A stretch of 64,000 nucleotides of DNA from Halobacteriales archaeon QH_7_66_36. Lineage in GTDB: Archaea > Halobacteriota > Halobacteria > Halobacteriales > Haloarculaceae. This document shows positions 1 to 64,000 of the stretch, one piece after another. How positions within the stretch are numbered: position 1 is the first letter of the stretch; every line of letters starts with the position of its first letter. Location of the stretch: NCBI GenBank assembly GCA_003021175.1, contig PXQV01000015.1, positions 1-64,000 on the forward strand, given 5' to 3'. The position numbers and the translations under genes are program-made. Under the pieces are notes generated by a model. The model made no database searches and was not told the origin of the DNA. It worked only from the letters and a program-made list of their open reading frames with translations.

Positions 1-1
1 G

Positions 2-76
2 CCAGCGGTCCGCCTGTTCGACAAATCGACGGGGAGAGTAGCCCCACAAGAACAGGTCGTGGACCGCAAACCATAA
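2..76 (+). CDS. 3' end of an unidentified plus-strand ORF, possibly tnpB
   Basis: From base 2 a 24-codon open frame runs to a TAA at 74-76, with its 5' part outside the window. The residues are hydrophilic and show no recognisable motif. It is followed about 50 bases later by an IS200/IS605-type right-end hairpin, the usual position of a tnpB gene, so a TnpB C-terminus is the best guess. Too little sequence is present to prove it. Confidence 0.3.
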   Translation, partial: PAVRLFDKSTGRVAPQEQVVDRKP

Positions 77-98
77 TATCCCAAACGCGGTCGGGAAA

Positions 99-127
99 CT
101 CGGCGTTTACGCCGAGGAGGATGTCAT
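99..127 (+). mobile_element. IS200/IS605-type right-end hairpin
   Basis: A perfect 7-bp stem (CTCGGCG/CGCCGAG) with a TTTA loop is followed directly by GGAGGATGTCA. This hairpin plus terminal sequence resembles the right end and omega-RNA tail of haloarchaeal IS1341/IS605 elements as I remember them. The same 11-mer follows another hairpin at 15817-15827. The stop codon of the minus-strand pcm gene (124-126) lies inside this end, so the element inserted exactly at the pcm 3' end. Confidence 0.5.
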
Positions 128-867
128 AGCGCGTCGTCCCAGTCGATCCACTCCTGCTCCCAGCCGCGGCGGCGCTCGCGGGCCCGCCGCGCGCGCTGGT
201 CCTCCTCGCGGCGGGTGCGGTTGCGTTCGAGCGTGTTGGCCTGCTCGCCCTCGACGAGCATCGGCGCGAAGGCGACGGAGCCGAGCCGTTCCCGGTCGTC
301 GCCGTCGGGACCGACGACCGTGAGCGTCTGCGTGCCGGCCCCAAGCGGGAGGATGAGCCGGCCCTCGTTGCCCAACTGTGCGAGCAGGCGACGCGGTGGC
401 TCCACGGCCGCGGCCTCGACGAGCACGCGGTCGTACGGCGCGTACTCCGGCAGGCCGTCCGCGCCGTCGCGACGGTCCACGAGCACCTCGCCGTAGCCGG
501 CTTGGCGGAGATTCTCTCGCGCCTCGTGGACGATGCGCCGGTCGATGTCGACGGCCTGCACGCTGCGGCCGCCGACGAGCTCGGCGAGCACCGCCGCGGT
601 GTAGCCGACGCCGACGCCGACGACGAGCACGTCGTCGTCAGGGTCCGGCGCGACCGCTTCGAGGAGGCGCGCGGCGTCGGAGGGAGCGAGCACGCGTGTG
701 CCGAGTCGCTCGTCCGAGCGGTCGGCGTACGCGGCCGATTCGTCGGGGACGAACGGCTCACGGGGAACTGTGCGCATCGCGGCAGAGACGCGCTCGCTGC
801 GGACGACACCCTTCGCCTCGTGTTCGAGGCTGTCGACCATGTCGTCCCGCACCACCGCCGGGTCCAT
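124..867 (-). CDS. pcm: Protein-L-isoaspartate O-methyltransferase-like protein
   Basis: SAM-dependent methyltransferase of 247 residues related to PCMT, which repairs isoaspartyl damage in proteins. The SAM-binding motif I (VLVVGVGVGYTAAV) lies near residues 80-93, followed by an acidic post-I region (VQAVDID). The segment before it (residues 56-70) does not show the usual substrate-binding Ser-Gln-Pro loop, so this is probably the divergent second Pcm paralogue seen in haloarchaea. The C-terminal 35 residues are Arg/Glu/Trp-rich. It is divergent in spacing from nothing obvious and sits downstream of radA on the same strand, with a 49-base gap. Its stop codon falls in the end of an IS-like element. 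Confidence 0.8.
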   Translation of the reverse strand: MDPAVVRDDMVDSLEHEAKGVVRSERVSAAMRTVPREPFVPDESAAYADRSDERLGTRVLAPSDAARLLEAVAPDPDDDVLVVGVGVGYTAAVLAELVGGRSVQAVDIDRRIVHEARENLRQAGYGEVLVDRRDGADGLPEYAPYDRVLVEAAAVEPPRRLLAQLGNEGRLILPLGAGTQTLTVVGPDGDDRERLGSVAFAPMLVEGEQANTLERNRTRREEDQRARRARERRRGWEQEWIDWDDAL

Positions 868-916
868 GCATCAACTGCGTGGCGAGCGCTATTGAACCCG
901 ACGCCCGAACCCGGTG

Positions 917-1954
917 CTACTCCGGCTTGAGGCCGGCCGTCTCGACGCGCATCACGCTCTCGCCGTCGGGGAGATTCGGCGCGTCGACGAGCTTCACGAT
1001 CCGCTTGTCGCCCTTCGACTTCTTCAGGTACATCCGGAAGGTGGACTTGTGGCCGAGGATGTTGCCGCCGATGGGCTTGGTCGGGTCGCCGAAGAAGGCG
1101 TCCGGGTTCGACTGGACCTGATTCGTCACGAGCACGGCGGCGTTGTAGAGGTTGCCGACGCGGTCCAGGTCGTGGAGGTGTTTGTTGAGCTTCTGTTGGC
1201 GGTTGGCGAGTTCGCCGCGGCCGACGTACTCGGCACGGAAGTGTGCGGTGAGCGAGTCGACACACAGCAGGCGAACCGGATACTCGTCCTCCTCGTGTTC
1301 CTTGGCGATGTCGAGCGCCTTCTCCGCGAGCAGGATCTGGTGGTTCGAGTTGAACGCCTTCGCGACGTGGATCTTGTCGAGGAAGTCATCGACGAGCGCC
1401 TCCATCGTCCCGTCGTCGTCGTCCGGGTCGCCCTCGATCTCGCGGTGGTCGAGCTCCGCCTCGATGGTCTCGTCGTCGAGGCCGCGAACCATCTCGTCGA
1501 TCCGCTCCGGGCGGAACGTGTCCTCGCTGTCGACGAAGACACAGCGGCCGTGGAGACCGCCCTGCTCCGACTGGAGCTGGACGTTGACGGCGAGCTGGTG
1601 GGTCACCTGCGACTTGCCGGCGCCGAACTCGCCGTACACCTCGGTGATGGACTGCGTCTCGACGCCGCCGCCGAGCATGTCGTCGATCTCGGGCACGAGC
1701 ATCTGTAGCTTCCCGATCTCCTCGCGGCGTTCGAGCACGTCCGCGCCCGTCTCGAAGCCGCCGATGTCCGCGGCCTCGCGGGCCGCGTTGATGATGTCCG
1801 ACGCCGAGGATTCGCCGACGTCGGCCTGATTCGACAACTCGCCCGGCGAGGCGACCGCGATTGACTGATACGACTCGAAGCCGTTGTCCTGTAGCTTGTC
1901 TGCCGTCGCCGGGCCGACGCCCGGAAGATCTTCCAGTTCCTCTGATGCTGCCAT
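917..1954 (-). CDS. radA: DNA repair and recombination protein RadA
   Basis: Archaeal RecA/Rad51 recombinase of 345 residues that forms filaments on single-stranded DNA and catalyses strand exchange. The N-terminal helix-hairpin-helix domain (residues 5-60, [17 protein letters not shown]) is followed by the ATPase core with Walker A GEFGAGKS near residue 107 and Walker B LLCVDSL near residue 230. The region around residues 170-190 is Asp-rich. Length is normal for haloarchaeal RadA. A TATA box at 1978-1986 lies 26 bases before the ATG, giving a leaderless or nearly leaderless message. It is the main homologous recombinase and is probably always expressed. Confidence 0.97.
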
Positions 1955-1977
1955 ACCTATCGCTTGTGCGTCCGGGG

Positions 1978-1986
1978 TTATAAACG
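1978..1986 (-). promoter_or_regulatory. TATA box of radA
   Basis: On the minus strand GTTTATAAC is centred about 26-28 bases upstream of the radA ATG. This matches the archaeal TATA-to-start spacing for leaderless transcripts and confirms the chosen start. Confidence 0.7.
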
Positions 1987-2072
1987 TACGTTAACAGCGT
2001 ACTGAAAGTAAAATCGCCGGCGGTAACGCGCCCTGATTCCGTGACGGCCGAGGATTTACCCGCGAAGGGGCG

Positions 2073-2720
2073 TCAGCCGGCCGGTTCGTGTTCCCGCGTC
2101 GCGGTGAACGATGGTCCCCACGGGTGGGCGTCCCCCTCGGGCCACAGCGGATACCAGTACGACTTGTCGTCCTCGACGGCGAGTTCGCCGTCCAACACGG
2201 ATTCGAGCTTGAACTCCGCGCTCGAATCCCGCTCGTGAGCGCCGGCCGGCACGAAGGGGTAAAAGCGACCGCGCCGGAAGGAGTAGATCCAGTAGACGGC
2301 GTCGCCGGTCGACGCCTCGCGGAACGGAAAGACGGCGGCCAGTAGCCGCGAGCCGAATCCGGCCTCGTGCATCGTGTCCGCGGCGAAGTGGACGCTCGTC
2401 ACGAGGTCCTCGAACTCGTCGTCGGCGAGGACGACCCAGTCGTAGCCGTGCGCGTCCGTGCGGAACTCGAAGGCGGTCCCCGTCTCGGCCTCGCCGGCGT
2501 CGAGGACGGCGTCCACCTCCGCCCGCGCGTCGGCGAACGCCGTCGAGTCGACGTCCGAGAAGCAGAGCGCCGCCTCGCCGGCGGAGTCGTAGCCCAGCTC
2601 CGCCCCCATCGTCACGTACGCAGTCGAGAGGTCGAAGAGGTCCTCGGCGTCGGCCGCGCAGGTCGCGTCCGTCTCGGCCGCGAGCCCGAGCACCTGTCGG
2701 ATCGTGTCGAGGAAACCCAT
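2073..2720 (-). CDS. PspAB-like (PspA-associated) protein
   Basis: Soluble, acidic protein of 215 residues. It resembles the PspAB family found beside HtpX in archaea and actinobacteria: an N-terminal helical stretch (FLDTIRQVLGL), a central region on small-molecule-like beta strands, and a conserved aromatic segment (VYWIYSFRRGRFYPFVP, residues about 145-161) followed by a Trp-rich end. The ATG at 2720 is preferred over a GTG one codon upstream. It lies 91 bases downstream of htpX on the same strand, so a shared membrane-stress role is inferred from context. Family assignment is from memory of this gene pair. Confidence 0.7.
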   Translation of the reverse strand: MGFLDTIRQVLGLAAETDATCAADAEDLFDLSTAYVTMGAELGYDSAGEAALCFSDVDSTAFADARAEVDAVLDAGEAETGTAFEFRTDAHGYDWVVLADDEFEDLVTSVHFAADTMHEAGFGSRLLAAVFPFREASTGDAVYWIYSFRRGRFYPFVPAGAHERDSSAEFKLESVLDGELAVEDDKSYWYPLWPEGDAHPWGPSFTATREHEPAG

Positions 2721-2811
2721 CACTCACACCACGAGCGGGGCAGGCTTGAGTCGTGCGGTCCGTCCGGCTCAGAGGAGTCCCGGCCGTCTCGGAACTCGAC
2801 AGCCGCCGCGC

Positions 2812-3690
2812 TCACTGCGTCTCTAACTCTCGCTCCAGGTCCCGGAGTTTCTCGACGCGCTGTTCGGTGGACGGATGCGTCGAGAACAGCTTGCCGACGA
2901 TGCCCGAGCGGATCGGGATGACGAAGAAGGCGTTCATCTCCGCCTGATCGCGCAGGTCGTCGTCCGGCACCTGATCCATCGTCCCGTCTATCTTCACCAG
3001 CGCCGAGGCGAGCGCCGACGGCTTCCCGGTGATGACCGCGCCGCCGTGGTCGGCCGCGTACTCCCGGTAGCGGGACAGCGCCCGGATCAGCAGGAACGAG
3101 ACGACCCACACGACCAGCGACGCGATGATCGCGACGATGACGGGCGCGCCGTTCCCCCGGTCGCGACCGCCCGCGAACAGCCACCCCCACCGGACGATGA
3201 GGAACGCGACCGTCGAGAGGAACGACGCGATGGTCATCACGGCCACGTCGCGGTTCTTGACGTGCGCGAGTTCGTGGGCGAGAACCCCTTCCAGTTCCTC
3301 GTCGGACAGCGTCCGCATGATACCCGTCGTGACACAGACCGTGCTGCTCGACTGTGAGCGGCCGGTCGCGAACGCGTTCGGCACCTGCGAGTCCGCGACT
3401 GCCACCGTCGGCTTCGGGAGGTCCGCCTGCTGTGCCAGCCGCGACACCGTCGCGTGTAGTTCCGGATACTCCCCGTCGCTCACCTCGCTCGCCCCCATCG
3501 AGTACAGCGCGATCCGGTCGGAGAAGAGGAACTGCGCGCCGAGGAACAGCGACATGACGACGAGGATTGGAAACAGCCGACTCGTGAAGAAGACGGCCAT
3601 CACCCCGACGAAGGCGACGTAGAGGGCGAACAACAGGAACATCGTGAGGAACATCCTGCCGCGGAGCCCCCAGTCCGTATTCCACTCCAT
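2812..3690 (-). CDS. htpX: Membrane zinc metalloprotease HtpX
   Basis: M48-family membrane-bound endopeptidase of 292 residues that degrades misfolded membrane proteins. Two hydrophobic segments lie at residues 12-55; the zinc motif HELAH (in VLAHELAHVKNRD) is near residue 137, and a third Glu ligand is expected in the RYREYAADHGGA segment near residue 210. Two more membrane segments lie between these (about 155-205). The C-terminal STHPSTEQRVEKL block is typical of HtpX. A TATA box at 3713-3720 sits 26 bases before the ATG. pspAB follows downstream. Confidence 0.95.
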   Translation of the reverse strand: MEWNTDWGLRGRMFLTMFLLFALYVAFVGVMAVFFTSRLFPILVVMSLFLGAQFLFSDRIALYSMGASEVSDGEYPELHATVSRLAQQADLPKPTVAVADSQVPNAFATGRSQSSSTVCVTTGIMRTLSDEELEGVLAHELAHVKNRDVAVMTIASFLSTVAFLIVRWGWLFAGGRDRGNGAPVIVAIIASLVVWVVSFLLIRALSRYREYAADHGGAVITGKPSALASALVKIDGTMDQVPDDDLRDQAEMNAFFVIPIRSGIVGKLFSTHPSTEQRVEKLRDLERELETQ

Positions 3691-3712
3691 ACCGTTCGAT
3701 AACCCGGGGCCA

Positions 3713-3720
3713 GTTATATG
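3713..3720 (-). promoter_or_regulatory. TATA box of htpX
   Basis: Minus-strand CATATAAC about 26 bases before the htpX ATG. It fits a leaderless archaeal promoter and fixes the start at 3690. Confidence 0.65.
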
Positions 3721-3838
3721 CTTCTCGGCGTGATAGATAGCGGCCGCAACTCGCGGGTTGCCCCGCTCGCTCGTTCGGCGGTCTCACAGTGAGACCGTCG
3801 GTCAATCGTCCGGGGCGGCCGTCCGGCAGTCGCCCCGA

Positions 3839-5194
3839 TCAGTCGTCCGCCGCCGCGATGTCCTGTGACTCCTGATCGGCGTCGTGGAGCAGACACGCCG
3901 ACCGGTGGCCGTCGCCGTGGTCGGTCAACTCCGGATCTGACTGCTCACAGGGCGTGGTGAACGCCGACCCGAGCCGCTCGCTGGCCGCCGCCTCGTCGCC
4001 GGCGAGCAGCAGGTCGAGCGACTCGTCGAGCGTCTCCTCGGCCGCCGCGTCCGACAACGACTCCGGCAGTTCGAACTCGGATCTGATCTCCTCTTTCACC
4101 GCCGCGTCCGACGGTTCCTCGCCCTCTGCTTCCACGCGGACGACCTCGCGCGCGCTCTCCACGTCGATCCCGCCGGCGGCCGCCTGATCGCGGAAGTTCA
4201 ACAGCGACCGCCAGTGCTCCTGCACCATGTCGATGTCCGCCGGCTGGATGACCCGGTGACATCGGGTGTGGAACCGACAGCCGTCCGGCGGGTCGGTCGG
4301 ACTCGGCACCGTCCCCCGGAGTTCGATGTCCTTGCGATCCGTCCGGGGGTCGGGCGTCGGGATGGCCGACAGGAGCGCTTCCGTGTACGGATGCTGCGGG
4401 TCCGAGAACACGTCCTCCGCGTCACCGATCTCGACGATCTCGCCGAGATACATCACGGCGACCCGGTCGCACACCTCGCGGATGACGGACATGTCGTGGC
4501 TGATGAACAGCATCGACAGCCCGAACTCGTCCTGTAGGTCGCTGATGAGCGAGAGGATCTCGGCGCGGATCGACACGTCGAGCGCGCTCACCGGCTCGTC
4601 GGCGACGATCAGCTCCGGATTCAACACGAGCGCCCGCGCCAGCGCGATCCGCTGTTTCTGCCCGCCGGAGAACTCGTGAGGGTATCGCTCGTAGTCGTCC
4701 GCCGACAGCCCCACCCGCTCCAGCAGGTCTTCCACGATTTCGCGGCGCTGGGTCTTGTCGTTCATCCCGTGGACCATCAGCGGCTCGGCGACGGAGGCAC
4801 CGACGCTCATCCGCGGGTCGAAGCTGGACGAGGGGTCCTGAAAGATCATCTGTGCGTCCCGCCGGAACGACATCAGTTCCTCGTCGTCGAACCGCGTCAC
4901 GTCGTTCGGATGGCTACCGTCCTCGGGTCGCCGCCCCCAGCGGTCGCCGCCGTTGAAGATGACCTCGCCGTCGGTCGCCTCCTCCAGCCGGATGATCGAG
5001 GAGGCCGCGGTCGACTTCCCGCAGCCGGATTCCCCGACCAGCCCCAGCGTCTCGCCGGGGTGGAGATCGAAGCTGATCCCGTCGACGGCGCGTGCAGCCC
5101 CGACCTCTCGGGAGAGCACCCCCTCGGTGATCGGGTAATGCTTCTTCAGGTTCCGGACGGAGAGTATCGGCTCGTCGCCGAGCGGCTCAGTCAT
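3839..5194 (-). CDS. Dipeptide/oligopeptide ABC transporter ATP-binding protein (DppF type)
   Basis: Second ATPase of the minus-strand peptide importer, 451 residues. Walker [10 protein letters not shown] is near residue 54, the Q-loop FQDPSSSFDP near 118, signature FSGGQKQR near 169 and Walker B LIVADEP near 190. The oligopeptide-transporter C-terminal region contains the Cys-bearing segment [12 protein letters not shown] near residue 300. After it comes an acidic extension of about 120 residues ending in an extra Cys pair; a similar extension is present in the other DppF-type protein of this window. It overlaps the upstream ATPase gene by 8 bases, so translation is coupled. Last gene of its operon. 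Confidence 0.92.
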   Translation of the reverse strand: MTEPLGDEPILSVRNLKKHYPITEGVLSREVGAARAVDGISFDLHPGETLGLVGESGCGKSTAASSIIRLEEATDGEVIFNGGDRWGRRPEDGSHPNDVTRFDDEELMSFRRDAQMIFQDPSSSFDPRMSVGASVAEPLMVHGMNDKTQRREIVEDLLERVGLSADDYERYPHEFSGGQKQRIALARALVLNPELIVADEPVSALDVSIRAEILSLISDLQDEFGLSMLFISHDMSVIREVCDRVAVMYLGEIVEIGDAEDVFSDPQHPYTEALLSAIPTPDPRTDRKDIELRGTVPSPTDPPDGCRFHTRCHRVIQPADIDMVQEHWRSLLNFRDQAAAGGIDVESAREVVRVEAEGEEPSDAAVKEEIRSEFELPESLSDAAAEETLDESLDLLLAGDEAAASERLGSAFTTPCEQSDPELTDHGDGHRSACLLHDADQESQDIAAADD

Positions 5195-6224
5195 TGGTCA
5201 CCTCCTCGCTCGCCGATCCGGACCCTGTGTCCGGACCGAGGATCGTCCCGGCGTCGTAGCCGGGCTGATAGTACACACACGAGGCGCAGTGGCTGTCGGA
5301 CACCTCGGCTTCCGCCGGCTGCTCGCCGGTGTGACACTCCGACACCGCGTGGTCACATCGTGGCGCGAACCGACAGCCGTCCGGCGGATCGACGGGGTCC
5401 GGGAGCGTCCCCGGTATCCCGCCGGAGGCGCGCTCACCGCCGGGGAGACACTCCATGAGCGCCCGCGTGTACGGGTGGGATGGCTGCTCGAAGATGTCGT
5501 ACACCGACCCGTGCTCCATCACCTTCCCGGCGTACATGACGACGACCCGGTCGGCGATCTCGGCGACGACGCCCAGATCGTGAGTGACGAACAGGATTCC
5601 CAGCCCGTACTCGTCTTGGAGCCGGTTGAGCAGTCGAAGTATCTGTGCCTGCACGGTCACGTCGAGCGCCGTCGTCGGCTCGTCGGCGATGAGCAGGTCC
5701 GGATTCGTGACGAGCGCCATGGCGATCATCACGCGCTGTTTCTGCCCGCCGGAGAACTCGTGGGGGTAGTCGTCGAACCGCGCCGCGGCGTTCGCGATCC
5801 CCACCTCGTTGAGCAGGTCGACGGCGCGTTCACGCGCCGCGTCGTCCGACACGTCCTCGTGCATCTGGATCGCCTCGACGATCTGCCAGCCGACGGTGTA
5901 ACAGTGGTTCAGCGCGTCCTGCGGGTTCTGGAAGATGTGGGTGATGTTGTCGCCGCGCAGCGACCGGAGTTCCGACTCGCTCATCTCCGTGAGGTCGCGG
6001 CCCCGGTATCTGACCGCGCCCCCGGTCTCCCCCGGCGGCGAGTCGATGAGTCTCGTGATCGATTCACTGGCGACCGTCTTCCCGGAGCCGGATTCGCCGA
6101 CCAGACACAGCGTCTCGCCCTCCGCGATGTCGAAGCTCACGTCGTCGACTGCCGTGAGCAGTCCGGCGTCCGTGTTGAACGTCGTCGTGAGTCCGTCGAC
6201 CGAGAGTAGTGGTGGTTGGGTCAT
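5187..6224 (-). CDS. Dipeptide/oligopeptide ABC transporter ATP-binding protein (DppD type)
   Basis: First ATPase of the minus-strand importer, 345 residues. It has Walker A GESGSGKTV near residue 39, Q-loop IFQNPQ near 92, signature FSGGQKQR near 154, and Walker B LLIADEP near 174. The C-terminal peptide-transporter domain carries a Cys-rich segment (PPDGCRFAPRC, later C-x3-Q-P and C-V-Y-Y). Length is standard, unlike the DppD-type protein of the second operon, which has a large insertion. It follows the permease gene by only two bases. Confidence 0.93.
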   Translation of the reverse strand: MTQPPLLSVDGLTTTFNTDAGLLTAVDDVSFDIAEGETLCLVGESGSGKTVASESITRLIDSPPGETGGAVRYRGRDLTEMSESELRSLRGDNITHIFQNPQDALNHCYTVGWQIVEAIQMHEDVSDDAARERAVDLLNEVGIANAAARFDDYPHEFSGGQKQRVMIAMALVTNPDLLIADEPTTALDVTVQAQILRLLNRLQDEYGLGILFVTHDLGVVAEIADRVVVMYAGKVMEHGSVYDIFEQPSHPYTRALMECLPGGERASGGIPGTLPDPVDPPDGCRFAPRCDHAVSECHTGEQPAEAEVSDSHCASCVYYQPGYDAGTILGPDTGSGSASEEVTND

Positions 6225-6226
6225 TG

Positions 6227-7423
6227 TTACTCAGATTCGGCCTCCGCCTGCGGGTTCAGTGCGTCGAGCAGCGCGTCACCGAGGAAGTTGAACGCCAGGA
6301 TGGTGAAGAAGATGAACAGCCCCGGTATCAGCGTCACCCACGGCGCGTACGGCAGCGCGTCCCGCCCGCCGGCGAGCACCTGCCCCCACGACGGAATCGT
6401 CGAGTCACCCAGTCCGAGGAACGCCAGCTGCGCCTCGAACAGGATGAACGCCGGAATGAGCAGCGTCACGTCGGTGATGATACTGCTCGCCGTGTTCGGC
6501 ACGAGATGCCGACGGACGATGTGGTAGGTGCTCGCGCCGGTGAGCTGTGTCGCCTTGACGTACTCCTCTTCCACCTTCGCGAGCGCGTTGCTCCTGACGT
6601 ATCGGGCGGTGCCCTCCCACGAGAACAGCCCGAACAGCAGGATGAACAGCGCGATGCCGCCGCCGAAGATGTACAGGATGAGCAGGTACGCGATGAACGT
6701 CGGGAACGACTGCTGGATGTCGACGTACCGCATCAGAATCTCGTCGACCATGCCGCCCCCGTACGCGGCGACGGTTCCCACCGCCGAGCCGATGGTCACG
6801 ACGATGAGCGTCGTGATGAAGGCGATCTTCATCGTGATCTGCATCCCGTAGACGACGCTCCGGAAGATGTCCTTCCCGCTCCCGGTCGTCCCGAACGGGT
6901 GTGCCAGCGAGCCGTGACAGACCCGCTGTCCGCCGGCTTCGGTCACTGGCCCGGCACACTCGACCACCGACTCCATGCCGATGGTGAAGCCGAGCGGCGG
7001 CTGATACGGGATCAGGATATCCGTCTCCGGCGGGCTGATGACGAGCGGCCCGAGCAGCCCCATCGTGAAGATGCCGGCGAGGAAGGCGAGGCTGACGACC
7101 GCCGGCCGATTCCGCTTGAACTCGCCCCAGTAGTACTTCGTCATCCGGGGGGCCTGATACAGCGGTAACGCCCCGTAGGCACCGAAGAGCAGCAGCGACA
7201 GCGCGAACAGCCAGTCGAGCTGCGTGACGCTGTACCCCCAGCCGACGAAGCCGAAGGTCGGCTCGTACTGCCCGACGAGCGTGTAGTCGTACGCGTACAG
7301 CAGTACGAGCGGAACCAGTCCCGCGAGCACCACCTTCGTGTTCGCCGAGAGCCCGTGGTCCACGCTCTCGTCGATCTCCTCCCAATCCGTCTGGTCGAAT
7401 CGCGCTTGATCGTCCGTCGCCAT
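6227..7423 (-). CDS. Dipeptide/oligopeptide ABC transporter permease (DppC type)
   Basis: Inner permease of 398 residues. The usual DppC core is present: a periplasmic-side loop with GTTGSGKDIFRSVVYG (near residue 160), the transmembrane domain, and the EAA loop (AxQLTGASTYHIVRRHLVPN, near 285-305) that contacts the ATPases. The N-terminus is longer than in typical DppC and holds two extra hydrophobic segments (about residues 30-48 and 70-88) before the canonical first helix. It overlaps the preceding dppB gene by one base. Confidence 0.92.
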   Translation of the reverse strand: MATDDQARFDQTDWEEIDESVDHGLSANTKVVLAGLVPLVLLYAYDYTLVGQYEPTFGFVGWGYSVTQLDWLFALSLLLFGAYGALPLYQAPRMTKYYWGEFKRNRPAVVSLAFLAGIFTMGLLGPLVISPPETDILIPYQPPLGFTIGMESVVECAGPVTEAGGQRVCHGSLAHPFGTTGSGKDIFRSVVYGMQITMKIAFITTLIVVTIGSAVGTVAAYGGGMVDEILMRYVDIQQSFPTFIAYLLILYIFGGGIALFILLFGLFSWEGTARYVRSNALAKVEEEYVKATQLTGASTYHIVRRHLVPNTASSIITDVTLLIPAFILFEAQLAFLGLGDSTIPSWGQVLAGGRDALPYAPWVTLIPGLFIFFTILAFNFLGDALLDALNPQAEAESE

Positions 7424-8397
7424 TATCTATCCTCGAAGCTGATGCGCGGGTCGAGCACGGTGTACACGAGATCCTGAATTAGGTTCCCGATCGTCGCGAT
7501 GAACGTGAAGAACAGCGTGCTCCCCAACACGAGATTGGTGTCCTGTGCGATGATCGCCCGGAAGGTGAGCCGACCGAGTCCCGGGATCCCGAAGACGATC
7601 TCGACGAGCAGCGAGGCCCCGATGAACAGCGCCAGCAGTTGGCCGACGATGGTCGTCGACAGCGGCACCATCGTCGGTCTGAGGATGTGGCGCGCGTACA
7701 CGCGGAGCTTCGAGACGCCCTTCGCGTTGGCCGTCTTCACGAAGTCGGCGCTGATGAACTCCGCCGACTCGTTGCGTGCCACCCGCATCGTGCCGCCAAT
7801 CGACCCGGTCACGAGCACGAACACCGGGACGATCAACTGTCTCGCGTTTTCGAGGCTGAACACCGGCACGTCGCTGTTGTACGTGATCGGTATCCACTCC
7901 AGATACACGCCAAACAGCAGTAACAGCATGATCCCGAAGAAGAAGTTCGGGATGGCGTAGCCGAAGAACGCGAACCCGGTGGCGAGGTGGTCCTTCCAGC
8001 TGTACTGGTTGGCCGCCGAGTAGAGCCCGACTGCCGGTGCCAGCAGTATCGTGAACAGCGTCCACGGGACGGAGTACTGGACTGTGTAGTACAGCGCCGA
8101 CAACATCGCCTCCGTCACCGGCTGGCTCCGCATCGTCGACCAGCCCCAGTCGAGCGTGTAGACGTTGACCATGTAGTCGATGTACCGCTGGTGGAGCGGG
8201 GCGTTCAGTCCGCGAAGCTCACGAACGCGTTCGGCAGCCGCTGACGGGTTCCCACCGTCGAGTGCCGCCTGCGTCGCCGCCTGTCGGACCGCCGGATTCG
8301 GGGCGGCAGTGATGAGCGCCCACGTCACGGTCACGATGATGAACGTGACGATGACTGCCCAGCCCACCCGGCGTGTGATGTACCATCCGAGACCCAT
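7423..8397 (-). CDS. Dipeptide/oligopeptide ABC transporter permease (DppB type)
   Basis: Permease of 324 residues with about six transmembrane helices. The start MGLGWYITRRVGWAV, with positive residues before the first helix, is preferred to an ATG three codons upstream at 8406. The binding-protein-dependent transport motif (KGVSKLRVYARHILRP, near residue 220) marks the ATPase-contact loop. The segment RELRGLNAPLHQRYIDYM near residue 62 is the family's conserved N-terminal loop. The gene follows the binding-protein gene by less than 30 bases in one operon. Confidence 0.92.
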   Translation of the reverse strand: MGLGWYITRRVGWAVIVTFIIVTVTWALITAAPNPAVRQAATQAALDGGNPSAAAERVRELRGLNAPLHQRYIDYMVNVYTLDWGWSTMRSQPVTEAMLSALYYTVQYSVPWTLFTILLAPAVGLYSAANQYSWKDHLATGFAFFGYAIPNFFFGIMLLLLFGVYLEWIPITYNSDVPVFSLENARQLIVPVFVLVTGSIGGTMRVARNESAEFISADFVKTANAKGVSKLRVYARHILRPTMVPLSTTIVGQLLALFIGASLLVEIVFGIPGLGRLTFRAIIAQDTNLVLGSTLFFTFIATIGNLIQDLVYTVLDPRISFEDR

Positions 8398-8424
8398 TGT
8401 GAGCAAATACGAGAGGGCGCGCTT

Positions 8425-10293
8425 TTACTCCTGCCGATACCAGCCGGGGAAGTTCCACCCGCTGAAGAAGTTCTCCTCGGGACCGGCGATGTCCGACGAG
8501 TACCCCGGCGTGTCGGTGTCGAGCGCGAGCATGCCCAGCGGCTGTGCCTCCGAAATCTCCACGAAGATCTCGGAGAAGATCGACTGCAGCTCCTCCTCGC
8601 TGGTCGTCTCGTTGGCCTGCTGGAACAGCTCCGGCGCGTTCCACTCCGGCACGTAGCCGTAGGGATTGTAGAACGACTCCTCGACGGTGAAGAAGACGCT
8701 GTTCGTGAGCGGGTTGAGCGGGTAGGTGTTGAGTCCGAGCACCATGCTCATGTCCCATCCGTTCTGACTGGTGACCTCACGCGGTCCCGCGTTGTACGCG
8801 CCGTTGCTCCACTCGTACTCGTCCGGGTTCTCCGGCACCTCCTGCTTCCAGTACGTCTCGGCGAACTCCGAGCCTTGGATGGCGTTGACGTTCACCTCGA
8901 TGCCGGCGTTCGTCGAGAACTCCTGTGCGATGAACTCCGTCGCCTGCTTCTCCGTGTTCTGACCGGCGCTGTGGTAGATCTCGAGCGTGACGCCGTCGCC
9001 GCTCGGATTCACCAGCCGGTCGCCGTCGTAGCTGTAATCGTACTCGCTGGCGTCGATGGCCTCTTTGATCCGGCTCTGGGTCGCCTCCTTTCCGTACAGG
9101 TCGCCGACGCCGAACGTCCGAATCTGGGAGGCGTCGTCCGGATACCACTTCGACCACTCCGGCTGCCACGTGAACTCGGGCGTCGCGAGGCCACGGTAGA
9201 CACCGCGGACGAGTCGCTCCTTGTCGACCGCACACGCGAGGCCCTGCCGGAACGTCCGGCTACGGAACAGGTTGCCCGGGCCGGCGTTCCAGCCGTTGTC
9301 ACGCATGTTGTACGAGTTGACGACGTTGTACGGCTGGGGCTGCTTGTACACCGTGACGTCGTTGAGGTTGTCGAACTCGTCGTACCGGGCCGGCGGGACG
9401 GCTGCCACGTCTGTCTCGCCGGTCTTGAGCTGTGCGAGCCGGGAGGACTGCTCCTGCACGACTTCGGACTCGATGGTCTCGAAGTACGGCGCGTTGCCGA
9501 ACAGCTGCGGCATGTCCTCGGCACCGGAAAGATAGTAGTCGTCGTTCCGGCTGAACACCAGCTTGTTGCCACGCTCCCACGTGTCGAGCGTGTACGCACC
9601 GAGATTTCCGGTGAACTGTAGCTCGTTGAGTTCGGTGTCCTGCCGCAGCCCTTCGGTGTCCTGCTCCTCGACGTACGGCTGCACCAGATCCTTCGGGATC
9701 GCGTACAGCAGCGGGTCGTACGTCTCCGGATAGAACGGATCGGCGCTGGGGAGTTCGATCTGGAACTCCAGTTCGCCGGTCTGCTCGACGTTGACGTCGG
9801 AGCCCCATGAGTCCGTGTTGGCGCTGGCCGCCCAGTCGGACTTGTGAATCTCGTTGATCAGGTAGGTGTAGTCCTCCGCCGTCACCTGTCCGTACGGGTC
9901 GCTGAACTGGAGGTTGTCACGGAGCGAGTACACCCACACCTGCGAATCGTCCGTCGTGAACTCTCCGGCCGTCTGCGGAAGCACTTCCGTTCCGGGTGTG
10001 AACGCGTAGGTGTAGTCCAAGGCGTAGCTGATGAGATCGCCAGCACCATCCTCGGTGTTGTAGATTGGATTCAGCGTCTGGATCGGCGAGGAGACGGTGC
10101 GACTGTACGTCCCACCGACCTCGGGCAGTTCGTCGCGCGGCGTCGAAGAGTCCGTCGACGTCGCGGTTTCGTTTCCGCCACCGGAACACCCCGCGAGGGC
10201 CGCCGCCCCACCGACGCCGAGTGCTTCGAGCCACCGGCGACGGCTAATCCTTCGACTGTTTGCCCCCTCTGAGTGGAATCTACTGCCATCCAT
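8425..10293 (-). CDS. Peptide/nickel-type ABC transporter substrate-binding protein (SBP family 5)
   Basis: Exported binding protein of 622 residues that supplies the permease genes following it. The N-terminus has a Tat motif (SRRISRRRWLEALG) and a lipobox ending in LAGC, so it is a Tat-exported lipoprotein anchored outside the cell. The family-5 order is canonical: N-terminal domain (VGGTYSRTVSSPIQTLNP), the middle lobe with NDDYY, then the FRSRTFRQGLACAVDKERLVRGV segment and a C-terminal domain. The ATG at 10293 is preferred to an upstream TTG. An AT-rich region at 10305-10390 holds its promoter. The transported peptide or other solute cannot be read from sequence. Confidence 0.9.
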   Translation of the reverse strand: MDGSRFHSEGANSRRISRRRWLEALGVGGAAALAGCSGGGNETATSTDSSTPRDELPEVGGTYSRTVSSPIQTLNPIYNTEDGAGDLISYALDYTYAFTPGTEVLPQTAGEFTTDDSQVWVYSLRDNLQFSDPYGQVTAEDYTYLINEIHKSDWAASANTDSWGSDVNVEQTGELEFQIELPSADPFYPETYDPLLYAIPKDLVQPYVEEQDTEGLRQDTELNELQFTGNLGAYTLDTWERGNKLVFSRNDDYYLSGAEDMPQLFGNAPYFETIESEVVQEQSSRLAQLKTGETDVAAVPPARYDEFDNLNDVTVYKQPQPYNVVNSYNMRDNGWNAGPGNLFRSRTFRQGLACAVDKERLVRGVYRGLATPEFTWQPEWSKWYPDDASQIRTFGVGDLYGKEATQSRIKEAIDASEYDYSYDGDRLVNPSGDGVTLEIYHSAGQNTEKQATEFIAQEFSTNAGIEVNVNAIQGSEFAETYWKQEVPENPDEYEWSNGAYNAGPREVTSQNGWDMSMVLGLNTYPLNPLTNSVFFTVEESFYNPYGYVPEWNAPELFQQANETTSEEELQSIFSEIFVEISEAQPLGMLALDTDTPGYSSDIAGPEENFFSGWNFPGWYRQE

Positions 10294-10465
10294 GGGATCT
10301 GTTCGCAAAATATGCGCGTCACGCTAATAATCTGACGATAGATCACAGATTTTTATGTACGCTTATCGGCGGTGTTTATATAGCATTTTTAAATTGTGCC
10401 GGCGGTCCCCCGCGCGAACGGGTAGCTTCGGTCAGTACGTGCTCGGTTCCTCGTCGGGACGCGGA

Positions 10466-10473
10466 GTTTAAAC
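10466..10473 (+). promoter_or_regulatory. TATA box of nmd3-taw2
   Basis: GTTTAAAC lies 28 bases before the ATG at 10498, the spacing expected for a leaderless archaeal transcript. Confidence 0.65.
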
Positions 10474-10497
10474 GCGAGAACGCACCATACCACGGCA

Positions 10498-11607
10498 ATG
10501 AGCGAATCACGGCAGTTCTGTCCCCGGTGTGGTGACCCGGTCGAGCGCCCCCCGGACGCCGATCTCCCGGGGAGTCACGACCCCGACGCCGGGCTCTGTG
10601 ACGACTGCTACTTCGACGACTTCGAGCTGGTCGACGCGCCCGACCGCATCGAGGTGGGCGTCTGCTCGCAGTGTGGCGCGGTAAAGCGCGGCAACCGCTG
10701 GGTCGACGTGGACGCCGACGACTACACCGACGTGGCCGTCGACGAACTGGTCGAGGCGTTGGGCGTCCACGTCGACGCCCGCGAGGTGACGTGGGGCGTC
10801 GAACCCGAGCAGGTGGACGAGAACACGATCCGGATGCACGCGACGTTCTCGGGGTTCATCCGCGCCACCCCGCTTCAAGAGGAGGTGACGGTGCCCGTCT
10901 ACATCGCCCGAGGCACCTGCGACCGGTGTGGCCGCATCGCGGGGGACTACTGGAACGCCTTGGTGCAGGTCCGAGGGACGAACCGGACGCCGACGGCCGA
11001 GGAGATGGACCGGGCCGAGGAGATCGCCCGCGACTACATCGCCGACCGAGAGGCGAAGGGGGACCGCAACGCCTTCATCACGAGCGCCGCCCGCGACGAG
11101 AACGGCCTGAACATGAAGATCAGCGCCAACCAGATGGGCGAGGCCATCGCCGGGCGGATCGTCCGCGAACTCGGCGGCGACGCCTCCGCCGCGGAGACGC
11201 TGGCGACGGAGGACAGCGACGGCAACGAACTGTACCGTGTCACGTTCGTCGCCCGCCTCCCGGAGTTCACGCCCGGTGACGTGGTCGACCTCGACGACGG
11301 CGACGGACCGGTGCTCGTCACGAGCGCGCACGGGAACCTGAAGGGTATCCGCCTCGAAACGGGCGAGCGGTACGAGGCGAGCCACGAGGAGGGGATCGCG
11401 CCCGACGGGCGACGGCTCGCCGGCCACGGCGACGCGGAGCGGACGACCGTCGTCACCGTCGAGGACGAACACGCCGTGCAGGTGCTCGACCCGGAGACGT
11501 TCGAGCCGAAGACGATACCGCGCCCCGACTACATGGACGCCGACGCCGACGAGGTGCCGGTGCTCCGGTCGCGGGCCGGTCTCCACGTGGTGCCCGAGGA
11601 TGTCTGA
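10498..11607 (+). CDS. NMD3-family ribosome-associated protein
   Basis: Homologue of eukaryotic NMD3, the 60S subunit export adaptor; archaea have the N-terminal and central domains only. The 369-residue protein has the NMD3-type zinc-binding pairs: FCPRCGDPV near residue 6, LCDDCYF near 36, CSQCGAV near 59 and CDRCGRI near 140. In archaea the role is presumed to be in large-subunit assembly or quality control. It overlaps the taw2 start by 8 bases, so the two are probably co-translated. Confidence 0.9.
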   Translation: MSESRQFCPRCGDPVERPPDADLPGSHDPDAGLCDDCYFDDFELVDAPDRIEVGVCSQCGAVKRGNRWVDVDADDYTDVAVDELVEALGVHVDAREVTWGVEPEQVDENTIRMHATFSGFIRATPLQEEVTVPVYIARGTCDRCGRIAGDYWNALVQVRGTNRTPTAEEMDRAEEIARDYIADREAKGDRNAFITSAARDENGLNMKISANQMGEAIAGRIVRELGGDASAAETLATEDSDGNELYRVTFVARLPEFTPGDVVDLDDGDGPVLVTSAHGNLKGIRLETGERYEASHEEGIAPDGRRLAGHGDAERTTVVTVEDEHAVQVLDPETFEPKTIPRPDYMDADADEVPVLRSRAGLHVVPEDV

Positions 11608-12607
11608 CCTCGCGGTCGTCGTCGAGCGGGCGCGGGCCGAGACCGCGACCGACGCGCTCGCGGCCGAGGGGGTGTACGACGACACCCGGTCGATCCAGCC
11701 ACACGGCGAAGGCGTCGCGATTCCCGTCACCGAACCGCCGACGGAGACGGCCGTGCTCGACGTGGTCGAGACGCACCTCCCAACCCGAACGCGCGGCCTC
11801 CGCGACCTGCTCTCCGCCCGCGGCTGGAGCGAGTCGGAACTCTCTCGCGCCCCGTCGTCGTGGGCGTGTCTCGGCTCCTGCGTGCTGGTCGACGCACCCC
11901 CGGAACCGTTTCCGGACCCCGACGCCGTCGGCGCGGCGCTGCTCGAACTCCACGGCGAGGCCGACACCGTGCTGCTGTCTCACGGCGTCTCCGGCCGGCA
12001 CCGCGAACCCGATGTGGAGGTGCTCGCCGGCGTCGGCGACACGGAGGTGATCCACACTGAACACGGCACGCGCTACGCGATGGACCTCGCGGAGACAATG
12101 TTTTCGCCCGGTAACAAGGCAGAACGCGCGCACATGGGCGATGTCGTCTCCGACGGCGAACGCGTCTTCGACATGTTCGCCGGCGTCGGCTACTTCACGC
12201 TCCCGATGGCCCGGGCCGGTGCCGAGGTGACCGCCGCGGAGATCAATCCGACGGCGTACCGGTATCTCGCCGAGAACGCCGTCCTGAACGGCGTCGAAGA
12301 GCGGGTGTCCGCGTTCCGCGCCGACTGCCGGGCGGTCGACGCGAGCGCCGACCGGGTCGTGATGGGCTACTACGACGCGCCCGAGTATCTCGACGCGGCG
12401 CTGTCTGCCCTCGATTCGGACGGCGTCGTCCACCTCCACGCCGCGGTGCCCGAGGCAGAACTGTGGGATCGACCGCTCGACCGGCTCGCCGCCGTCGCGG
12501 CCGACCACGCTGTCGACGTGCTCGACCGGCGAATCGTCAAGAGCCACGCGCCGGGGATCGCCCACGTCGTCGTCGACGCCCGGATCGATTCGCCCCCGGC
12601 TATATAA
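11600..12607 (+). CDS. taw2: tRNA(Phe) wyosine-pathway aminocarboxypropyltransferase Taw2 (TYW2-like)
   Basis: Class I Rossmann enzyme of the Trm5/TYW2 family, 335 residues. The SAM site FAGVGYFTLPMA is near residue 192 and acidic post-I AAEINP near 212. Where the methyltransferase Trm5 has an Asn-Pro-Pro motif, this protein has MGYYDAPEYL near 255, which fits TYW2/Taw2, the enzyme that moves the aminocarboxypropyl group of SAM onto C7 of 4-demethylwyosine at G37 of tRNA-Phe. A tRNA-Phe(GAA) gene lies at 47681. Its stop codon lies inside the TATA box of the next gene. Confidence 0.85.
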   Translation: MSDLAVVVERARAETATDALAAEGVYDDTRSIQPHGEGVAIPVTEPPTETAVLDVVETHLPTRTRGLRDLLSARGWSESELSRAPSSWACLGSCVLVDAPPEPFPDPDAVGAALLELHGEADTVLLSHGVSGRHREPDVEVLAGVGDTEVIHTEHGTRYAMDLAETMFSPGNKAERAHMGDVVSDGERVFDMFAGVGYFTLPMARAGAEVTAAEINPTAYRYLAENAVLNGVEERVSAFRADCRAVDASADRVVMGYYDAPEYLDAALSALDSDGVVHLHAAVPEAELWDRPLDRLAAVAADHAVDVLDRRIVKSHAPGIAHVVVDARIDSPPAI

Positions 12608-12608
12608 C
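12601..12608 (+). promoter_or_regulatory. TATA box of the amidohydrolase gene, inside the taw2 stop
   Basis: TATATAAC includes the taw2 TAA (12605-12607) and lies 26 bases before the ATG at 12631. It rules out longer upstream starts for the amidohydrolase, which would precede transcription. Confidence 0.75.
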
Positions 12609-12630
12609 ACCCCGGCGCACAGTCGGGGAT

Positions 12631-13827
12631 ATGTACGTCGACTGCGGCACGCTGTTCAGCGGCCACGAGGTCATCGAAGGCGGCCGGTTCGTCGTCGAGG
12701 ACGGTCGCGTCACGGCCGTCGGGGACCGCGAGGAGATCGACCCGGACGGAGACCAGATCGACCTGTCGGACGAGGTGGTGACGCCGGGGTTCGTCGACGC
12801 GCATCTCCACCTGAAGGGAGCGCGGTCGATGGACCCGATGCAGTGGATCGCCGGCACGACGGCCGAGGACGCGGCCCGCGCCGTCGCGGACGCGGAGACC
12901 CTGCTCGACGCCGGGTTCACGACCGTCCGTGACGTGGGGAGCGACGTGGCTATCGGCGTCCGAAACGCCATCGACGCCGGCGAGATCGACGGTCCACGCG
13001 TGTTCACCTCCGGGCTCTCCGTCTCACAGACCGGCGGCCACGGCGACCTCCACATGCTGCCGCTGGAGTGGGTGGAAGACGGCGCCGGCATCTCCACGCT
13101 CGTCGACGGGACCGACGAGTGTCGCCGCGTCGCCCGCGAGCGCCACCGCGACGGCGCGGACCTGCTGAAGATCATGACGACCGGCGGCGTCCTCTCGGAG
13201 AAGGACTCGCCGCGTGAGGCGCAGTTCACCGACGAGGAGGTGACGGCGCTCGTGGAGGAGGCCCACCGCGTCGGGATGCCCGTCGCCAGCCACGCGCAGG
13301 GCGCGCCGGGGATCAAGCGGGCGCTGGAGAACGGCGTCGACACCATCGAACACGGCTTCCACATCGACGAGGCGTGTCTCGACCTGTTTGCCGAGACCGG
13401 CGCGACGTTCGTGCCGACGCTCGCCATCATGCACCGGATCGTGACACGCGGCGAGGAGCACGGGGTCCCCGACCACGGCCTCCGCAAGGCCCGGAACGCG
13501 CGGGAGGCTCACTTCGAGGCCGTCGAGCGCGCGAAAGATGCTGGCGTCCCCATCGCGACCGGGACGGACTTCATCGGGCCGGAGCTGGTGGCACACGGCG
13601 AGAACGCGCTCGAGCTCGAACTGCTCGTCGAGGAGGTCGGCTTCACACCAACGGAGGCAGTCGCCGCGGCGACGAGCGTCGCGGGCCGCACGGTTCCGGA
13701 CGACGTGGGCGGCCTCGCGGCCGGCAACTACGCCGACTTCCTCACGCTCGGCGGCGACCCCCGCGACGACATCGGCAACGTCCGCGACGTGACGGCCGTC
13801 TACAAGGGCGGCGAGGAGGTCCGGTAG
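12631..13827 (+). CDS. Imidazolonepropionase-like metal-dependent amidohydrolase
   Basis: Amidohydrolase-superfamily enzyme of 398 residues. Visible metal ligands are the HxH of VDAHLHLKG (residues 58 and 60), a Lys in DLLKIMTTGG (near 175) that may be carboxylated, His in PVASHAQG (near 215), His in TIEHGFH (near 237) and Asp in TGTDF (near 312). This pattern fits the imidazolonepropionase/prolidase-like branch that hydrolyses cyclic amides or dipeptides. The start is set by the TATA box at 12601; a longer in-frame extension upstream is rejected. It stands alone between taw2 and mdh, so the substrate is unknown. Confidence 0.87.
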   Translation: MYVDCGTLFSGHEVIEGGRFVVEDGRVTAVGDREEIDPDGDQIDLSDEVVTPGFVDAHLHLKGARSMDPMQWIAGTTAEDAARAVADAETLLDAGFTTVRDVGSDVAIGVRNAIDAGEIDGPRVFTSGLSVSQTGGHGDLHMLPLEWVEDGAGISTLVDGTDECRRVARERHRDGADLLKIMTTGGVLSEKDSPREAQFTDEEVTALVEEAHRVGMPVASHAQGAPGIKRALENGVDTIEHGFHIDEACLDLFAETGATFVPTLAIMHRIVTRGEEHGVPDHGLRKARNAREAHFEAVERAKDAGVPIATGTDFIGPELVAHGENALELELLVEEVGFTPTEAVAAATSVAGRTVPDDVGGLAAGNYADFLTLGGDPRDDIGNVRDVTAVYKGGEEVR

Positions 13828-13887
13828 CAGGCGCGACTCGCAGTTTCGAAGCGTTTAATCTGCAACCCGCTAACCTCGTACACGACT

Positions 13888-14802
13888 ATGGCTAAGGTTA
13901 GCATTATCGGGGCGGCCGGCACCGTCGGCGCCGCCGCGGGGTACAACATCGCGCTCCGCGAGGTGGCTGACGAGCTAGTGTTCGTCGACATCCCCGACAT
14001 GGAGGAGACGACGGTCGGACAGGCCGCCGACACGAACCACGGTATCGCCTACGACTCTAATACTACCGTCCGGCAGGGCGGCTACGAGGCCACCGCCGGG
14101 TCGGACGTGGTCGTCATCACCGCCGGCATCCCGCGCAAGGAAGGCCAGAGCCGGACCGATCTGGCGGGCGACAACGCCCCCATTATGGAGGACATCGGCT
14201 CGTCGCTGGCCGAACACAACGACGACTTCGTCTCCATCACCACCTCCAACCCGGTCGACCTCCTGAACCGGCATCTGTACGAGACGGGTGACCGCGACCG
14301 CCACGAGGTGATCGGCTTCGGCGGCCGCCTCGATTCCGCGCGGTTCCGCTACGTCCTCGCCGACCGGTTCGACGCGCCCGTCAAGAACGTCGACGCGACC
14401 ATCCTCGGCGAACACGGCGACGCGCAGGTGCCCGCCTTCTCCAAGGTGCGCGTCGACGGCCACGACCCCGACTTCTCCGACAACGAGAAGGAGGAGATAC
14501 TGGGCGACCTACAGGAGTCGGCGATGGACGTCATCTCGCGGAAGGGCGCGACCGAGTGGGGACCGGCGACCGGCGTCGGCCACATGGTCGAGGCCGTCCT
14601 CCGCGACACGGGCGAGGTGTTGCCCGGCTCGCTGGTGCTCGACGGCGAGTACGGCTACGAGGACACCGCCTTCGGCGTCCCGGTCGAGCTCGGGTCCGAC
14701 GGCATCGAGGAGGTCGTCGAGTGGGACCTCTCCGCCTACGAGCGGGAACTGATGGACGAGGCGGCGGCGAAGCTCTCCGAGCAGTACGAGGAGATAGCGT
14801 AG
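13888..14802 (+). CDS. mdh: Malate dehydrogenase
   Basis: NAD(P)-dependent malate dehydrogenase of the LDH-like archaeal type, 304 residues, for oxaloacetate/malate interconversion in the citric acid cycle. The dinucleotide-binding loop [15 protein letters not shown] is at residues 8-22, FVDIP (near 34) ends the second strand, and the catalytic His lies in [13 protein letters not shown] (near 174). [10 protein letters not shown] motif near 115 holds substrate-binding residues. A TTTAAT box about 33 bases upstream serves as promoter. The sequence is very close to known halophilic MalDH in pattern. Confidence 0.96.
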
Positions 14803-14993
14803 CTTCCTTTCGACGGTCGCGCTCGTCGCACGACGACGATACTGGTATCGGCGTTACGACTCTTGGGAGGTATCATAGGCCGCTTCGTGCCTTTCTATAG
14901 CTTTCTGATGAAGCAACTGGTAGACAGAAGTACGGACTGAGTGTCACCTCTCTCGTCGAAAAAGAATAGAGGTTTCGAGCTACTACACGAAGT

Positions 14994-15194
14994 ATGGTAG
15001 TATCAACGACATCAGTGTGGGATGAATTAGGAGAGAGCCGTGTTATTGAGTACGAAGATGCGACCGTGTATGGCGACTTCGAACAAGACCAAGTGCTACA
15101 TCAAGGCACTATTCGAGTTCTGCCAAACAGTTGGGTTGCACTCCCAACCGGTCGGCTTCTCTCTCCAGAAGCAGTCCACCACATCGATCCGTAG
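14994..15194 (+). CDS. Small haloarchaeal protein of unknown function
   Basis: 66 residues, acidic N-terminal half and a hydrophobic beta-rich C-terminal half (VLHQGTIRVLPNSWVALP). No known domain is recognised, but the composition is protein-like and codon use fits halophile genes. An AT-rich box (AAAAAGAATAGAG) lies about 30 bases upstream. It stands alone between mdh and an IS-like scar. Likely real, function unknown. Confidence 0.55.
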   Translation: MVVSTTSVWDELGESRVIEYEDATVYGDFEQDQVLHQGTIRVLPNSWVALPTGRLLSPEAVHHIDP

Positions 15195-15240
15195 CCCCTC
15201 TGTGCTGACCGTACACGACTGGTTTACGGAAGTTCGAGGA

Positions 15241-15828
15241 GAAAGCCCCGCCGTTCACGGCGGAGATAAATCCGACAACTCCGCCACAACCGCCGGAATT
15301 AAGCCCCCTGACAGCGCATATTATGGTACGCACGACGAGCAAAAACTGGCGGTTGGATTGGGGTCCGCCCGGACGACGAAGGCTACCACACCGTTCCCGA
15401 GAGGGCGTCACCGAGGCCGTGGCGACACGGCAGGCAAAACGCGACCCTCGCTTGTTTGTGCCTGCCCACCGTGGTCGTTCGAAAGACGCACAGCGTCTTT
15501 CGTGATGACGAGAGACCGTTGGTCTCTCGAACCACACGAAGGGCAGGCAGGCCGATGGCACGGCCCGTGCCCGGACGCTCCGAAAGGGGCGACTGGGGGC
15601 ATTTCCGCCGTCTCTCTGAGACGAATGGGATGCACGGTGCAAGCGGATACCGCGTCCGAATGGACGCGCAACACGCCACACCCCTCGCGGGGCCGACGTA
15701 TCGCGCACGAACCCGGTATTGCCTCGCCGGACCCCATCCGGCAAGCGAGACGTTGCCGGCGGGGACGCGGGACCGGCCCGCTGTCCCGCGCTAGAATCCT
15801 CGCCCCTTCAGGGCGCGGAGGATGTCAA
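15241..15828 (+). mobile_element. IS200/IS605-like remnant or MITE without transposase
   Basis: The left side has a hairpin CCGCCG-TTCA-CGGCGG (15248-15263) preceded by GAAAGCC; the right side has a hairpin CGCCC-CTTCA-GGGCG (15801-15815) followed by GGAGGATGTCA, identical to the right end at 116-126. Between them no tnpA or tnpB frame is visible, but further perfect hairpins occur: CGAAAGACGC with its complement (15479-15501) and CGAGAGACC with its complement (15509-15530). This looks like a degenerate or non-autonomous element. Its exact left boundary is not certain, and no target-site duplication could be defined. Confidence 0.45.
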
Positions 15829-15847
15829 GGACCGTTGTACGAACTCT

Positions 15848-15967
15848 TCACTCCGCGAGCAACGACCGAGCCCGTTGCACGTAGCTGTTGACGTCCCAGC
15901 TGCGGGCATCGCTGATTCGATAGAGGAGTACACGCGCATCGGCGGGTGACAGGTGGTCGGTCCGGAC
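15848..15967 (-). pseudogene. 3' coding remnant downstream of the ferredoxin
   Basis: Immediately after the ferredoxin TGA, in the same frame, 39 sense codons follow to a TGA at 15848-15850. They read like the C-terminus of a real protein ([20 protein letters not shown]). No ATG, GTG or TTG is present to start it. It is probably the tail of a gene whose body was lost, or a C-terminal extension cut off from the ferredoxin by a stop. The IS-like end lies 20 bases away, so loss by element activity is likely. Confidence 0.4.
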
Positions 15968-16219
15968 TCAGACCACGCGCTCGCCGTCGTCGTACACCCG
16001 GATGGCGTCGACCGGGCAGCTCCGGGCGGCGAACTTCGCGTCCAGTTCCGCGCCGTCGGGCACCTCGCGAACGCGCACGTCCTCGCCCCACGCCGCGTCC
16101 GTCGCTTCCCCCTCCCGGAGCCCCGCCTTCCCGGCCGTCTCGTCCTCCTCGAAGGCGTCCCACTCCGCGACACACTGGAACATCCCGATACAGGTGTCTC
16201 GGTCGTACTCGACTCGCAT
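15968..16219 (-). CDS. Small ferredoxin, probably [3Fe-4S] type
   Basis: 83-residue acidic ferredoxin. The first cluster motif reads CIGMFQC (residues 10-16), where the middle Cys of C-x2-C-x2-C is Met, and the last Cys is in SCPVDAI near residue 69. With three Cys ligands it probably binds a [3Fe-4S] cluster, as in ferredoxins that serve cytochrome P450s. The ATG at 16219 is chosen because upstream residues are Arg-rich and non-conserved. It is divergent from hel308. Electron partner unknown. Confidence 0.82.
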
Positions 16220-16270
16220 ACGTGGCCGTCGTCGCGGGCGGGCAAAGTCCTGTTGGCGCGATGAGCGACG

Positions 16271-16278
16271 ATTTAAAT
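16271..16278 (+). promoter_or_regulatory. TATA box of hel308
   Basis: ATTTAAAT lies 28 bases before the ATG at 16303. It excludes the longer in-frame starts at 15946 and 16261 and places a leaderless start at 16303. Confidence 0.7.
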
Positions 16279-16302
16279 CCGAGGCGGCACGACTCACCCG
16301 TA

Positions 16303-18627
16303 ATGGACGTGTCCGACGTGCCCGCGGTGCCGGAGTGGCTCCCCGACCACCTCCGGGCCGACGGCGTGGAGTCGCTGTATCCCCCGCAGGCGGAGGCGGT
16401 CGAGGCCGGCGTCACCGAGGGGGAGTCGCTGGTCGCCTCTATCCCGACCGCCTCCGGAAAGACGCTCATCGCCACGCTGGCGATGCTCGCGGCCGTCCGC
16501 TCGGGCGGGAAGGCGCTGTACATCGTCCCGTTGCGCGCGCTCGCCTCCGAAAAGCAGGCCGAGTTCGAGCAGTTCGAGGAGTACGGCGTGAGCGTCGGCG
16601 TCTCGACGGGCAACTACGAGTCGGACGGCGAGTGGCTCGCGGAGAAGGACATCATCGTCGCCACCTCCGAGAAGGTGGACTCGCTCGTTCGCAACGGCGC
16701 GCCGTGGATCGACGCGCTCGACTGCGTCGTCGCCGACGAGGTCCACCTCGTCGACGATCCGAACCGCGGCCCGACGCTGGAGGTCACCCTCGCCAAGCTC
16801 CGGGCGCGCAACCCCGGCCTCCAGACGGTCGCGCTGTCGGCGACCATCGGCAACGCGGACGAACTCGCCGAGTGGCTCGACGCCGAACTCGTGGACTCCT
16901 CGTGGCGGCCGATCGACCTCCGGAAGGGCGTCCACTTCGGACAGGCGCTCCACTTCGACGACGGCACACAGGAGCAGCTGAGCGTCGGCGGGAGCGAGAA
17001 GCCGACCGCCGCCATCGTCCGAGACACCATACAGGACACCGTCGAAGACGGCGATGTCGTCGAGGAGGGCGGCTCCGCACTCGTCTTCGTCAACTCGCGG
17101 CGCAACGCCGAGGCCGCGGCCCGACGGCTGGCGAACACGACGAGCGAGCACCTCGGAGGCGACGAGTTGGCCGCGCTCGCGGACGTGGCCGAGGAGATAC
17201 GCGGCGTCTCGGACACGGAGACGAGCGACGACCTCGCGGACGCCGTCGCGAAGGGCGCGGCCTTCCACCACGCGGGGCTGGCGAGCGAACACCGAGAACT
17301 GGTCGAGGCGGCGTTCCGCGACCGCCTCGTCAAGTGCGTCTGTGCGACGCCGACGCTCGCGGCCGGCGTCAACACCCCCTCGCGGCGGGTGATCGTCCGC
17401 GACTGGCGGCGCTACTCGGGCGAGGCCGGCGGGATGGAGCCGCTCTCCGTGCTGGAGGTCCACCAGATGATGGGCCGGGCAGGCCGACCGGGGCGGGACC
17501 CGTACGGCGAGGCGCTCCTGCTAGCGAACAGCCACGACGAACTCGACGAGCTGTTCGAGCGGTACGTGTGGGCCGAGCCCGAGCCGGTCCGGTCGAAGCT
17601 CGCCCGCGAACCGGCGATGCGGACCCACCTGCTCGCGACGATTGCCTCCGGCTTCGCCGACTCTCGGGAGACGCTCGCGGAGTTCCTCGACGGGACGCTG
17701 TACGCCACCCAGACGGACGGACAGCGGCGGCTCGACGGCGTCATGGACGACATGCTGTCGTATCTCCGCGTCAACGACTTTATCGAGCGCGTTCCGTCCG
17801 AGACGGAACGGGATGGGCAGCCGGTGGAACCGGCTGCCGACGCCGACTCCGGGCGACTCCAGGCGACCGCGCTCGGTCACACCGTCTCGCGGCTGTATCT
17901 CGACCCGATGAGCGCCGCGACGCTCATCGACGGACTGGAGGACGCCGACGACCCCTCCGCGCTCGGTCTCTACCATCTGGCCTGCCGCACGCCGGACATG
18001 TACCAGCTGTATCTCCGGTCGGGCGAGCGCGAGGAGTTCACGAAGGAAGCCTACGAACGGGAGACGGAACTGCTCGGCGAGACGCCCTCCGAATTCGAGG
18101 AGGCGCGGTTCGACGACTGGCTCTCCGCGCTCAAGACGGCGCGGTTGCTGGAGGACTGGGCGGGCGAGACGGACGAAGACGTCATCACCGAGCGATACGG
18201 GGTCGGGCCGGGCGACATCCGCGGGAAGGTGGACACCGCCGAGTGGCTGCTCGGGGCCGCGGAGTCGCTGGCCGGCGAACTCGGCTTCGGCACCGCCACC
18301 GCCGTCCGGCGGGCGAAGAAGCGCGTCCAGTACGGCGTCAGCGAGGAACTGATCGATCTCGCGGGCGTCAGGAGCGTGGGCCGTAAGCGCGCCCGCCGGC
18401 TGTTCGAGGCCGGCGTCCAGACCCGGTCGGAACTCCGCAACGCCGACAAGTCCGTCGTGCTCGCGGCGCTGAAGGGCCGACGCCGCACCGCCGAAACCGT
18501 GCTAGAGAACGCCGGCCACCAGCAGCCGGACATGGACGGCGTCACGCCGGACCCGGAGGCGACGCCCGACACCGTGGAAGCGACCGCCAGCGACGGCGAC
18601 GACCAGTCCAGCCTCGGTGACTTCTGA
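16303..18627 (+). CDS. hel308: ATP-dependent DNA helicase Hel308
   Basis: Superfamily 2, 3'-to-5' helicase of 774 residues acting at stalled replication forks. Motifs in order: Q-motif region LYPPQAEAV (residues 25-33), Walker A PTASGKTL (48-55), DEVH (near 147), SATIGN (near 182), FHHAGL (near 323) and [13 protein letters not shown] (near 388). The C-terminal part has the winged-helix, ratchet and helix-hairpin-helix domains ([15 protein letters not shown] near 690). The tail ends with a Gln-Ser-Ser-Leu-Gly-Asp-Phe motif, which looks like a PCNA-interacting peptide. It overlaps cgi121 by one base. Confidence 0.95.
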
Positions 18628-19145
18628 TGGAGGTCGTCGAGGGGATCGCGACCGTCGGCGACGCCCGCTTCCCCGACACGGACGCGTTCGTCGCGGCGCT
18701 GGACGAGATCGCGGCGACACACGACGTGACGGTGCAGGCGTTCGACGCCCGCTACGTCGTCTCCGAGCAACATCTCGAACGCGCGCTCGAACTCGCGGAC
18801 CGTGAGCGTAAACGCGGGGACGCCATCGCGCGCGACCGCGCCGTCGAAGTGTTACTGTACGCCGCCGGTCGCCGACAGATAACCCGCGCGCTGGAGATGG
18901 GCGTCGACGAGGGAGAAACGCCCATCGTCGTGCTGGTGGCGGCCGACGACACCGACGCGAGTGACGAGGCGGCCGCCGCGGCCGCAGTTGAGGAGCTGCT
19001 GACGCCGGCCGAGACGCTCGGTGACGACGACCCCGAGCGCGTCCGTGATTTCTTCGACATCGGTGACGCGGAACTCGCGGCGACGGACGCGTCGCTCGCC
19101 GACCTCGTGTTGGAGCGGGTCGCGCTGCTCGTCGTCGAGCGATAG
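18627..19145 (+). CDS. cgi121: KEOPS complex subunit Cgi121
   Basis: 172-residue subunit of KEOPS, which makes the t6A modification at tRNA position 37. Cgi121 helps bring tRNA and activates Bud32. The sequence has the family's features: an N-terminal alpha/beta part, the LLYAAGRRQITRALEMG segment (residues 72-88) and the C-terminal LVLERVALLVVER helix. The gene starts within the hel308 stop codon (TGATG), a coupling often seen in haloarchaea. The catalytic partner Kae1-Bud32 is at 39861-41429. Confidence 0.88.
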   Translation: MEVVEGIATVGDARFPDTDAFVAALDEIAATHDVTVQAFDARYVVSEQHLERALELADRERKRGDAIARDRAVEVLLYAAGRRQITRALEMGVDEGETPIVVLVAADDTDASDEAAAAAAVEELLTPAETLGDDDPERVRDFFDIGDAELAATDASLADLVLERVALLVVER

Positions 19146-19194
19146 TCCCCACTCTTTATCCTCCGGCTGTCGAACCTCCTGCCGGTGAACACAC

Positions 19195-19506
19195 ATGAGC
19201 GACGGCGACCCGAACCGTAGCGCACGCGAGCGACAGCACGAACGGGCGAAACACGTCGAACAGGTGCTCGACGCCGTCGAGCAGGACATGGACGGCTATC
19301 CGGCCAACGCCGACGACCTTGCCGCGCAGTATCGTGGCTCGGCGGTCGACCTGGTGAACGAGACGGAGACGTTCGCCGACGCCTTCGACCGGCTAGCGGA
19401 CGAGTACGACGCCTTCGCCGACCCGGCGGAGGCACGGGCGGCGCTCACGGCGGAACTGCGACGCGACGAACGGTTCGACGACGCGTTCACCGACGGACCG
19501 GGGTAA
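19195..19506 (+). CDS. Small acidic haloarchaeal protein, possibly DUF5789-like
   Basis: 103 residues, very acidic and mostly helical. The segment YPANADDLAAQYRG followed by FADAFDRLADEYD resembles small halophile proteins of the DUF5789/DUF2795 kind, but this is from memory and not secure. A CTTTATCC box about 40 bases upstream and GGTG about 11 bases before the ATG suggest a short leader. No motif for catalysis or binding is visible. Confidence 0.7.
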   Translation: MSDGDPNRSARERQHERAKHVEQVLDAVEQDMDGYPANADDLAAQYRGSAVDLVNETETFADAFDRLADEYDAFADPAEARAALTAELRRDERFDDAFTDGPG

Positions 19507-19509
19507 CGG

Positions 19510-20706
19510 CTACTCGAGGGCGTACACCGTGTGGTCGTACCGGGAACTCCCGTCGGTCTTCACGCAGCCGCCGACGTAGAGCGTCCCCGCTTCGTACAGC
19601 GGTGAGCCGAAGGTCCCCGCCACGCCCGGGAGTTCGATGCGCCACCGGGGGGTCCCGTCCGTGTCGAAGGCCGCCACCTCGTTCCCGCCGACGTGGACCA
19701 TCCCGCCGCCGAGACCGAGACCGGTCTTGGAGACGTTGTCGACCGTGCCGCTCCAGCGGCCCTCCCCGGTCGCGGCGTCGAGAGCGACGACCCGCGATGG
19801 CGTCGTCGCGAACACGCTGTCGCCGTCGAGGACCGGCGTCGTGTTGACCCCGCCGCCCAGCGAGGACTGCCACCGAACCGTGCCGTCCGCGCCGACCGCG
19901 TACAGATACCCCGCGTCCGTGCCGACGTACACCGTCCCGTCGCCCGCAGTGTCGACGGTCGGGCCCTTGTGCGGAACGCCGTCGATCGTCACCGTCCACC
20001 GCACGGTGCCCCCGGTTGTCAGTGCGACGAGTCGGCTGCCGCCGTCCTCGTCGCCGACGGTGACGGCGTAGTAGCCCTCCCCGGCGACGACCGGAGCGGA
20101 GAAGACCGGCGGCGTCGACAGCGTCGCACGCCACGCCTCCTCGCCCGTCGAGAGTGCCCGCCCCGAGACGGCGGTCGTCTCGTCGCCCGAAAGCGGGACG
20201 AGAACCGTGCCGTCGTCGACGACCGGACTCCCCGAGACCGGAATCCGCTCGCGCCACAGCGGCTCGCCGGTGTCGGCGTCCAGTCCCGTCAGCGACGGGC
20301 GATTGCCGCGGTCGACGACCCGCCGTCGGTTGAGAACGTCGCGCGCGGCGGCGACGACCACATCCTCGGTCACCCTCGGACTGAAACTGTGCGTCATCGC
20401 GCCGAGCCGGCGCTCCCAAACCGCGTTACCGTCGGCGCGGGTGAGGGCTGTCACCTGCGTCCCGCTCCCGACGTAGAGCGTCTCCTCGTCCATTCCGGGG
20501 GTCGAGAGCGTGAACTGGCCGGGGACCTCCGCCGTCCACGTGGACGAGAGGACGGCGTCGTCGAGTGGGGCGGGGGGCGTCGCGTTCGGCTCTAACCCAC
20601 CCGTGGCGTTCCGGACCGGCGGTGTACCTGCGCGCCCGGCACATCCCCCGAGTGCCGCGGCGACGCCGGCGGCGAGGAACCCACGGCGCGAGACGCGACC
20701 GTCCAT
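19510..20706 (-). CDS. Tat-exported PQQ-like beta-propeller lipoprotein
   Basis: 398 residues. The start MDGRVSRRGFLAAGV at 20706 gives a Tat motif and a lipobox ending GGC at residue 22; a longer upstream frame is a shadow. The rest consists of repeated blades of the PQQ-like type, each with an Asp-x-x-x-Gly-x-x-x-Trp pattern (ADGNAVWER, ADTGEPLWRE, ADGTVRWQS, ATGEGRWSG, TDGTPRWRI). Such extracellular propellers resemble BamB-like or quinoprotein dehydrogenase folds; no PQQ-binding residues can be confirmed. It converges with the small acidic protein gene with a three-base gap. Confidence 0.85.
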   Translation of the reverse strand: MDGRVSRRGFLAAGVAAALGGCAGRAGTPPVRNATGGLEPNATPPAPLDDAVLSSTWTAEVPGQFTLSTPGMDEETLYVGSGTQVTALTRADGNAVWERRLGAMTHSFSPRVTEDVVVAAARDVLNRRRVVDRGNRPSLTGLDADTGEPLWRERIPVSGSPVVDDGTVLVPLSGDETTAVSGRALSTGEEAWRATLSTPPVFSAPVVAGEGYYAVTVGDEDGGSRLVALTTGGTVRWTVTIDGVPHKGPTVDTAGDGTVYVGTDAGYLYAVGADGTVRWQSSLGGGVNTTPVLDGDSVFATTPSRVVALDAATGEGRWSGTVDNVSKTGLGLGGGMVHVGGNEVAAFDTDGTPRWRIELPGVAGTFGSPLYEAGTLYVGGCVKTDGSSRYDHTVYALE

Positions 20707-20768
20707 ACCACTGACCTGCGGCCACGGAGGAAAAACGGTTACGTCCGACCGGTGGACGCGGAACGCGG

Positions 20769-21383
20769 TCAGCGGGTGAAGCCGCCCGTCGGGGGCGGGA
20801 CCGGGTCGCTTCCGCCCTGGCCGCCGGGCTCCGGCGGCGGGAGCTCGACGACGCGGGCCGTACAGTCGGTACACCGGACGGCGATGACGTCCCAGTCGCG
20901 ACAGCACGACTCGACGACGTCCGCGGTCGGCACGACCGACCCGCCACAGACCGGACACTCGTCGAGCACGACGCGGAACGACTTGAGGACGCGCGTCCGG
21001 TCGTTGCGGTCGAGCGTCCCCCAGCGGTCGTCGTCGACGGCGCGGTGGGCCGCGAGGTCGGCGAGCATCGCTGCCTCGCTGATCCAGTTGTACGCCGCGC
21101 GCTCGCCGACGAGCGCGAACGGTCGGTCGTCAGCGTCCGCCGAGGGAGCCGACTGTTCGACCTCGCGGTACTCGACACCGACCGTCCCGACCGGCTCGTC
21201 GTAGAGGTCGGCGAGCGTCGCGACCCGTGACTCGCGGTCGGCGAGCGCGTCGAGCGTTCCCCGCCAGCGCGTACGGAAGCCGTCGGCGAGACGCAGGTCG
21301 TCGCCGACCGGCTCGGCGACGCCGAAGGCGACGAGCAGCTCCGGCATCGACAGGTCGGCGATGTCGGGCGATTCCTCACTCAT
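20769..21383 (-). CDS. Haloarchaeal protein with C-terminal zinc ribbon
   Basis: 204 residues. The N-terminal and middle parts are helical with no known domain. A zinc-ribbon-like block follows: CPVCGG (near residue 142), a Cys pair CC (near 158) and CTDC (near 172). The tail is Gly/Pro-rich. It begins inside the end of the CxxC membrane protein gene (8-base overlap), so the two are translated together. Function unknown; regulator or redox-sensing roles are only guesses. Confidence 0.7.
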   Translation of the reverse strand: MSEESPDIADLSMPELLVAFGVAEPVGDDLRLADGFRTRWRGTLDALADRESRVATLADLYDEPVGTVGVEYREVEQSAPSADADDRPFALVGERAAYNWISEAAMLADLAAHRAVDDDRWGTLDRNDRTRVLKSFRVVLDECPVCGGSVVPTADVVESCCRDWDVIAVRCTDCTARVVELPPPEPGGQGGSDPVPPPTGGFTR

Positions 21384-21723
21384 CGTCGCTCACCACCGGC
21401 TCGTCCATCCGTGCGGCCGCGACTTGTCGCATCTCCGCCGGCACGTCCTCCTCGACCGGCCGTTTCCCGAACGCCGCCAACACCGACTCGGGGAGATACC
21501 GCCGCGTCAGCGTCGGGGTCCCGGGGACGAGATAGCCACGGAGGTAGATGAGCCCCAAGGCGGCGAGAAGCGCCGCGCCGCCGGCGGGGCGGGAGCGGCG
21601 ACCGAGCAGGGCCGCCGCGACGACCGCTATCGCGGCGTTGAGCACGGTACACGGGAGACACCTGTTCTCGCCGGTGTACTCCGGTCGTCCGAGTTGTTCA
21701 GCGAGCGTGCGTGGGATCGACAC
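21376..21723 (-). CDS. Small membrane protein with CxxC motif
   Basis: 115 residues with two hydrophobic segments (about 28-42 and 50-62). A CLPC motif at residues 22-25 lies just before the first segment, a position suited to thiol chemistry at the membrane surface. The C-terminal part is cytoplasmic and acidic. It forms a two-gene unit with the downstream zinc-ribbon protein. No family name is recognised. Confidence 0.65.
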   Translation of the reverse strand: MSIPRTLAEQLGRPEYTGENRCLPCTVLNAAIAVVAAALLGRRSRPAGGAALLAALGLIYLRGYLVPGTPTLTRRYLPESVLAAFGKRPVEEDVPAEMRQVAAARMDEPVVSDDE

Positions 21724-21840
21724 GTCGGACGGTCGGGACGCCGGTAGAAAACGGTTCCTCTCGCCGAGGGCCGGTGCCGCCCCGGTTCGGGTCGTGCTGT
21801 ATCACCACATACTAAATATTGTCGTCTTATACGGAGTGAT

Positions 21841-23631
21841 ATGTCGCGAGACGCGGGCCCGAACGAGAACAGACGACGACTCCTGAAGTCACTCGGCGCG
21901 GCCGGCCTCGTCGGCCTCGCCGGCTGTTCGACGAGCGATTCGACCCCGACAGGGACGGGCGGCGGGGGCGACATCGACGTGACCGAAACCGACGCGTTCA
22001 CGCTCTACGAACGGGGGTTTCAAGAGGCCGGCTTCGAGCCGCCCTTCACCGGGGAGATCATCACGAACGAGACTCCCGAGCGGGTCCAGTGGGCACAGAT
22101 AATCCAAGAGGAGCTCAACAGCACGGAGTACTTCGACCTCGAACTGAGCCAGTTCGAGTGGGGAACCTACGTCGGCCGCATCCTCGGCGAGGAGTCCCAC
22201 ACCGACCCGTCGCTGGTGTGTCTCGGTTGGTCGGCCGGCTTCGACCCGGACGGCTACCTGAACAACCTGTTCACGAGCGACAACTTCACGCCGGCGTGTT
22301 GTAACATCAACCACTACGAGAACAGCACGGTCGACGAGCTGGTGAACGAGGGGCTCACCACGTTCGACATCGACGAGCGCGCCGACATCTACGAGGACGT
22401 TCAGCGAGAGGTCGTCAGCGACTCGCCGATGGCGTTCACCCGGTTCGGCGAGGAGTTCAACGTCTGGCGGAGCGACCGCGTCCACGGCTTCCAGACCTAC
22501 CCGAACAACAGCGTACAGTTCCTCGCGCTGTTCGCCCCGTGGGCGGACGCGTTCACGTGGGTCGGCGACGGCGGCAGCGTCCAGTCGGGCGGGACGCTGA
22601 CCACGTCGCTGTCGGCGGCCCCCTCCAACAGCGACCCGGTCCGGCTCAACGACACCACCTCGTCGATGGTCACCAACCCCATCTACGAGTCGCTGCTCGG
22701 GGTCGACTTCGACGGTGAGCCCCAGCCGGTGCTCGCGGAGTCGGTCGAACAGGTCGACGACACGACGTACAGCGTCACGCTGAGGCAGGGCGTCGAGTTC
22801 CACGCCAGCGACGAGTCAGACTTCGACGGCCGCGAGATGGTCGCCGAGGACGTGCGCTTCTCTATCATGCGGTATCTCAACACGAGCCGCGAGAGCGATG
22901 TCGCCGACTGGCTCGGCGTCGAGGGCGAGGAGGACGACCGAGAGTTCGTCGGCACCGTCGAGGTGCTCGGCGACTACGAGCTGGAGATATCCCTCCCGGA
23001 GCCGTACTCGCCGTTCAGGTTCTCCATCGCCGCCGTGCCGGTCGTGCCACAGGAAGCCGGCTATCCGGAAGCCCACCCGAACAGCGACACCGGCACGCTC
23101 GACCTCTCGGCGGAGCCGATCGGGACCGGTCCGTTCACCTTCGTCGAGGAGCAGCCCGACGAGCTGTGGCGCATCGAGCGCAACGAGAACTACTGGTTCG
23201 AGGGGACCGACGACATCCCCGCCCAGCCGCCGCTCGAACAGGTCGACATGCGCGTCATCACCGAGAGCTCGGTCCAGGAGGGCGCGCTCCAGTCGGGCGA
23301 CATCGACATCGCCACCAGCCCGCCGCCGGGTAGCGTTGCCAACTTCGAGCAGAGCGAGGAGTTCACCGTCGACCGCCGGGTCGCCTCCGGCTTCGACCTG
23401 TTCATCTACCCGAGCCACCCCGAGGCGGATACGCCGTTCCAGAACCGCAAGGTCCGCATCGCGACCAACCGGATGGTAAACCGACCGGGTATCGTCGAGG
23501 CGGTGTACGAGGGCATCGGCCAGCCGGCGTACGCACCCATCTCGCCGCTAGCCGGCGCGTTCACCTCACCGGAGTTTCAGGAGGAGATGGCGACGCGCTA
23601 CTCCCGATACCACAGGGACGCGGACCGGTAG
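21841..23631 (+). CDS. Circularly permuted SBP family 5 substrate-binding lipoprotein
   Basis: 596-residue binding protein that opens the second peptide-type ABC operon. It has a Tat motif (RRRLLKSLG, residues 11-19) and a lipobox Cys at 29. The domain order is unusual. Residues about 51-241 match what is normally the C-terminal part of DppA-like proteins (RVQWAQIIQEELN, FEWGTYV, GWSAGFDPDGYLNNLF, DERADIYEDVQREVV). Only after a short linker (DGGSVQSG, 243-250) comes the usual N-terminal domain (GGTLTTSLSAAPSNSDP), then the middle lobe, and the protein ends with RKVRIATNRMVNRPGIVEAV. The other SBP of this window (8425-10293) has the normal order. Confidence 0.88.
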   Translation: MSRDAGPNENRRRLLKSLGAAGLVGLAGCSTSDSTPTGTGGGGDIDVTETDAFTLYERGFQEAGFEPPFTGEIITNETPERVQWAQIIQEELNSTEYFDLELSQFEWGTYVGRILGEESHTDPSLVCLGWSAGFDPDGYLNNLFTSDNFTPACCNINHYENSTVDELVNEGLTTFDIDERADIYEDVQREVVSDSPMAFTRFGEEFNVWRSDRVHGFQTYPNNSVQFLALFAPWADAFTWVGDGGSVQSGGTLTTSLSAAPSNSDPVRLNDTTSSMVTNPIYESLLGVDFDGEPQPVLAESVEQVDDTTYSVTLRQGVEFHASDESDFDGREMVAEDVRFSIMRYLNTSRESDVADWLGVEGEEDDREFVGTVEVLGDYELEISLPEPYSPFRFSIAAVPVVPQEAGYPEAHPNSDTGTLDLSAEPIGTGPFTFVEEQPDELWRIERNENYWFEGTDDIPAQPPLEQVDMRVITESSVQEGALQSGDIDIATSPPPGSVANFEQSEEFTVDRRVASGFDLFIYPSHPEADTPFQNRKVRIATNRMVNRPGIVEAVYEGIGQPAYAPISPLAGAFTSPEFQEEMATRYSRYHRDADR

Positions 23632-23667
23632 GTCAGAAACCACACACACACACACAACCACGTCTCA

Positions 23668-24621
23668 ATGTCGCTACGTCAGTACGTGACCAAGCGGCTG
23701 TTGCTCACGGTCCCGATACTGCTGGGAGTAACAGTCATTACGTTCCTGATGACCCACCTCCAGCCCGGCGACCCGGTCGACGTGCTCATCCCCCTCGGTG
23801 CGAACCCGAGCGAGGAGGCCATCAGACAGCTCCGCCGACAGTACCACCTCAACGAGCCGCTGTACGTCCAGTACTTCCTGTGGCTCAAGGACGCGATGGT
23901 GTTCGACTTCGGCGTCTCCATCCAGCGTGACTCGCTCGTCAGCGAGGCGATACTCACGCGGCTGCCGTACACGCTCCTTCTGGGCGTATTCGCGCTGTTC
24001 ATCGCCGTCGCCATCGGGGTCCCCGCGGGTATCATCGCCGCCGTGCGGAAGGGCGACAAGGTCGACGAGGTGAGCCGTATCGCCGCCCTGCTCGGCATCG
24101 CGACGCCGAACTTCTGGCTCGGGCTCATCCTGATATTCATCTTCGGGGTCCAGCTCGGCTGGATATCGACCATCCCGCCGTCCGACGTGAGCGTCCTCGA
24201 CCCGGCGCTGTTGACGTACATGATACTGCCGGCGGTCACGCTCGGGACCGCCTCGTCGGCGCTCCTGATGCGGATCATGCGCTCGTCGATGATAGAGGAA
24301 CTCAACAAGGAGTACGTCCGGATGGCCCGGGCGAAGGGGCTCGCCGCGCGGACCGTCATCGTCAAACACGTGGCACGCAACTCCCTCATCTCGGTCGTCA
24401 CCGTCGCCGCGCTCCAGATCGCGTTCATCGTCGACGGCGCGGTCGTCATCGAACAGGTGTTCTCGATGCGAGGGGTGGGGCGGCTGATACTACAGGCCAT
24501 CCTCCAGCGGGACTTCCCGATCATCCAAGCCGGCGTCCTGATGATCGGCGTCGTTATCGTGTTCGCCAACCTCGCGGCCGACATCATCTACTCGTTCCTC
24601 GACCCACGCATCAGATACTGA
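23668..24621 (+). CDS. Dipeptide/oligopeptide ABC transporter permease (DppB type)
   Basis: 317 residues, six predicted membrane helices. It starts with a Lys/Arg-containing N-terminus and the first helix (LLLTVPILLGVTVITFLM). The conserved loop RQLRRQYHLNEPLYVQYF is near residue 52 and the ATPase-contact EAA-type loop (RAKGLAARTVIVKHVARN) near 220. The ending FLDPRIRY is typical. It follows the binding-protein gene after 36 bases that contain a short CA-dinucleotide run. Confidence 0.93.
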   Translation: MSLRQYVTKRLLLTVPILLGVTVITFLMTHLQPGDPVDVLIPLGANPSEEAIRQLRRQYHLNEPLYVQYFLWLKDAMVFDFGVSIQRDSLVSEAILTRLPYTLLLGVFALFIAVAIGVPAGIIAAVRKGDKVDEVSRIAALLGIATPNFWLGLILIFIFGVQLGWISTIPPSDVSVLDPALLTYMILPAVTLGTASSALLMRIMRSSMIEELNKEYVRMARAKGLAARTVIVKHVARNSLISVVTVAALQIAFIVDGAVVIEQVFSMRGVGRLILQAILQRDFPIIQAGVLMIGVVIVFANLAADIIYSFLDPRIRY

Positions 24622-24622
24622 C

Positions 24623-25678
24623 ATGAGCACGGAAGACACGACATCCGACGGTGCCAGAGCGCGGACGTCGCGGCGCGGCCGGATCCGCGTGACCGGCTTC
24701 GACAGCGCGGCGGTCCGCGACCGGGAGACGTTCTCCGCGGACCGGACCGGCATCAGCGGCGCGGCCGCGAACCGCCGCACGAAGGCGTGGAACCGGTTCA
24801 AGCAGAACCGCTCGGCCATCATCGGGCTGGCCATCCTCGCGTTCATGGTCTTCATCGCGGTGTTCGCGCGACCGATCCAAGTGAGCCTCCTCGGTGAAGG
24901 GTTCGTGATCCAGCCGTTCCAGCTCGCGCCGCACAACACGGACACGAACCTCGTCGCCGGGAACCAGCCGCCGTCGGCGGAACACCCGTTCGGTACCTCC
25001 GACCTCGGCCGCGACATCATGTCGCAGGTGATGGTGGGGGCGCGGTTCAGCCTCGCCATCGGCGTCATCGCGGTCGGGCTCGCGGTCGGCATCGGCGTCC
25101 CGCTCGGCGCGATCGCCGGCTACTACGGCGGCTGGGTCGACGAGGCAGTCATGCGGCTGGTCGATATCCTGTACGCGTTCCCGTTCCTCGTGCTGGCCAT
25201 CGTCATCATCGCCATCCTCGGCCAGGGGTTCTGGAACATGATAGCGGCGCTCGTCATCGTCGGCTGGATCGGCTACGCCCGGCTGATACGCGGCGAAATC
25301 CTCTCCGTGAAGGAAAACGAGTACGTCATGGCAGCGAAGGCGCTCGGCGCGCGCGACCGGTCGATCATCTTCAGACACATCGTGCCGAACGCCATCGCAC
25401 CGGTAATCGTGCAGGCGACGCTGGCCGTCGGGACAATCGTCCTCGCGGCCGCCGCGTTGGGCTTCCTCGGCTTGGGACTCCAGCCCGGAACGCCCGAGTG
25501 GGGGACCATCCTCTCGGAGGGGCGCGAGGCGGTCATCCGCGGCTACTGGTGGGTCACCACGTTCCCCGGGCTCGCTATCGTGGTGTTCGTCCTCGCGGTC
25601 AACCTCGTCGGTGACGGGATCCGTGACGCGCTCGACCCGCAGGACGAGGTCGGCGAACAGGAGGGGGGCTTCCGATGA
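24623..25678 (+). CDS. Dipeptide/oligopeptide ABC transporter permease (DppC type)
   Basis: 351 residues. After a 60-residue hydrophilic, Arg-rich N-terminus comes the first membrane helix (IIGLAILAFMVFIAVFA), an outer loop with the conserved HPFGTSDLGRDIMSQVM (near residue 115) and the transport domain. The EAA loop is KALGARDRSIIFRHIVPN near 236. It starts one base after the dppB stop and its own stop overlaps the next gene by four bases (ATGA). Confidence 0.93.
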   Translation: MSTEDTTSDGARARTSRRGRIRVTGFDSAAVRDRETFSADRTGISGAAANRRTKAWNRFKQNRSAIIGLAILAFMVFIAVFARPIQVSLLGEGFVIQPFQLAPHNTDTNLVAGNQPPSAEHPFGTSDLGRDIMSQVMVGARFSLAIGVIAVGLAVGIGVPLGAIAGYYGGWVDEAVMRLVDILYAFPFLVLAIVIIAILGQGFWNMIAALVIVGWIGYARLIRGEILSVKENEYVMAAKALGARDRSIIFRHIVPNAIAPVIVQATLAVGTIVLAAAALGFLGLGLQPGTPEWGTILSEGREAVIRGYWWVTTFPGLAIVVFVLAVNLVGDGIRDALDPQDEVGEQEGGFR

Positions 25679-27033
25679 GCCTCCTCGAAGTCGACGACCT
25701 CCGCACCCGGTTTTACACCGAGGAAGGCGTCGTCAAGGCGGTCGACGGCCTCTCCTACCGGATCGACGACGGAGAGAAGTTCGGCATCGTCGGCGAGTCC
25801 GGCGCGGGCAAGTCCGTCGCCTCGGCGTCGCTGATGCGGCTCATCGACAGCCCGGGGCGGATCGTCGGCGGGTCGATACGCTTCACGAAGCCGGAGACGG
25901 CCGAGACGTTCGCGTCGGCGTTCCCGGACCACGTCGTCGACGTCGAGGAGCTCCGCGCTGACCACGACCCGGTCGACCTCGTCGACCGGCTCCTCACGTC
26001 GGGACTCTCGCCGGCCGATATCGCTCCCGACGCGGGCCTATCACAGGGGGCGACCGCGTCGAGTATCGTCGCCGAGACGGGACTCACCGTGCGGGACCTC
26101 GTCGACAGCCGCCACGCGGCCGACGTCGGCCTCGTCGACGAGAACGACTTCGTCGTCCGCGACGGCAACGACCGGTACATCGAAGTCACGCGCGCGACGG
26201 ACCAAGCGTTGCGTCGGCTCCGCGGCGGTCACATCTCGATGATATTCCAGGACCCACAGACCGCGCTCAACCCGGTCTACACCGTCGGCGAGCAGATCTC
26301 CGAGGCCATCCGGACGCATCTCGACCTTTCCGAGTCGGCGGTGAAGGAGCGAGCCATCGAGATACTCGGACAGGTCGGCATCCCGGACCCCGCGGAGCGG
26401 TACAGCGACTACCCCCACGAGTTCTCCGGCGGGATGCAACAGCGGGCTGTCATCGCCATCGCGCTATCGTGTGACCCGGACCTCGTCATCGCCGACGAGC
26501 CGACGACGGCGCTCGACGTGACAATCGAAGCACAGATACTCGACCTGCTGGACGATCTGACGACCGGCCGGGAGATGGCAATCCAGCTCATCACCCACGA
26601 TCTGGGCGTCGTCGCCGAGGTCTGTGACCGGGTCGCCGTGATGTACGCCGGGAAGCCGGTCGAGGTCGCGCCGGTCGAGGAGCTCTACTACGACCCGAAA
26701 CACCCGTACACGGTCGGGCTGATGAGCTCGATTCCCCGCATCGGCGACGACCGACCGCGCCTCGATACGATACCGGGGACGATGCCCGACCTCGTCGAGA
26801 CGCCGCCGGGGTGTAGCTTCCACCCGCGGTGTCCCTACGCCGAGGAGGCGTGTACCCGCAAGGAGCCGCCGCTGGTCGATACGGGGACCGGGGAGGCGTA
26901 CGACCCGGACGCGCTCGAGGGCCACACCGCTTCGTGTCTGGCGTACACCGGCGACCTCGCCGGGAGGCTGGGGTTCGACGTACGGGTAACCGAGGAATCC
27001 GACGCCGCCGTCACCGGGGAGGAGAACGAATGA
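25675..27033 (+). CDS. ABC transporter ATP-binding protein (DppD type) with an insertion in the nucleotide-binding domain
   Basis: 452 residues. Walker [10 protein letters not shown] is at 40-48, but the Q-loop FQDP only comes at 191. That is about 145 residues later, against about 50 in the homologue at 5187-6224. The extra block (about residues 72-168) is acidic, predicted mixed helix/strand and matches nothing recognised. The rest is normal: signature FSGGMQQR, Walker B LVIADEP, and a C-terminal Cys segment [17 protein letters not shown]. It ends in an ATGA overlap with the next ATPase gene. Confidence 0.92.
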
Positions 27034-28349
27034 GCTCGGAACCCCCACTCATCCGCGCGGAGGGACTGACGAAACACTACTCGTCGGACGACGGCCTTCT
27101 CGACCGGCTGTTCGGTGACACACAGCTGGTCAAGGCCGTCGACGGGGTCGACCTCGAAATCGAGGACGGCGAGACGCTCGGACTCGTCGGCGAGTCCGGC
27201 TGTGGGAAGTCGTCGCTGGGGCGAACGCTCGTCCAGCTGGAGGAGGCGACCGCGGGGTCAGTGTACTACCACGACAGCGACTCCGGCGAGCGGGTCGACC
27301 TGACGGAGCTGTCGAGCAGCGAGATGCAGGAGTACCGGAAGGAGGTGCAGTTCATCTTCCAGAACCCCGACGCCAGCCTGAACCCCCGACTCACCGTCGA
27401 GGACATCATCGGCGAGGCGTTCGACATCCACGGCATCGAGGAGGGGAACCGGAACGAGCGCGTGCGGGAACTGCTCGAAACCGTCGGTCTCCAGCGGAGT
27501 CACGCCGGCCGCTACCCTCACGAATTCTCCGGCGGGCAGCGCCAGCGCATCGGCATCGCCCGCGCGCTCGCCGTCGACCCGGAGTTCATCGTCTGTGACG
27601 AACCGGTGAGCGCACTCGACGTGAGCGTGCAGGCACAGATACTCAATCTGCTGGAGGAGCTACAGGAGGAGTTCGGTCTCTCGTATCTGTTCATCGCCCA
27701 CGACCTCTCCGTCGTCGAGCACATCTCCGACCGCGTCGCCGTGATGTATCTCGGCAACATCGTCGAGACCGGCGTGCCCGAAGACATCTTCGAGGAGCCA
27801 CACCACCCGTACACGGAGGCGCTCCTGTCGGCGATCCCGGAACCGGACCCGCTCTGGGTCCGCGACCGGGTCCAACTCGAAGGGACAGTCCCCTCGCCCA
27901 TCGACCCGCCCTCCGGCTGTCGATTCCACACCAGATGTCCGCAGATCATCCCGCCCGACGGGATGGACATCGAGCAGGCCGTCTACCGGGACATCGTCGG
28001 TCTCAGACAGCGCATCCGCGAGCGGGAGATAAACGTCGACCGGGTGCGCGAGGAGTTCGCCGAGGGGACATCGACCGACGCGGTCGCCGACGCGCTCGTC
28101 GGCCAGGAGTTCGACCATCCGCCGTCGGGCGTCCACCGCGACCGTGTCGAGGAGGCGCTGTCGCTGGTGGCCGAGAACAACTGGGAACGGGGCCGTGAGC
28201 TGCTCGCCGACCACTACGAGAGCGTCTGCGAGCGACGCGAGCCCGTCCTGCAGGAGGATGCGAACCCGAAGGCGTGTCACCTCTACGAACAGCCGCCGAC
28301 GGAGTCGATGGACACGGGAAGCCGACAGCAGGGCAGCGCGGACGACTGA
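27030..28349 (+). CDS. Dipeptide/oligopeptide ABC transporter ATP-binding protein (DppF type)
   Basis: 439 residues, last gene of the second peptide operon. The start [17 protein letters not shown] at 27030 overlaps the previous stop by four bases; a longer frame upstream is rejected. Motifs: Walker [10 protein letters not shown] (near 55), Q-loop [10 protein letters not shown], signature FSGGQRQR, Walker B FIVCDEP. The C-terminal peptide-transporter region has [13 protein letters not shown] near residue 292 and is followed by a 130-residue acidic extension ending near a Cys-His pair (ACHLYEQPP), like the DppF-type protein at 3839-5194. Confidence 0.93.
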
Positions 28350-28373
28350 CGCCGACAGGTCCGGAACCGCACG

Positions 28374-28381
28374 CTTTTGAT
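28374..28381 (+). promoter_or_regulatory. TATA box before the 28404 gene
   Basis: CTTTTGAT lies about 26 bases before the ATG at 28404 and overlaps a possible upstream TTG start, which is therefore unlikely to be used. Confidence 0.55.
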
Positions 28382-28403
28382 TTCTCGGCGCGTACGACGG
28401 CTG

Positions 28404-28928
28404 ATGCGTCGGCTCTACGAGTCGCGGGCGCTCGAATACGACGACACGGACCCGCACGCCCCCAAGCGGCGGAACGAGGACGACCCAGGGCCGCGGTCGA
28501 TCGACTGGGACGCCGCGAGCCACGCCATCCTCCCACGGCGACTCCGACAGCACGCCATCACGGTCGACGTGGAGACGACCCGCGACCGCTACGCGCGGGA
28601 CGCTCCCGTCGAGTTCCGGGTGACGTTCCGCAATCGGCTCCCGTTCCCGGTCACAGTCCCGACGTCGTCGCCGGTGCCGTGGACGTGGAGCCTCGACGGG
28701 CTCGACGAGGCGAGCCACGTCGCGTCCCACCCCAGCGACGCCGGCCTGTTCGAGTTCGGCCGCGCGGAACGGAAGCGGTTCAGTCGCCGGTGGACACAGC
28801 GGATCCGACAGGACGCTCGGACGTGGACGCCGGCGGAGACCGGCGAGCACACGCTCGGCGTCCGCATCAACACGCCGGAGGGGTGGGACGACGCGCTCGC
28901 CGCCGAGACGACGTTCTACATCGAATGA
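28404..28928 (+). CDS. Haloarchaeal protein of unknown function
   Basis: 174 residues without signal or membrane segment. The N-terminal part is charged; from residue 55 a beta-sandwich-like pattern follows (ITVDVETTRDRY, VEFRVTFRNRLPFPVTVPT) that resembles an immunoglobulin-like accessory fold. It overlaps the cupredoxin-like gene by four bases (ATGA), so the two are translated together. Function unknown. Confidence 0.7.
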   Translation: MRRLYESRALEYDDTDPHAPKRRNEDDPGPRSIDWDAASHAILPRRLRQHAITVDVETTRDRYARDAPVEFRVTFRNRLPFPVTVPTSSPVPWTWSLDGLDEASHVASHPSDAGLFEFGRAERKRFSRRWTQRIRQDARTWTPAETGEHTLGVRINTPEGWDDALAAETTFYIE

Positions 28929-29536
28929 CCCGGCCGACGCGGCGGGCCCTGTTGGCCGCGGCCGGCGCGGCACTGTTCGCCGGCTGTGAGAGCGAGCGCG
29001 AGCCGACGATATCGTCCACGCGCTCGCCCGCCCCGGCACCGACGTACACGGAAACGCCGGAGGGACCGTCGCTCACGGCCAGTCTCCCCGGCGCGTCGCT
29101 GCCGTCCGCGCCGGCGAGCGAGCGAACCGTGACGATGGGCTGTGACAACGAGGACAAGGTGTACTTCTTTTCGCCGGCGCTGGTGTGGGTTGAGCCGGGA
29201 GCGACCATCCGGTGGGGACTCGCCTCGCAGTGTCGCCAACAGTCGCTGGCGTACCATCCGGACAACGACCGACCGCTGCGGATGCCCGCGGACGCGGAGC
29301 CGTGGGCCAGCCCGGTGATGCAGGGGTCGGGGACGTTCTCCCACGAGCTCACCGTTCCGGGCGTGTACGACGTCGCGGGACTGTTTGAGGACGCCGGACA
29401 GGTGTCGACGGTCGTCGTCGGCCGCCCGACGCTCGCGGACGAACCCGCGATGACCGACGACGGGTCCGCGTTGCCGGCCCCTGCACGGGAGAGCTTCGAA
29501 ACGCTACACCGGGCGCTCCGGGCCGGATTCGAGTAG
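28925..29536 (+). CDS. Cupredoxin-like (halocyanin-type) lipoprotein with degenerate copper site
   Basis: 203 residues. The N-terminus has a Tat-like twin Arg (RPTRRALLAAAG) and lipobox FAGC at residue 21, then a Thr/Pro/Ser-rich spacer. The cupredoxin-like core covers residues 68-165 (VWVEPGATIRWGL, GTFSHELTVPGVYDVAGLF). In halocyanins the last strand carries Cys, His and Met copper ligands; here that segment reads YDVAGLFEDAGQVS and has none of them. A His is present in LAYHPDND. It probably has the fold but not a blue-copper centre. Confidence 0.7.
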   Translation: MTRPTRRALLAAAGAALFAGCESEREPTISSTRSPAPAPTYTETPEGPSLTASLPGASLPSAPASERTVTMGCDNEDKVYFFSPALVWVEPGATIRWGLASQCRQQSLAYHPDNDRPLRMPADAEPWASPVMQGSGTFSHELTVPGVYDVAGLFEDAGQVSTVVVGRPTLADEPAMTDDGSALPAPARESFETLHRALRAGFE

Positions 29537-29551
29537 CCGAAGACGAGGGAC

Positions 29552-29710
29552 TCAGCAGCGGTCGGCGAGAATCGGTGCGTCGTCTCGCGGCATCGAGAGC
29601 CACGCCCCGTCGCAGGATACGTCGGCGATGACGTACGCGTCACCGTCGACGGCGGCCATTACCTCGCCGTGCGCGGACGAACTCTCCGAAACCGCTGAGT
29701 CCGGCACCAT
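29552..29710 (-). CDS. 52-residue haloarchaeal small protein
   Basis: A short frame from ATG at 29710 to TGA encodes 52 residues: an N-terminal Ser-rich part, then MAAVDGDAYVIADVSCDGAW and an acidic C-terminus. It looks like a small halophile family in which a Val-Ile-Ala-Asp-Val-Ser strand is followed by Ala-Trp (recalled as DUF7556-like, not certain). A good TATA box lies 26 bases upstream. It converges with the cupredoxin-like gene. Confidence 0.65.
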   Translation of the reverse strand: MVPDSAVSESSSAHGEVMAAVDGDAYVIADVSCDGAWLSMPRDDAPILADRC

Positions 29711-29732
29711 GAGTGTGAGTTGTTCACATGAA

Positions 29733-29740
29733 CATAAAAG
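29733..29740 (-). promoter_or_regulatory. TATA box of the 52-residue protein gene
   Basis: Minus-strand CTTTTATG centred 26 bases before the ATG at 29710. It supports this short frame as a real, leaderless gene. Confidence 0.65.
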
Positions 29741-29947
29741 GGTGGCGAAGGACGGTCGTCACCGTGCAGTCGGCTGCTTCGAGACCGTAGTGAGGGTGGG
29801 CGATACGCACGTGCGTCCACGAGACCGGCGCGTTCGGGGATGTGCCGTCATCGAACGGGAGACACGGCCGTGAGTGGTTCGAATTTCGGTCGGGAGCGGT
29901 TCTCACGGAAGTGTAAGGTCTTAGTGTCCGGCGCGAGGCGTAGTGGT

Positions 29948-30793
29948 ATGAACGTCGCAGACGCCATGACGCCTCGCGATTCGCTGGTGACGGCGGTCGT
30001 CCCCGGCACCCGCGAGGACGTGCTCGACCGGCTGCAGGACAACGAATTCTCGTCGATCCCCGTCGTGAACGACGACTCGGGGGAGTTCCGCGGCCTCGTC
30101 TCCCGCGAGCGGCTCATGGCCGAACCGGACGAGGACCAAGTCGCCCTCCTCGTCGAGGAGGTGGAGTCGGTCGCGGCCGACGCCCCCGTCGGCACGGCGG
30201 TCGCCGTTATCAACTCGACCAGCCAGCGCCGGGTCCCCGTGGTCGACGACGGCGACCTCGCGGGTATCGTCACCGTCACTGATCTGGTTCGTGCGGTCGC
30301 GAACGACGACGTGGCGGCCGACGCGACGGCGGCCGAACTCATGACCGAACGCGTTAACACGACGTCTCAGGGGACGCCGCTGACGGTCGCGGAACGGGAG
30401 TTGGCCTACGCCGGCGAGGCGTACGGTCTCGTCCTCGACGACTCGGCACGGCCAACGGGTATGTTGACGGAGGTCGACGTGCTCGACGTGGCTCGCATCG
30501 TCGAGGGCGAGGAGTCGACCGGCGACGCCATCGCCGACGAGGACGACGACTGGAAGTGGGAGGGAATCAAGGCGGTCGGCGCGCGGTATCTGCCGACGCG
30601 CAACGTCGAACTCCCCGCCGAACCGGTCGCGGAGTTCATGACCGACTCGCTCGTCACCGTCGCGCGCTCGAAGCCGGTGACGGAGATCGCCCGCCTGTTC
30701 GTCACGGAGGACATCGAGCAGGCCCCCGTCGTGAGCGGCGACGAGGTAGTCGGCGTCGTCCGGGATACGGATCTGCTCGACGCGCTCGTATGA
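29948..30793 (+). CDS. Four-CBS-domain protein
   Basis: 281 residues made of two tandem CBS pairs: residues 3-65 (VADAMTPRDSLVTAV), 68-130, 133-190 and 225-280 (VAEFMTDSLVTVA to VVRDTDLLDALV). CBS pairs bind adenine nucleotides and act as energy sensors. The repeated D-x-x-x-A strand ends (VTDLVRAV, RDTDLLDAL) are typical. The ATG at 29948 is chosen because it opens the first CBS domain. It ends with an ATGA overlap into glyS, so both genes are translated together. Confidence 0.88.
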   Translation: MNVADAMTPRDSLVTAVVPGTREDVLDRLQDNEFSSIPVVNDDSGEFRGLVSRERLMAEPDEDQVALLVEEVESVAADAPVGTAVAVINSTSQRRVPVVDDGDLAGIVTVTDLVRAVANDDVAADATAAELMTERVNTTSQGTPLTVAERELAYAGEAYGLVLDDSARPTGMLTEVDVLDVARIVEGEESTGDAIADEDDDWKWEGIKAVGARYLPTRNVELPAEPVAEFMTDSLVTVARSKPVTEIARLFVTEDIEQAPVVSGDEVVGVVRDTDLLDALV

Positions 30794-32583
30794 GTCGGGA
30801 CGACCCGGACCCGACCGAACTGGCGACGGTCACGGAACTCGCCAAGCGGCGGGGGTTCTACTTCCAGACCGCGGAGGCGTACGGCGGCGTCGGCGGATTC
30901 TTCACCTACGGGCCGCAGGGCGCGGCGCTGAAGCGCAACGTCGAGGACGCGTGGCGCGACCGGTTCGTCACCCGCGCCGGCCACATGGAGGTGTCCGCGC
31001 CCGACGTGATGCCCGAACCCGTCTTCGAGGCGTCCGGCCATCTCGACGGCTTCGACGACATGATCGTCGAGTGTCCCGACTGCGACGCCTCGCACCGCGC
31101 CGACCACCTCGTGGAGGACGACTCCGAGTACGAGGACGCCGAGGCGCTCGGTCTCGACCGTGTCGCCGACCTGCTCGGCGACCTCGACCTGACGTGTCCG
31201 GAGTGCGGCGCGTCGCTCGCCGACGAACCCGTCGAGGAGTTCAACCTGATGTTCGAGACGGACATCGGCCCCGGCTCCGCCCAGTCCGGCTATCTCCGCC
31301 CGGAGACGGCACAGGGTATCTTCGCCGAGTTCCCGCGACTGAAACAGTACGCCCGCGAGCAACTCCCGTTCGGCGTCGCACAGATCGGCGCGGCCTACCG
31401 CAACGAGATCGCGCCACGGCGCGGTCTGGTCCGCGTGCGGGCGTTCACGCAGGCGGAGTTGGAACACTTCGTCCATCCCGAGAAAGACGACCCGCCGCTC
31501 GACGCGGTGGCCGACGTGGAACTGCCGCTCTACTCGGCGACGGCACAGGAGGGCGACGGCTCCGTCGAGACGAAGACGGTCCGCGAGGCCGTCGACGACG
31601 GCACCATCGAGTCGCCGTGGATCGCCTACTATCTCGGCGTCGCCCGCGACTGGTACGCGGCCATCGGCGTCGACATGGACCGGTTCCGCTACCGTCAACA
31701 CCTGTCGGGCGAGCGCGCCCACTACGCCGCGGACTGCTGGGACGCCGAAACCGAGGTGGACGGCGACTGGATCGAGGTGACCGGCTTCGCCTACCGGAGC
31801 GACTACGACCTCGCCAACCACGCGGCCCACTCCGAGGAGTCGTTCACCGTCTTCGAGCAGTACGACGAGCCCAAGACCGTCGAGCGGGCGAGCGTCGACC
31901 CCGACATGGCGACGCTCGGTCCCGAATACGGCGGTGCGGCGGGCGACATCGCGGACGCGCTCGAACGCCTCGCCGAGCGCGACCCCGACGCCTTCGACGC
32001 GGAGACGGTCGCGGTCGACGCCGACGGCGAGACGTACGCGGTCGACGCCGAGGTGGCGAACTTCTCGGTCGAGGCCGTCACCAAGGCGGGCGAACACGTC
32101 ACGCCGCACGTCGTCGAGCCGTCCTTCGGCATCGGACGGCTGTTCTACACCGTCCTCGCGCACAGCCACCGCGAGGACGAGGTGGACGGCGAGGCGCGGA
32201 CATATCTCGAACTCCCCGCGGAACTCGCGCCGACGTTCGCCTGCGTCGCGCCGCTCGTCACTGACGCGCCGCTCGTGGAGCGGGCCGAGGCGGTTCGCGA
32301 GGAACTCCGCGCGGCCGGCTTCGCCGTCGACTACGACGACTCCGGCTCCATCGGCCGTCGCTACCGCCGACAGGACGAGGTCGGCACGCCGGTCTGTGTC
32401 ACAATCGACCACGAGACGGTCGAGCAGAGCGACCACGACGCCGCGACCGTCACGCTCCGCGACCGCGACACGACCGCACAGGCGCGCGTCCCCGTCCCCG
32501 ACCTCGTCGAACACCTGACCGCGCTCCGAGCGGGCACGGACTTCGCCGACCTGCTGGACCGCGAGGGCGTCCACGAAGTGTAA
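30790..32583 (+). CDS. glyS: Glycyl-tRNA synthetase
   Basis: Class II aminoacyl-tRNA synthetase of the eukaryotic/archaeal alpha2 type, 597 residues, charging tRNA-Gly. The N-terminal catalytic core begins with RRGFYFQTAEAYGG and contains YLRPETAQGIF (near residue 178), motif 2 (AYRNEIAPRRGLVRVRAF near 218) and motif 3 (SFGIGRLFYTVLAH near 450). A zinc-like insertion with CPDC (near 97) and CPECGA (near 137) is present. The C-terminal 100 residues are the anticodon-binding domain (FACVAPLVTDAP). The start codon overlaps the CBS gene stop. Confidence 0.97.
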   Translation: MSRDDPDPTELATVTELAKRRGFYFQTAEAYGGVGGFFTYGPQGAALKRNVEDAWRDRFVTRAGHMEVSAPDVMPEPVFEASGHLDGFDDMIVECPDCDASHRADHLVEDDSEYEDAEALGLDRVADLLGDLDLTCPECGASLADEPVEEFNLMFETDIGPGSAQSGYLRPETAQGIFAEFPRLKQYAREQLPFGVAQIGAAYRNEIAPRRGLVRVRAFTQAELEHFVHPEKDDPPLDAVADVELPLYSATAQEGDGSVETKTVREAVDDGTIESPWIAYYLGVARDWYAAIGVDMDRFRYRQHLSGERAHYAADCWDAETEVDGDWIEVTGFAYRSDYDLANHAAHSEESFTVFEQYDEPKTVERASVDPDMATLGPEYGGAAGDIADALERLAERDPDAFDAETVAVDADGETYAVDAEVANFSVEAVTKAGEHVTPHVVEPSFGIGRLFYTVLAHSHREDEVDGEARTYLELPAELAPTFACVAPLVTDAPLVERAEAVREELRAAGFAVDYDDSGSIGRRYRRQDEVGTPVCVTIDHETVEQSDHDAATVTLRDRDTTAQARVPVPDLVEHLTALRAGTDFADLLDREGVHEV

Positions 32584-32657
32584 GTCGGGTTCCGCCCGAC
32601 GCGGCCGCCCTGTCGGGAAACCACCACATCTATACTGACGTCAGCGCTGGAAGAGAT

Positions 32658-33995
32658 ATGAACGCTGCCCGCGCGCTGGCGCTCGCGGTCGTCGTCCTCC
32701 TCGCGTCGTCGCTCCTCGTCGGCCTCGCCACGGACCGGGCGAGCAGCGAGCAGCCGACGCCCGAGGGCGACGCGACCACCCCCTCCAACTACACGCTCAT
32801 CGGCGTCCAAGCGGTCGGGTGGTTCGGGAACGACAACGGCTACGCGGCGGTCGTCGCGCCCAACGGCAGTCTCGTCTGGCGCTGGTCCGTCCCGAACGCC
32901 CGCGTGTTCGACACCGAGCAGTTGCAAAACGGCAACGTCCTCGCCAGCGTCGCCGTCGTCGTCCCCAACGAGTCGTGTCCCGAGCGGTATCAGGAGCGTG
33001 ACAGCCCGGCGAACTGCGTCCACAACCGCGTCGTCGAGATCGACTACGAGACGCAGGACGTCGTCTGGGAGTACGACTGGTACGACGCGTTCCCGAACCA
33101 CCACGAGGTACACGACGCCGACCGACTCCCCAACGGCGAGACGGCCATTGCCGACATGGGGAACGACCGCGCGTTCACGGTGAACGAGGCCGGCGAGATA
33201 ACGTGGGAGTGGAACGCCTCGGACCACATCGCACGGGGGACGCCGTGGTTCGAACAGCACGTCCCCGCCGACAAGGCAGACGAGTTCGCCAGCAGCGGGC
33301 CGGAGTCCGACTGGACCCATCTGAACGACATCGACCAGCTGTCGAACGGGAACTTCCTCCTCTCCGTTCGCAACTACGACGTGGTGTTGGAGGTAAACCG
33401 CGAGAACGAGATCGTCGAGACGTACGGCGAACCCGACGACCACGCGATTATGAGCGAGCAGCACAACCCGAACGTGCTGGCCGGACCCGGGACGATGCTG
33501 GTCGCGGACTCGGAGAACGACCGCATCGTCGAACTCGACACGGAGACGGAAGAGATCATCTGGCAGTACGAGCGCGTGCCGGCGTCCTCGGGCGTCGACC
33601 GGCGGTCGCTCCAGTGGCCCCGCGACGCCGACCGCCTCCCGGGCGGCAACACGCTGATCACCGATTCACGCCGCTACCGCGTGCTCGAAGTGCGACCGGA
33701 CGGCAGCGTCGCGTGGTCGTTCAACTCACAGACGGCGCTCGGAGAGAAGGCGATCATCTACGAGGCCGACCGCATCCGCCTCGACGACGGCTATCGCCCG
33801 GAGGAGCCGGGCGGCGTCCGCTCCGGCGACGGGTTGCAGAGTCAGACGGAGGGACCGCTGGCCGGCGCGTACGCCACGGCCGACTCGTGGCTCGCCTTCG
33901 TCCTCCCGGCGTGGATGGGACCGCTCTCGGCGCTCGTCGCGCTCGGGGACGCGCTCGCCGCACTGCTGTTGGCCCGTGAACTCCGGAGCGGGTGA
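32658..33995 (+). CDS. Arylsulfotransferase (ASST)-like beta-propeller protein
   Basis: 445 residues with an N-terminal membrane segment (residues 6-25) and a C-terminal hydrophobic one (about 405-435). Between them lies a six-bladed propeller of ASST type with blades such as PNGSLVWRWSV, QDVVWEYDWYD, GEITWEWNAS and TEEIIWQYERV, plus conserved HHEVHDADRLPNG and HLNDIDQLSNGNFLLSVRN segments. Bacterial ASST transfers sulfate between phenols with a catalytic His; whether this protein is active is not shown. It meets the next gene end to end with no gap between stops. Confidence 0.8.
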   Translation: MNAARALALAVVVLLASSLLVGLATDRASSEQPTPEGDATTPSNYTLIGVQAVGWFGNDNGYAAVVAPNGSLVWRWSVPNARVFDTEQLQNGNVLASVAVVVPNESCPERYQERDSPANCVHNRVVEIDYETQDVVWEYDWYDAFPNHHEVHDADRLPNGETAIADMGNDRAFTVNEAGEITWEWNASDHIARGTPWFEQHVPADKADEFASSGPESDWTHLNDIDQLSNGNFLLSVRNYDVVLEVNRENEIVETYGEPDDHAIMSEQHNPNVLAGPGTMLVADSENDRIVELDTETEEIIWQYERVPASSGVDRRSLQWPRDADRLPGGNTLITDSRRYRVLEVRPDGSVAWSFNSQTALGEKAIIYEADRIRLDDGYRPEEPGGVRSGDGLQSQTEGPLAGAYATADSWLAFVLPAWMGPLSALVALGDALAALLLARELRSG

Positions 33996-34931
33996 TCAGG
34001 GCTTGCGGTGGGGCTGGACCGGTCGTGAGAGCTCCGGGTCGCGGCCGAACTCGTCGAAGCGGTCGATATCCCCGAGCGCGTAGCCGAGTTCCCGCGTCTC
34101 GGCGTTGTCCACGAGTCGGCCTTCGACCTCTGGGGCTTCGTCCTCGAAGCCGGGCTTGACGCGGACGATCTTGGCCGGTTGCCCGACGACGACGTGGTGG
34201 GGCGGCACGTCGCCGGTGACGGTCGCACGCGCGCCGACGAGGCTGTTCTCGCCGACGCGGACGCCGGCAGTCACCATCGCGTCGTAGGTGACGCGGGCGT
34301 CGTCCTCGATCATCGTGTGGTAGTTGCGCACCTCCGTCTGGTCGACCACGTCGTGGTCGTGGCTGTACACGTGGGCGTCGTCGGAGATAGAGACGCGGTC
34401 GCCGATGGTCAGCTTCCCGCGGTCGTCGAGGTGGACATCGTCGTGGATGACCGTGCTGTCGCCGACGGAGATGTTGTGGCCGTACGAGAACGTGACGCCC
34501 TTGAAGATCCGGAGATCGTCGCCCGCCTCCTCGAACAGGTGGTTCGCGAGCATCCCCCGGAAGCGGAGCGCGAACGCGATGTTGTCGGCCATCGGCGTGG
34601 CGTCGAACTGCCGCCAGAGCCACTGGAGATGCTTCGACCGCTCGAACGTCGCCTCGTCCTTCTCGGCGTAGTACTCCGCTTCCAGCGTCGTGTTACACGG
34701 GTCGTACCCTTGGAGCCTGACGCGTTCGGCTGGGGACACGTCCTTGCCCGCCTGCCACCGCTCGTACGCCTCGCGGTCGCCGTACAGGTCGACGAGCACG
34801 TCCTGTACGACGTCGCAGGTGCTCTCCTCGGCGTCCGGTCCGGCGGCCGTCAGCCGACTGTCGACCGCTTCGAGAAACTCCGACAGCCCCGCCTCCGCTT
34901 CCTCCGGGAGCGACACGTGCCGTTTGGTCAT
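33996..34931 (-). CDS. Hexapeptide-repeat (left-handed beta-helix) acyltransferase-like protein
   Basis: 311 residues. An N-terminal helical part of about 150 residues is followed by hexapeptide repeats (residues about 155-265), e.g. ISVGDSTVIHDDVHL, LTIGDRVSISDDAHVYSHDH and VRVGENSLVGARATVTGDV, and the usual ending VVVGQPAKIVRVKPG. Such proteins acetylate sugars or other small molecules, often forming trimers. The ATG at 34931 is preferred to an Arg-rich upstream frame. It is convergent with the ASST-like gene, with adjoining stop codons. Substrate unknown. Confidence 0.85.
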   Translation of the reverse strand: MTKRHVSLPEEAEAGLSEFLEAVDSRLTAAGPDAEESTCDVVQDVLVDLYGDREAYERWQAGKDVSPAERVRLQGYDPCNTTLEAEYYAEKDEATFERSKHLQWLWRQFDATPMADNIAFALRFRGMLANHLFEEAGDDLRIFKGVTFSYGHNISVGDSTVIHDDVHLDDRGKLTIGDRVSISDDAHVYSHDHDVVDQTEVRNYHTMIEDDARVTYDAMVTAGVRVGENSLVGARATVTGDVPPHHVVVGQPAKIVRVKPGFEDEAPEVEGRLVDNAETRELGYALGDIDRFDEFGRDPELSRPVQPHRKP

Positions 34932-35025
34932 ATCACCCGGTATCCGGGCAGTCCGTATGAGGGTTTCCGTCGCGTCACCGTTACGACGCACTCACCGGGT
35001 TACTCGAACGTTATCGGGCAGAGCG

Positions 35026-35616
35026 CTAGCGACGGCCGGTGACGCGCGTCTGGACGCGGTCGCGGAAGATCTCCTCGGTGAGCGCGTCGCCCTCGGCGTC
35101 CCGCACGAGTTCGCGCAGCTCCGCCTCGTAGTCGCCCTTCGCGAGGTCGCTGGCGGGGCCTTCCTCGACTTCCAGCGTCGCGTCCGCCAGCCGGTCGACC
35201 GCGCCGCGGCCGAAGCCGGCCAGCGGCGAGAGATAGTCCACGTCGTGTCGCTCCTCCAGCGACTGCGCCCACGCCCGAGAGACGGTCGGCACGCGGTCGT
35301 CGCGGCGGGTGCCGTCCGCGACCGCGTCAAAGCCGGTTTCGGCGACGGCCTCCAGCGCCGCCTCGTGGACGATCTGGATGCCGTTGCGCGGAAAGCCGTC
35401 CTCGCGCATCTGCGTGACGGCCTCGTCCGCGACGGCCTCGTCGAGTTCCAGTCGTTCGAACGGGAAGCCGAGTTCCGACGCCGTCTCGGCGGCGTGGTCG
35501 GCCGCGTCGCCGACGCCGAAGCCGGCATGGACGAGCGTCACGTCGTAAAAGCGGTCGAGCAGCAGCGCTGCCAGCGACGAGTCCTTGCCTCCGGAAAACA
35601 GGACCCTCGCCCGCAT
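35026..35616 (-). CDS. PP-loop ATPase (adenine nucleotide alpha-hydrolase-like)
   Basis: 196 residues. The N-terminal PP-loop SGGKDSSLAALLL (residues 8-20) binds ATP pyrophosphate in enzymes that adenylate their substrates. A helix follows, then a second core segment (VADGTRRDDRVPTVSRA near 118) and LSPLAGFGR near 147. It resembles the diphthamide-synthetase/tRNA-thiolation branch but lacks the zinc-binding Cys of the latter. The ATG follows the pdcd5 stop immediately, in the rps19e-pdcd5 operon. A role in translation is likely; the substrate is unknown. Confidence 0.78.
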   Translation of the reverse strand: MRARVLFSGGKDSSLAALLLDRFYDVTLVHAGFGVGDAADHAAETASELGFPFERLELDEAVADEAVTQMREDGFPRNGIQIVHEAALEAVAETGFDAVADGTRRDDRVPTVSRAWAQSLEERHDVDYLSPLAGFGRGAVDRLADATLEVEEGPASDLAKGDYEAELRELVRDAEGDALTEEIFRDRVQTRVTGRR

Positions 35617-35964
35617 CTACCGCCGCTTGATGTTGAAGTCCTGTTTGTCGGGCTGGAGCTCCTGCAGCAGCGACTTCATCTGGTCTTCGTCGATCTTTCC
35701 TTGGACGCGCCCGCTGCGTGCGAGCGCGACCACCTGCTGTTCGACCTGCTCGGCGAACTCCGGCTTGGACATCTTCACGGAGTTGAGCCGCTGGCGAGCG
35801 CCGTCCGTGAGCGTCTTCCGGAGCAGGGCCTTCTTCTGGGCCTCGGCCTGCTGGCGCTGGGCCTCGCGGGCCTCGCCCTCGCCGCCCTGCTGGCGCTCCT
35901 GTAGCTGCTCCATCTTCTTCTTTCGAAGCTCTTCGAGTTCCTCGTCGGTAGGCTCGCCGCTCAT
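35617..35964 (-). CDS. PDCD5-family DNA-binding protein
   Basis: 115 residues, highly charged. The N-terminal helix is rich in Glu/Lys/Gln ([17 protein letters not shown]), followed by the compact core with [20 protein letters not shown] and a basic end (DFNIKRR). This is the archaeal homologue of human PDCD5 (TFAR19), a three-helix protein binding nucleic acid and/or chaperonin. It lies between rps19e and the PP-loop ATPase gene, as in many haloarchaea. Confidence 0.93.
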
Positions 35965-36009
35965 GGGTGTACGTTTTGCAGCCGGGCGAAAAACGGTTTC
36001 GCCGTCGGA

Positions 36010-36468
36010 TTACACGTAGCGTTCGAGCTCCGGTCGGTCGAGCTCGTCCTCGATGAGCGTCGTTGCCGTCTCGTCGAGCAGCGCGCGGCCGTCGCCGGTG
36101 ACCTCGCGGCCACGCTTCTCGTTGGTGTTGAGGTAGCCGGCGTCGTCGAGCTGCTGGAGCAGCGTGCGGACGATGTTTCGCGAGCCGTCCTGCTGTGCGT
36201 TCGGGCGGACCCGGTAGCGGGTCGAGCCCTTCCGGGAGCCGCCGTACGCCGTCGAGAGCCGCTGGACGCCGACCGGACCGTCGACGGCGACCTTTCGGAG
36301 CAGCGACGCGCCGCGCACCGCCCAGAAGTCCTCCTGTTCGGGGGGCAGTTCCTTTGCGGTGGCCGTCTTCGTGAACTCGACCCGCTCCGGCGCTTCGAGG
36401 TCGTCGGCGATCTCGTCGGCGACGGCCTCGATGAGGGCGTCGGCGGGAACGTCGTAGAGTGTTGCCAT
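36010..36468 (-). CDS. rps19e: 30S ribosomal protein S19e
   Basis: 152 residues of the archaeal/eukaryotic S19e family, involved in 30S head assembly. It starts with TLYDVPADALIEAVADEI and has the conserved DFWAVRGASLLRKVA (near residue 48), winged-helix basic region and the end segment NEKRGREVTGDGRALLD. A TATA-like GTTAAAC (minus strand) lies 27 bases before the ATG. pdcd5 follows 45 bases downstream. Confidence 0.96.
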   Translation of the reverse strand: MATLYDVPADALIEAVADEIADDLEAPERVEFTKTATAKELPPEQEDFWAVRGASLLRKVAVDGPVGVQRLSTAYGGSRKGSTRYRVRPNAQQDGSRNIVRTLLQQLDDAGYLNTNEKRGREVTGDGRALLDETATTLIEDELDRPELERYV

Positions 36469-36492
36469 TGTTGTTCGATTCCCGGTCGCGGC

Positions 36493-36499
36493 GTTTAAC
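36493..36499 (-). promoter_or_regulatory. TATA-like box of rps19e
   Basis: Minus-strand GTTAAAC is 27 bases before the rps19e ATG, the expected spacing. It probably drives rps19e, pdcd5 and the PP-loop ATPase gene. Confidence 0.5.
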
Positions 36500-36549
36500 T
36501 CTGACGTTAAGCACTCGTCACGCCAGCAGACGCACAGCGCGAGCGGCGG

Positions 36550-37578
36550 TCAGGAGCCGACGCCGAAGCGCCCGCTCGACCCGAGCACGCCGACGACGCC
36601 GCCACCGAGGATGGTCGGGAGCAGATACGTGCCGACCCGGTGGACGACGACCGCCCCGGCGGCCGCACTCGCCGGCACGCTGAGGGCGGCCAGCAGCGCG
36701 ATCAGGACCGTCTCGACGCCACCGAGACCGCCCGGAAGCGGGGTGACGCCGGCGATTGCGCCGACGGGGACGGCGACGAGCGCGACGGGGAACGGGACGT
36801 TCGCCCCGAGCGCGGTGAGCGAGAGCCACAGCGACACCGACTGACAGAGCCACCCGCTCGTCGAGAAGCCGAGCGCGAGCGCGAGCCGTCGGCGATTGCC
36901 GGTGGCGCGCTCGATGGCGTGAACGAAGCCGTCGACGCGCGAGCGGACGGCCGCCCACGACGGCGGCTCCCGACCGGGAAACAGCCGCCCGACGAGCCGC
37001 GCGACCGGCGTCGCCGCGCGGACGGCGCCCTGTTCGACCGTGTGCCGGTAGCGCCAGCCGACGACCACCAGCAGCGGGACGGCCAGCGCGAGCGCGCCGA
37101 CCGCGTACGAGGCGAGACGGAGCCGCGAGCCGAAGGTGAGCCGCGTCGAGAAGTAGGCGATACCGGCCGTCGCCAGCGCGATGGAGGGGACGAAGTTGAG
37201 CGAGTCGACGGAGGCGATGGCCGCCAGTCCCGTCTCGTACTTCGTGTCGGCGGCCCGGGAGACGAACAGCGCCGAGACGGGTTCGCCACCGGCCTGTCCG
37301 AACGGCGTGACGTTGTTGGCGAAAGTGGCCGCCGCGAACACGAGCACGGCGACGTGACCGCGAACCGGCGCGCCGAGACCGCCGAGCACTGTCCACAGCG
37401 CCAACCCCCACGAGGTGAGCCAGCAGGCGGCCGCGACGAGCACGGCGGCCAGTAGCACGGGATCGGCCCGGACCACCGCGTCGGCGACCCGACCGGGACC
37501 GACGAGCCAGCCGACGGCGGCGAGCACGACCGCCGCGAGCGCGAAGCCGACAAGCGACGCCCGGAGGTCGACGTCCAT
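36550..37578 (-). CDS. UPF0104/lysylphosphatidylglycerol-synthase-like membrane protein
   Basis: 342 residues with about eight membrane helices. The pattern FANNVTPFGQAGGEPVSALF (near residue 83) and GVTPLPGGLGGVETVLIALL (near 275) are hallmarks of the UPF0104 (AglD/YbhN-type flippase-like) family. In haloarchaea a member of this family (AglD) acts in S-layer protein N-glycosylation; here only the fold is claimed. The ATG at 37578 is supported by a GATAAAC box 26 bases upstream. An N-terminally longer frame is rejected. Confidence 0.83.
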   Translation of the reverse strand: MDVDLRASLVGFALAAVVLAAVGWLVGPGRVADAVVRADPVLLAAVLVAAACWLTSWGLALWTVLGGLGAPVRGHVAVLVFAAATFANNVTPFGQAGGEPVSALFVSRAADTKYETGLAAIASVDSLNFVPSIALATAGIAYFSTRLTFGSRLRLASYAVGALALAVPLLVVVGWRYRHTVEQGAVRAATPVARLVGRLFPGREPPSWAAVRSRVDGFVHAIERATGNRRRLALALGFSTSGWLCQSVSLWLSLTALGANVPFPVALVAVPVGAIAGVTPLPGGLGGVETVLIALLAALSVPASAAAGAVVVHRVGTYLLPTILGGGVVGVLGSSGRFGVGS

Positions 37579-37684
37579 ACGCCGGTGTTTCGACGGCGTG
37601 GGTTTATCGGGTTCGGTCACCGGAGCGCGCGCCACGCTCCTCGCGAACGGTGACGGTTTGTGTCTGCCCCGTCGAACGCCGTGT

Positions 37685-37780
37685 ATGCGCTGGGCCGACC
37701 TGTTCGAGCGAGCGGACGCGTACGCGGCGACCGAGACGGACGTGACGGAGGCCCTCGCGACTCGCCGCGACGATGAGTGA
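37685..37780 (+). CDS. 31-residue small protein upstream of the PIN-like gene
   Basis: A frame of 31 codons, MRWADLFERADAYAATETDV and 11 more residues, ends in a TGA that overlaps the ATG of the next gene by eight bases. It is a single acidic amphipathic helix. The overlap and protein-like composition suggest a real co-translated gene; I recall similar short proteins at this place in other haloarchaea, without proof. It may be a leader peptide or an antitoxin-like partner. Confidence 0.5.
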   Translation: MRWADLFERADAYAATETDVTEALATRRDDE

Positions 37781-38246
37781 CGCCCCCGACCCGACCCGCG
37801 TGGTCGCCGACGCGGACGTGCTCGCGGCGGACTTGCTCGTTGGCGGGCCGGCGCGCGAGGCGCTCGACTGTCTCCGCCGGCACTCGTGGACGACGCTGTT
37901 GGCGTCCGAACAGCTGCTCGACGACACGGAAGCGGTCGTCGCCCGCCTCGCCGACCCCGCGCTCGCTGCCGACCACCGCGAGCGACTGGCGGCGGCGACG
38001 GAGCGCGTCGACCACCCCGAGGGCGACCATCCGGGGCTGGCGACGGCCTACCGCGGCGACGCGCCACATCTGCTCTCCTTCGACCCGGCGCTGACGAGCG
38101 TGGCCGCCGGTGCGAGTCTCAAGCCACACGTCGACGTGAGCGTCCGGCGACCGGACGCGTTCGCCCGCCTGTTCGACCCCGAGCGGCTGTGGCCGCTGGT
38201 CGGCGACGGGCCGTATCCGGGACCGGACCGTGACCCGCGCGGTTAG
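37773..38246 (+). CDS. PIN-like domain protein
   Basis: 157 residues. The fold pattern fits a PIN-like nuclease: VVADADVLAADLL at residues 10-22 with acidic residues, a helix region with TLLASEQLLDDTEA near 42-55, and HLLSFDPALTSVAAG near 93-107 carrying the third acidic residue. It resembles a haloarchaeal family that I recall as DUF7384. It begins inside the stop region of a 31-residue ORF. Activity and target are unknown. Confidence 0.72.
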   Translation: MSDAPDPTRVVADADVLAADLLVGGPAREALDCLRRHSWTTLLASEQLLDDTEAVVARLADPALAADHRERLAAATERVDHPEGDHPGLATAYRGDAPHLLSFDPALTSVAAGASLKPHVDVSVRRPDAFARLFDPERLWPLVGDGPYPGPDRDPRG

Positions 38247-38813
38247 AGCGGCTTGTGCAGTTCGACGACCGGCATACCCCCGCTAAGTCGAGAATCCCGG
38301 CTTCGTCCGGCGGCCGCACCTCTGTCCCCGTCGCTTCGAGTCGAACGAGAAGACATCCCCCGGTCCGACAGAGTTGACTGCCGGACTCGTCGCGTGGCCC
38401 GTCATCCGGTCGCGGTCCTTGGCGGAATGGAAGGGCGAGCGGGCTGGACGAAGGCGCGGACGGTCAAGCACCGCAGCGAACGCAGTGAGCGAGGCGCGCA
38501 GCCGCCGCACCGAGTCCAGCGCGCGAGGGCTTCCAAGATGCTGTCGACCGTCGCTATGGATATCAAGTAAGTTCGTATGAGTCGCCATGGACAGTACGAC
38601 GAGCTTGGAAGCCCCCGCCGGCTCGGCTCCCGGGCCTCGCTGCGGTCCTCGTCGGTCGCTCCGCTCCCTCTTGCGGTCCTTGCGTCGGCCGGGTTCGCCG
38701 AGCCGGCGGCCCCTTCCAGTCCCGCCCGCCCGCACTTACTCAGTCAACCATCGCCCATCTGAACACTACTCCGCTGTGGACGCGGACACGAAACACTCGC
38801 CGAAGTGAACGAA
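38247..38813. repeat. Non-coding stretch with inverted repeat and low-complexity modules
   Basis: No credible gene is seen in these 567 bases. At the centre is an 11-bp inverted repeat, GGGCTTCCAAG (38527-38537) and CTTGGAAGCCC (38604-38614). Outside it, in opposite orientations, are modules rich in CTCGCT/GCGGT (38462-38512 on minus; 38636-38695 on plus). The same kind of module occurs at 42070-42130 and 44790-44860. These look like dispersed haloarchaeal intergenic repeats; they could also act in termination. Confidence 0.5.
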
Positions 38814-39488
38814 CTACCGCCCTGCGTACCAGTCGGCGAACTTCGCCAGCGCCCGGCCGCGGTGTGAGATGGCGTTCTTTTCCGTCGGCGACATCTCGGC
38901 GAGCGTGGTGCCGTCGTGTTCGAAGATGGGGTCGTAGCCGAAGCCGCCGTCGCCGCGCGGTTCGACGATCCGACCGGGGACGCTGCCGACGAACAGTTTC
39001 ACCGGCAGTTCGCCGCCGGCGACGGTGTCGTCGGTCGTCGCGGCGTCGCGCGTGTCGGCCGACAGGTCCTGTCCTCGCCGCGCTTCGCGGTCGACCGGTT
39101 CCGGTGTCGCCTCGAAGCCGTCGCCGTCACAGTAGGCGAGCACGCACCGGAACTGCGCGCGGGTCGCGTCGGCCTCGCGGGCGAGCTCGCCGACTCGTTC
39201 CACGCCGAGCGTGTCGTCGACGTACGACGAGTACGGTCCGGGGAAGCCGTCGAGCCCCTCGACGAACAGGCCGGCGTCGTCCACGACGACCGGGGTGTCG
39301 GTGCCGTCGACGGTGTCGCTCCGCCGGGCCGCTCGGAACGCCGCGCGAGCGCCGTGGGCGGCAATCGATTCGAGCTCGGGCGCTTGAATCTCGGCGTAGT
39401 CGTAGTCGAACTGCACCACGTCGGCGTCGAGATACTCCAGCGCCTCCGCTATCTTCCCCTCGTTGGTCGTGACGTACCGAAGGCTCAC
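38814..39488 (-). CDS. rdgB: XTP/dITP diphosphatase (RdgB/HAM1 family)
   Basis: 224 residues. The enzyme hydrolyses non-canonical purine triphosphates such as dITP and XTP to keep them out of DNA. Motifs: TTNEGKIAEALEYL (residues 6-19), VVDDAGLFVEGLDGFPGPYS (near 72), GYDPIFE near 186 and SHRGRAL near 208. The start is a GTG at 39488; a TATA-like CTTTACTT 25 bases upstream fits a leaderless start there. It lies near kae1-bud32, as in many archaea. The insert between 120 and 160 is variable. Confidence 0.93.
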   Translation of the reverse strand: MSLRYVTTNEGKIAEALEYLDADVVQFDYDYAEIQAPELESIAAHGARAAFRAARRSDTVDGTDTPVVVDDAGLFVEGLDGFPGPYSSYVDDTLGVERVGELAREADATRAQFRCVLAYCDGDGFEATPEPVDREARRGQDLSADTRDAATTDDTVAGGELPVKLFVGSVPGRIVEPRGDGGFGYDPIFEHDGTTLAEMSPTEKNAISHRGRALAKFADWYAGR

Positions 39489-39508
39489 ACCGGTACTGAC
39501 GGCGGTCG

Positions 39509-39516
39509 AAGTAAAG
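39509..39516 (-). promoter_or_regulatory. TATA box of rdgB, fixing a GTG start
   Basis: Minus-strand CTTTACTT lies about 25 bases before the GTG at 39488. Longer in-frame starts lie upstream of this box. Confidence 0.55.
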
Positions 39517-39531
39517 ACGCGTCGAAAGGGG

Positions 39532-39807
39532 CTACTCGTCGACGAGCACTTCCACCGGCTCCTCGTCCTCCTCACCGGCGGTCTCCTCGGCGGACCGCTG
39601 CTGCTGGTAGAAGAGCCCGCCGGCGACGAGCAGCACGATCCACGAGCGCCAACTCGCGAGGTTGAGGGTGTAGCCCACGCCGAACGGCTTCTCGACGAGC
39701 ATCCCTTCGTCGGGCTGCCAGTACGAGGAGAGCATCCGACCGAGCGACGGCCGTTCGAAGTTGTACGGCACGCCGAACAGCTTTCCGGACTGCGATTTGT
39801 CTGCCAT
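39532..39807 (-). CDS. DUF5808-type small membrane protein
   Basis: 91 residues. The first half holds the conserved pattern LFGVPYNFERPSLGRMLSSY followed by WQPDEGMLVEKPFGVGYTLN, which I recall as DUF5808. One membrane segment follows (SWIVLLVAGGLFY, residues about 55-67), then an acidic tail. It lies between rdgB and kae1-bud32 on the same strand. Function unknown. Confidence 0.75.
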   Translation of the reverse strand: MADKSQSGKLFGVPYNFERPSLGRMLSSYWQPDEGMLVEKPFGVGYTLNLASWRSWIVLLVAGGLFYQQQRSAEETAGEEDEEPVEVLVDE

Positions 39808-39860
39808 GACTCAGGGTACGGTCGCCTCGCTCAAGGCGTTTCCGGTGGGGCATGCGTCAG

Positions 39861-41429
39861 CTACTGATACCGGCCGCGCTCCTCGATTGCGCGGAGTCGG
39901 TCGACGACCGCGGGGTCGCCGGCGTCGCGGTACGCAGCCTCAAACGCCTCGGCGAGCGCGGCGTCGTCGTCGCTCGTGCCCGCGAGCGCACCCTCGAACA
40001 CGTGAAGGTCCATCGCGAAATCCTCCACGTGGTCGGTGTGGTAGCCGAGCCCGAAGTCGATGAGGAACGTGCGCTCTGGACCGACCCGGACGTTTCGCGG
40101 CGTCGGGTCGCCGTGGACGAATCCGGCGGCGTGACAGGCGGCGAGATGTCGCCCCACGTCCCGGACGTGCGGTTCGCTCAGGCGCTCGCGGAGGTCCGCG
40201 CTCCCCACGCGCTCGAAGGTGAGCGTCGCCTCGCCGTCCACGTCGTAGACGACGGGCGTCGGGACGCCTTCGCGGCGGGCGAGACTCGTCAGTCGCGCCT
40301 CGCTTCTGGTCCGCTCGGCGCGGAGCCGCTCGTCGAGTTCAGGATGCCGGTACGGCTTACCGAGTCGCTGTTTGTGGGCGCGCTCGCCGAGCGTCACGAG
40401 CGCCTCCGCACCTCGAATCTCCTCGCCAGCGACGCCGCCGACGGTCACGTCGCCGCCGGCGTCCCACGTCACGGCTACGTCGTCGGGGCGGAAGTCGGGG
40501 TCGACGCGCGACCCCTCGACCGGGATGGTGTCGCCCGCCTCGTACATCTTCGCACCGAGCACCGCGATCATCCCAGCGTTGTCACGCAGGAAGCGGGGCT
40601 CTGGAGCGTAGAAGGACGCCCCTCGCGCCTCGCACATCTCTTCGAGCATCGCCCGGAGGCGGTCGTTCTGTCCGACGCCGCCGCCGAGGACGAGCTCCGT
40701 CGCGCCCGTCAACGACAGGGCCCGCTCGGACACCTCGGTCAACACGGCGAACACCGTCTCCTGTAGGGAAAAGCAGACGTCGGCGACGGGGACGCCCTCG
40801 TCGACCGCCTGCTTAGCGGCGCTGGTGATGCCGGCAAACGAGAAGTCCATCCCCTTCACGACGTACGGGAGTTCGACGTAGCTCCCGTCGCTCGCCCGTC
40901 TCTCCACCTTCGGTCCGCCGGGATGCGACCAGCCGAGGTGGCGCGTAAACTTGTCGATGGCGTTGCCGACGCCCGTGTCCATCGTCTCCCCGAGCACGCG
41001 GTAGCGGTCGCCCCGGTAGCCGAGCAGGTGGGCGTTCGCGCCGCTGGCGTTGAGACAGACCGGCGAGTCGAAGCCGGCGCGATGGCGGCCGATTTCGAGG
41101 TGGGCGATCATGTGGTTCACGCCGACCAGCGGCACGTCGAGCGTGAGTGCGAGCGCGCGGGCCGCCGTCGCGACGATGCGGAGACACGGCCCGAGGCCCG
41201 GTCCCCGCGAGAATGCGACCGCGTCGATGTCTTCGTCCGCGTGGTCGCGGATCGTGGCGACGACCGCCGGTATCGCCTCGCGCATGTGCTCGGCCGCCTC
41301 GCGCGGGTGGATGCCGCCGTCGTCGGGCTCGTAGGCGTCGGATTCGATGACCGTCTCGCCGGTCGCGGTGTCGTGGACCGCGGCGCTCGCACACCACGCG
41401 GTCCCCTCGATGCCGAGGATGCGGGTCAC
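39861..41429 (-). CDS. kae1-bud32: Kae1-Bud32 fusion: tRNA t6A synthase and regulatory kinase of KEOPS
   Basis: 522 residues joining the two core KEOPS subunits. Kae1 (residues 1-325) transfers threonylcarbamoyl to A37 of ANN-decoding tRNAs; metal-binding HMIAHLEIGRH is near 107, LGGGVGQNDRLR near 247 and DNAGMIAVLG near 283. Bud32 (from about 335) is a small atypical kinase: KQRLGKPYRHPELDERL near 355, the catalytic loop HGDPTPRNVRV near 440 and IDFGLGYH near 458. The start is GTG. It follows rps24e-rps27ae, the usual archaeal order. Cgi121 is encoded at 18627. Confidence 0.96.
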   Translation of the reverse strand: MTRILGIEGTAWCASAAVHDTATGETVIESDAYEPDDGGIHPREAAEHMREAIPAVVATIRDHADEDIDAVAFSRGPGLGPCLRIVATAARALALTLDVPLVGVNHMIAHLEIGRHRAGFDSPVCLNASGANAHLLGYRGDRYRVLGETMDTGVGNAIDKFTRHLGWSHPGGPKVERRASDGSYVELPYVVKGMDFSFAGITSAAKQAVDEGVPVADVCFSLQETVFAVLTEVSERALSLTGATELVLGGGVGQNDRLRAMLEEMCEARGASFYAPEPRFLRDNAGMIAVLGAKMYEAGDTIPVEGSRVDPDFRPDDVAVTWDAGGDVTVGGVAGEEIRGAEALVTLGERAHKQRLGKPYRHPELDERLRAERTRSEARLTSLARREGVPTPVVYDVDGEATLTFERVGSADLRERLSEPHVRDVGRHLAACHAAGFVHGDPTPRNVRVGPERTFLIDFGLGYHTDHVEDFAMDLHVFEGALAGTSDDDAALAEAFEAAYRDAGDPAVVDRLRAIEERGRYQ

Positions 41430-41519
41430 GGTCGGCCCCGTTCGACCGAGCGACCGGCGAGCGGTCGCGTCACTGGTCGGCGCGCGTCGGTGGGAAAACG
41501 ATCGGTCATGGCCGCCGCG

Positions 41520-41651
41520 TTACTTGAACTCGGTGTAGCTGCACTGGCCGCAGTGAAGCCGGTCGTCGTAGTCGCCGAGGAAAGTGTCCCCGCAGCGAGG
41601 GCACTGCTGTTTGTCCGTCGAGCCGTCGTCGTAGTACTCGTGGCGGGCCAT
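41520..41651 (-). CDS. rps27ae: 30S ribosomal protein S27ae
   Basis: 43 residues, a zinc-ribbon ribosomal protein. Cys pairs are CPRC at residues 17-20 and CGQC at 34-37. It ends with SYTEFK. The ATG overlaps the stop codon of rps24e by one base (TGATG), the normal archaeal arrangement for S24e-S27ae. Its small size makes it easy to miss. Confidence 0.96.
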
Positions 41652-41956
41652 CAGGCCTCGGCCTCCTCGCTCTCCTCGTCTTCGATCTTGTTGCGTTCGA
41701 GCATGTACTCCTGCTCGACCTCGCTGGCGGCGTTGGCGTCCTCGTACACCTTCGCGTAGCCGACGGTCGTCCGCATCCCGTACTTCGTGTCGAGCTTGTG
41801 GACGACGACCTCGTCCGCGTCCTTGTTGAGTTTCGCCGCGAGGGAGTCGCGCACGGAGAGCCGAGACGGACTCGCCTCCTCGTGCGTCACCTCGAACCGC
41901 ACGTCGGTCCGGTGCAGCATGGGGTTCTCCTCCTCGGAGATAATGTCGATTTCCAT
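41651..41956 (-). CDS. rps24e: 30S ribosomal protein S24e
   Basis: 101 residues of the S24e family. The start [19 protein letters not shown] is typical, with a core [19 protein letters not shown] (residues 33-51) and [20 protein letters not shown] (54-73). The acidic tail is longer than in non-halophiles, an adaptation to salt. A CCTTTTAC box (minus strand, 41988-41995) about 35 bases upstream implies a short leader of about ten bases. It is the first gene of the rps24e-rps27ae-kae1-bud32 unit. Confidence 0.97.
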
Positions 41957-42382
41957 GGTTCGTTACTCATAGATGCCGCCGAAACGCGTAAAAGGATTTC
42001 GAGTCCAAGAAGTGTAGCGTTCAGGTGAGGGTAAGTTCGGAGACGAGGAGAGCAACGAGGCGTAGAAAACCTCCAGTCGCTCGCCCGGTCGCGGCTCCCT
42101 ACGCTCCTTGGCCTTCGGCCTGCGGTGCTTGCTCTTCTACCGAACTGATGACGGCGAGGACCGGACCGAGTTCTATCCGACAGTTGCGATCAGCATCAAA
42201 AAGCAGTCACTGCTGCCGTGATCCGGTTCTATCGAATACCCTCTTCTCGGTACACACCTGGCTGAACTAACCGGTACGTAGGGCTGTGGATGTAATAGAA
42301 CTATCACATAGACTCTACTGTAATATCAGTAAATCAGCCATCGGATTTAGGTTGCGTATTTGTCAAATCTGCCTGCTCTCAC
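41957..42382. other. Intergenic stretch with a repeat module and a possible coding remnant
   Basis: The first part holds the S24e promoter. At 42070-42130 lies a CTCGC/CTTGG module like those near 38.6 and 44.8 kb. At 42147-42221 one frame reads as a plausible protein C-terminus (FYPTVAISIKKQSLLP then stop) without any start, perhaps a gene remnant. The rest (42222-42382) is AT-rich and shows nothing recognisable. Confidence 0.35.
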
Positions 42383-42673
42383 TCAGCCCAATATTGATTC
42401 TGGAACCAATATGAGGAGGAGAACAAAGACGACGAGAACACCGAGGCCGAGTATTCGCAGTACTCCTGCTGAACGTTGTCGGTTCGCAGGAAGAGATTCG
42501 GCTAACCCAGAGAACGCAAACGAGACACCCAAGAATAGCACGATGTGAGGGCCGTTGAGTACAATACTGAAACACACCCACCCGAGGATGCAAATGAACG
42601 AGAAGAGTGAGAACAGGAGACCTTTCCGCCGTCCGTCTGGCTCACGAAATAACATCCGTCGAAGTGCCTCCAT
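42383..42673 (-). CDS. Small integral membrane protein
   Basis: 96 residues with three hydrophobic segments (about 19-37, 43-57 and 74-92) after a basic N-terminus (FREPDGRRKG). No domain is recognised. The minus-strand CTTTATC box at 42697-42703 is 26 bases before the ATG at 42673, supporting a leaderless gene. It belongs to an AT-richer patch of small membrane proteins. Confidence 0.65.
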   Translation of the reverse strand: MEALRRMLFREPDGRRKGLLFSLFSFICILGWVCFSIVLNGPHIVLFLGVSFAFSGLAESLPANRQRSAGVLRILGLGVLVVFVLLLILVPESILG

Positions 42674-42805
42674 AGGTATTAACAGAAGATTGATGTGATA
42701 AAGCGTTCGGCTCTACTGAATGACCTACGGTTTACCTGTCCCGAGCGATTCAGAATGGTGCAAAAACAGAGCATATGAACTGTTGTATGACGCCCTCAGG
42801 ATTGC

Positions 42806-43069
42806 CTATTTTGTATCCTCTTGATTGTGGAGAGCAGATGTGACGAGGTAGCTGAGGGAGAAATACAGGAGCAAGAGGACGAGAATCGTTGTGAATACGG
42901 TCATTACCGAAGAATACCCGAACCGCTGTTCCCAGAGTTCGCTCAGCTCCCAGGAGATGAACAGCCCAACTCCACCAGCAATACCGACGACGAAAAGCCA
43001 GACCCATACTGAGTTGAAGCTGGTTACTCTACCCCATGTTTCTTTGAGGGACTCAAGAGTCGGGGACAC
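42806..43069 (-). CDS. Small two-helix membrane protein, GTG start
   Basis: 87 residues from a GTG at 43069 (first residues SPTLESLKETWGRV). Hydrophobic segments lie at about 22-38 and 54-74. An upstream TTG at 43096 is rejected because the TATA-like box (minus strand CTAATTTG, 43094-43101) covers it, while the GTG is about 28 bases from it. No known family. Confidence 0.6.
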   Translation of the reverse strand: MSPTLESLKETWGRVTSFNSVWVWLFVVGIAGGVGLFISWELSELWEQRFGYSSVMTVFTTILVLLLLYFSLSYLVTSALHNQEDTK

Positions 43070-43258
43070 AAGTGACAGAAGGAAACTCAAAGACAAATTA
43101 GTTCTCCTGTATCGACCGATACAGAAGTAGCGACGAACAGGGAATGTGAGCTCTTGGATGACACCTTCGTCTGTGGAGTCTCTGCTTTGCTCAATTGGAT
43201 TGCCGTCCTAGATAGCGAAATTGCCATACAGGTATTGGGCACCACCCCACAATAAATA

Positions 43259-43936
43259 TCAGTTACTCCGCCTCGACAGCAACCCACTAACAGCAGTGAG
43301 CTCTAGAGAGTATCCACTTACTCTCGAGCTAATCAAAACCCCCCATTCTGAACCTCCCACCGTCTGATCGTCCAGAGTTCGACTTCGAATATGAGTCTGA
43401 GTGGCTGCGTTTTGCGTTGAAGATAGGGCATCCGCAAGCCGTACAGGATACACAGGAGACCGACGATTTGGCTGATCTCTCCCAGCATCCCGTACACGGA
43501 GGGGCCGATAAGTGGAGCGAGATACGGGCCGGCAACGAGGAGGACCGGCGTCCAGAAGACGAGGAAGAACCCGACGGCGATGAACAGCATCGGTCGCGTA
43601 CCTCGTCGACTGTGTGAAGCGGGCGGCCATCCGCTCGCGGAGGGAGAGGTCAAGCCTAAATCCGTCCGACGTCAACGTGATGACGACGCGGTCGAGCGTC
43701 GCGGTGTACACTTTGTAGTGATGGCCGTCGTCGTCCAGTTCGAGGTCTTCGGTGATCATGTCGTATTCGATTAGCTCCTCCAGTCGCTGGTAGACGGTCT
43801 GTGGCGAGACATCACAGGCGTCGCTCAGTTCGTCTGCAGACATCGGTTCCGTCGTCGTTTCGATGAGAATCTGCTGGGTGGTCTCGTCGGCCAGCAGCGC
43901 ACCGATTTCACGAACGTCCTCATCCACTCGTTCCAT
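43259..43936 (-). CDS. Winged-helix (ArsR-like) regulator with an altered, shifted C-terminus
   Basis: The first 109 residues form a halophile winged-helix regulator: LLADETTQQILIETTTEPMS, then ELSDACDVSPQTVYQRLEEL (recognition helix) and KVYTATLDRVVITL. After FTQ near residue 109 the frame reads Arg/Ser-rich sequence with no protein-like pattern. That part is a shadow of a membrane ORF in another frame (43333-43590). The gene therefore seems to have lost its own end through a deletion. A TATA box (GTTTATCC) 24-30 bases upstream supports expression. Confidence 0.55.
   Translation of the reverse strand: MERVDEDVREIGALLADETTQQILIETTTEPMSADELSDACDVSPQTVYQRLEELIEYDMITEDLELDDDGHHYKVYTATLDRVVITLTSDGFRLDLSLRERMAARFTQSTRYATDAVHRRRVLPRLLDAGPPRCRPVSRSTYRPLRVRDAGRDQPNRRSPVYPVRLADALSSTQNAATQTHIRSRTLDDQTVGGSEWGVLISSRVSGYSLELTAVSGLLSRRSN
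43333..43590 (-). CDS. Small membrane protein, possibly 5'-truncated
   Basis: 85 residues from ATG at 43590 with two hydrophobic segments (MLFIAVGFFLVFWTPVLLVAG and a second at about 30-48). In haloarchaea ArsR-like regulators are often followed by a membrane protein of this type that has an additional N-terminal helix. Here the frame begins within the tail of the regulator gene, which suggests that the 5' part was deleted along with the regulator's end. Confidence 0.5.
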   Translation of the reverse strand: MLFIAVGFFLVFWTPVLLVAGPYLAPLIGPSVYGMLGEISQIVGLLCILYGLRMPYLQRKTQPLRLIFEVELWTIRRWEVQNGGF

Positions 43937-44034
43937 TCAATCTTCCCCAGCTATCAGGATAAACGGGACTCCACAGTTCCACGTCTTGGCGTCGTGCAGT
44001 TCCTGTTTATACCGTGAGATGGTAGTCATTTCGT

Positions 44035-44220
44035 ATGCTCTCCAAACGCGACACCTCGACAATTGGCACCATCATCGGACTCATCGTAGTCGTTATCGCC
44101 ATCGGTGGGTCCGTTCTCTTCGGCTGGGAATGGGGTGCTCCCAATCAACCGGTTGCGACCGCCGTTGGTGGGATAGCTGTGATTATCGCGGTCGTCTTTA
44201 CAATCCGACAGTATACGTGA
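44035..44220 (+). CDS. Two-helix membrane mini-protein
   Basis: 61 residues with two membrane helices (about 10-30 and 39-56), separated by a short Trp/Pro-containing loop. A GTTTATAC box at 44005-44012 lies 26 bases before the ATG, which makes this a credible leaderless gene. It is divergent from the winged-helix regulator. Function unknown. Confidence 0.55.
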   Translation: MLSKRDTSTIGTIIGLIVVVIAIGGSVLFGWEWGAPNQPVATAVGGIAVIIAVVFTIRQYT

Positions 44221-44353
44221 TGGTATCGACTGCTTCGACGCAGGCGGAGTCAATCGATTTCCTAGAAGATGAGTGTATCATACAGCAGTCCACATCTCCT
44301 GTTCTTCGCTTTCCAGATTCGCTCAGTACAGTCGCCCGAAACAGCGGGGTGTA

Positions 44354-44617
44354 TTATCGTCGAACGAACACAAGCCCAAGCAGAACCAACCCCACGGGGA
44401 GCATTACAGGCCCGAGCCCCATCGTACATTCCGACCCATTCGTACAGTAACTGATGATGACGCCAGCGAAGCGCGTGATCTCAACACCGAATAGCGAGAC
44501 TCCTCCCCCACACTGGTCTGCACACGACCTGAAAAAGAGAGCCGGGCTCAAGAGGACAAGGAGTCCGCCTGTCAGGGCTAAGACACGGTTTTTCATCGGT
44601 ACATTGAACGAGGGCAT
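44354..44617 (-). CDS. Small membrane protein with extracytoplasmic Cys
   Basis: 87 residues, or 80 if the second ATG (MKNRVLALTGG) is used. Two hydrophobic segments (about 10-27 and 68-83) flank a loop with four Cys (RSCADQCGGG and YCTNGSEC), which could form disulfides outside the membrane. No family recognised. Last of the small membrane genes in this patch. Confidence 0.55.
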   Translation of the reverse strand: MPSFNVPMKNRVLALTGGLLVLLSPALFFRSCADQCGGGVSLFGVEITRFAGVIISYCTNGSECTMGLGPVMLPVGLVLLGLVFVRR

Positions 44618-45015
44618 ACCGTCTCATTAAGGGTATGTTTCCCCAGTCAATTCGCACACCTACTCACCAGTTTTTTCACTGGATTTTACCCCGAAATAAA
44701 AACCGTGAATAGTTCTGTGACACCCTCGAAGCCGTGGCGTTGCGATGAGTGGAGTAATGAAGCGTTGGGAGGACCCTGCGCGCTCGACTCGATGGGCTCG
44801 CTGCGGTTCTCGTCGTTCGCTCCGTTTACTCTCGTGGTACTTGCGTCGTCTTCAGAAATCTTCGATTTCTGATGGGCCGCGGGAGACGCCTCTCGTCTTC
44901 CGAACGCCGTCTTCGTCGAGCGCACGGCCCTTTTCACGCTGTTCGCTATGAGTACACTCGGCGCGTCTGAACCACACATCGTCCCGCAAGAGACCGTGTG
45001 TCAGCCCGAGACCCG
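44618..45015. other. Intergenic stretch with a dispersed repeat-like module
   Basis: No gene is seen. Bases 44790-44860 hold a CTCGCTGCGG/GTTCGCTCCG module similar to that at 38636-38695. A short palindrome, AGAAATCTTCGATTTCT, is at 44854-44870 and could form a stem. Nothing else is recognisable. Confidence 0.4.
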
Positions 45016-46938
45016 TCAGTCGTCGTCCGTCTCGACGCGCCGGGCGTCGCGCTGCTGGGCCCGCTCGATGAACTCCTCGGGGAGTTCGTCGATCTCGCCG
45101 GCCTGCACGCCCCACAGGTGCGCGTAGAGGCCGTCCTCGTCGATGAGTTCCTCGTGGCTCCCCCCCTCGACGATCCGTCCGTCCTCCAGCACCACGATCT
45201 GGTCGGCGTCCTTGATCGTTGAGAGTCGGTGGGCGATGGCGAAGGTGGTGCGGTCGGCGGTGAGCCGGTCCAGCGACCGCTGGATGAGCATCTCGGTTTC
45301 CGTGTCCACGTCGCTGGTCGCCTCGTCGAGGATGAGGATCTCCGGGTCCTTCAGGATAGCACGGGCGATGGAGATGCGCTGGCGCTGACCGCCGGAGAGC
45401 TTGACGCCGCGCTCCCCGACCTCCGTGTCGTAGCCGTCGGGGAGGTTCGTGATGAACTCGTGGGCCTCCGCCGCCTTCGCGGCCTCGCGAACCTCCTCGC
45501 GGTCGGCCCCGAAGGTGCCGTAGGTGAGGTTCTCCTCGACGGTGCCGTAGAACAGGAACGTGTCCTGACTGACGTAGCCCACCTGTCGGCGGAGACTCGG
45601 GATCGTCACGTCTCGCAGGTCTTGGCCGTCGATGTCGACGGAGCCCTCGTCCACGTCGTACATCCGGAGCAGTAGCTTCAGCACCGTCGACTTGCCGGCA
45701 CCGGTCGGCCCCACGAGCGCGAGCGTGTTGCCGCCCTCGACCTCGAAGCTCACGTCCTCGATGATCGTCTCCTCGTCGTCGTAGCCGAAGGTCACGTCGT
45801 CGTAGACGACCCCGCCCTCCTCAACGACGAGTTCGTCGGCGTCGGGGTCCTCGGCGATGCGCGAGGGCTCGTCCATCAGCCCGAAGATGCGCGCCGAAGA
45901 GGCGTGGGCGCGCTGGTACATGTTGATGATCTGGCCGAACTGCGCCATCGGCCAGATAAACCGCTGGGTGAAGAGGACGAAGCCGGTGAACTCCCCGACG
46001 GAGAGCGGTCGGGTGAACGGTCCCGGCGGGCCGCTGATGACCCACAGGCCGCCGACGAGAAACGTGGCGACGAAGCCGAAGCCCGCGAGCACGCGGAGAC
46101 CGGGGAAGAACTTGATGCGCGTCCCGATGGCGTCCCAGTTGGCGTCGAAGTAGTTCTGTGACACGTCCTCGACGCGCTCGGACTCGTAATCCTCGGTGTT
46201 CGCGCTCTTGATCACCTGAATACCGCCGAGATTGTTCTCGAGTCGGGAGTTCACCTGCCCGACGGAGGAGCGCACGTCGGCGTACTTCGGCTGGATGATC
46301 CTGATGAACTTGTAGGTGAAGTAGGCGATGAGCGGCACGACGCTCAGCGTGATGAGCGCGAGCTGCCAGTTCCAGTACAGCAGGACAGCGGCGATACCGA
46401 TCACCATCACGCCGAGGCGGAACGCGGAGTTCATCCCATCGTTCAGGAACCGCTCCAGCCGATTCACGTCGTTCGAGAGAATCGACATCATCTCGCCGGT
46501 CTGCTTGTCGGCGAAGAAGTCCATGTTTAGCCGCTGCATCTTGTCGTATGTGTCCGTCCGCACGCTGTGCTGGATGTGCTGCGCGAAGGAGTTCCACCCC
46601 CAGTTTCGGGTCCAGTGGAACGCCGCTCCCCCGAAGAAGGCGACGGCGATGAGCGTCACCGACAGCCACAGTTGGCCCGACCGGGTCACCGGCAGCCACG
46701 CGTCGGGGACGAACAGCAGACTGAACTGCTTCTCACCGAAGACGGCGTCGATAGCGACCGACAGCAGGACGATTGGCAACAGATCTAATGCCCGAGCCGT
46801 GATACTCGATACAACTCCGACGACGAAGGCGAACCTGTTCCCAGCGCCGTACTCCGCGAAGAGTCGTCGCATCGGGTTCTCCGCCTGCTCCCGTTGCTCC
46901 TCGAACGGGTCGTCGTCCTCGATAGCGGCTGCTCCCAT
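45016..46938 (-). CDS. ABC transporter ATP-binding/permease protein (MsbA/multidrug type)
   Basis: 640-residue half transporter. The N-terminal membrane domain has six helices (about 35-330); the nucleotide-binding domain begins near 385. Motifs: Walker A GPTGAGKST near 416, Q-loop VSQDTFLFYG near 457, signature LSGGQRQR near 515, Walker B ILILDEATSDVD near 536 and H-loop IAHRLST near 571. It probably works as a homodimeric exporter for lipids or drugs. The ATG at 46938 is 30 bases after a CTTTTGAT box; a GTG three codons upstream is possible. Confidence 0.93.
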   Translation of the reverse strand: MGAAAIEDDDPFEEQREQAENPMRRLFAEYGAGNRFAFVVGVVSSITARALDLLPIVLLSVAIDAVFGEKQFSLLFVPDAWLPVTRSGQLWLSVTLIAVAFFGGAAFHWTRNWGWNSFAQHIQHSVRTDTYDKMQRLNMDFFADKQTGEMMSILSNDVNRLERFLNDGMNSAFRLGVMVIGIAAVLLYWNWQLALITLSVVPLIAYFTYKFIRIIQPKYADVRSSVGQVNSRLENNLGGIQVIKSANTEDYESERVEDVSQNYFDANWDAIGTRIKFFPGLRVLAGFGFVATFLVGGLWVISGPPGPFTRPLSVGEFTGFVLFTQRFIWPMAQFGQIINMYQRAHASSARIFGLMDEPSRIAEDPDADELVVEEGGVVYDDVTFGYDDEETIIEDVSFEVEGGNTLALVGPTGAGKSTVLKLLLRMYDVDEGSVDIDGQDLRDVTIPSLRRQVGYVSQDTFLFYGTVEENLTYGTFGADREEVREAAKAAEAHEFITNLPDGYDTEVGERGVKLSGGQRQRISIARAILKDPEILILDEATSDVDTETEMLIQRSLDRLTADRTTFAIAHRLSTIKDADQIVVLEDGRIVEGGSHEELIDEDGLYAHLWGVQAGEIDELPEEFIERAQQRDARRVETDDD

Positions 46939-47034
46939 TGCAGTCACCTACGCCTCTCGGTATCAAAAGGATTCGCTGAAGGACAGTTCAGTATTTCGAC
47001 TGATAGAGGCGTGATACCACACCACGCGACGGCG

Positions 47035-47568
47035 TCACGCGTCGCCAATCTCCACGCGGTCGCCTTCGGTGACGTTGTGGCGAACTGTCCAGTTGTAGTT
47101 GACTTCGAGCACGTACTGCCCGGTGCCGGGGTGCTCGTAGTCCTCGCCGTCTGCGCCCTCGGGCGGCTCCGGCGCGTGGTGGATGCGCGTGATGGTGCCG
47201 TTCGCCGCGACGTAGACGATGTCGATGCCGAACGACATCCCCCGCATCACGTACGTGTGTGACCCCTCGGAGCCGTAGGTGAACAGCATGCCGCGGTCCT
47301 CGGGCAGCGACTCCGTCTTCGAGAGCCCGGTGTATCGCTTACGCCACGTGTCGGCGACGGCTGCCTCCACCTGCCCGAGTTGGTCGCCGGAGTCGCTGTC
47401 GACGACGCTGACGGTCGTCTGTTGGTATTCGAGCGGCGTCGCCGTCTCCGTCCCCGCCGGCTGGTAGCCGTCCGTCGTCAGGACGGGGGCCAGCCCGCCG
47501 GCGAGGACGCCCACCGCGACGAGCGCGACGACGACCGCGAACGCAACGACGACCCGTCGAGCTTCCAT
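47035..47568 (-). CDS. DUF192-domain membrane-anchored protein
   Basis: 177 residues. The N-terminal signal-anchor (residues 5-27) is followed by a spacer and the DUF192 domain (about 55-170). This has the family's AVADTWRKRYTGLSKTESLP, MLFTYGSEG and MRGMSFGIDIVYV patterns and a beta-barrel end. The function of DUF192 proteins is not established. It is divergent from tRNA-Phe. Confidence 0.88.
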   Translation of the reverse strand: MEARRVVVAFAVVVALVAVGVLAGGLAPVLTTDGYQPAGTETATPLEYQQTTVSVVDSDSGDQLGQVEAAVADTWRKRYTGLSKTESLPEDRGMLFTYGSEGSHTYVMRGMSFGIDIVYVAANGTITRIHHAPEPPEGADGEDYEHPGTGQYVLEVNYNWTVRHNVTEGDRVEIGDA

Positions 47569-47680
47569 ATCCGCTCCACGCCGGCCGGACGACTAAGCGT
47601 TCCGCCACGGGCTGATCCGACGGCACGCTGTCGATACGGATAGAAACGCTTTTTCACACTGCCCGGCTCGCTTGAGGTGA

Positions 47681-47754
47681 GCCGCCTTAGCTCAGACTGG
47701 GAGAGCACTCGACTGAAGATCGAGCTGTCCCCCGTTCAAATCGGGGAGGCGGCA
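47681..47754 (+). tRNA. tRNA-Phe (anticodon GAA)
   Basis: 74 bases from GCCGCCT to AGGCGGC plus discriminator A, no intron. The acceptor stem pairs perfectly; the anticodon stem CTCGA/TCGAG (47708-47712, 47720-47724) presents GAA at 47715-47717. The T-loop GTTCAAAT is normal. No CCA is encoded. Its 3' end serves as one side of a 22-bp direct repeat. It is the expected substrate of the wyosine pathway (taw2, this window). Confidence 0.96.
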
Positions 47755-47755
47755 T
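47734..47755 (+). repeat. Direct repeat (att-like) within the tRNA-Phe 3' end
   Basis: 22 bases, from the T-loop (GTTCAAATCGG) to one base after the tRNA end, are repeated without mismatch at 50014-50035. This is the normal geometry of a tRNA attachment site. Confidence 0.75.
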
Positions 47756-48070
47756 CCCGGTACCGCTCGAACGAGAATCGAGAGTACCCTTGCAGTCCTG
47801 TGATTCCGGATCCCCTCGTGCATTGCAACCAGTGGGTTCCTCCGTTCGGTTCACGAAGTCCGGCACGTTCGCCGTTATGCCGCGGGCGATGAAAGCACCC
47901 CGGATAATCGTACTCGCCTTCGGTCAGGGACGGTCCCTTCTGGTCGGCACGTCCGGACACGCCACGCTTGAACTGACCTGGGTTTCGGTCGGAGCCGCGA
48001 AGGCATGTTGTTGACCGATCGGGGCCACGAGTGACCACCCGACAGCCGCTGTCGCACGGAGCGCACGAGA

Positions 48071-49681
48071 CTACTCGCCGCCGGACACATCTCCGGCGTA
48101 GTCCGAGATGACCTCCCAGGTGGATGTCTCGTTGGGGAAGATGGCGAGAGGGTTGTCCTGGTGGTCGCGCCGGGACCCGTTGTCCTTCGGGTCACGAAGT
48201 TCGGCGAACCAGAACTGGACGCCGTTCAGGCCCTCCTCCCGCCCGACGCGGGTCCCGGTGCGGAAGAACTCGTTTCGCTTCGAGACCGGCAGGTCGGCCG
48301 GGGGGTCGACGACGGCGCCGAACTCGCCGAAGTAGACCGGCTTGCCGACCTGTTCGTGGGCTTCGTCGATGTGGGTCCGGACGAACTCGGCGAAGTCGTC
48401 CTGGTCGCGGACGGTGGTCTCGCCCTGCCACCGCTTGACGGGATAGGTATGAAAACAGCAGGCGTCAATCGCGTCGGACCGGTGGGTCTCGACGTAGGCG
48501 TTCCGGACGTTCCACCGCTCGTAGACATCGCCCATCGCGCCCGCCATGCCCGTCCCGACCAGGTGAGTATCGTCGATGGACTTAATATGTCTAGCGGCAG
48601 CGTCGTACCACCCGGTCAGGGGTTCGCCACGGCGCTCGCCGTGGTATTCCATTTGGTTGCCCACCTCCCACAGCAGGACCGTCGGGTCGTCCCGATACTC
48701 GACACCGGTGTACTGGTTCTCGTGGGTGAGGACGTGTTCGATGTAGTCGTAGTAGTGCTGGGTCGCTTGCTCGTCCTCGAAGAAGTCGTTTTTCTTCTCG
48801 GCCGTGTCGGACCACCTCGCGTAGGCGGCTGGGCCGGGAGCGTGGTCCGGTCCGTGCCAGTTGTTGATCAGCGGGAGGACGAGCCTGATCCCCCGTCGCT
48901 TGGCCGCCAGAAGCACGTAGTCGAAGTGGGTAAACCAGTCGTCGCGGAACTCGCCGGGGGCCGGATGTACTTCCGCGTCCGTCCATGCTGGCGGGAACCC
49001 CCATGTCCGGACGACGGAGACACCCCGGTCCGCCACGTAGTCAAGCAACCGGTCCACGTACTGCCGACCCCACGGCCGAACCGGCAGGTGGTTGTTGTTC
49101 ACCCCAGCGTAGCGGAACGGGTCGCCGTCCACGACGAAGTCGGTCCCCTGGCGGCCGACGAACCGGGGGTACCGTTCGACGGTCACCGTCGTCGACATCC
49201 GGTCACGTTCCTTCCCGGCGGCAGTGAGGGTCGCTCGCAGGTCGTGCTCTCCGATCCGTGGGAGACGGAGTTCGAACTCGACTGACCGGGACGCGTCGGC
49301 GTCGACCGTCACCCGCGTCGTATCTGCCGTCTCCTCGTCCACGGTCAGCGTGACGGCCGTCTCGGCGGCGGCGCCCTCGTTGGCGAAGTCCACGGACACC
49401 ACGAACGACCGGGTCTGTCTCACGGGATCGGCACCCACGGCAAGACCGGTCAGCACCGGGTCGGGCGTCCCCGTCGCGGTCGACGGCTCCGTGTCCGCGG
49501 GGGCGCCGGTCTCCGTCGCCGTCACGGTCGGGCCGTCGTCGGACGACGACGAACAGCCCGCCAGCGCGGTTGTGACGGCGGCAACTCCTCCGAGATACGC
49601 ACGCCGGTCAAGACGGTCCACGGCGTCGCCGGCCACTCCGTCCAGTCGTCCGTCACACGGCTCGTCGTCATGGCTCGGCAT
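48071..49681 (-). CDS. GH5-like glycoside hydrolase lipoprotein (mannanase/cellulase type)
   Basis: 536 residues with a Tat-type signal (DRRAYLGGVAAV) and lipobox Cys at 43, then a beta-sandwich CARDB-like part (about 75-165) and a TIM-barrel domain (from FVGRQGTDFVVDGDPFRYAG). The nucleophile Glu is in YFGEFGA (near 435). At the place of the acid/base Glu (usual Asn-Glu-Pro) the sequence is WEVGNQMEY, with Gln instead. Catalysis by the normal GH5 mechanism is therefore doubtful. The ATG at 49681 is 27 bases after a CTTATCAG box. Only gene of the tRNA-Phe island. Confidence 0.78.
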   Translation of the reverse strand: MPSHDDEPCDGRLDGVAGDAVDRLDRRAYLGGVAAVTTALAGCSSSSDDGPTVTATETGAPADTEPSTATGTPDPVLTGLAVGADPVRQTRSFVVSVDFANEGAAAETAVTLTVDEETADTTRVTVDADASRSVEFELRLPRIGEHDLRATLTAAGKERDRMSTTVTVERYPRFVGRQGTDFVVDGDPFRYAGVNNNHLPVRPWGRQYVDRLLDYVADRGVSVVRTWGFPPAWTDAEVHPAPGEFRDDWFTHFDYVLLAAKRRGIRLVLPLINNWHGPDHAPGPAAYARWSDTAEKKNDFFEDEQATQHYYDYIEHVLTHENQYTGVEYRDDPTVLLWEVGNQMEYHGERRGEPLTGWYDAAARHIKSIDDTHLVGTGMAGAMGDVYERWNVRNAYVETHRSDAIDACCFHTYPVKRWQGETTVRDQDDFAEFVRTHIDEAHEQVGKPVYFGEFGAVVDPPADLPVSKRNEFFRTGTRVGREEGLNGVQFWFAELRDPKDNGSRRDHQDNPLAIFPNETSTWEVISDYAGDVSGGE

Positions 49682-49703
49682 GTGCCTCCGGTTAGAAGCG
49701 ACC

Positions 49704-49711
49704 CTGATAAG
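49704..49711 (-). promoter_or_regulatory. TATA box of the GH5-like gene
   Basis: Minus-strand CTTATCAG about 27 bases before the ATG at 49681. It excludes the 13-codon longer start at 49720. Confidence 0.55.
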
Positions 49712-50013
49712 TCTTCTCACAGCGTGGCCCGGTCATCCTGACTGGACGGGGGCCCCAGACGCCACGTCGGGAACTTCCGCAGTGTCTCCCGGACGGGTCT
49801 TCACGTCGTCGGTACCCCACCGGACGAACTGCTCCGGTCGGCAGCGATGGCCGTCGAGGATCGACCGCGACTGGTGCTGGCGTCGGGACACTGGTGCGTA
49901 CCGGCGTGAGCTTCGAGATCGTCCGCTCCGTTCGACCACCGGACGGTTCCCTGCGAGGTGCGGACCGACCCCGGTCGAGACAGGAAAACCGCCAGAGTGC
50001 GGAACTATCACCG

Positions 50014-50035
50014 GTTCAAATCGGGGAGGCGGCAT
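50014..50035 (+). repeat. Second copy of the tRNA-Phe 3' end (distal att-like site)
   Basis: Identical over 22 bases to 47734-47755. The flanking bases differ on both sides, so the similarity is limited to the tRNA segment. It marks the far boundary of the island. Confidence 0.75.
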
Positions 50036-50138
50036 ATTCTGAATCTGCGAGCGTAGCGGTCAAGTGAGAAAATACCGAGCCGACTCGGCCCTGACTTCTG
50101 GTGTCGCTTGGAACACACCAAGATACGAAGCTACTTGA

Positions 50139-50639
50139 TCAGAGAGCCATCGGACCGAATCCGACAGGCCGGCCTTGCTTCCACTCGACAGCGGGAACCG
50201 CGTCTCGAAGCGAATTGAGCCTGCGCTCGACGACATCCAGCGGATGTGAGTCGATGAACTGCGCTGGTTCGTGCGCGACGGACGTCGCACCGTCGTTGAC
50301 CTGCAGATAAACTGGACCGAGGTCGTCGTGCGTGCCGTCTTGGTGCCAGCCTACTAACAGACTCCGGTCTGGCTCGATCCAATTAATCCAGTAACGCTCG
50401 TGAGAATCTCCGGTCTGCAGTCGAAATCCGATTTCGACACGCGCGGTCGCCGTTGGATACGTATCGTCACCGAGGAACTGCTGTGGGTTCACCTCAGCGA
50501 CGACCCGATACGGGCCGGACTCACGCGGTTCAGCACGCTGCCGGCGAACGTTCTCGAACTCACCGCTAAGTCGGTTCTGAATGCGGTCGTGGAGCCGCTT
50601 GCTCTGCAGGTTCGCCCGATTAGCGAGGAAGACGACCAT
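50139..50639 (-). CDS. Partner protein of the winged-helix regulator, unknown function
   Basis: 166 residues. The middle part is beta-rich (YRVVAEVNPQQFLGDDTYPT, ARVEIGFRLQTGDSHERYWI), the rest charged. No catalytic motif is clear. Its ATG overlaps the regulator stop by one base (TGATG), so the pair is co-translated. Pairs of a winged-helix protein and a small partner of this size are common in halophile accessory regions and may act as toxin-antitoxin-like units; that is inference. Confidence 0.65.
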   Translation of the reverse strand: MVVFLANRANLQSKRLHDRIQNRLSGEFENVRRQRAEPRESGPYRVVAEVNPQQFLGDDTYPTATARVEIGFRLQTGDSHERYWINWIEPDRSLLVGWHQDGTHDDLGPVYLQVNDGATSVAHEPAQFIDSHPLDVVERRLNSLRDAVPAVEWKQGRPVGFGPMAL

Positions 50640-51142
50640 CAGGCGAGTGTCGAGGACGAGTCGGTCTGCGGTGAGGAAAGTTCCATGATGTCCTCATACA
50701 GCTGGAGAGCGTGCTTCACGAGCCGGAGATCCGTATTGACAGTTTCCCACGTGGCGATCACGTTGCGACGCTCACGAAGCTCTGCAGCCGAGAGTTCCTC
50801 GTCAGCGAATTGCTCCCGGAACTCGTCAAGCGAACTGATGTCGTACTCGGTCGCCAGCTCTTCCTGTTCTTCCTTCAGCTCCGTGAGTCGGCTCTCCAGT
50901 TCGTCGCGCGAATGTGCCTCAATCAGGTCAGTCACTTCGTCGAAGAGCATCCGTACGGGATTCAGGTCGTACGCTTTCGTCCCGTTGACGGTCGTTTCGG
51001 TGATCCAGTCGTCACTTCGCAGTCGCTGGAGCTCATCGTCGGCTGTCGCGCGCGAGACGTCCGCTCGGTTCGCGATCTCCTGTACCGGCGTTGGCTCGTC
51101 CAGTAACTCCACGACGTGCCGGACGCGCTCACGTCCGCTCAT
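50639..51142 (-). CDS. Winged-helix transcriptional regulator (DUF7342-like)
   Basis: 167 residues. The N-terminal winged helix (RVRHVVELLDEPTPVQEIA, then ADVSRATADDELQRLRSDDW) is followed by a long coiled-coil-like region (about 70-160; DELESRLTELKEEQEELATEY). This composition fits regulators that I recall as DUF7342. The ATG at 51142 is chosen, but the conserved part may begin about 18 codons upstream (GTG 51196). It is co-translated with the downstream partner. Confidence 0.7.
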   Translation of the reverse strand: MSGRERVRHVVELLDEPTPVQEIANRADVSRATADDELQRLRSDDWITETTVNGTKAYDLNPVRMLFDEVTDLIEAHSRDELESRLTELKEEQEELATEYDISSLDEFREQFADEELSAAELRERRNVIATWETVNTDLRLVKHALQLYEDIMELSSPQTDSSSTLA

Positions 51143-51329
51143 ATTCTCTGTCCACGACCCCTGAATTCGAGTCAGCCATCGTACTAGCGCTTGCACCGCG
51201 CGTGCAAATAATTTGTCTTCGTTCAAATATTCAAAACAGAGTGACAGTCGACAGCGAAGGGTGTCCCGAGGCGGTGGAGTGCCCTGACACCGGAACAGGT
51301 TTGGACGAAGCACGACACGCCAGAATAGG

Positions 51330-52076
51330 ATGAACCTCGGTCGGTTCCGGCGTCGCACGCGCTGGCACCACCACGCCAACAGGCGAGCCTACGACGCACC
51401 GGCGGACCCATGGAAGCTACTGCCAGTCTCCCCCGACGCCGTGACCTACTACACCGACGAACTCCGCCTCGACTGGGGACTCGGGAGAGTGCAGGGCGGC
51501 GACTGGGAACGGGAGGAGCACTGCCAGCTATTTCGTGAGACGACGCTGTACCGAGGGCTGGAGCAACGGTTCGAGGAAGAACGCGACTGGGAGGAGACGG
51601 CGCTGTACCGGCGGGCGAAAGAGGAGTTCGAGCGCGGCGAGACGGTCCGGGGATACGAGAGTCTGTGAGAGTTTAGAGCCGTCAGATGCGAGTACATCGA
51701 CGAGCTGTTCCACAGCATCGAGCGAGAAGGCTATCGACCGAACGCGGCGGCGACTCACGAGAAAGCGGCCGAGGATAACTCCTTCGAGGACGCGTATGCC
51801 AACCATCTCGAACCGCTGGTGGTTATCGGGCGGAACGGCGAGATCCACTGGACCGAAGGGAATCACCGGTTCGCAATCGCGTCGATTCTGGGACTCGACG
51901 CGGTTCCGGTGTACGTTCTCTGTAGACACGAGCACTGGCAGAGGGTTCGTGATCGGATGCACGACGCGAGGGACGGCGCTGCAGCGACCGACCTTCCGTC
52001 GGACCTCAAAGCCCACCTCGGCCATCCCGACCTTCGGGATATATGCGCGGAGGAGACCGACATCCACCCGCAGTAG
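51330..52076 (+). pseudogene. ParB-like domain protein broken by an in-frame TGA
   Basis: One frame of 248 codons is interrupted only by TGA at 51666-51668. The first part (112 residues) has WDWE-type repeats such as LFRETTLYRGLEQRFEEERDWEETALYRRA. The second part (from 51669) continues EFRAVRCEYIDELFHSIERE, and ends in a ParB/sulfiredoxin-like domain (GEIHWTEGNHRFAIASILG, VPVYVLCRHEHW). Since both parts are in the same frame with no gap, a single nonsense mutation is the simplest reading. Confidence 0.7.
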
Positions 52077-52193
52077 CGGTTCGCTCTATGACTGGAACGT
52101 TCCGTCCGGTCTTGAGAACAGTGCTGGTCTCGAATGCGTTGCGTCACGTCCGGCGATCTCCGACAGTCGAGTGTCACACTCAGACTGTTCCGG

Positions 52194-53000
52194 CTAAACT
52201 GGCTTCCGGAGCGCCGATGCCGCGCCGGCGGCGACGGCACTGATCAGCAGGACGACGACGCTCGCGGCGTTGAGGAACGCGGTCGCGCCGATGCGGACCT
52301 TGCCGAATATCTCCAGCGGGACCGTCGTCACGGCCGACCCGGCGAGAAAGAACGTGATGAGGAACTCGTTGAAGGAGAGCGCGAACGCGAACAGGGCGCT
52401 CGCCGTCAGCGCCGGGCGCAATAGCGGCAGCGTCACCGTCCGAAACACCGTCTGGCGGTTCGCGCCGAGGTCGGCCGCGGCGGCCGACAGCGCGTCGTCG
52501 AGTTCCGCGTAGCGGGCCGCGAGCAGGAAGGTGGTGAACGGTAACACCCAGAACAGGTGGCCGAGGATCACCGGAAGATAGCCGAACCCGAGCCCCGCGA
52601 TGGCGCTGGCACGGCCGATGCCGAAGGCGACGACGACGGTCGGCACGAACAGCGGGAGCGCGATGACCAGCGCGAGGCCGCGGCGCACCGTCGCCGAGAG
52701 TCGGCTTCGGGTGATGGTGTACGCACCGGCGAGCCCGAGTCCCGTTCCGCCGACGGCGGCCGCGACGCCGATGACGAGGCTGTTCACCAGCGCCCGGACG
52801 AACCGCGTGCTCTGTGCGATTTCGCCGTACCAGCGGACGGAGAGCGCGTCCAGCGGGATGGTCGGTTGTGCAGTCGGCGACAGCGAGAGGTAGCCGACGA
52901 CCAGCACCGGCCCGTAGAGGAAGGCCAGCGTCAGCGCCACGACGACGCCGGGGAACCGTCCTGCCCCGCGCTCCGACAACTGAGCGAGACTGGTCACCAT
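52194..53000 (-). CDS. Pot-type ABC transporter permease (PotC-like)
   Basis: 268 residues with six membrane helices. The permease motif DLGANRQTVFRTVTLPLLRP (near residue 180) is the ATPase-contact loop. The ATG at 53000 lies in the end of the potB-like gene (7-base overlap); a longer frame upstream is a shadow. Last gene of the operon. Polyamine specificity is typical of the family but not provable here. Confidence 0.88.
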   Translation of the reverse strand: MVTSLAQLSERGAGRFPGVVVALTLAFLYGPVLVVGYLSLSPTAQPTIPLDALSVRWYGEIAQSTRFVRALVNSLVIGVAAAVGGTGLGLAGAYTITRSRLSATVRRGLALVIALPLFVPTVVVAFGIGRASAIAGLGFGYLPVILGHLFWVLPFTTFLLAARYAELDDALSAAAADLGANRQTVFRTVTLPLLRPALTASALFAFALSFNEFLITFFLAGSAVTTVPLEIFGKVRIGATAFLNAASVVVLLISAVAAGAASALRKPV

Positions 53001-53827
53001 TGGCGCAACTCCCTCCTGACGCGCGGGAACAGCGCCCCGACTGCGAGACTGGCGAGCACGGCGACGAGGAAGACGAACGAGAGCGCCGCGGCGAACCCGT
53101 AGTCGATGTACTCCCGAACGGCTTGGACGACCAGCCGCGCGACCATCACGTTGCCCGGACTCCCGAGGATCTCCGGGGTGGCGAAGGCTCCCGCGATGCG
53201 GGCGTAGACGATGAGCGTGGCCGCCGCCGCCCCCGGCAGCGTGCGTGGGAGGATCACGTCCACGAACACCCGGAGATTGGTCGCGCCGAGATCCCTCGCC
53301 GCGGCCATCAGTCGCTGGTCGAGTCGCTCCATGGAGACGTACATCGTCAACACGACGTACGGCAGGTAGATGTAGACGAAGCCAAGAGCCATCGATACCT
53401 CCGTGTACAGGACTTCGAGCGGCTGTCCCAGTACCCCGGCGTTCACCAGAACGGCGTTCACCACGCCGCCGCGCGCGAGTATCCACACCCACGCGTAGTT
53501 GAGCACGACGTAGTTGAGCCAGAGCGGGAGCGTCAACGCGACCAAGCCGACCAGCCGATACCGCGCCGGACACCGGTGTGCCAGCCAGTACGTCACCGGA
53601 TACGCGACGAGGAGACAGACGGCGGTCACGGCTACGCCGACACCGATCGAGTACGTCAGGGCACCGCGATAGAGCGGACTCAGCGCCTCGGCGTAGTTCG
53701 CCGGTCCGAGTCCCGGGCCGAGGCTCTCGACGAACAGCACCAACAGCGGAAACACGCCCAACGCCAGCGCCAGCAGCGCCGGACCGCTGGCGACCAGTCG
53801 GTCCAAGCGGCGCTCAGCCGTCGCCAT
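52994..53827 (-). CDS. Pot-type ABC transporter permease (PotB-like)
   Basis: 277 residues with six helices (first at 13-33). The contact loop is RDLGATNLRVFVDVILPRTL near residue 175. ATG at 53827 lies inside the end of the ATPase gene (14-base overlap). With the partner permease it forms the channel of the importer. Confidence 0.88.
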   Translation of the reverse strand: MATAERRLDRLVASGPALLALALGVFPLLVLFVESLGPGLGPANYAEALSPLYRGALTYSIGVGVAVTAVCLLVAYPVTYWLAHRCPARYRLVGLVALTLPLWLNYVVLNYAWVWILARGGVVNAVLVNAGVLGQPLEVLYTEVSMALGFVYIYLPYVVLTMYVSMERLDQRLMAAARDLGATNLRVFVDVILPRTLPGAAAATLIVYARIAGAFATPEILGSPGNVMVARLVVQAVREYIDYGFAAALSFVFLVAVLASLAVGALFPRVRRELRQW

Positions 53828-54914
53828 CTTCCACCAGCACCGCGCGGTCGACGCGCAACGAGACGGATTTGCCGACGCGGAAGCGACGGTCGCGGCTCGG
53901 GTCGCCGCCGTCCGTCGACGCCTCTTGGACGGTGGACCCCCCGGCACTGCGCTCGCGGCGGACCGTCAGCCGTGCGCCGCCGCAGTCGACGGTCGCCTCC
54001 TCGTAGAACCCCTTGTAGGCCGCGTCGACCACCTCGCCCGTCAGGTCGCCGTCACCGAGCGTGACCGCCTCGGGCCGGATGGCGACGGCAACCGAGTCGC
54101 TGTGGTCGTTGGCCGTCTCGCTGGTCGCGCTCACCCGCCCGGCCTGCGTCTCGACGACGGCCGTCTCCCCGTTGCGGCCCACCACCTCGCCGTCGAGGAC
54201 GGTCGCGTCACCGAGGAACTCGGCGACGAAGCGGGTTCGTGGACGGCTGTACAGCCGTCGGGGCGGTCCCCTGTCGACGATCCCCCCGGCTCGCATGACC
54301 GCGACGCGGTCGGACATGCTCATCGCGCTCTCCTGATCGTGGGTGACGTACAGGAACGTCGTCTCGCTGTCCCGCTGGATCCGGCGGAACTCGCGCTGCA
54401 TCTCCCCGCGGAGTGCCCGGTCCAGCGACGCCAGCGGCTCGTCGAGCAACAGCACTTCGGGGTCGTTGACGAGCGCCCGGGCCAGCGCGACCCGCTGGCG
54501 CTGTCCGCCCGAGAGGTCGGCCGGATCGCGCTCGCCGAAGCCGCCGAGGTCGACAAGATCGAGGGCCTCCGCGACGCGCGTCTGTCGCTCCGGCTTCGGG
54601 ACGCCGCTCCGCGCGAGGCCGTACGCGACGTTCTCGGCGACGGTCATGTGCGGGAACAGTACGAGGTCCTGAAACACCATGTTCGTCGCCCGGTTCCGGG
54701 CGGGCCGGTCGGTCACGTCGGTCCCGTCGATCCGAATCGTGCCGCTGTCTGGGTCCAGCAGTCCGGCGAGCATCCGGAGCGTCGTGGTCTTTCCACAGCC
54801 CGACGGCCCGATGAGCGAGAAGAACTCGCCGCGTTCGAGGGTGAGCGATACGTCTTCGACTGCGTGCTCGCCGGCGAAGGCTTTCCCCAACCCCTCGACA
54901 GCGAGCGCGCTCAC
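53814..54914 (-). CDS. Pot-type ABC transporter ATP-binding protein (PotA-like)
   Basis: 366 residues. Walker A GPSGCGKTT is near residue 37, Q-loop VFQDLVLFPHMTV near 80, signature LSGGQRQR near 135, and Walker B LLLDEPLASLD near 156. The C-terminal TOBE-like domain (about 270-360) has an unusual Gly/Ser/Asp-rich loop. It is the ATPase of this four-gene importer and overlaps both neighbours. Confidence 0.93.
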   Translation of the reverse strand: MSALAVEGLGKAFAGEHAVEDVSLTLERGEFFSLIGPSGCGKTTTLRMLAGLLDPDSGTIRIDGTDVTDRPARNRATNMVFQDLVLFPHMTVAENVAYGLARSGVPKPERQTRVAEALDLVDLGGFGERDPADLSGGQRQRVALARALVNDPEVLLLDEPLASLDRALRGEMQREFRRIQRDSETTFLYVTHDQESAMSMSDRVAVMRAGGIVDRGPPRRLYSRPRTRFVAEFLGDATVLDGEVVGRNGETAVVETQAGRVSATSETANDHSDSVAVAIRPEAVTLGDGDLTGEVVDAAYKGFYEEATVDCGGARLTVRRERSAGGSTVQEASTDGGDPSRDRRFRVGKSVSLRVDRAVLVEDGDG

Positions 54915-55978
54915 TGCAGGTCAGCCTCCGTCTTCGCCTGATTCCACGTCTCGGTGTACCGCTCGATGAGCGCCTGCGGCTTCGGCTCCTCGTAGATGAA
55001 CTGGTCGGGGTCGTTGAGACCGTACGCCGCCCGGTCCACGTCGTTCTCCTCGAACACCCGAGCGCTCGGGACGGCGATCTTGCTCGGCTTCATCAGGGAC
55101 TCGTACCCCATCTGCGTGTACCACTCCTGAATGAACGTGTGAGCGAGTTCGACGTTCTCCGAGTCCGCCTGCACGCAGTACTGGATGAACCACGCCTTCG
55201 TCCCCTCCTCGGGATACACGCGCTCGACCGGGAGCTCTCCCTGCAGGCTCTGGATGACGTAGTTCCAGACGGGTTGCACCCCGACCTCGCCGTTGCGCAG
55301 GAGCTGCTCCGACTCGCCGCCGTTGTTCCAGAGGCCGGCCGTCCCCTCCAAGCGGTCGACCAAGTCAGACTGCAACGCCTCGAAGTCCACCTCGTCTTCG
55401 CTGGTCGGGTTCAACGGCTCTCCGAAGGCGGCGTTCCGGTACAGCGTCTGGAGTCGGGCGTCGTCGCGACCGCCGGCCACCCCGGCGAAGTCGTCGCTCC
55501 AGAGATCCGCCAGCGCGGTCACGTCCGTGTCGACGCGGTCGGCGTTGACCGCGAGCGGCGTCTGCCCGAAGCTACGGGGAATCCCGTACACGTCGCCGTC
55601 CTGCTCGAAGTAATCCGCCTTCAGGAAGTCGAAGACCTCCTCGTACGCCGGGATCTGGTCGAGGTCGAGCGGCCGGATGAGCTCATCTTCCATCGCCGGT
55701 TTCACCGCGTAGTTGCCGAGCGGGACGATGTCGTAATCCGCCCGGCCGGCGCGCAGCTGCGCGAGGCTCTCGGCCGAGCCCTGGGCGGCTTGGCGTTCGA
55801 CCGTCACCCCGTGGCGCTCCTCGAACGCCTCGATGACGCCGTTGCTGTACACGTAGCCCCAGTCGAGCAGGGAGAGGGTCTGGTTGCCACCGCCGAGGCC
55901 AGCGCACCCAGCCAGTCCGACACTGATTCCGGCCCCGATACTCCCCAGAAGTGTCCGACGAGACGCAGACGAAGTCAC
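54911..55978 (-). CDS. Pot-type ABC transporter substrate-binding lipoprotein (PotD-like)
   Basis: 355 residues from a GTG at 55978. The N-terminus has twin Arg (ASRRTLLGSIGAG) and a lipobox LAGC at residue 25. The binding-protein fold follows: LLDWGYVYSNGVIEAFEERH, RAGRADYDIVPLGNYAV, and GVQPVWNYVIQSL. The fold matches spermidine/putrescine-type (PotD/family 1) proteins, but related ones bind thiamine or iron. The start is decided by the TATA box at 56000-56007; the ATG at 56017 lies before it. Confidence 0.87.
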   Translation of the reverse strand: MTSSASRRTLLGSIGAGISVGLAGCAGLGGGNQTLSLLDWGYVYSNGVIEAFEERHGVTVERQAAQGSAESLAQLRAGRADYDIVPLGNYAVKPAMEDELIRPLDLDQIPAYEEVFDFLKADYFEQDGDVYGIPRSFGQTPLAVNADRVDTDVTALADLWSDDFAGVAGGRDDARLQTLYRNAAFGEPLNPTSEDEVDFEALQSDLVDRLEGTAGLWNNGGESEQLLRNGEVGVQPVWNYVIQSLQGELPVERVYPEEGTKAWFIQYCVQADSENVELAHTFIQEWYTQMGYESLMKPSKIAVPSARVFEENDVDRAAYGLNDPDQFIYEEPKPQALIERYTETWNQAKTEADLQ

Positions 55979-55999
55979 AACGGACAGTGGGCTCAGGCG

Positions 56000-56007
56000 A
56001 AAATAAG
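56000..56007 (-). promoter_or_regulatory. TATA box that fixes the GTG start of the PotD-like gene
   Basis: Minus-strand CTTATTTT is 25 bases before the GTG at 55978 and downstream of the ATG at 56017. The transcript therefore cannot include that ATG. Confidence 0.65.
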
Positions 56008-56115
56008 CCCTATGCACGGGGATCTTAGCGGGTACAAAATTCGTCGCCTGAGGGGTGTTCGGCCGTCGACAGGGAACGTAAGGGCTATTCCGCCTGACCG
56101 ATTCGCTCCGAACGC

Positions 56116-56187
56116 GGGTCCGTGGTCTAGTGGTATGACGCTTCCCTTACAAGGAAGAGACCGGTGGTTCAATTCCGCCCGGACCCA
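56116..56187 (+). tRNA. tRNA-Val (anticodon TAC)
   Basis: 72 bases, GGGTCCG paired with CGGACCC plus discriminator A. The anticodon stem CTTCC/GGAAG presents TAC in the loop CTTACAA; no intron. The T-loop is GTTCAATTC. Its 3' part is repeated 113 bases downstream. Confidence 0.95.
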
Positions 56188-56278
56188 TCGAGCACCGCGA
56201 GCGGAGCGAGCGTGTGCGAGACGGACGCGGACGTGAACCCTGTCGGTCGCGCGCAGCACCGCGAGCACGTCCGACTCC

Positions 56279-56332
56279 GGTTCAATTCCGCCCGGACCCA
56301 TCAACCACCGTGAGCGAAGCGAGCGTGTACGA
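56279..56332 (+). repeat. Duplicated tRNA-Val 3' end with flanking sequence
   Basis: The first 24 bases equal 56166-56189 (T-loop to just after the tRNA end). The following 30 bases are a similar, mutated copy of 56190-56219 (GAGCG-AGCGAGCGTGT pattern). The repeat therefore covers about 54 bases at 113-base spacing. Confidence 0.7.
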
Positions 56333-56362
56333 GTGCAGATGGCCGTCACCTGCGCCGTCCGC

Positions 56363-57352
56363 TCACGGGACGGGCGTCTCCGGTTCGAGGTCTTCGAAGA
56401 ACTCCGCGGCGCGCTGTTCCCCGAGTTCGAACAGGTCGTCGATGAACGGCTTGCTCCGGTCGAACTTCGTCGCGGCGTGGTAGGATTCGCCGAGCGGTAT
56501 CTTCCGAATCTCCGTGTGCGTGAAGTTCTCCGTCGAGAGGTCGCCCCGCTCGATCCACTCGTTGACGCGCTTGATGCTGCGGAGCTCCTGATTCAGCGAG
56601 ATGTTGCCGAACAGTTCGTTGCGCCGGTCGAGAATGTCGTTGAGCGATGTCGGGTTGACGTCTCGCTCCTGCGGGTTGATCTGGATCACCCACAGCTCCT
56701 CCGGCTTGCGGTCGACGCTGACGTTCATCAGCCCCTCGACGGGCGGGTTGTGCGAGAACACGCCGTCCCAGTAGTTGTCGCCGTCGATTTCGACGGCCTC
56801 GAACATCTGTGGCAGGGCGGCGGACGCGAGGATCGCTTTTGCCGTCACGTCCTCGTTGGTGAACGTCTCGAAGACGCCGGCGTTGAGATTCACCGTTCCG
56901 ATGACGAGCTCCGGCGTGTCGTGACCGGACAGCTCCGGAATCTCGTCGAAGTCGACGTACCGTTCGAGGACGCGCCGGATCCCTCGTTTTCCCAGTCCGG
57001 AGCTGGGATTCTGGTACGGGCTGAGCTGTGGCAGCGGAAAGACGCTGTTCTCCATCCACTTCAGCCCGACCATCCAGCTGTTGGCGATCCAGTCGCCGAA
57101 GTCGTCCGCGGCGAGATCCGACCAGAGGGCGTCGAGCAGTTCGATGGCGTGCTCCTCGTCCTCGGAGACGAGGCCGTACCACGCCATCAGCGCGCTGAAC
57201 GCGCCGCCGGAGGTGCCGCTGATGCCGACCAGCTCGTACTCGTCGCGGTCCCACTCGCGGAACAGCCCCTTCAGCACGCCCGCGGTGAACGCCGTGTGAC
57301 TGCCGCCGCCCTGACAGGCGATGGCGACCCGCGTCGGCTCGTCGTCGGTCAT
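56363..57352 (-). CDS. Patatin-like phospholipase
   Basis: 329 residues of the patatin family (lipid acyl hydrolase with Ser-Asp dyad). The oxyanion loop is CQGGGSHTAF (residues 14-23), the nucleophile elbow GTSGG (in ISGTSGGAFSALMAWY, near 50) and the catalytic Asp in DNYWDGVFSHNPP (near 205). No signal peptide. It lies upstream of the tRNA-Val repeat and downstream of phaC in the same direction; a role in lipid or PHA turnover is possible but not shown. Confidence 0.9.
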   Translation of the reverse strand: MTDDEPTRVAIACQGGGSHTAFTAGVLKGLFREWDRDEYELVGISGTSGGAFSALMAWYGLVSEDEEHAIELLDALWSDLAADDFGDWIANSWMVGLKWMENSVFPLPQLSPYQNPSSGLGKRGIRRVLERYVDFDEIPELSGHDTPELVIGTVNLNAGVFETFTNEDVTAKAILASAALPQMFEAVEIDGDNYWDGVFSHNPPVEGLMNVSVDRKPEELWVIQINPQERDVNPTSLNDILDRRNELFGNISLNQELRSIKRVNEWIERGDLSTENFTHTEIRKIPLGESYHAATKFDRSKPFIDDLFELGEQRAAEFFEDLEPETPVP

Positions 57353-57478
57353 GGACGGCCCCTTCCGGTTCGGTCGCTCTGTCCGCTCCGGCCCGACCCG
57401 GCGAACGTCGCGCCATCTGTGTTCATGCTATCCTTCCTGAAGCCCGGACGTTGGTAAAATGTGCGGTGTGGCACCTCG

Positions 57479-58807
57479 TCACGAAGTCTCGTTTCGCGCC
57501 TGTGTGATCCACCCTTCGAGTCGGCTCACGGGCACGTCGGCCTCGTCGGCGAGCGACACCACGTCGCTCGCGGCGAGGTCGGCGACGGTCGCCACACCGG
57601 CGTCACGAAGTCGCTCCGCGTACGCCGGCCCCACGCCGTCAAGAGTCTCCAACTCGGCGCTCGTCGCGTCGTCGTCCGTCTCGTCTTCGATCTCGACGGT
57701 GGCGCTCTCGTCGTCGGCGTCGGTCTGTGAGCGCTCGGCGTACCAGTCACACACCTTGGGCCACAGTTCGGCGTGGGCCCGCGAGGAGACGGAGAGACCG
57801 ATGTGGCCGGTATCCTCCCGAAAGACGGTCACGTCGTCGCTGGGCACGACCTCGTTGAACGCCGTCGAGGCCGCCGGCGGCACGATGTGGTCGTACGTGG
57901 CGACCACCTGCGCGATGGGCATCTCGAGGTTCTCCACGTCGGCGTGCTTCTCGCCGACGTACAGCTCGTTGTCGTACAGTTTGCCGTCGCGGTAGGCCGC
58001 GTCGATGAACTCGACGAGCATCTCGCCCGGGATGTCGATGCTCTCGTCGATCCACCGCTCCATGCGCGCGAAGTTGCGCACGAACTCCTCGTCCTCGATG
58101 TTCTCGAAGAAGCGGACGTACTTGCTGACGTAGTTCTCGATGGGTTCGCTCATCTCGAAGCCCAGATCGAGCAGCTCGGCGGGGACGGTGCCGAAGGCGT
58201 CCGCCATCGCCTCGAAGTCGAGGTCGCCCTCCTCGATCCACTGGCCGAAGATGCCGCCCTCCTCGCGGAAACACAGCGCCGCGGCCATCAGCCCGAGATT
58301 CCGAACCTTCTCGGGATAGAGCGCGCCGTACGAGACGCTCATCGTCGCGCCCATACAGTAGCCGAAGAGGTTGATCGCGTCCCGTCCCGAGCGGTCTCGC
58401 ACCACGTCGACGCAGTTGTCCATGTACCGGTCGACGTAGTCCCGGAAGTCAAGGGAGGCGTCCAGCGTCGACGGCTCGTTCCAGTCGACGAGATACACGT
58501 CGAACCCTTCTTCGAGGAACGTGCGGACGACGGACCGGTCCGGCTGTAGGTCGAGGATGTACGGCCGGTTGATGAGCGCGTACACCATCAGTATCGGCAC
58601 GTCGTGCTGCTCGTCGGTCTGCGGCTCGTAGTGGAGCAGTTCGAGCTTGTTCTCCTCGTAGACGACCTCGCTGGGGGTCTGGCCCACCTCCACGTCGGCC
58701 ATCGTCTCGTTGGCGTCCGGCACCGAACTCATCGCCTCGACGAGTTCGTTCGCCTGTTCCCACGTCTGTCCCTGCATCGCGAGTGTGTTCGGGTTAGGGT
58801 CGCTCAT
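57479..58807 (-). CDS. phaC: Class III PHA synthase subunit PhaC with C-terminal helix-hairpin domain
   Basis: 442 residues. PhaC polymerises hydroxyacyl-CoA on the granule surface. The lipase-like box GYCMG (near residue 148) holds the catalytic Cys, Asp is in ATYDHIVPP (near 303) and His in DTGHIGLSV (near 332). After residue 360 an acidic spacer leads to a helix-hairpin-helix-like domain (LDGVGPAYAERLRDAGVATV) of about 60 residues, absent from bacterial PhaC. It overlaps phaE by four bases. Confidence 0.93.
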   Translation of the reverse strand: MSDPNPNTLAMQGQTWEQANELVEAMSSVPDANETMADVEVGQTPSEVVYEENKLELLHYEPQTDEQHDVPILMVYALINRPYILDLQPDRSVVRTFLEEGFDVYLVDWNEPSTLDASLDFRDYVDRYMDNCVDVVRDRSGRDAINLFGYCMGATMSVSYGALYPEKVRNLGLMAAALCFREEGGIFGQWIEEGDLDFEAMADAFGTVPAELLDLGFEMSEPIENYVSKYVRFFENIEDEEFVRNFARMERWIDESIDIPGEMLVEFIDAAYRDGKLYDNELYVGEKHADVENLEMPIAQVVATYDHIVPPAASTAFNEVVPSDDVTVFREDTGHIGLSVSSRAHAELWPKVCDWYAERSQTDADDESATVEIEDETDDDATSAELETLDGVGPAYAERLRDAGVATVADLAASDVVSLADEADVPVSRLEGWITQARNETS

Positions 58808-59346
58808 TTGCCTTCGAGATGATCGAGCACGCGGTCGAGTTTCCGCTCCACCTCGTGGTGGCGGCGTTCGAGTTCGACGAGCCGTTCGCCGACCTCGCGC
58901 ACGTCACCCTCCGTCGCGAAGCCGAGTTCGTGGAGCGTTCCCTGTGCGATTTCGTCGGTCGCCTGCCGAAGCTCGACGGCATCCTCGATACGCTCGCCGG
59001 TCGCCGCCGCGAAGGCGTCCGTCGACATCACCTCCTTGAACGCCTCGTTGGCGGCACCGAGCCACAGGTCGCGAAACTCGTTCGGCGATAGGTCCTCGCC
59101 CTCCGTCGCGCCCGCCGCCTTCTGCATCGCCTCGTCGGCGGCCTCCATCCAGACGTCGTACGCGCCGGAGTACCCCTCCATGCCGTCTCCCATCTGCGCG
59201 CCGTCACCGACCGACCCGAGCGCGCCCGACCACGATTCGATGAGCGCGTTCTGCGCCTGCATGTTCGCCTCCATCGCCGAGGCCAACTGGTCGTTCATCC
59301 CCGACAGCAGTTCGGTCCACGGTTCCGCGTCCGATTGGTTTCCCAT
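58804..59346 (-). CDS. phaE: PHA synthase subunit PhaE
   Basis: 180 residues, acidic and helical, the regulatory subunit of archaeal class III PHA synthase. It shows the Trp-containing helix ALIESWSGALGSV and SPNEFRDLWLGAANEAF patterns, plus a C-terminal coiled coil (VGERLVELERRHHEVERKLD). A GATAAAC-like box about 30 bases before the ATG gives phaEC its own promoter, separate from phaRP. Confidence 0.88.
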   Translation of the reverse strand: MGNQSDAEPWTELLSGMNDQLASAMEANMQAQNALIESWSGALGSVGDGAQMGDGMEGYSGAYDVWMEAADEAMQKAAGATEGEDLSPNEFRDLWLGAANEAFKEVMSTDAFAAATGERIEDAVELRQATDEIAQGTLHELGFATEGDVREVGERLVELERRHHEVERKLDRVLDHLEGK

Positions 59347-59453
59347 GCGTGGCCTTATCTAACGCACTCCCGTATGTTTATCGCCGTCGCTCGGCGGTCA
59401 GATTTCGAAGAAATCGTCGGTTCCGCCCTCGCCGAGCGGACGACTGCTGGTCG

Positions 59454-59909
59454 TTATCCGGCGAAATCGACGGTTTCGGCGTCTTCGAGGTCGTCCGTGA
59501 CAGTCTCGTGCGCGTCGAGGAAACTATCGAACGACGACTCCACGAGGTCACCGTACGTCTCGCCGTACTCCTCGACGGAGTCTTGGCTGTCCTCCATGGC
59601 GTCGAGCAGTCCGTCCCACGTGTCGCCCTGTACGTCTTCGAGCTGGTCGAGATTCTCGTCGACCTGCTCGCGAACGACGGAGAAATCGGCGTCCGGTGCG
59701 ACCTCTTCGAGAGCGTCGACGTAGGCGTGGACCGCGTCGCGGGTGAGTTCCACGTTCTGCTCTTGGGCCGAGCGGAAGCTCTCGAGGGCGTCGACGACTG
59801 CCTGCGACGCCGTCCGCTGTGCGTCGAAGAACTGGTCGACTGCCTGCTGGTTCTGCTGGACGATACCGCGCTGCATCTCGAACATGCTCGATATTTGGTC
59901 GTTGGTCAT
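59454..59909 (-). CDS. phaP: PHA granule-associated phasin (PhaP-like)
   Basis: 151 residues, Gln/Asp/Glu-rich and almost fully helical (MFEMQRGIVQQNQQAVDQFF, later coiled-coil stretches). Such amphipathic proteins coat PHA granules. The ATG overlaps the phaR stop by four bases. The order phaR-phaP before phaE-phaC is the one described in Haloferax and Haloarcula. Confidence 0.83.
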   Translation of the reverse strand: MTNDQISSMFEMQRGIVQQNQQAVDQFFDAQRTASQAVVDALESFRSAQEQNVELTRDAVHAYVDALEEVAPDADFSVVREQVDENLDQLEDVQGDTWDGLLDAMEDSQDSVEEYGETYGDLVESSFDSFLDAHETVTDDLEDAETVDFAG

Positions 59910-60232
59910 GATTGTGTCTCCTCGTCGCGGTTGCGGCTGACGGGAACCACGATGGTCTGCACGATATCACCCTCCTCGATGTCGAGCGCCTCGCGCTCCG
60001 CATCGGGAATGGAGATTCGGCCGCCGCTCTGCACGCGGGTCTTGAACGCACCCGTGTCCGTGCGGAGCGCACCGAGTCCCGTGAGATCGTTACGGGTCGC
60101 GCCGGGATTGCCCATGGACAGCATCTGCTGGAGTAGCTCTCGCTGCCGGTCGACGGCCTCCTCGCTGGCCTCCGCAACCGACTCGGGGTCGAACAGGTCC
60201 GCCCACGGCATCCCGGGTTGATCCGCCGTCAT
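59906..60232 (-). CDS. phaR: AbrB-type regulator PhaR
   Basis: 108 residues. The C-terminal 50 residues are an AbrB/SpoVT-like DNA-binding swapped-hairpin domain (RVQSGGRISIPDAEREALDI). The N-terminal part holds an acidic helix (PWADLFDPESVAEASEEAVD). PhaR in haloarchaea represses phaRP and binds granules. The start at 60232 is supported by a TATTATA box 28 bases upstream; an eight-codon longer frame is rejected. Confidence 0.85.
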   Translation of the reverse strand: MTADQPGMPWADLFDPESVAEASEEAVDRQRELLQQMLSMGNPGATRNDLTGLGALRTDTGAFKTRVQSGGRISIPDAEREALDIEEGDIVQTIVVPVSRNRDEETQS

Positions 60233-60257
60233 TACTACACCGTACGCTCTCCCCACG

Positions 60258-60264
60258 TATAATA
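60258..60264 (-). promoter_or_regulatory. TATA box of phaRP
   Basis: Minus-strand TATTATA is about 28 bases before the phaR ATG. PhaR is expected to bind near its own promoter; no clear operator palindrome was identified. Confidence 0.65.
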
Positions 60265-60346
60265 CTTGGCTCTGAAAACCACTGAGTGTCTCTGAATGGT
60301 GAGCGGTGGATCGACTTTCTCGCCGACGCTCACCTCGCCGCTCGGC

Positions 60347-61291
60347 TCACCGCCGCTCGAAGATGCCGCCGTCCGCGCCGACGATGACGGTGTGCTCGCC
60401 GACGTAGACACCGAACAGCGGGAACTCGACCGGCAGCTCCACCCGCCGCCAGTCTTCGTGGAACTCGAACACCGTCCCTCCAAAGCCGGTGGTGACGCCG
60501 AACATGTCCGTCGTCCGGTAGTCGACGCCGAGCAGGTCCACGTCCCCGAGGACGTGCCAGTGGCGTTCCGTCTCGTCGCCGGAGATCAGGAGGCCGCTCT
60601 CGCCGACTATCGTGCCGTATTCGCGCTGGCCGGCGATGTCGAACATGTAGCGGTCCAATCCTTCGGTCTCGAACTGCTCCCACGTCGTCCCGTCGAGCGT
60701 CCGGAACACGCAGCCGTCGATGTCGAGGACGACCCCGCCGCGCTCGCCGAACCGGTCGAGCGCGACCGTCGGCGTCCCGTGGCCGAGGTCGTACTGCTCC
60801 CACGTGCCGCCGTAATCGAAGGTGTAGAACACGTTGCCGCGGCCGTCGATGATGTATACGGTTCCCTCGCCCGCGGGACCGGTGACGCCGATGTCGACGA
60901 GCGCCCGGTCGTCGATCCCGATGTCGTGCCGGCGTATCTCACCGGTCTCTACGTCGTACTCCGCGACCGTGCATTCGTCGCCGACGATCCAGAGCCGTCG
61001 GCCGTCACCGGTGACGTCGAGGCCGTACAGATGGGTGTGTCCCTCGAACGGATACCCGTCCGAGACGAGCCGATACCGGTCCTTCCCGCGGCGGACGAGC
61101 GTCCCTTCGAGGCCGACGGCGAAGGGCCCCTCTCGGGTGCCCACAACGTCGAACAGTGTCGTGTGTGTATCGACCGGAATACGGCGGTACGTCCCGCCCG
61201 CGGTGGCCGTCTCTGTCGCCGCCGCGATCCCGCCGGGGCCGGCCGCAGCGGTTCCGACGCTCTGTAACAGCGTCCGTCGTGTAAGCGACAT
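60347..61291 (-). CDS. Tat-exported Ycf48-like beta-propeller protein
   Basis: 314 residues. Tat signal LTRRTLLQSVGTAAAG at the N-terminus, without lipobox Cys. The rest shows repeated blades with paired Trp/Gly patterns (FEGHTHLYGLDVTGDGRRLW, FDYGGTWEQYD, TLDGTTWEQF), like the Ycf48/BNR-repeat propellers. The start at 61291 gives a normal Tat signal; longer upstream frames are rejected. Substrate or partner unknown. Confidence 0.78.
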   Translation of the reverse strand: MSLTRRTLLQSVGTAAAGPGGIAAATETATAGGTYRRIPVDTHTTLFDVVGTREGPFAVGLEGTLVRRGKDRYRLVSDGYPFEGHTHLYGLDVTGDGRRLWIVGDECTVAEYDVETGEIRRHDIGIDDRALVDIGVTGPAGEGTVYIIDGRGNVFYTFDYGGTWEQYDLGHGTPTVALDRFGERGGVVLDIDGCVFRTLDGTTWEQFETEGLDRYMFDIAGQREYGTIVGESGLLISGDETERHWHVLGDVDLLGVDYRTTDMFGVTTGFGGTVFEFHEDWRRVELPVEFPLFGVYVGEHTVIVGADGGIFERR

Positions 61292-61442
61292 GCGATATTG
61301 GATACGCGCCGGTCGACCAAGGTGCGCACGGCGAACCGATTCGGGCAAATTTCGGGGTGTGAGCCACGCTTACCACGGTACTGTGACGCACAGTGACGGT
61401 CGCCTCGCAGAGCGATCTCGAAGCGTGCGCCGCCGCGATCCA

Positions 61443-61940
61443 TCAGTATTCGGCGACTGCGACGCCGATCCCGAGCGTCTGTCCGAAGCCGGCGGCAGAC
61501 AGTGCGACCACGGGCGGGCCGAGATTCGCCACCAAGAGGACGGTTCCGAGCCCCGAGAGCGCGGCACCGGCGGTGTATGCACGGGCCTGCTCGTCGCGCG
61601 GCAGGGCGCTGCCGGTGTACGCGAGCGCCATCGCCGGCAGAAGCATCCAGCCGGCGACGGCGAACCGCGCCGCCTCTGTGTTTCCGGTCGCGACGCCGTA
61701 CGCGCCGGCGAGCGTGACGAGGAAGCCGGCGACGATGACCGCCAGCCACGCCCGGAGGACGGGATGGGTGCGCATCTCGCGGGCCGACAGCACGGCGAAG
61801 ACCGCCAACAGCGCGGCCATGACCAGATGGCCGATCAGCACGGCCCGGTCGGCCAGCACGCCGACGTGGGCGGCCGTCGCGAACGCCCACGCGAGCGGGA
61901 CGAGACCGACCGGTCCCCGTTCGCGGACTCTGCGGAGCAT
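61443..61940 (-). CDS. Integral membrane protein
   Basis: 165 residues with five predicted hydrophobic segments (about 12-26, 33-50, 61-79, 90-110 and 122-160). The loops are short and basic inside. No family recognised. It is divergent from the secreted protein gene at 62019. Confidence 0.65.
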   Translation of the reverse strand: MLRRVRERGPVGLVPLAWAFATAAHVGVLADRAVLIGHLVMAALLAVFAVLSAREMRTHPVLRAWLAVIVAGFLVTLAGAYGVATGNTEAARFAVAGWMLLPAMALAYTGSALPRDEQARAYTAGAALSGLGTVLLVANLGPPVVALSAAGFGQTLGIGVAVAEY

Positions 61941-62018
61941 ACTCTTCCATCTGCGTCCCCCGACAAGCCCTTTCCGGCCGGCCAGAAACTACTCGTCGTG
62001 ACGTTCCGAGGCCCGGGT

Positions 62019-62552
62019 GTGAACACGAAACTCCTCGGCGCGCTCGTCGTCCTCGTCGTCGGTGGGGCCGCCGTCGGCGCGGTCGTGACCGGTTTCGGTC
62101 CCGCTCCGGGCGGCGACAGCGGGACGCCTGCCCCGACACCTGAATCGACCGGAACAGTGTACGACGGGTCGGGCGGCGGCGACGGGAGCACCGCCACGGC
62201 CGACGCACCGCCGTTCTCCTTCCGCATCGACCGTGTCGAGAAGTGCGGCCAGACCTGTCGCGACGTGACGGCCACGCTGTACAACGATCAAGAGACAGCC
62301 GCGTCGAACGCGACGGTGTACACGCAGATGTACGCGGGCAACAGCACCTCGTCGGACGACCGCGTCTGGAGCGGCACCGAACAGGTCGGCTCGATGGCGG
62401 CCGGCGGCGAACACACCTCGACGAACCGGGTCGAACTCACCCTCGGCGAGGCGAGTCAGGTCCAGAACGAAGACGGCTGGATCACGGTCGTGACGACGGT
62501 CGAAACCGCTGAGACGACGATCACGTTCAAGAATCGCCGACAGGTGGCCTGA
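62019..62552 (+). CDS. Exported FxLYD-like protein
   Basis: 177 residues from a GTG start with signal-anchor (TKLLGALVVLVVGGAAVGAVV), a Ser/Thr/Pro/Gly-rich spacer and a beta-sandwich domain from residue 70 (FRIDRVEKCGQTCRDVTATL). Cys-x3-Cys may form a disulfide. The pattern suits an extracellular beta-domain. A GTG at 61998 is an alternative start seven codons longer. Function unknown. Confidence 0.68.
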   Translation: MNTKLLGALVVLVVGGAAVGAVVTGFGPAPGGDSGTPAPTPESTGTVYDGSGGGDGSTATADAPPFSFRIDRVEKCGQTCRDVTATLYNDQETAASNATVYTQMYAGNSTSSDDRVWSGTEQVGSMAAGGEHTSTNRVELTLGEASQVQNEDGWITVVTTVETAETTITFKNRRQVA

Positions 62553-62588
62553 GAACGCACTACAGCTACTCTCTGCGCGCCGACCACG

Positions 62589-63323
62589 TCACGCGAGCGG
62601 CTCCTCGCTCCGGTAGAACAGGCGCATCGGGAGCCCCGTCGAGTCCGTCGTCGCCTCCGCTTCCGCCGGGAGCGTCCGCAGTTCCCCCGGCCCGGGGCGA
62701 GCGGTGTACGCTAACAGCGCGGCGTCGAGCACGTCCTCGATTCGCACGTCCGTCCCGGCCACGTCCTCCGCCGCCGACTGGAGCGTCGGCGGGGCGTCGG
62801 CGTCGAACTCTGCGAGGGCGCGCATCCGCTCGGCGTAGCCGCCGGCGGTCGCCCGCGGGTGCTCGGGCGACGCACCGGCGAACGCGTGGAAACACAGCGC
62901 CGGCCGCGCCTCGCCGACGGCGTCGCGCGCCTCTGGCACCTCGCTCAGCAACTCGTCGACGGCGGCGATGGCGTCGCTCGCCGCGAAGGCGGCCTCCGAG
63001 AGGTCGGCGTCGGCCTTCCGGCGCATGACGCGCTGTGCGGCCGGATAGCGGCGTTTCCGCGTCGCCTCCCGGACCGGCGGCGTGGTGACGTTGCCGGCGT
63101 CGCCGAGTATCTCGCGGGCCAGCCGGTCCGGTGGCCGCTCGGGGTCGCCCTCCTCGACGAGGCCGACCGGCACGTCCACGAGCAGGCGCTCGACGCGGTC
63201 CTCGACGCTGGCCCACAGCCGTCCGATTTCCTCGTGGACGGTCGCAGTCACGCTGTCGCCGAACGCGACCGCCACCCATCCCGCCGAACTCCAGTGGGCG
63301 CCGACGAACACCGAGTCGTCCAT
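62589..63323 (-). CDS. DUF429 protein (RNase H-like fold predicted nuclease)
   Basis: 244 residues. DUF429 proteins have an RNase H-like fold with acidic residues. Here FVGAHWSSAGWVAVAF (residues 5-20), LLVDVPVGLVEEGDPERPPD (near 47) and RPALCFHAFAG near 136 are the conserved parts. The Asp usually following Gly-x-D in the first strand is replaced (VGAHW), so nuclease activity is doubtful. Start at 63323 is set by the TATA box at 63345-63352. Confidence 0.78.
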   Translation of the reverse strand: MDDSVFVGAHWSSAGWVAVAFGDSVTATVHEEIGRLWASVEDRVERLLVDVPVGLVEEGDPERPPDRLAREILGDAGNVTTPPVREATRKRRYPAAQRVMRRKADADLSEAAFAASDAIAAVDELLSEVPEARDAVGEARPALCFHAFAGASPEHPRATAGGYAERMRALAEFDADAPPTLQSAAEDVAGTDVRIEDVLDAALLAYTARPGPGELRTLPAEAEATTDSTGLPMRLFYRSEEPLA

Positions 63324-63344
63324 GGCGACTCTCCGAGCCGACTT

Positions 63345-63352
63345 CATAAAAA
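63345..63352 (-). promoter_or_regulatory. TATA box of the DUF429 gene
   Basis: Minus-strand TTTTTATG contains an in-frame ATG (63347) that cannot be the start, since it lies in the promoter; the ATG at 63323 is 25 bases further. Confidence 0.7.
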
Positions 63353-63405
63353 TCCGGGTCGGACGTGCGTCCGACGCGGCGGGCCGTGGTCGGTGACCCG
63401 ACGAC

Positions 63406-64000
63406 TCAGGCGGCGTCGAGCCGCGCCATCTCCTCGTCGCCGAGTTCGATGTCGCCCGCCGCGACGTTGGCCTCCAGATGCTCGACGCTCGACGTGCCCG
63501 GAATCGGGAGCATCACGTCGGAGCGGTGAAGCGTCCACGCGAGCGCGATCTGGTGCGGCGTGGCGTCGTGCCGCTCGGCAATCGCGTCGATGCCCTCCAC
63601 GCTGTCGAGGTCGCCGGCGGCCAGCGGATACCACGGGATGAAGCCGATGTCGTACTCCTCACAGGCGTCGAGGACGCGCTCGTCCGCCTCGGGGCGGTGG
63701 GCGACGTTGTACTGGTTCTGGACGGTCGCGACCTCGACGACATCGCGCGCCTGCTCCAGTTGGTCGACGGTGACGTTCGACAGCCCGACGTGGCGGACGA
63801 ACCCCTCGTCTTTCAGCTCCGCGAACGCCTGCACGCTCTCCGCGAAGTCGGCGTCCGGGTCGGGCCGGTGGAACTGATAGAGGTCGATGGTGTCGACGCC
63901 GAGCCGGTCCCGCGAGACGAGCGCCTGATTCCGGACGTAGTCGGGGTCGCCGTGCGGGAGCCAGTCGCCGCCCGCCTCCCGAAGTAAGCCGGCCTTCGTC
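63406..64000 (-). CDS. Aldo/keto reductase, partial
   Basis: C-terminal 197 residues of an aldo/keto reductase; the 5' part is beyond the window. Visible: DYVRNQALVSRDRLGVDTID, LYQFHRPDPDADF (the family's TIM-barrel segment), VRHVGLSNVTVDQLEQA, VQNQYNVAHR and the NADPH-binding LPIPGTSSVEHLEAN. Catalytic Tyr and Lys: the Lys may be in the TKAGLLREAGGDW segment at the edge (about 63970-64000). Reduces carbonyls; the substrate cannot be told. Confidence 0.88.
   Translation of the reverse strand, partial: TKAGLLREAGGDWLPHGDPDYVRNQALVSRDRLGVDTIDLYQFHRPDPDADFAESVQAFAELKDEGFVRHVGLSNVTVDQLEQARDVVEVATVQNQYNVAHRPEADERVLDACEEYDIGFIPWYPLAAGDLDSVEGIDAIAERHDATPHQIALAWTLHRSDVMLPIPGTSSVEHLEANVAAGDIELGDEEMARLDAA

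Follow-up and report, generated by a model that had tools for sequence, protein, structure and literature searches.

A circularly permuted family-5 solute-binding protein at the head of a haloarchaeal Dpp/Opp-type operon

The open reading frame at 21841-23631 of the window, by which we mean the whole 64,000-nucleotide stretch of DNA analysed here, encodes a 596-residue family-5 solute-binding protein (SBP; PF00496) with a circularly permuted chain. The coordinates of the frame are correct, and profiles, pairwise alignment, operon synteny and structure prediction all support the permutation; the protein is a permuted PF00496 relative, by its descent and its predicted fold. The permutation had been described in the first-pass annotation, and it stands. 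The protein is no lone case, however: it belongs to one of six permuted groups in the family tree. The reading we favour, with a probability of about 0.87, is that of a genuine and conserved cluster C permutant that would keep the usual fold, serve the adjacent importer, be tethered through its C-lobe and have originated by duplication.

The profile match, the predicted two-lobed fold, the export signal and the lipobox are all features of the SBP_bac_5/cluster C proteins (DppA, OppA, AppA, NikA and GbpA), and the operon, which has a pair of permeases and a pair of oligo_HPY ATPases, resembles DppA/OppA-type systems. Unlike those proteins, the window SBP has its C-part before its N-part, and its anchor would enter the C-lobe. 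Two precedents invite comparison. One is the domain dislocation held to have led from type I to type II periplasmic binding proteins (Fukami-Kobayashi 1999, as cited in PMC9815098 and PMC10601554). As described in those citing papers, it too rearranged segments during binding-protein evolution; however, it was an ancient swap of a core element between the lobes and defines fold classes, whereas here the fold is kept, only the termini move and the change recurs within one family. The other comprises engineered permutants, namely ribose-binding protein constructs (PMC9815098) and biosensor designs (PMC6335823). These also have new termini, but they are man-made, unlike the window SBP, which is natural, conserved and tied to its native transporter. 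Our literature search, which covered open-access full text, found no natural permutant of a family-5 SBP.

Chain order and operon

PF00496 matches the frame with 187.3 bits, against a curated cut-off of 32.4, in a match that is split over two stretches. Profile positions 1-258 correspond to residues 293-578, and positions 273-366 correspond to the segment 21988-22587 when that segment is searched alone. The two parts of the profile are swapped in the native chain and become colinear, N to C, only once it is rotated. Pairwise alignment gives the same picture: residues 39-337 of PDB entry 5u4o align with residues 246-575 of the query and residues 354-487 with 60-198, and the family-5 proteins 3m8u and 6ofq show the same swap.

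A finer comparison used a profile trained on 21 haloarchaeal SBPs, all of normal order, from which the window protein was left out. It assigns residues 1-44, the signal, to profile positions h1-47, residues 52-233 to h373-548 and residues 244-582 to h59-361. With the signal removed, the rotated chain (244-596 followed by 48-243) is recovered as a single domain spanning h62-548 with 411.7 bits, whereas the native order yields two domains of 252.1 and 149.5 bits. Seven control rotations split the chain every time, the best single domain reaching no more than 368 bits. An earlier scan could not separate the orders because the signal had been left in and lay within the rotated chain; its removal cured this.

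Along the plus strand, the frame opens with a Tat-type lipoprotein signal at the new N-terminus (RRRLLKSLGAAGLVGLAGC, within residues 1-29; 21841-21927). Signal and lipobox are predicted from sequence and conserved in the 13 orthologues aligned. Next comes the displaced C-terminal family-5 segment (residues 52-233; 21994-22539), close to the residues 51-241 in which the C-terminal pattern had first been seen. The junction of the old C-terminus with the old N-terminus (residues 234-249, ..ADAFTWVGDGGSVQSG; 22540-22587), placed by the profile blocks on either side and by junction comparison, includes the Gly/Ser-rich linker that had been noted after residue 241. The canonical N-terminal segment, now last, occupies residues 244-582 (22570-23586) and starts with GGTLTTSL near residue 250, again as annotated, and the protein ends, also as annotated, about 30 residues beyond GQPAY. 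By junction comparison, the C-terminal tail past the cut (residues 583-596, ..FQEEMATRYSRYHRDADR; 23587-23628) aligns with the start of a helix that is uncut in normal-order relatives (..FNQRMGEEYLGYDTEQA in L119).

Five genes follow on the same strand: a DppB/OppB-type permease (23668-24621; PF00528 and PF19300), a DppC/OppC-type permease (24623-25678; PF00528 and PF12911), a DppD-type ATPase (25675-27033) and a DppF-type ATPase (27030-28349), both with PF00005 and PF08352, and a sixth gene (28377-28928) conserved by synteny in permuted and normal-order operons. The Dpp/Opp-type make-up is thus complete by Pfam, with the SBP, two BPD_transp_1 permeases and two ABC_tran/oligo_HPY ATPases. The same gene order, SBP and then DppB-, DppC-, DppD- and DppF-type genes, is seen in loci with enough flank, with the sixth gene in most. 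A search for normal-order orthologues in related haloarchaea found them in this very operon: Halolamina and Haloplanus carry it with all six genes, it occurs in other Haloferacaceae as well, and the SBPs there are of normal order and 41-45% identical to the window SBP. The window permease B is 62-63% identical to that of Halolamina (normal) and 76-77% identical to that of Natronomonas (permuted).

The operon had been called peptide-type, a term that suits the transporter subunits by their Pfam matches but not the substrate. Alignment with GbpA (3m8u) puts T75 in the Arg column and sets the Asp of GWSGD opposite a gap in GWSAGFDPD; we provisionally take these columns to be those of DppA R383 and D436. 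In the window protein, unlike DppA, neither residue appears to be conserved. Since it is with these two residues that E. coli DppA grips both ends of its dipeptide (PMC12136057), peptide specificity should not be assumed, and 'peptide' is here a label for the transporter type only.

Predicted fold, lipid tether and origin

AlphaFold2 folds the native chain with a pLDDT of 85.6 and a pTM of 0.84 from 32 alignment rows, 18 of which were separate A and B fragments of normal-order relatives; with the 13 permuted sequences only, the pLDDT is 50.6. The best Foldseek matches of the model are all family-5 SBPs, with E values down to 4.5e-20. These alignments take in only about 260-394 columns in sequence, with a TMq of at most 0.42, as expected when a sequential aligner meets a permuted chain. 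None of the 50 Foldseek matches listed is a solved structure with the permuted order. The permuted SBP is predicted to have the Class II two-lobed fold.

In the alignment with PDB chains, the N-part of the permuted SBP ends near residue 314 of DppA, a position that we take to be inside the C-lobe by the established family-5 domain boundaries. The cut would then lie in the C-lobe, from which we infer that the lipid anchor enters through that lobe and not through the N-lobe. Given that both lobes of DppA touch the DppB scoop motif in E. coli DppABCDF (PMC12136057), the changed tether could, by analogy, alter docking.

The simplest path to such a protein would be tandem duplication in frame and subsequent loss of the outer parts, much as the first-pass annotation had proposed. 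The segment after the C-lobe cut would thereby have moved ahead of the old mature N-terminus of the ancestor, with the export signal and lipobox remaining at the start of the gene. The old N- and C-termini, both in the N-lobe, would now be bridged by the linker. The product would fold as the usual two-lobed Venus-flytrap SBP and presumably supply the adjacent DppB/C-D/F-type importer with the bound ligand, so that the physical change would be in the tether. Such a route explains both the signal kept at the start and an almost loss-free rotation, as seen for L188 against L173, where it falls at 403/404 of L173. On these grounds the proposal is plausible; on the other hand, no intermediate in the form of a fused double SBP was seen, and a search for internal DNA repeats in the window SBP gene gave weak, chance-like matches and no strong one. 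Two adjacent normal-order family-5 SBP genes lie in one operon on a plasmid of Agrobacterium leguminum (L058, 4867-8163), and such a pair would be the starting arrangement for the tandem-duplication route.

Recurrence and cut sites

Circular permutants that occur in nature tend to be isolated curiosities. Here, when 99 SBPs were brought into a common order and placed in one tree, the permuted ones formed six separate groups: the window clade; L012/L013; L020; L045/L051, whose sisters are L006 (the other SBP of the window, of normal order) and L185; L188/L190, sister to the normal L170/L173; and a large group with alphaproteobacterial members. By parsimony the tree calls for eight changes of order, each of which may be a gain or a loss, and the starred branches alone force six. 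Of the six groups, five are cut within one stretch of some 36 residues, from about position 354 to about 390 of the profile, which flanks the helix YDxExAxxLLexGF; with cuts placed uniformly, such sharing has a rough p of about 1e-5, for a zone chosen post hoc. As judged from these sequences, permutation in salt-loving archaea would have arisen several times independently and mostly at one spot. The normal order of the window's other SBP (8425-10308, minus strand), which had been annotated as such, is borne out by the profile; its permuted sister group consists of L045, from the same genus, and L051.

For the window clade, the data allow one to three origins, because a single origin is not rejected by the AU test on SBP data (p 0.124) but is mildly rejected on permease and ATPase data (p 0.019, for a group named after the tree had been seen). 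In the permease/ATPase tree, normal-order Haloferacaceae are nested among permuted lineages of this one operon, in agreement with a short spacing of the DppF cysteines common to the permuted L150/L151 and the normal-order Haloferacaceae. The inserts of the D-ATPase do not decide the number of origins, those of the window and of Halolamina looking unrelated. Permutation in parallel at one site, a return to the normal order or replacement of the SBP gene might each account for the apparent nesting.

Two further forms of the operon exist. In the third (L036, L037, L132, L152 and L153; family f4, genus g24), the SBP is cut about 15 residues further on; one such SBP, L013, shares 64-65% identity with L137, a relative of normal order, and is nevertheless swapped. 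In the fourth (L020/L133), the cut lies in a loop of the N-terminal part, at h121/h122. This form comes from one draft genome (G048, 76% complete) and is tentative, because no second case was found among the 392 genomes searched. Thus, in one orthologous operon, the same SBP is found with its normal order and with two permuted orders that are well supported, a third being known from that draft genome, and the natural pairs, at 45-65% identity, make the effects of chain order on folding, tethering and docking to an ABC importer testable.

Why the chain was permuted is a separate matter. A selectively neutral account, by which the loop is among the few sites that tolerate new termini and the position of the anchor is irrelevant, bears on the reason for the permutation and not on its existence, and we give it an even chance. 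It is favoured by the fact that normal and permuted SBPs serve orthologous transporters of the same operon and by the occurrence of permutants in Alphaproteobacteria as well. The concentration of cuts in one zone speaks against it, although tolerance could also explain the sharing. A more ambitious proposal is that permutation of the family is recurrent (six or more times, mostly at one C-lobe hot spot), possibly reversible, and adaptive, the lipid tether having moved from the N-lobe to the C-lobe and changed how the SBP is presented to the permease. This we regard as rather unlikely.

By a hand count from Pfam matches, 14 haloarchaeal genomes hold about 76 family-5 SBP genes; 18 of these, about a quarter, are permuted by profile order, and they are spread over 11 of the 14 genomes. 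The source genome has two permuted SBPs among its six. The second one (L038, 7145-8872 on contig C10) belongs to the large group shared with Alphaproteobacteria. In 148 genomes sampled across the phylum, haloarchaea were the only source of strong permuted matches over the full length. Plasmid records gave one-piece matches to a permuted Nitratireductor protein both in haloarchaea (Halalkalicoccus jeotgali B3, Haladaptatus, Halobaculum and others) and in Alphaproteobacteria (Maritalea, Microvirga, Neorhizobium galegae, Roseomonas and Ketogulonicigenium); the Nitratireductor and Maritalea permutants were checked by profile order, the other matches being single colinear alignments. Two candidates were discarded. 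The Firmicutes/Eremiobacterota proteins L080-L082 looked permuted from joined match ranges but are of normal order by profile, and Agrobacterium H24 was one tblastn piece running across two adjacent normal-order SBP genes. Standard domain searches give truncated PF00496 matches for permutants, which are therefore annotated as ordinary SBPs, their permutation unnoticed; those with annotation are named plain ABC transporter substrate-binding protein.

Parentage and conservation

With many SBP paralogues in haloarchaea (six in the source genome) and adjacent SBP genes known elsewhere, as in Agrobacterium, the swapped order might stem from a fusion of pieces of two different paralogues instead of the permutation of one. 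Against this, both halves have close relatives in the same normal-order orthologue of the same operon: compared pairwise with the normal-order L119, the window SBP is 45% identical over residues 242-590 and 49% over 52-241, with the segments swapped, and the corresponding values for the normal-order L073 are 44% and 47%. Since the halves are similarly close to one normal-order orthologue, they come from one parent gene, and we rejected the chimera as highly improbable. In GC3, the two halves are similar to the operon.

A first search of genome contigs with the window protein alone as query gave no match. With a profile of three orthologues, full-length colinear matches in the permuted order were found in 35 of 392 haloarchaeal genomes, of several genera and families and with a near-identical cut; named relatives include Natronomonas (55% identity over the full length), Natrinema, Haloterrigena and Salinadaptatus. 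The 13 aligned orthologues match end to end and share the cut. The orthologue in Natrinema versiforme (L075/L149) is broken into two ORFs, which might suggest a permuted gene in decay or a remnant without function. This is hardly credible, and was rejected, as the ORFs are otherwise intact with signal and lipobox conserved, the permuted SBP still heads an intact operon and its predicted fold is confident. The translation of the N. versiforme locus contains an X (unknown base), suggestive of an assembly gap and not of a true frameshift. An assembly or sequencing rearrangement, conceivable for a source that is one draft genome in 18 contigs, has a negligible chance and is excluded because those 35 independent genomes, named assemblies among them, carry the same order; further permuted SBPs lie in complete plasmid records.

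The remaining observations concern the other genes of the operon. Between Walker A and the ABC signature, the DppD-type ATPase is longer by about 96 residues, with a spacing of 210 against 114 in most relatives. Inserts of similar size occur in Natronomonas and some others, and that of Halolamina looks unrelated in sequence. The product of the sixth gene, 36-59% identical across permuted and normal-order operons, has no match in Pfam or NCBIfam. The DppF-type ATPase carries an insert of about 97 residues between the second and third Cys of its C-terminal Cys motif, the site of a [4Fe-4S] cluster in E. coli DppF (PMC12136057); in L150/L151 and in the Haloferacaceae relatives, a 7-residue gap takes its place.
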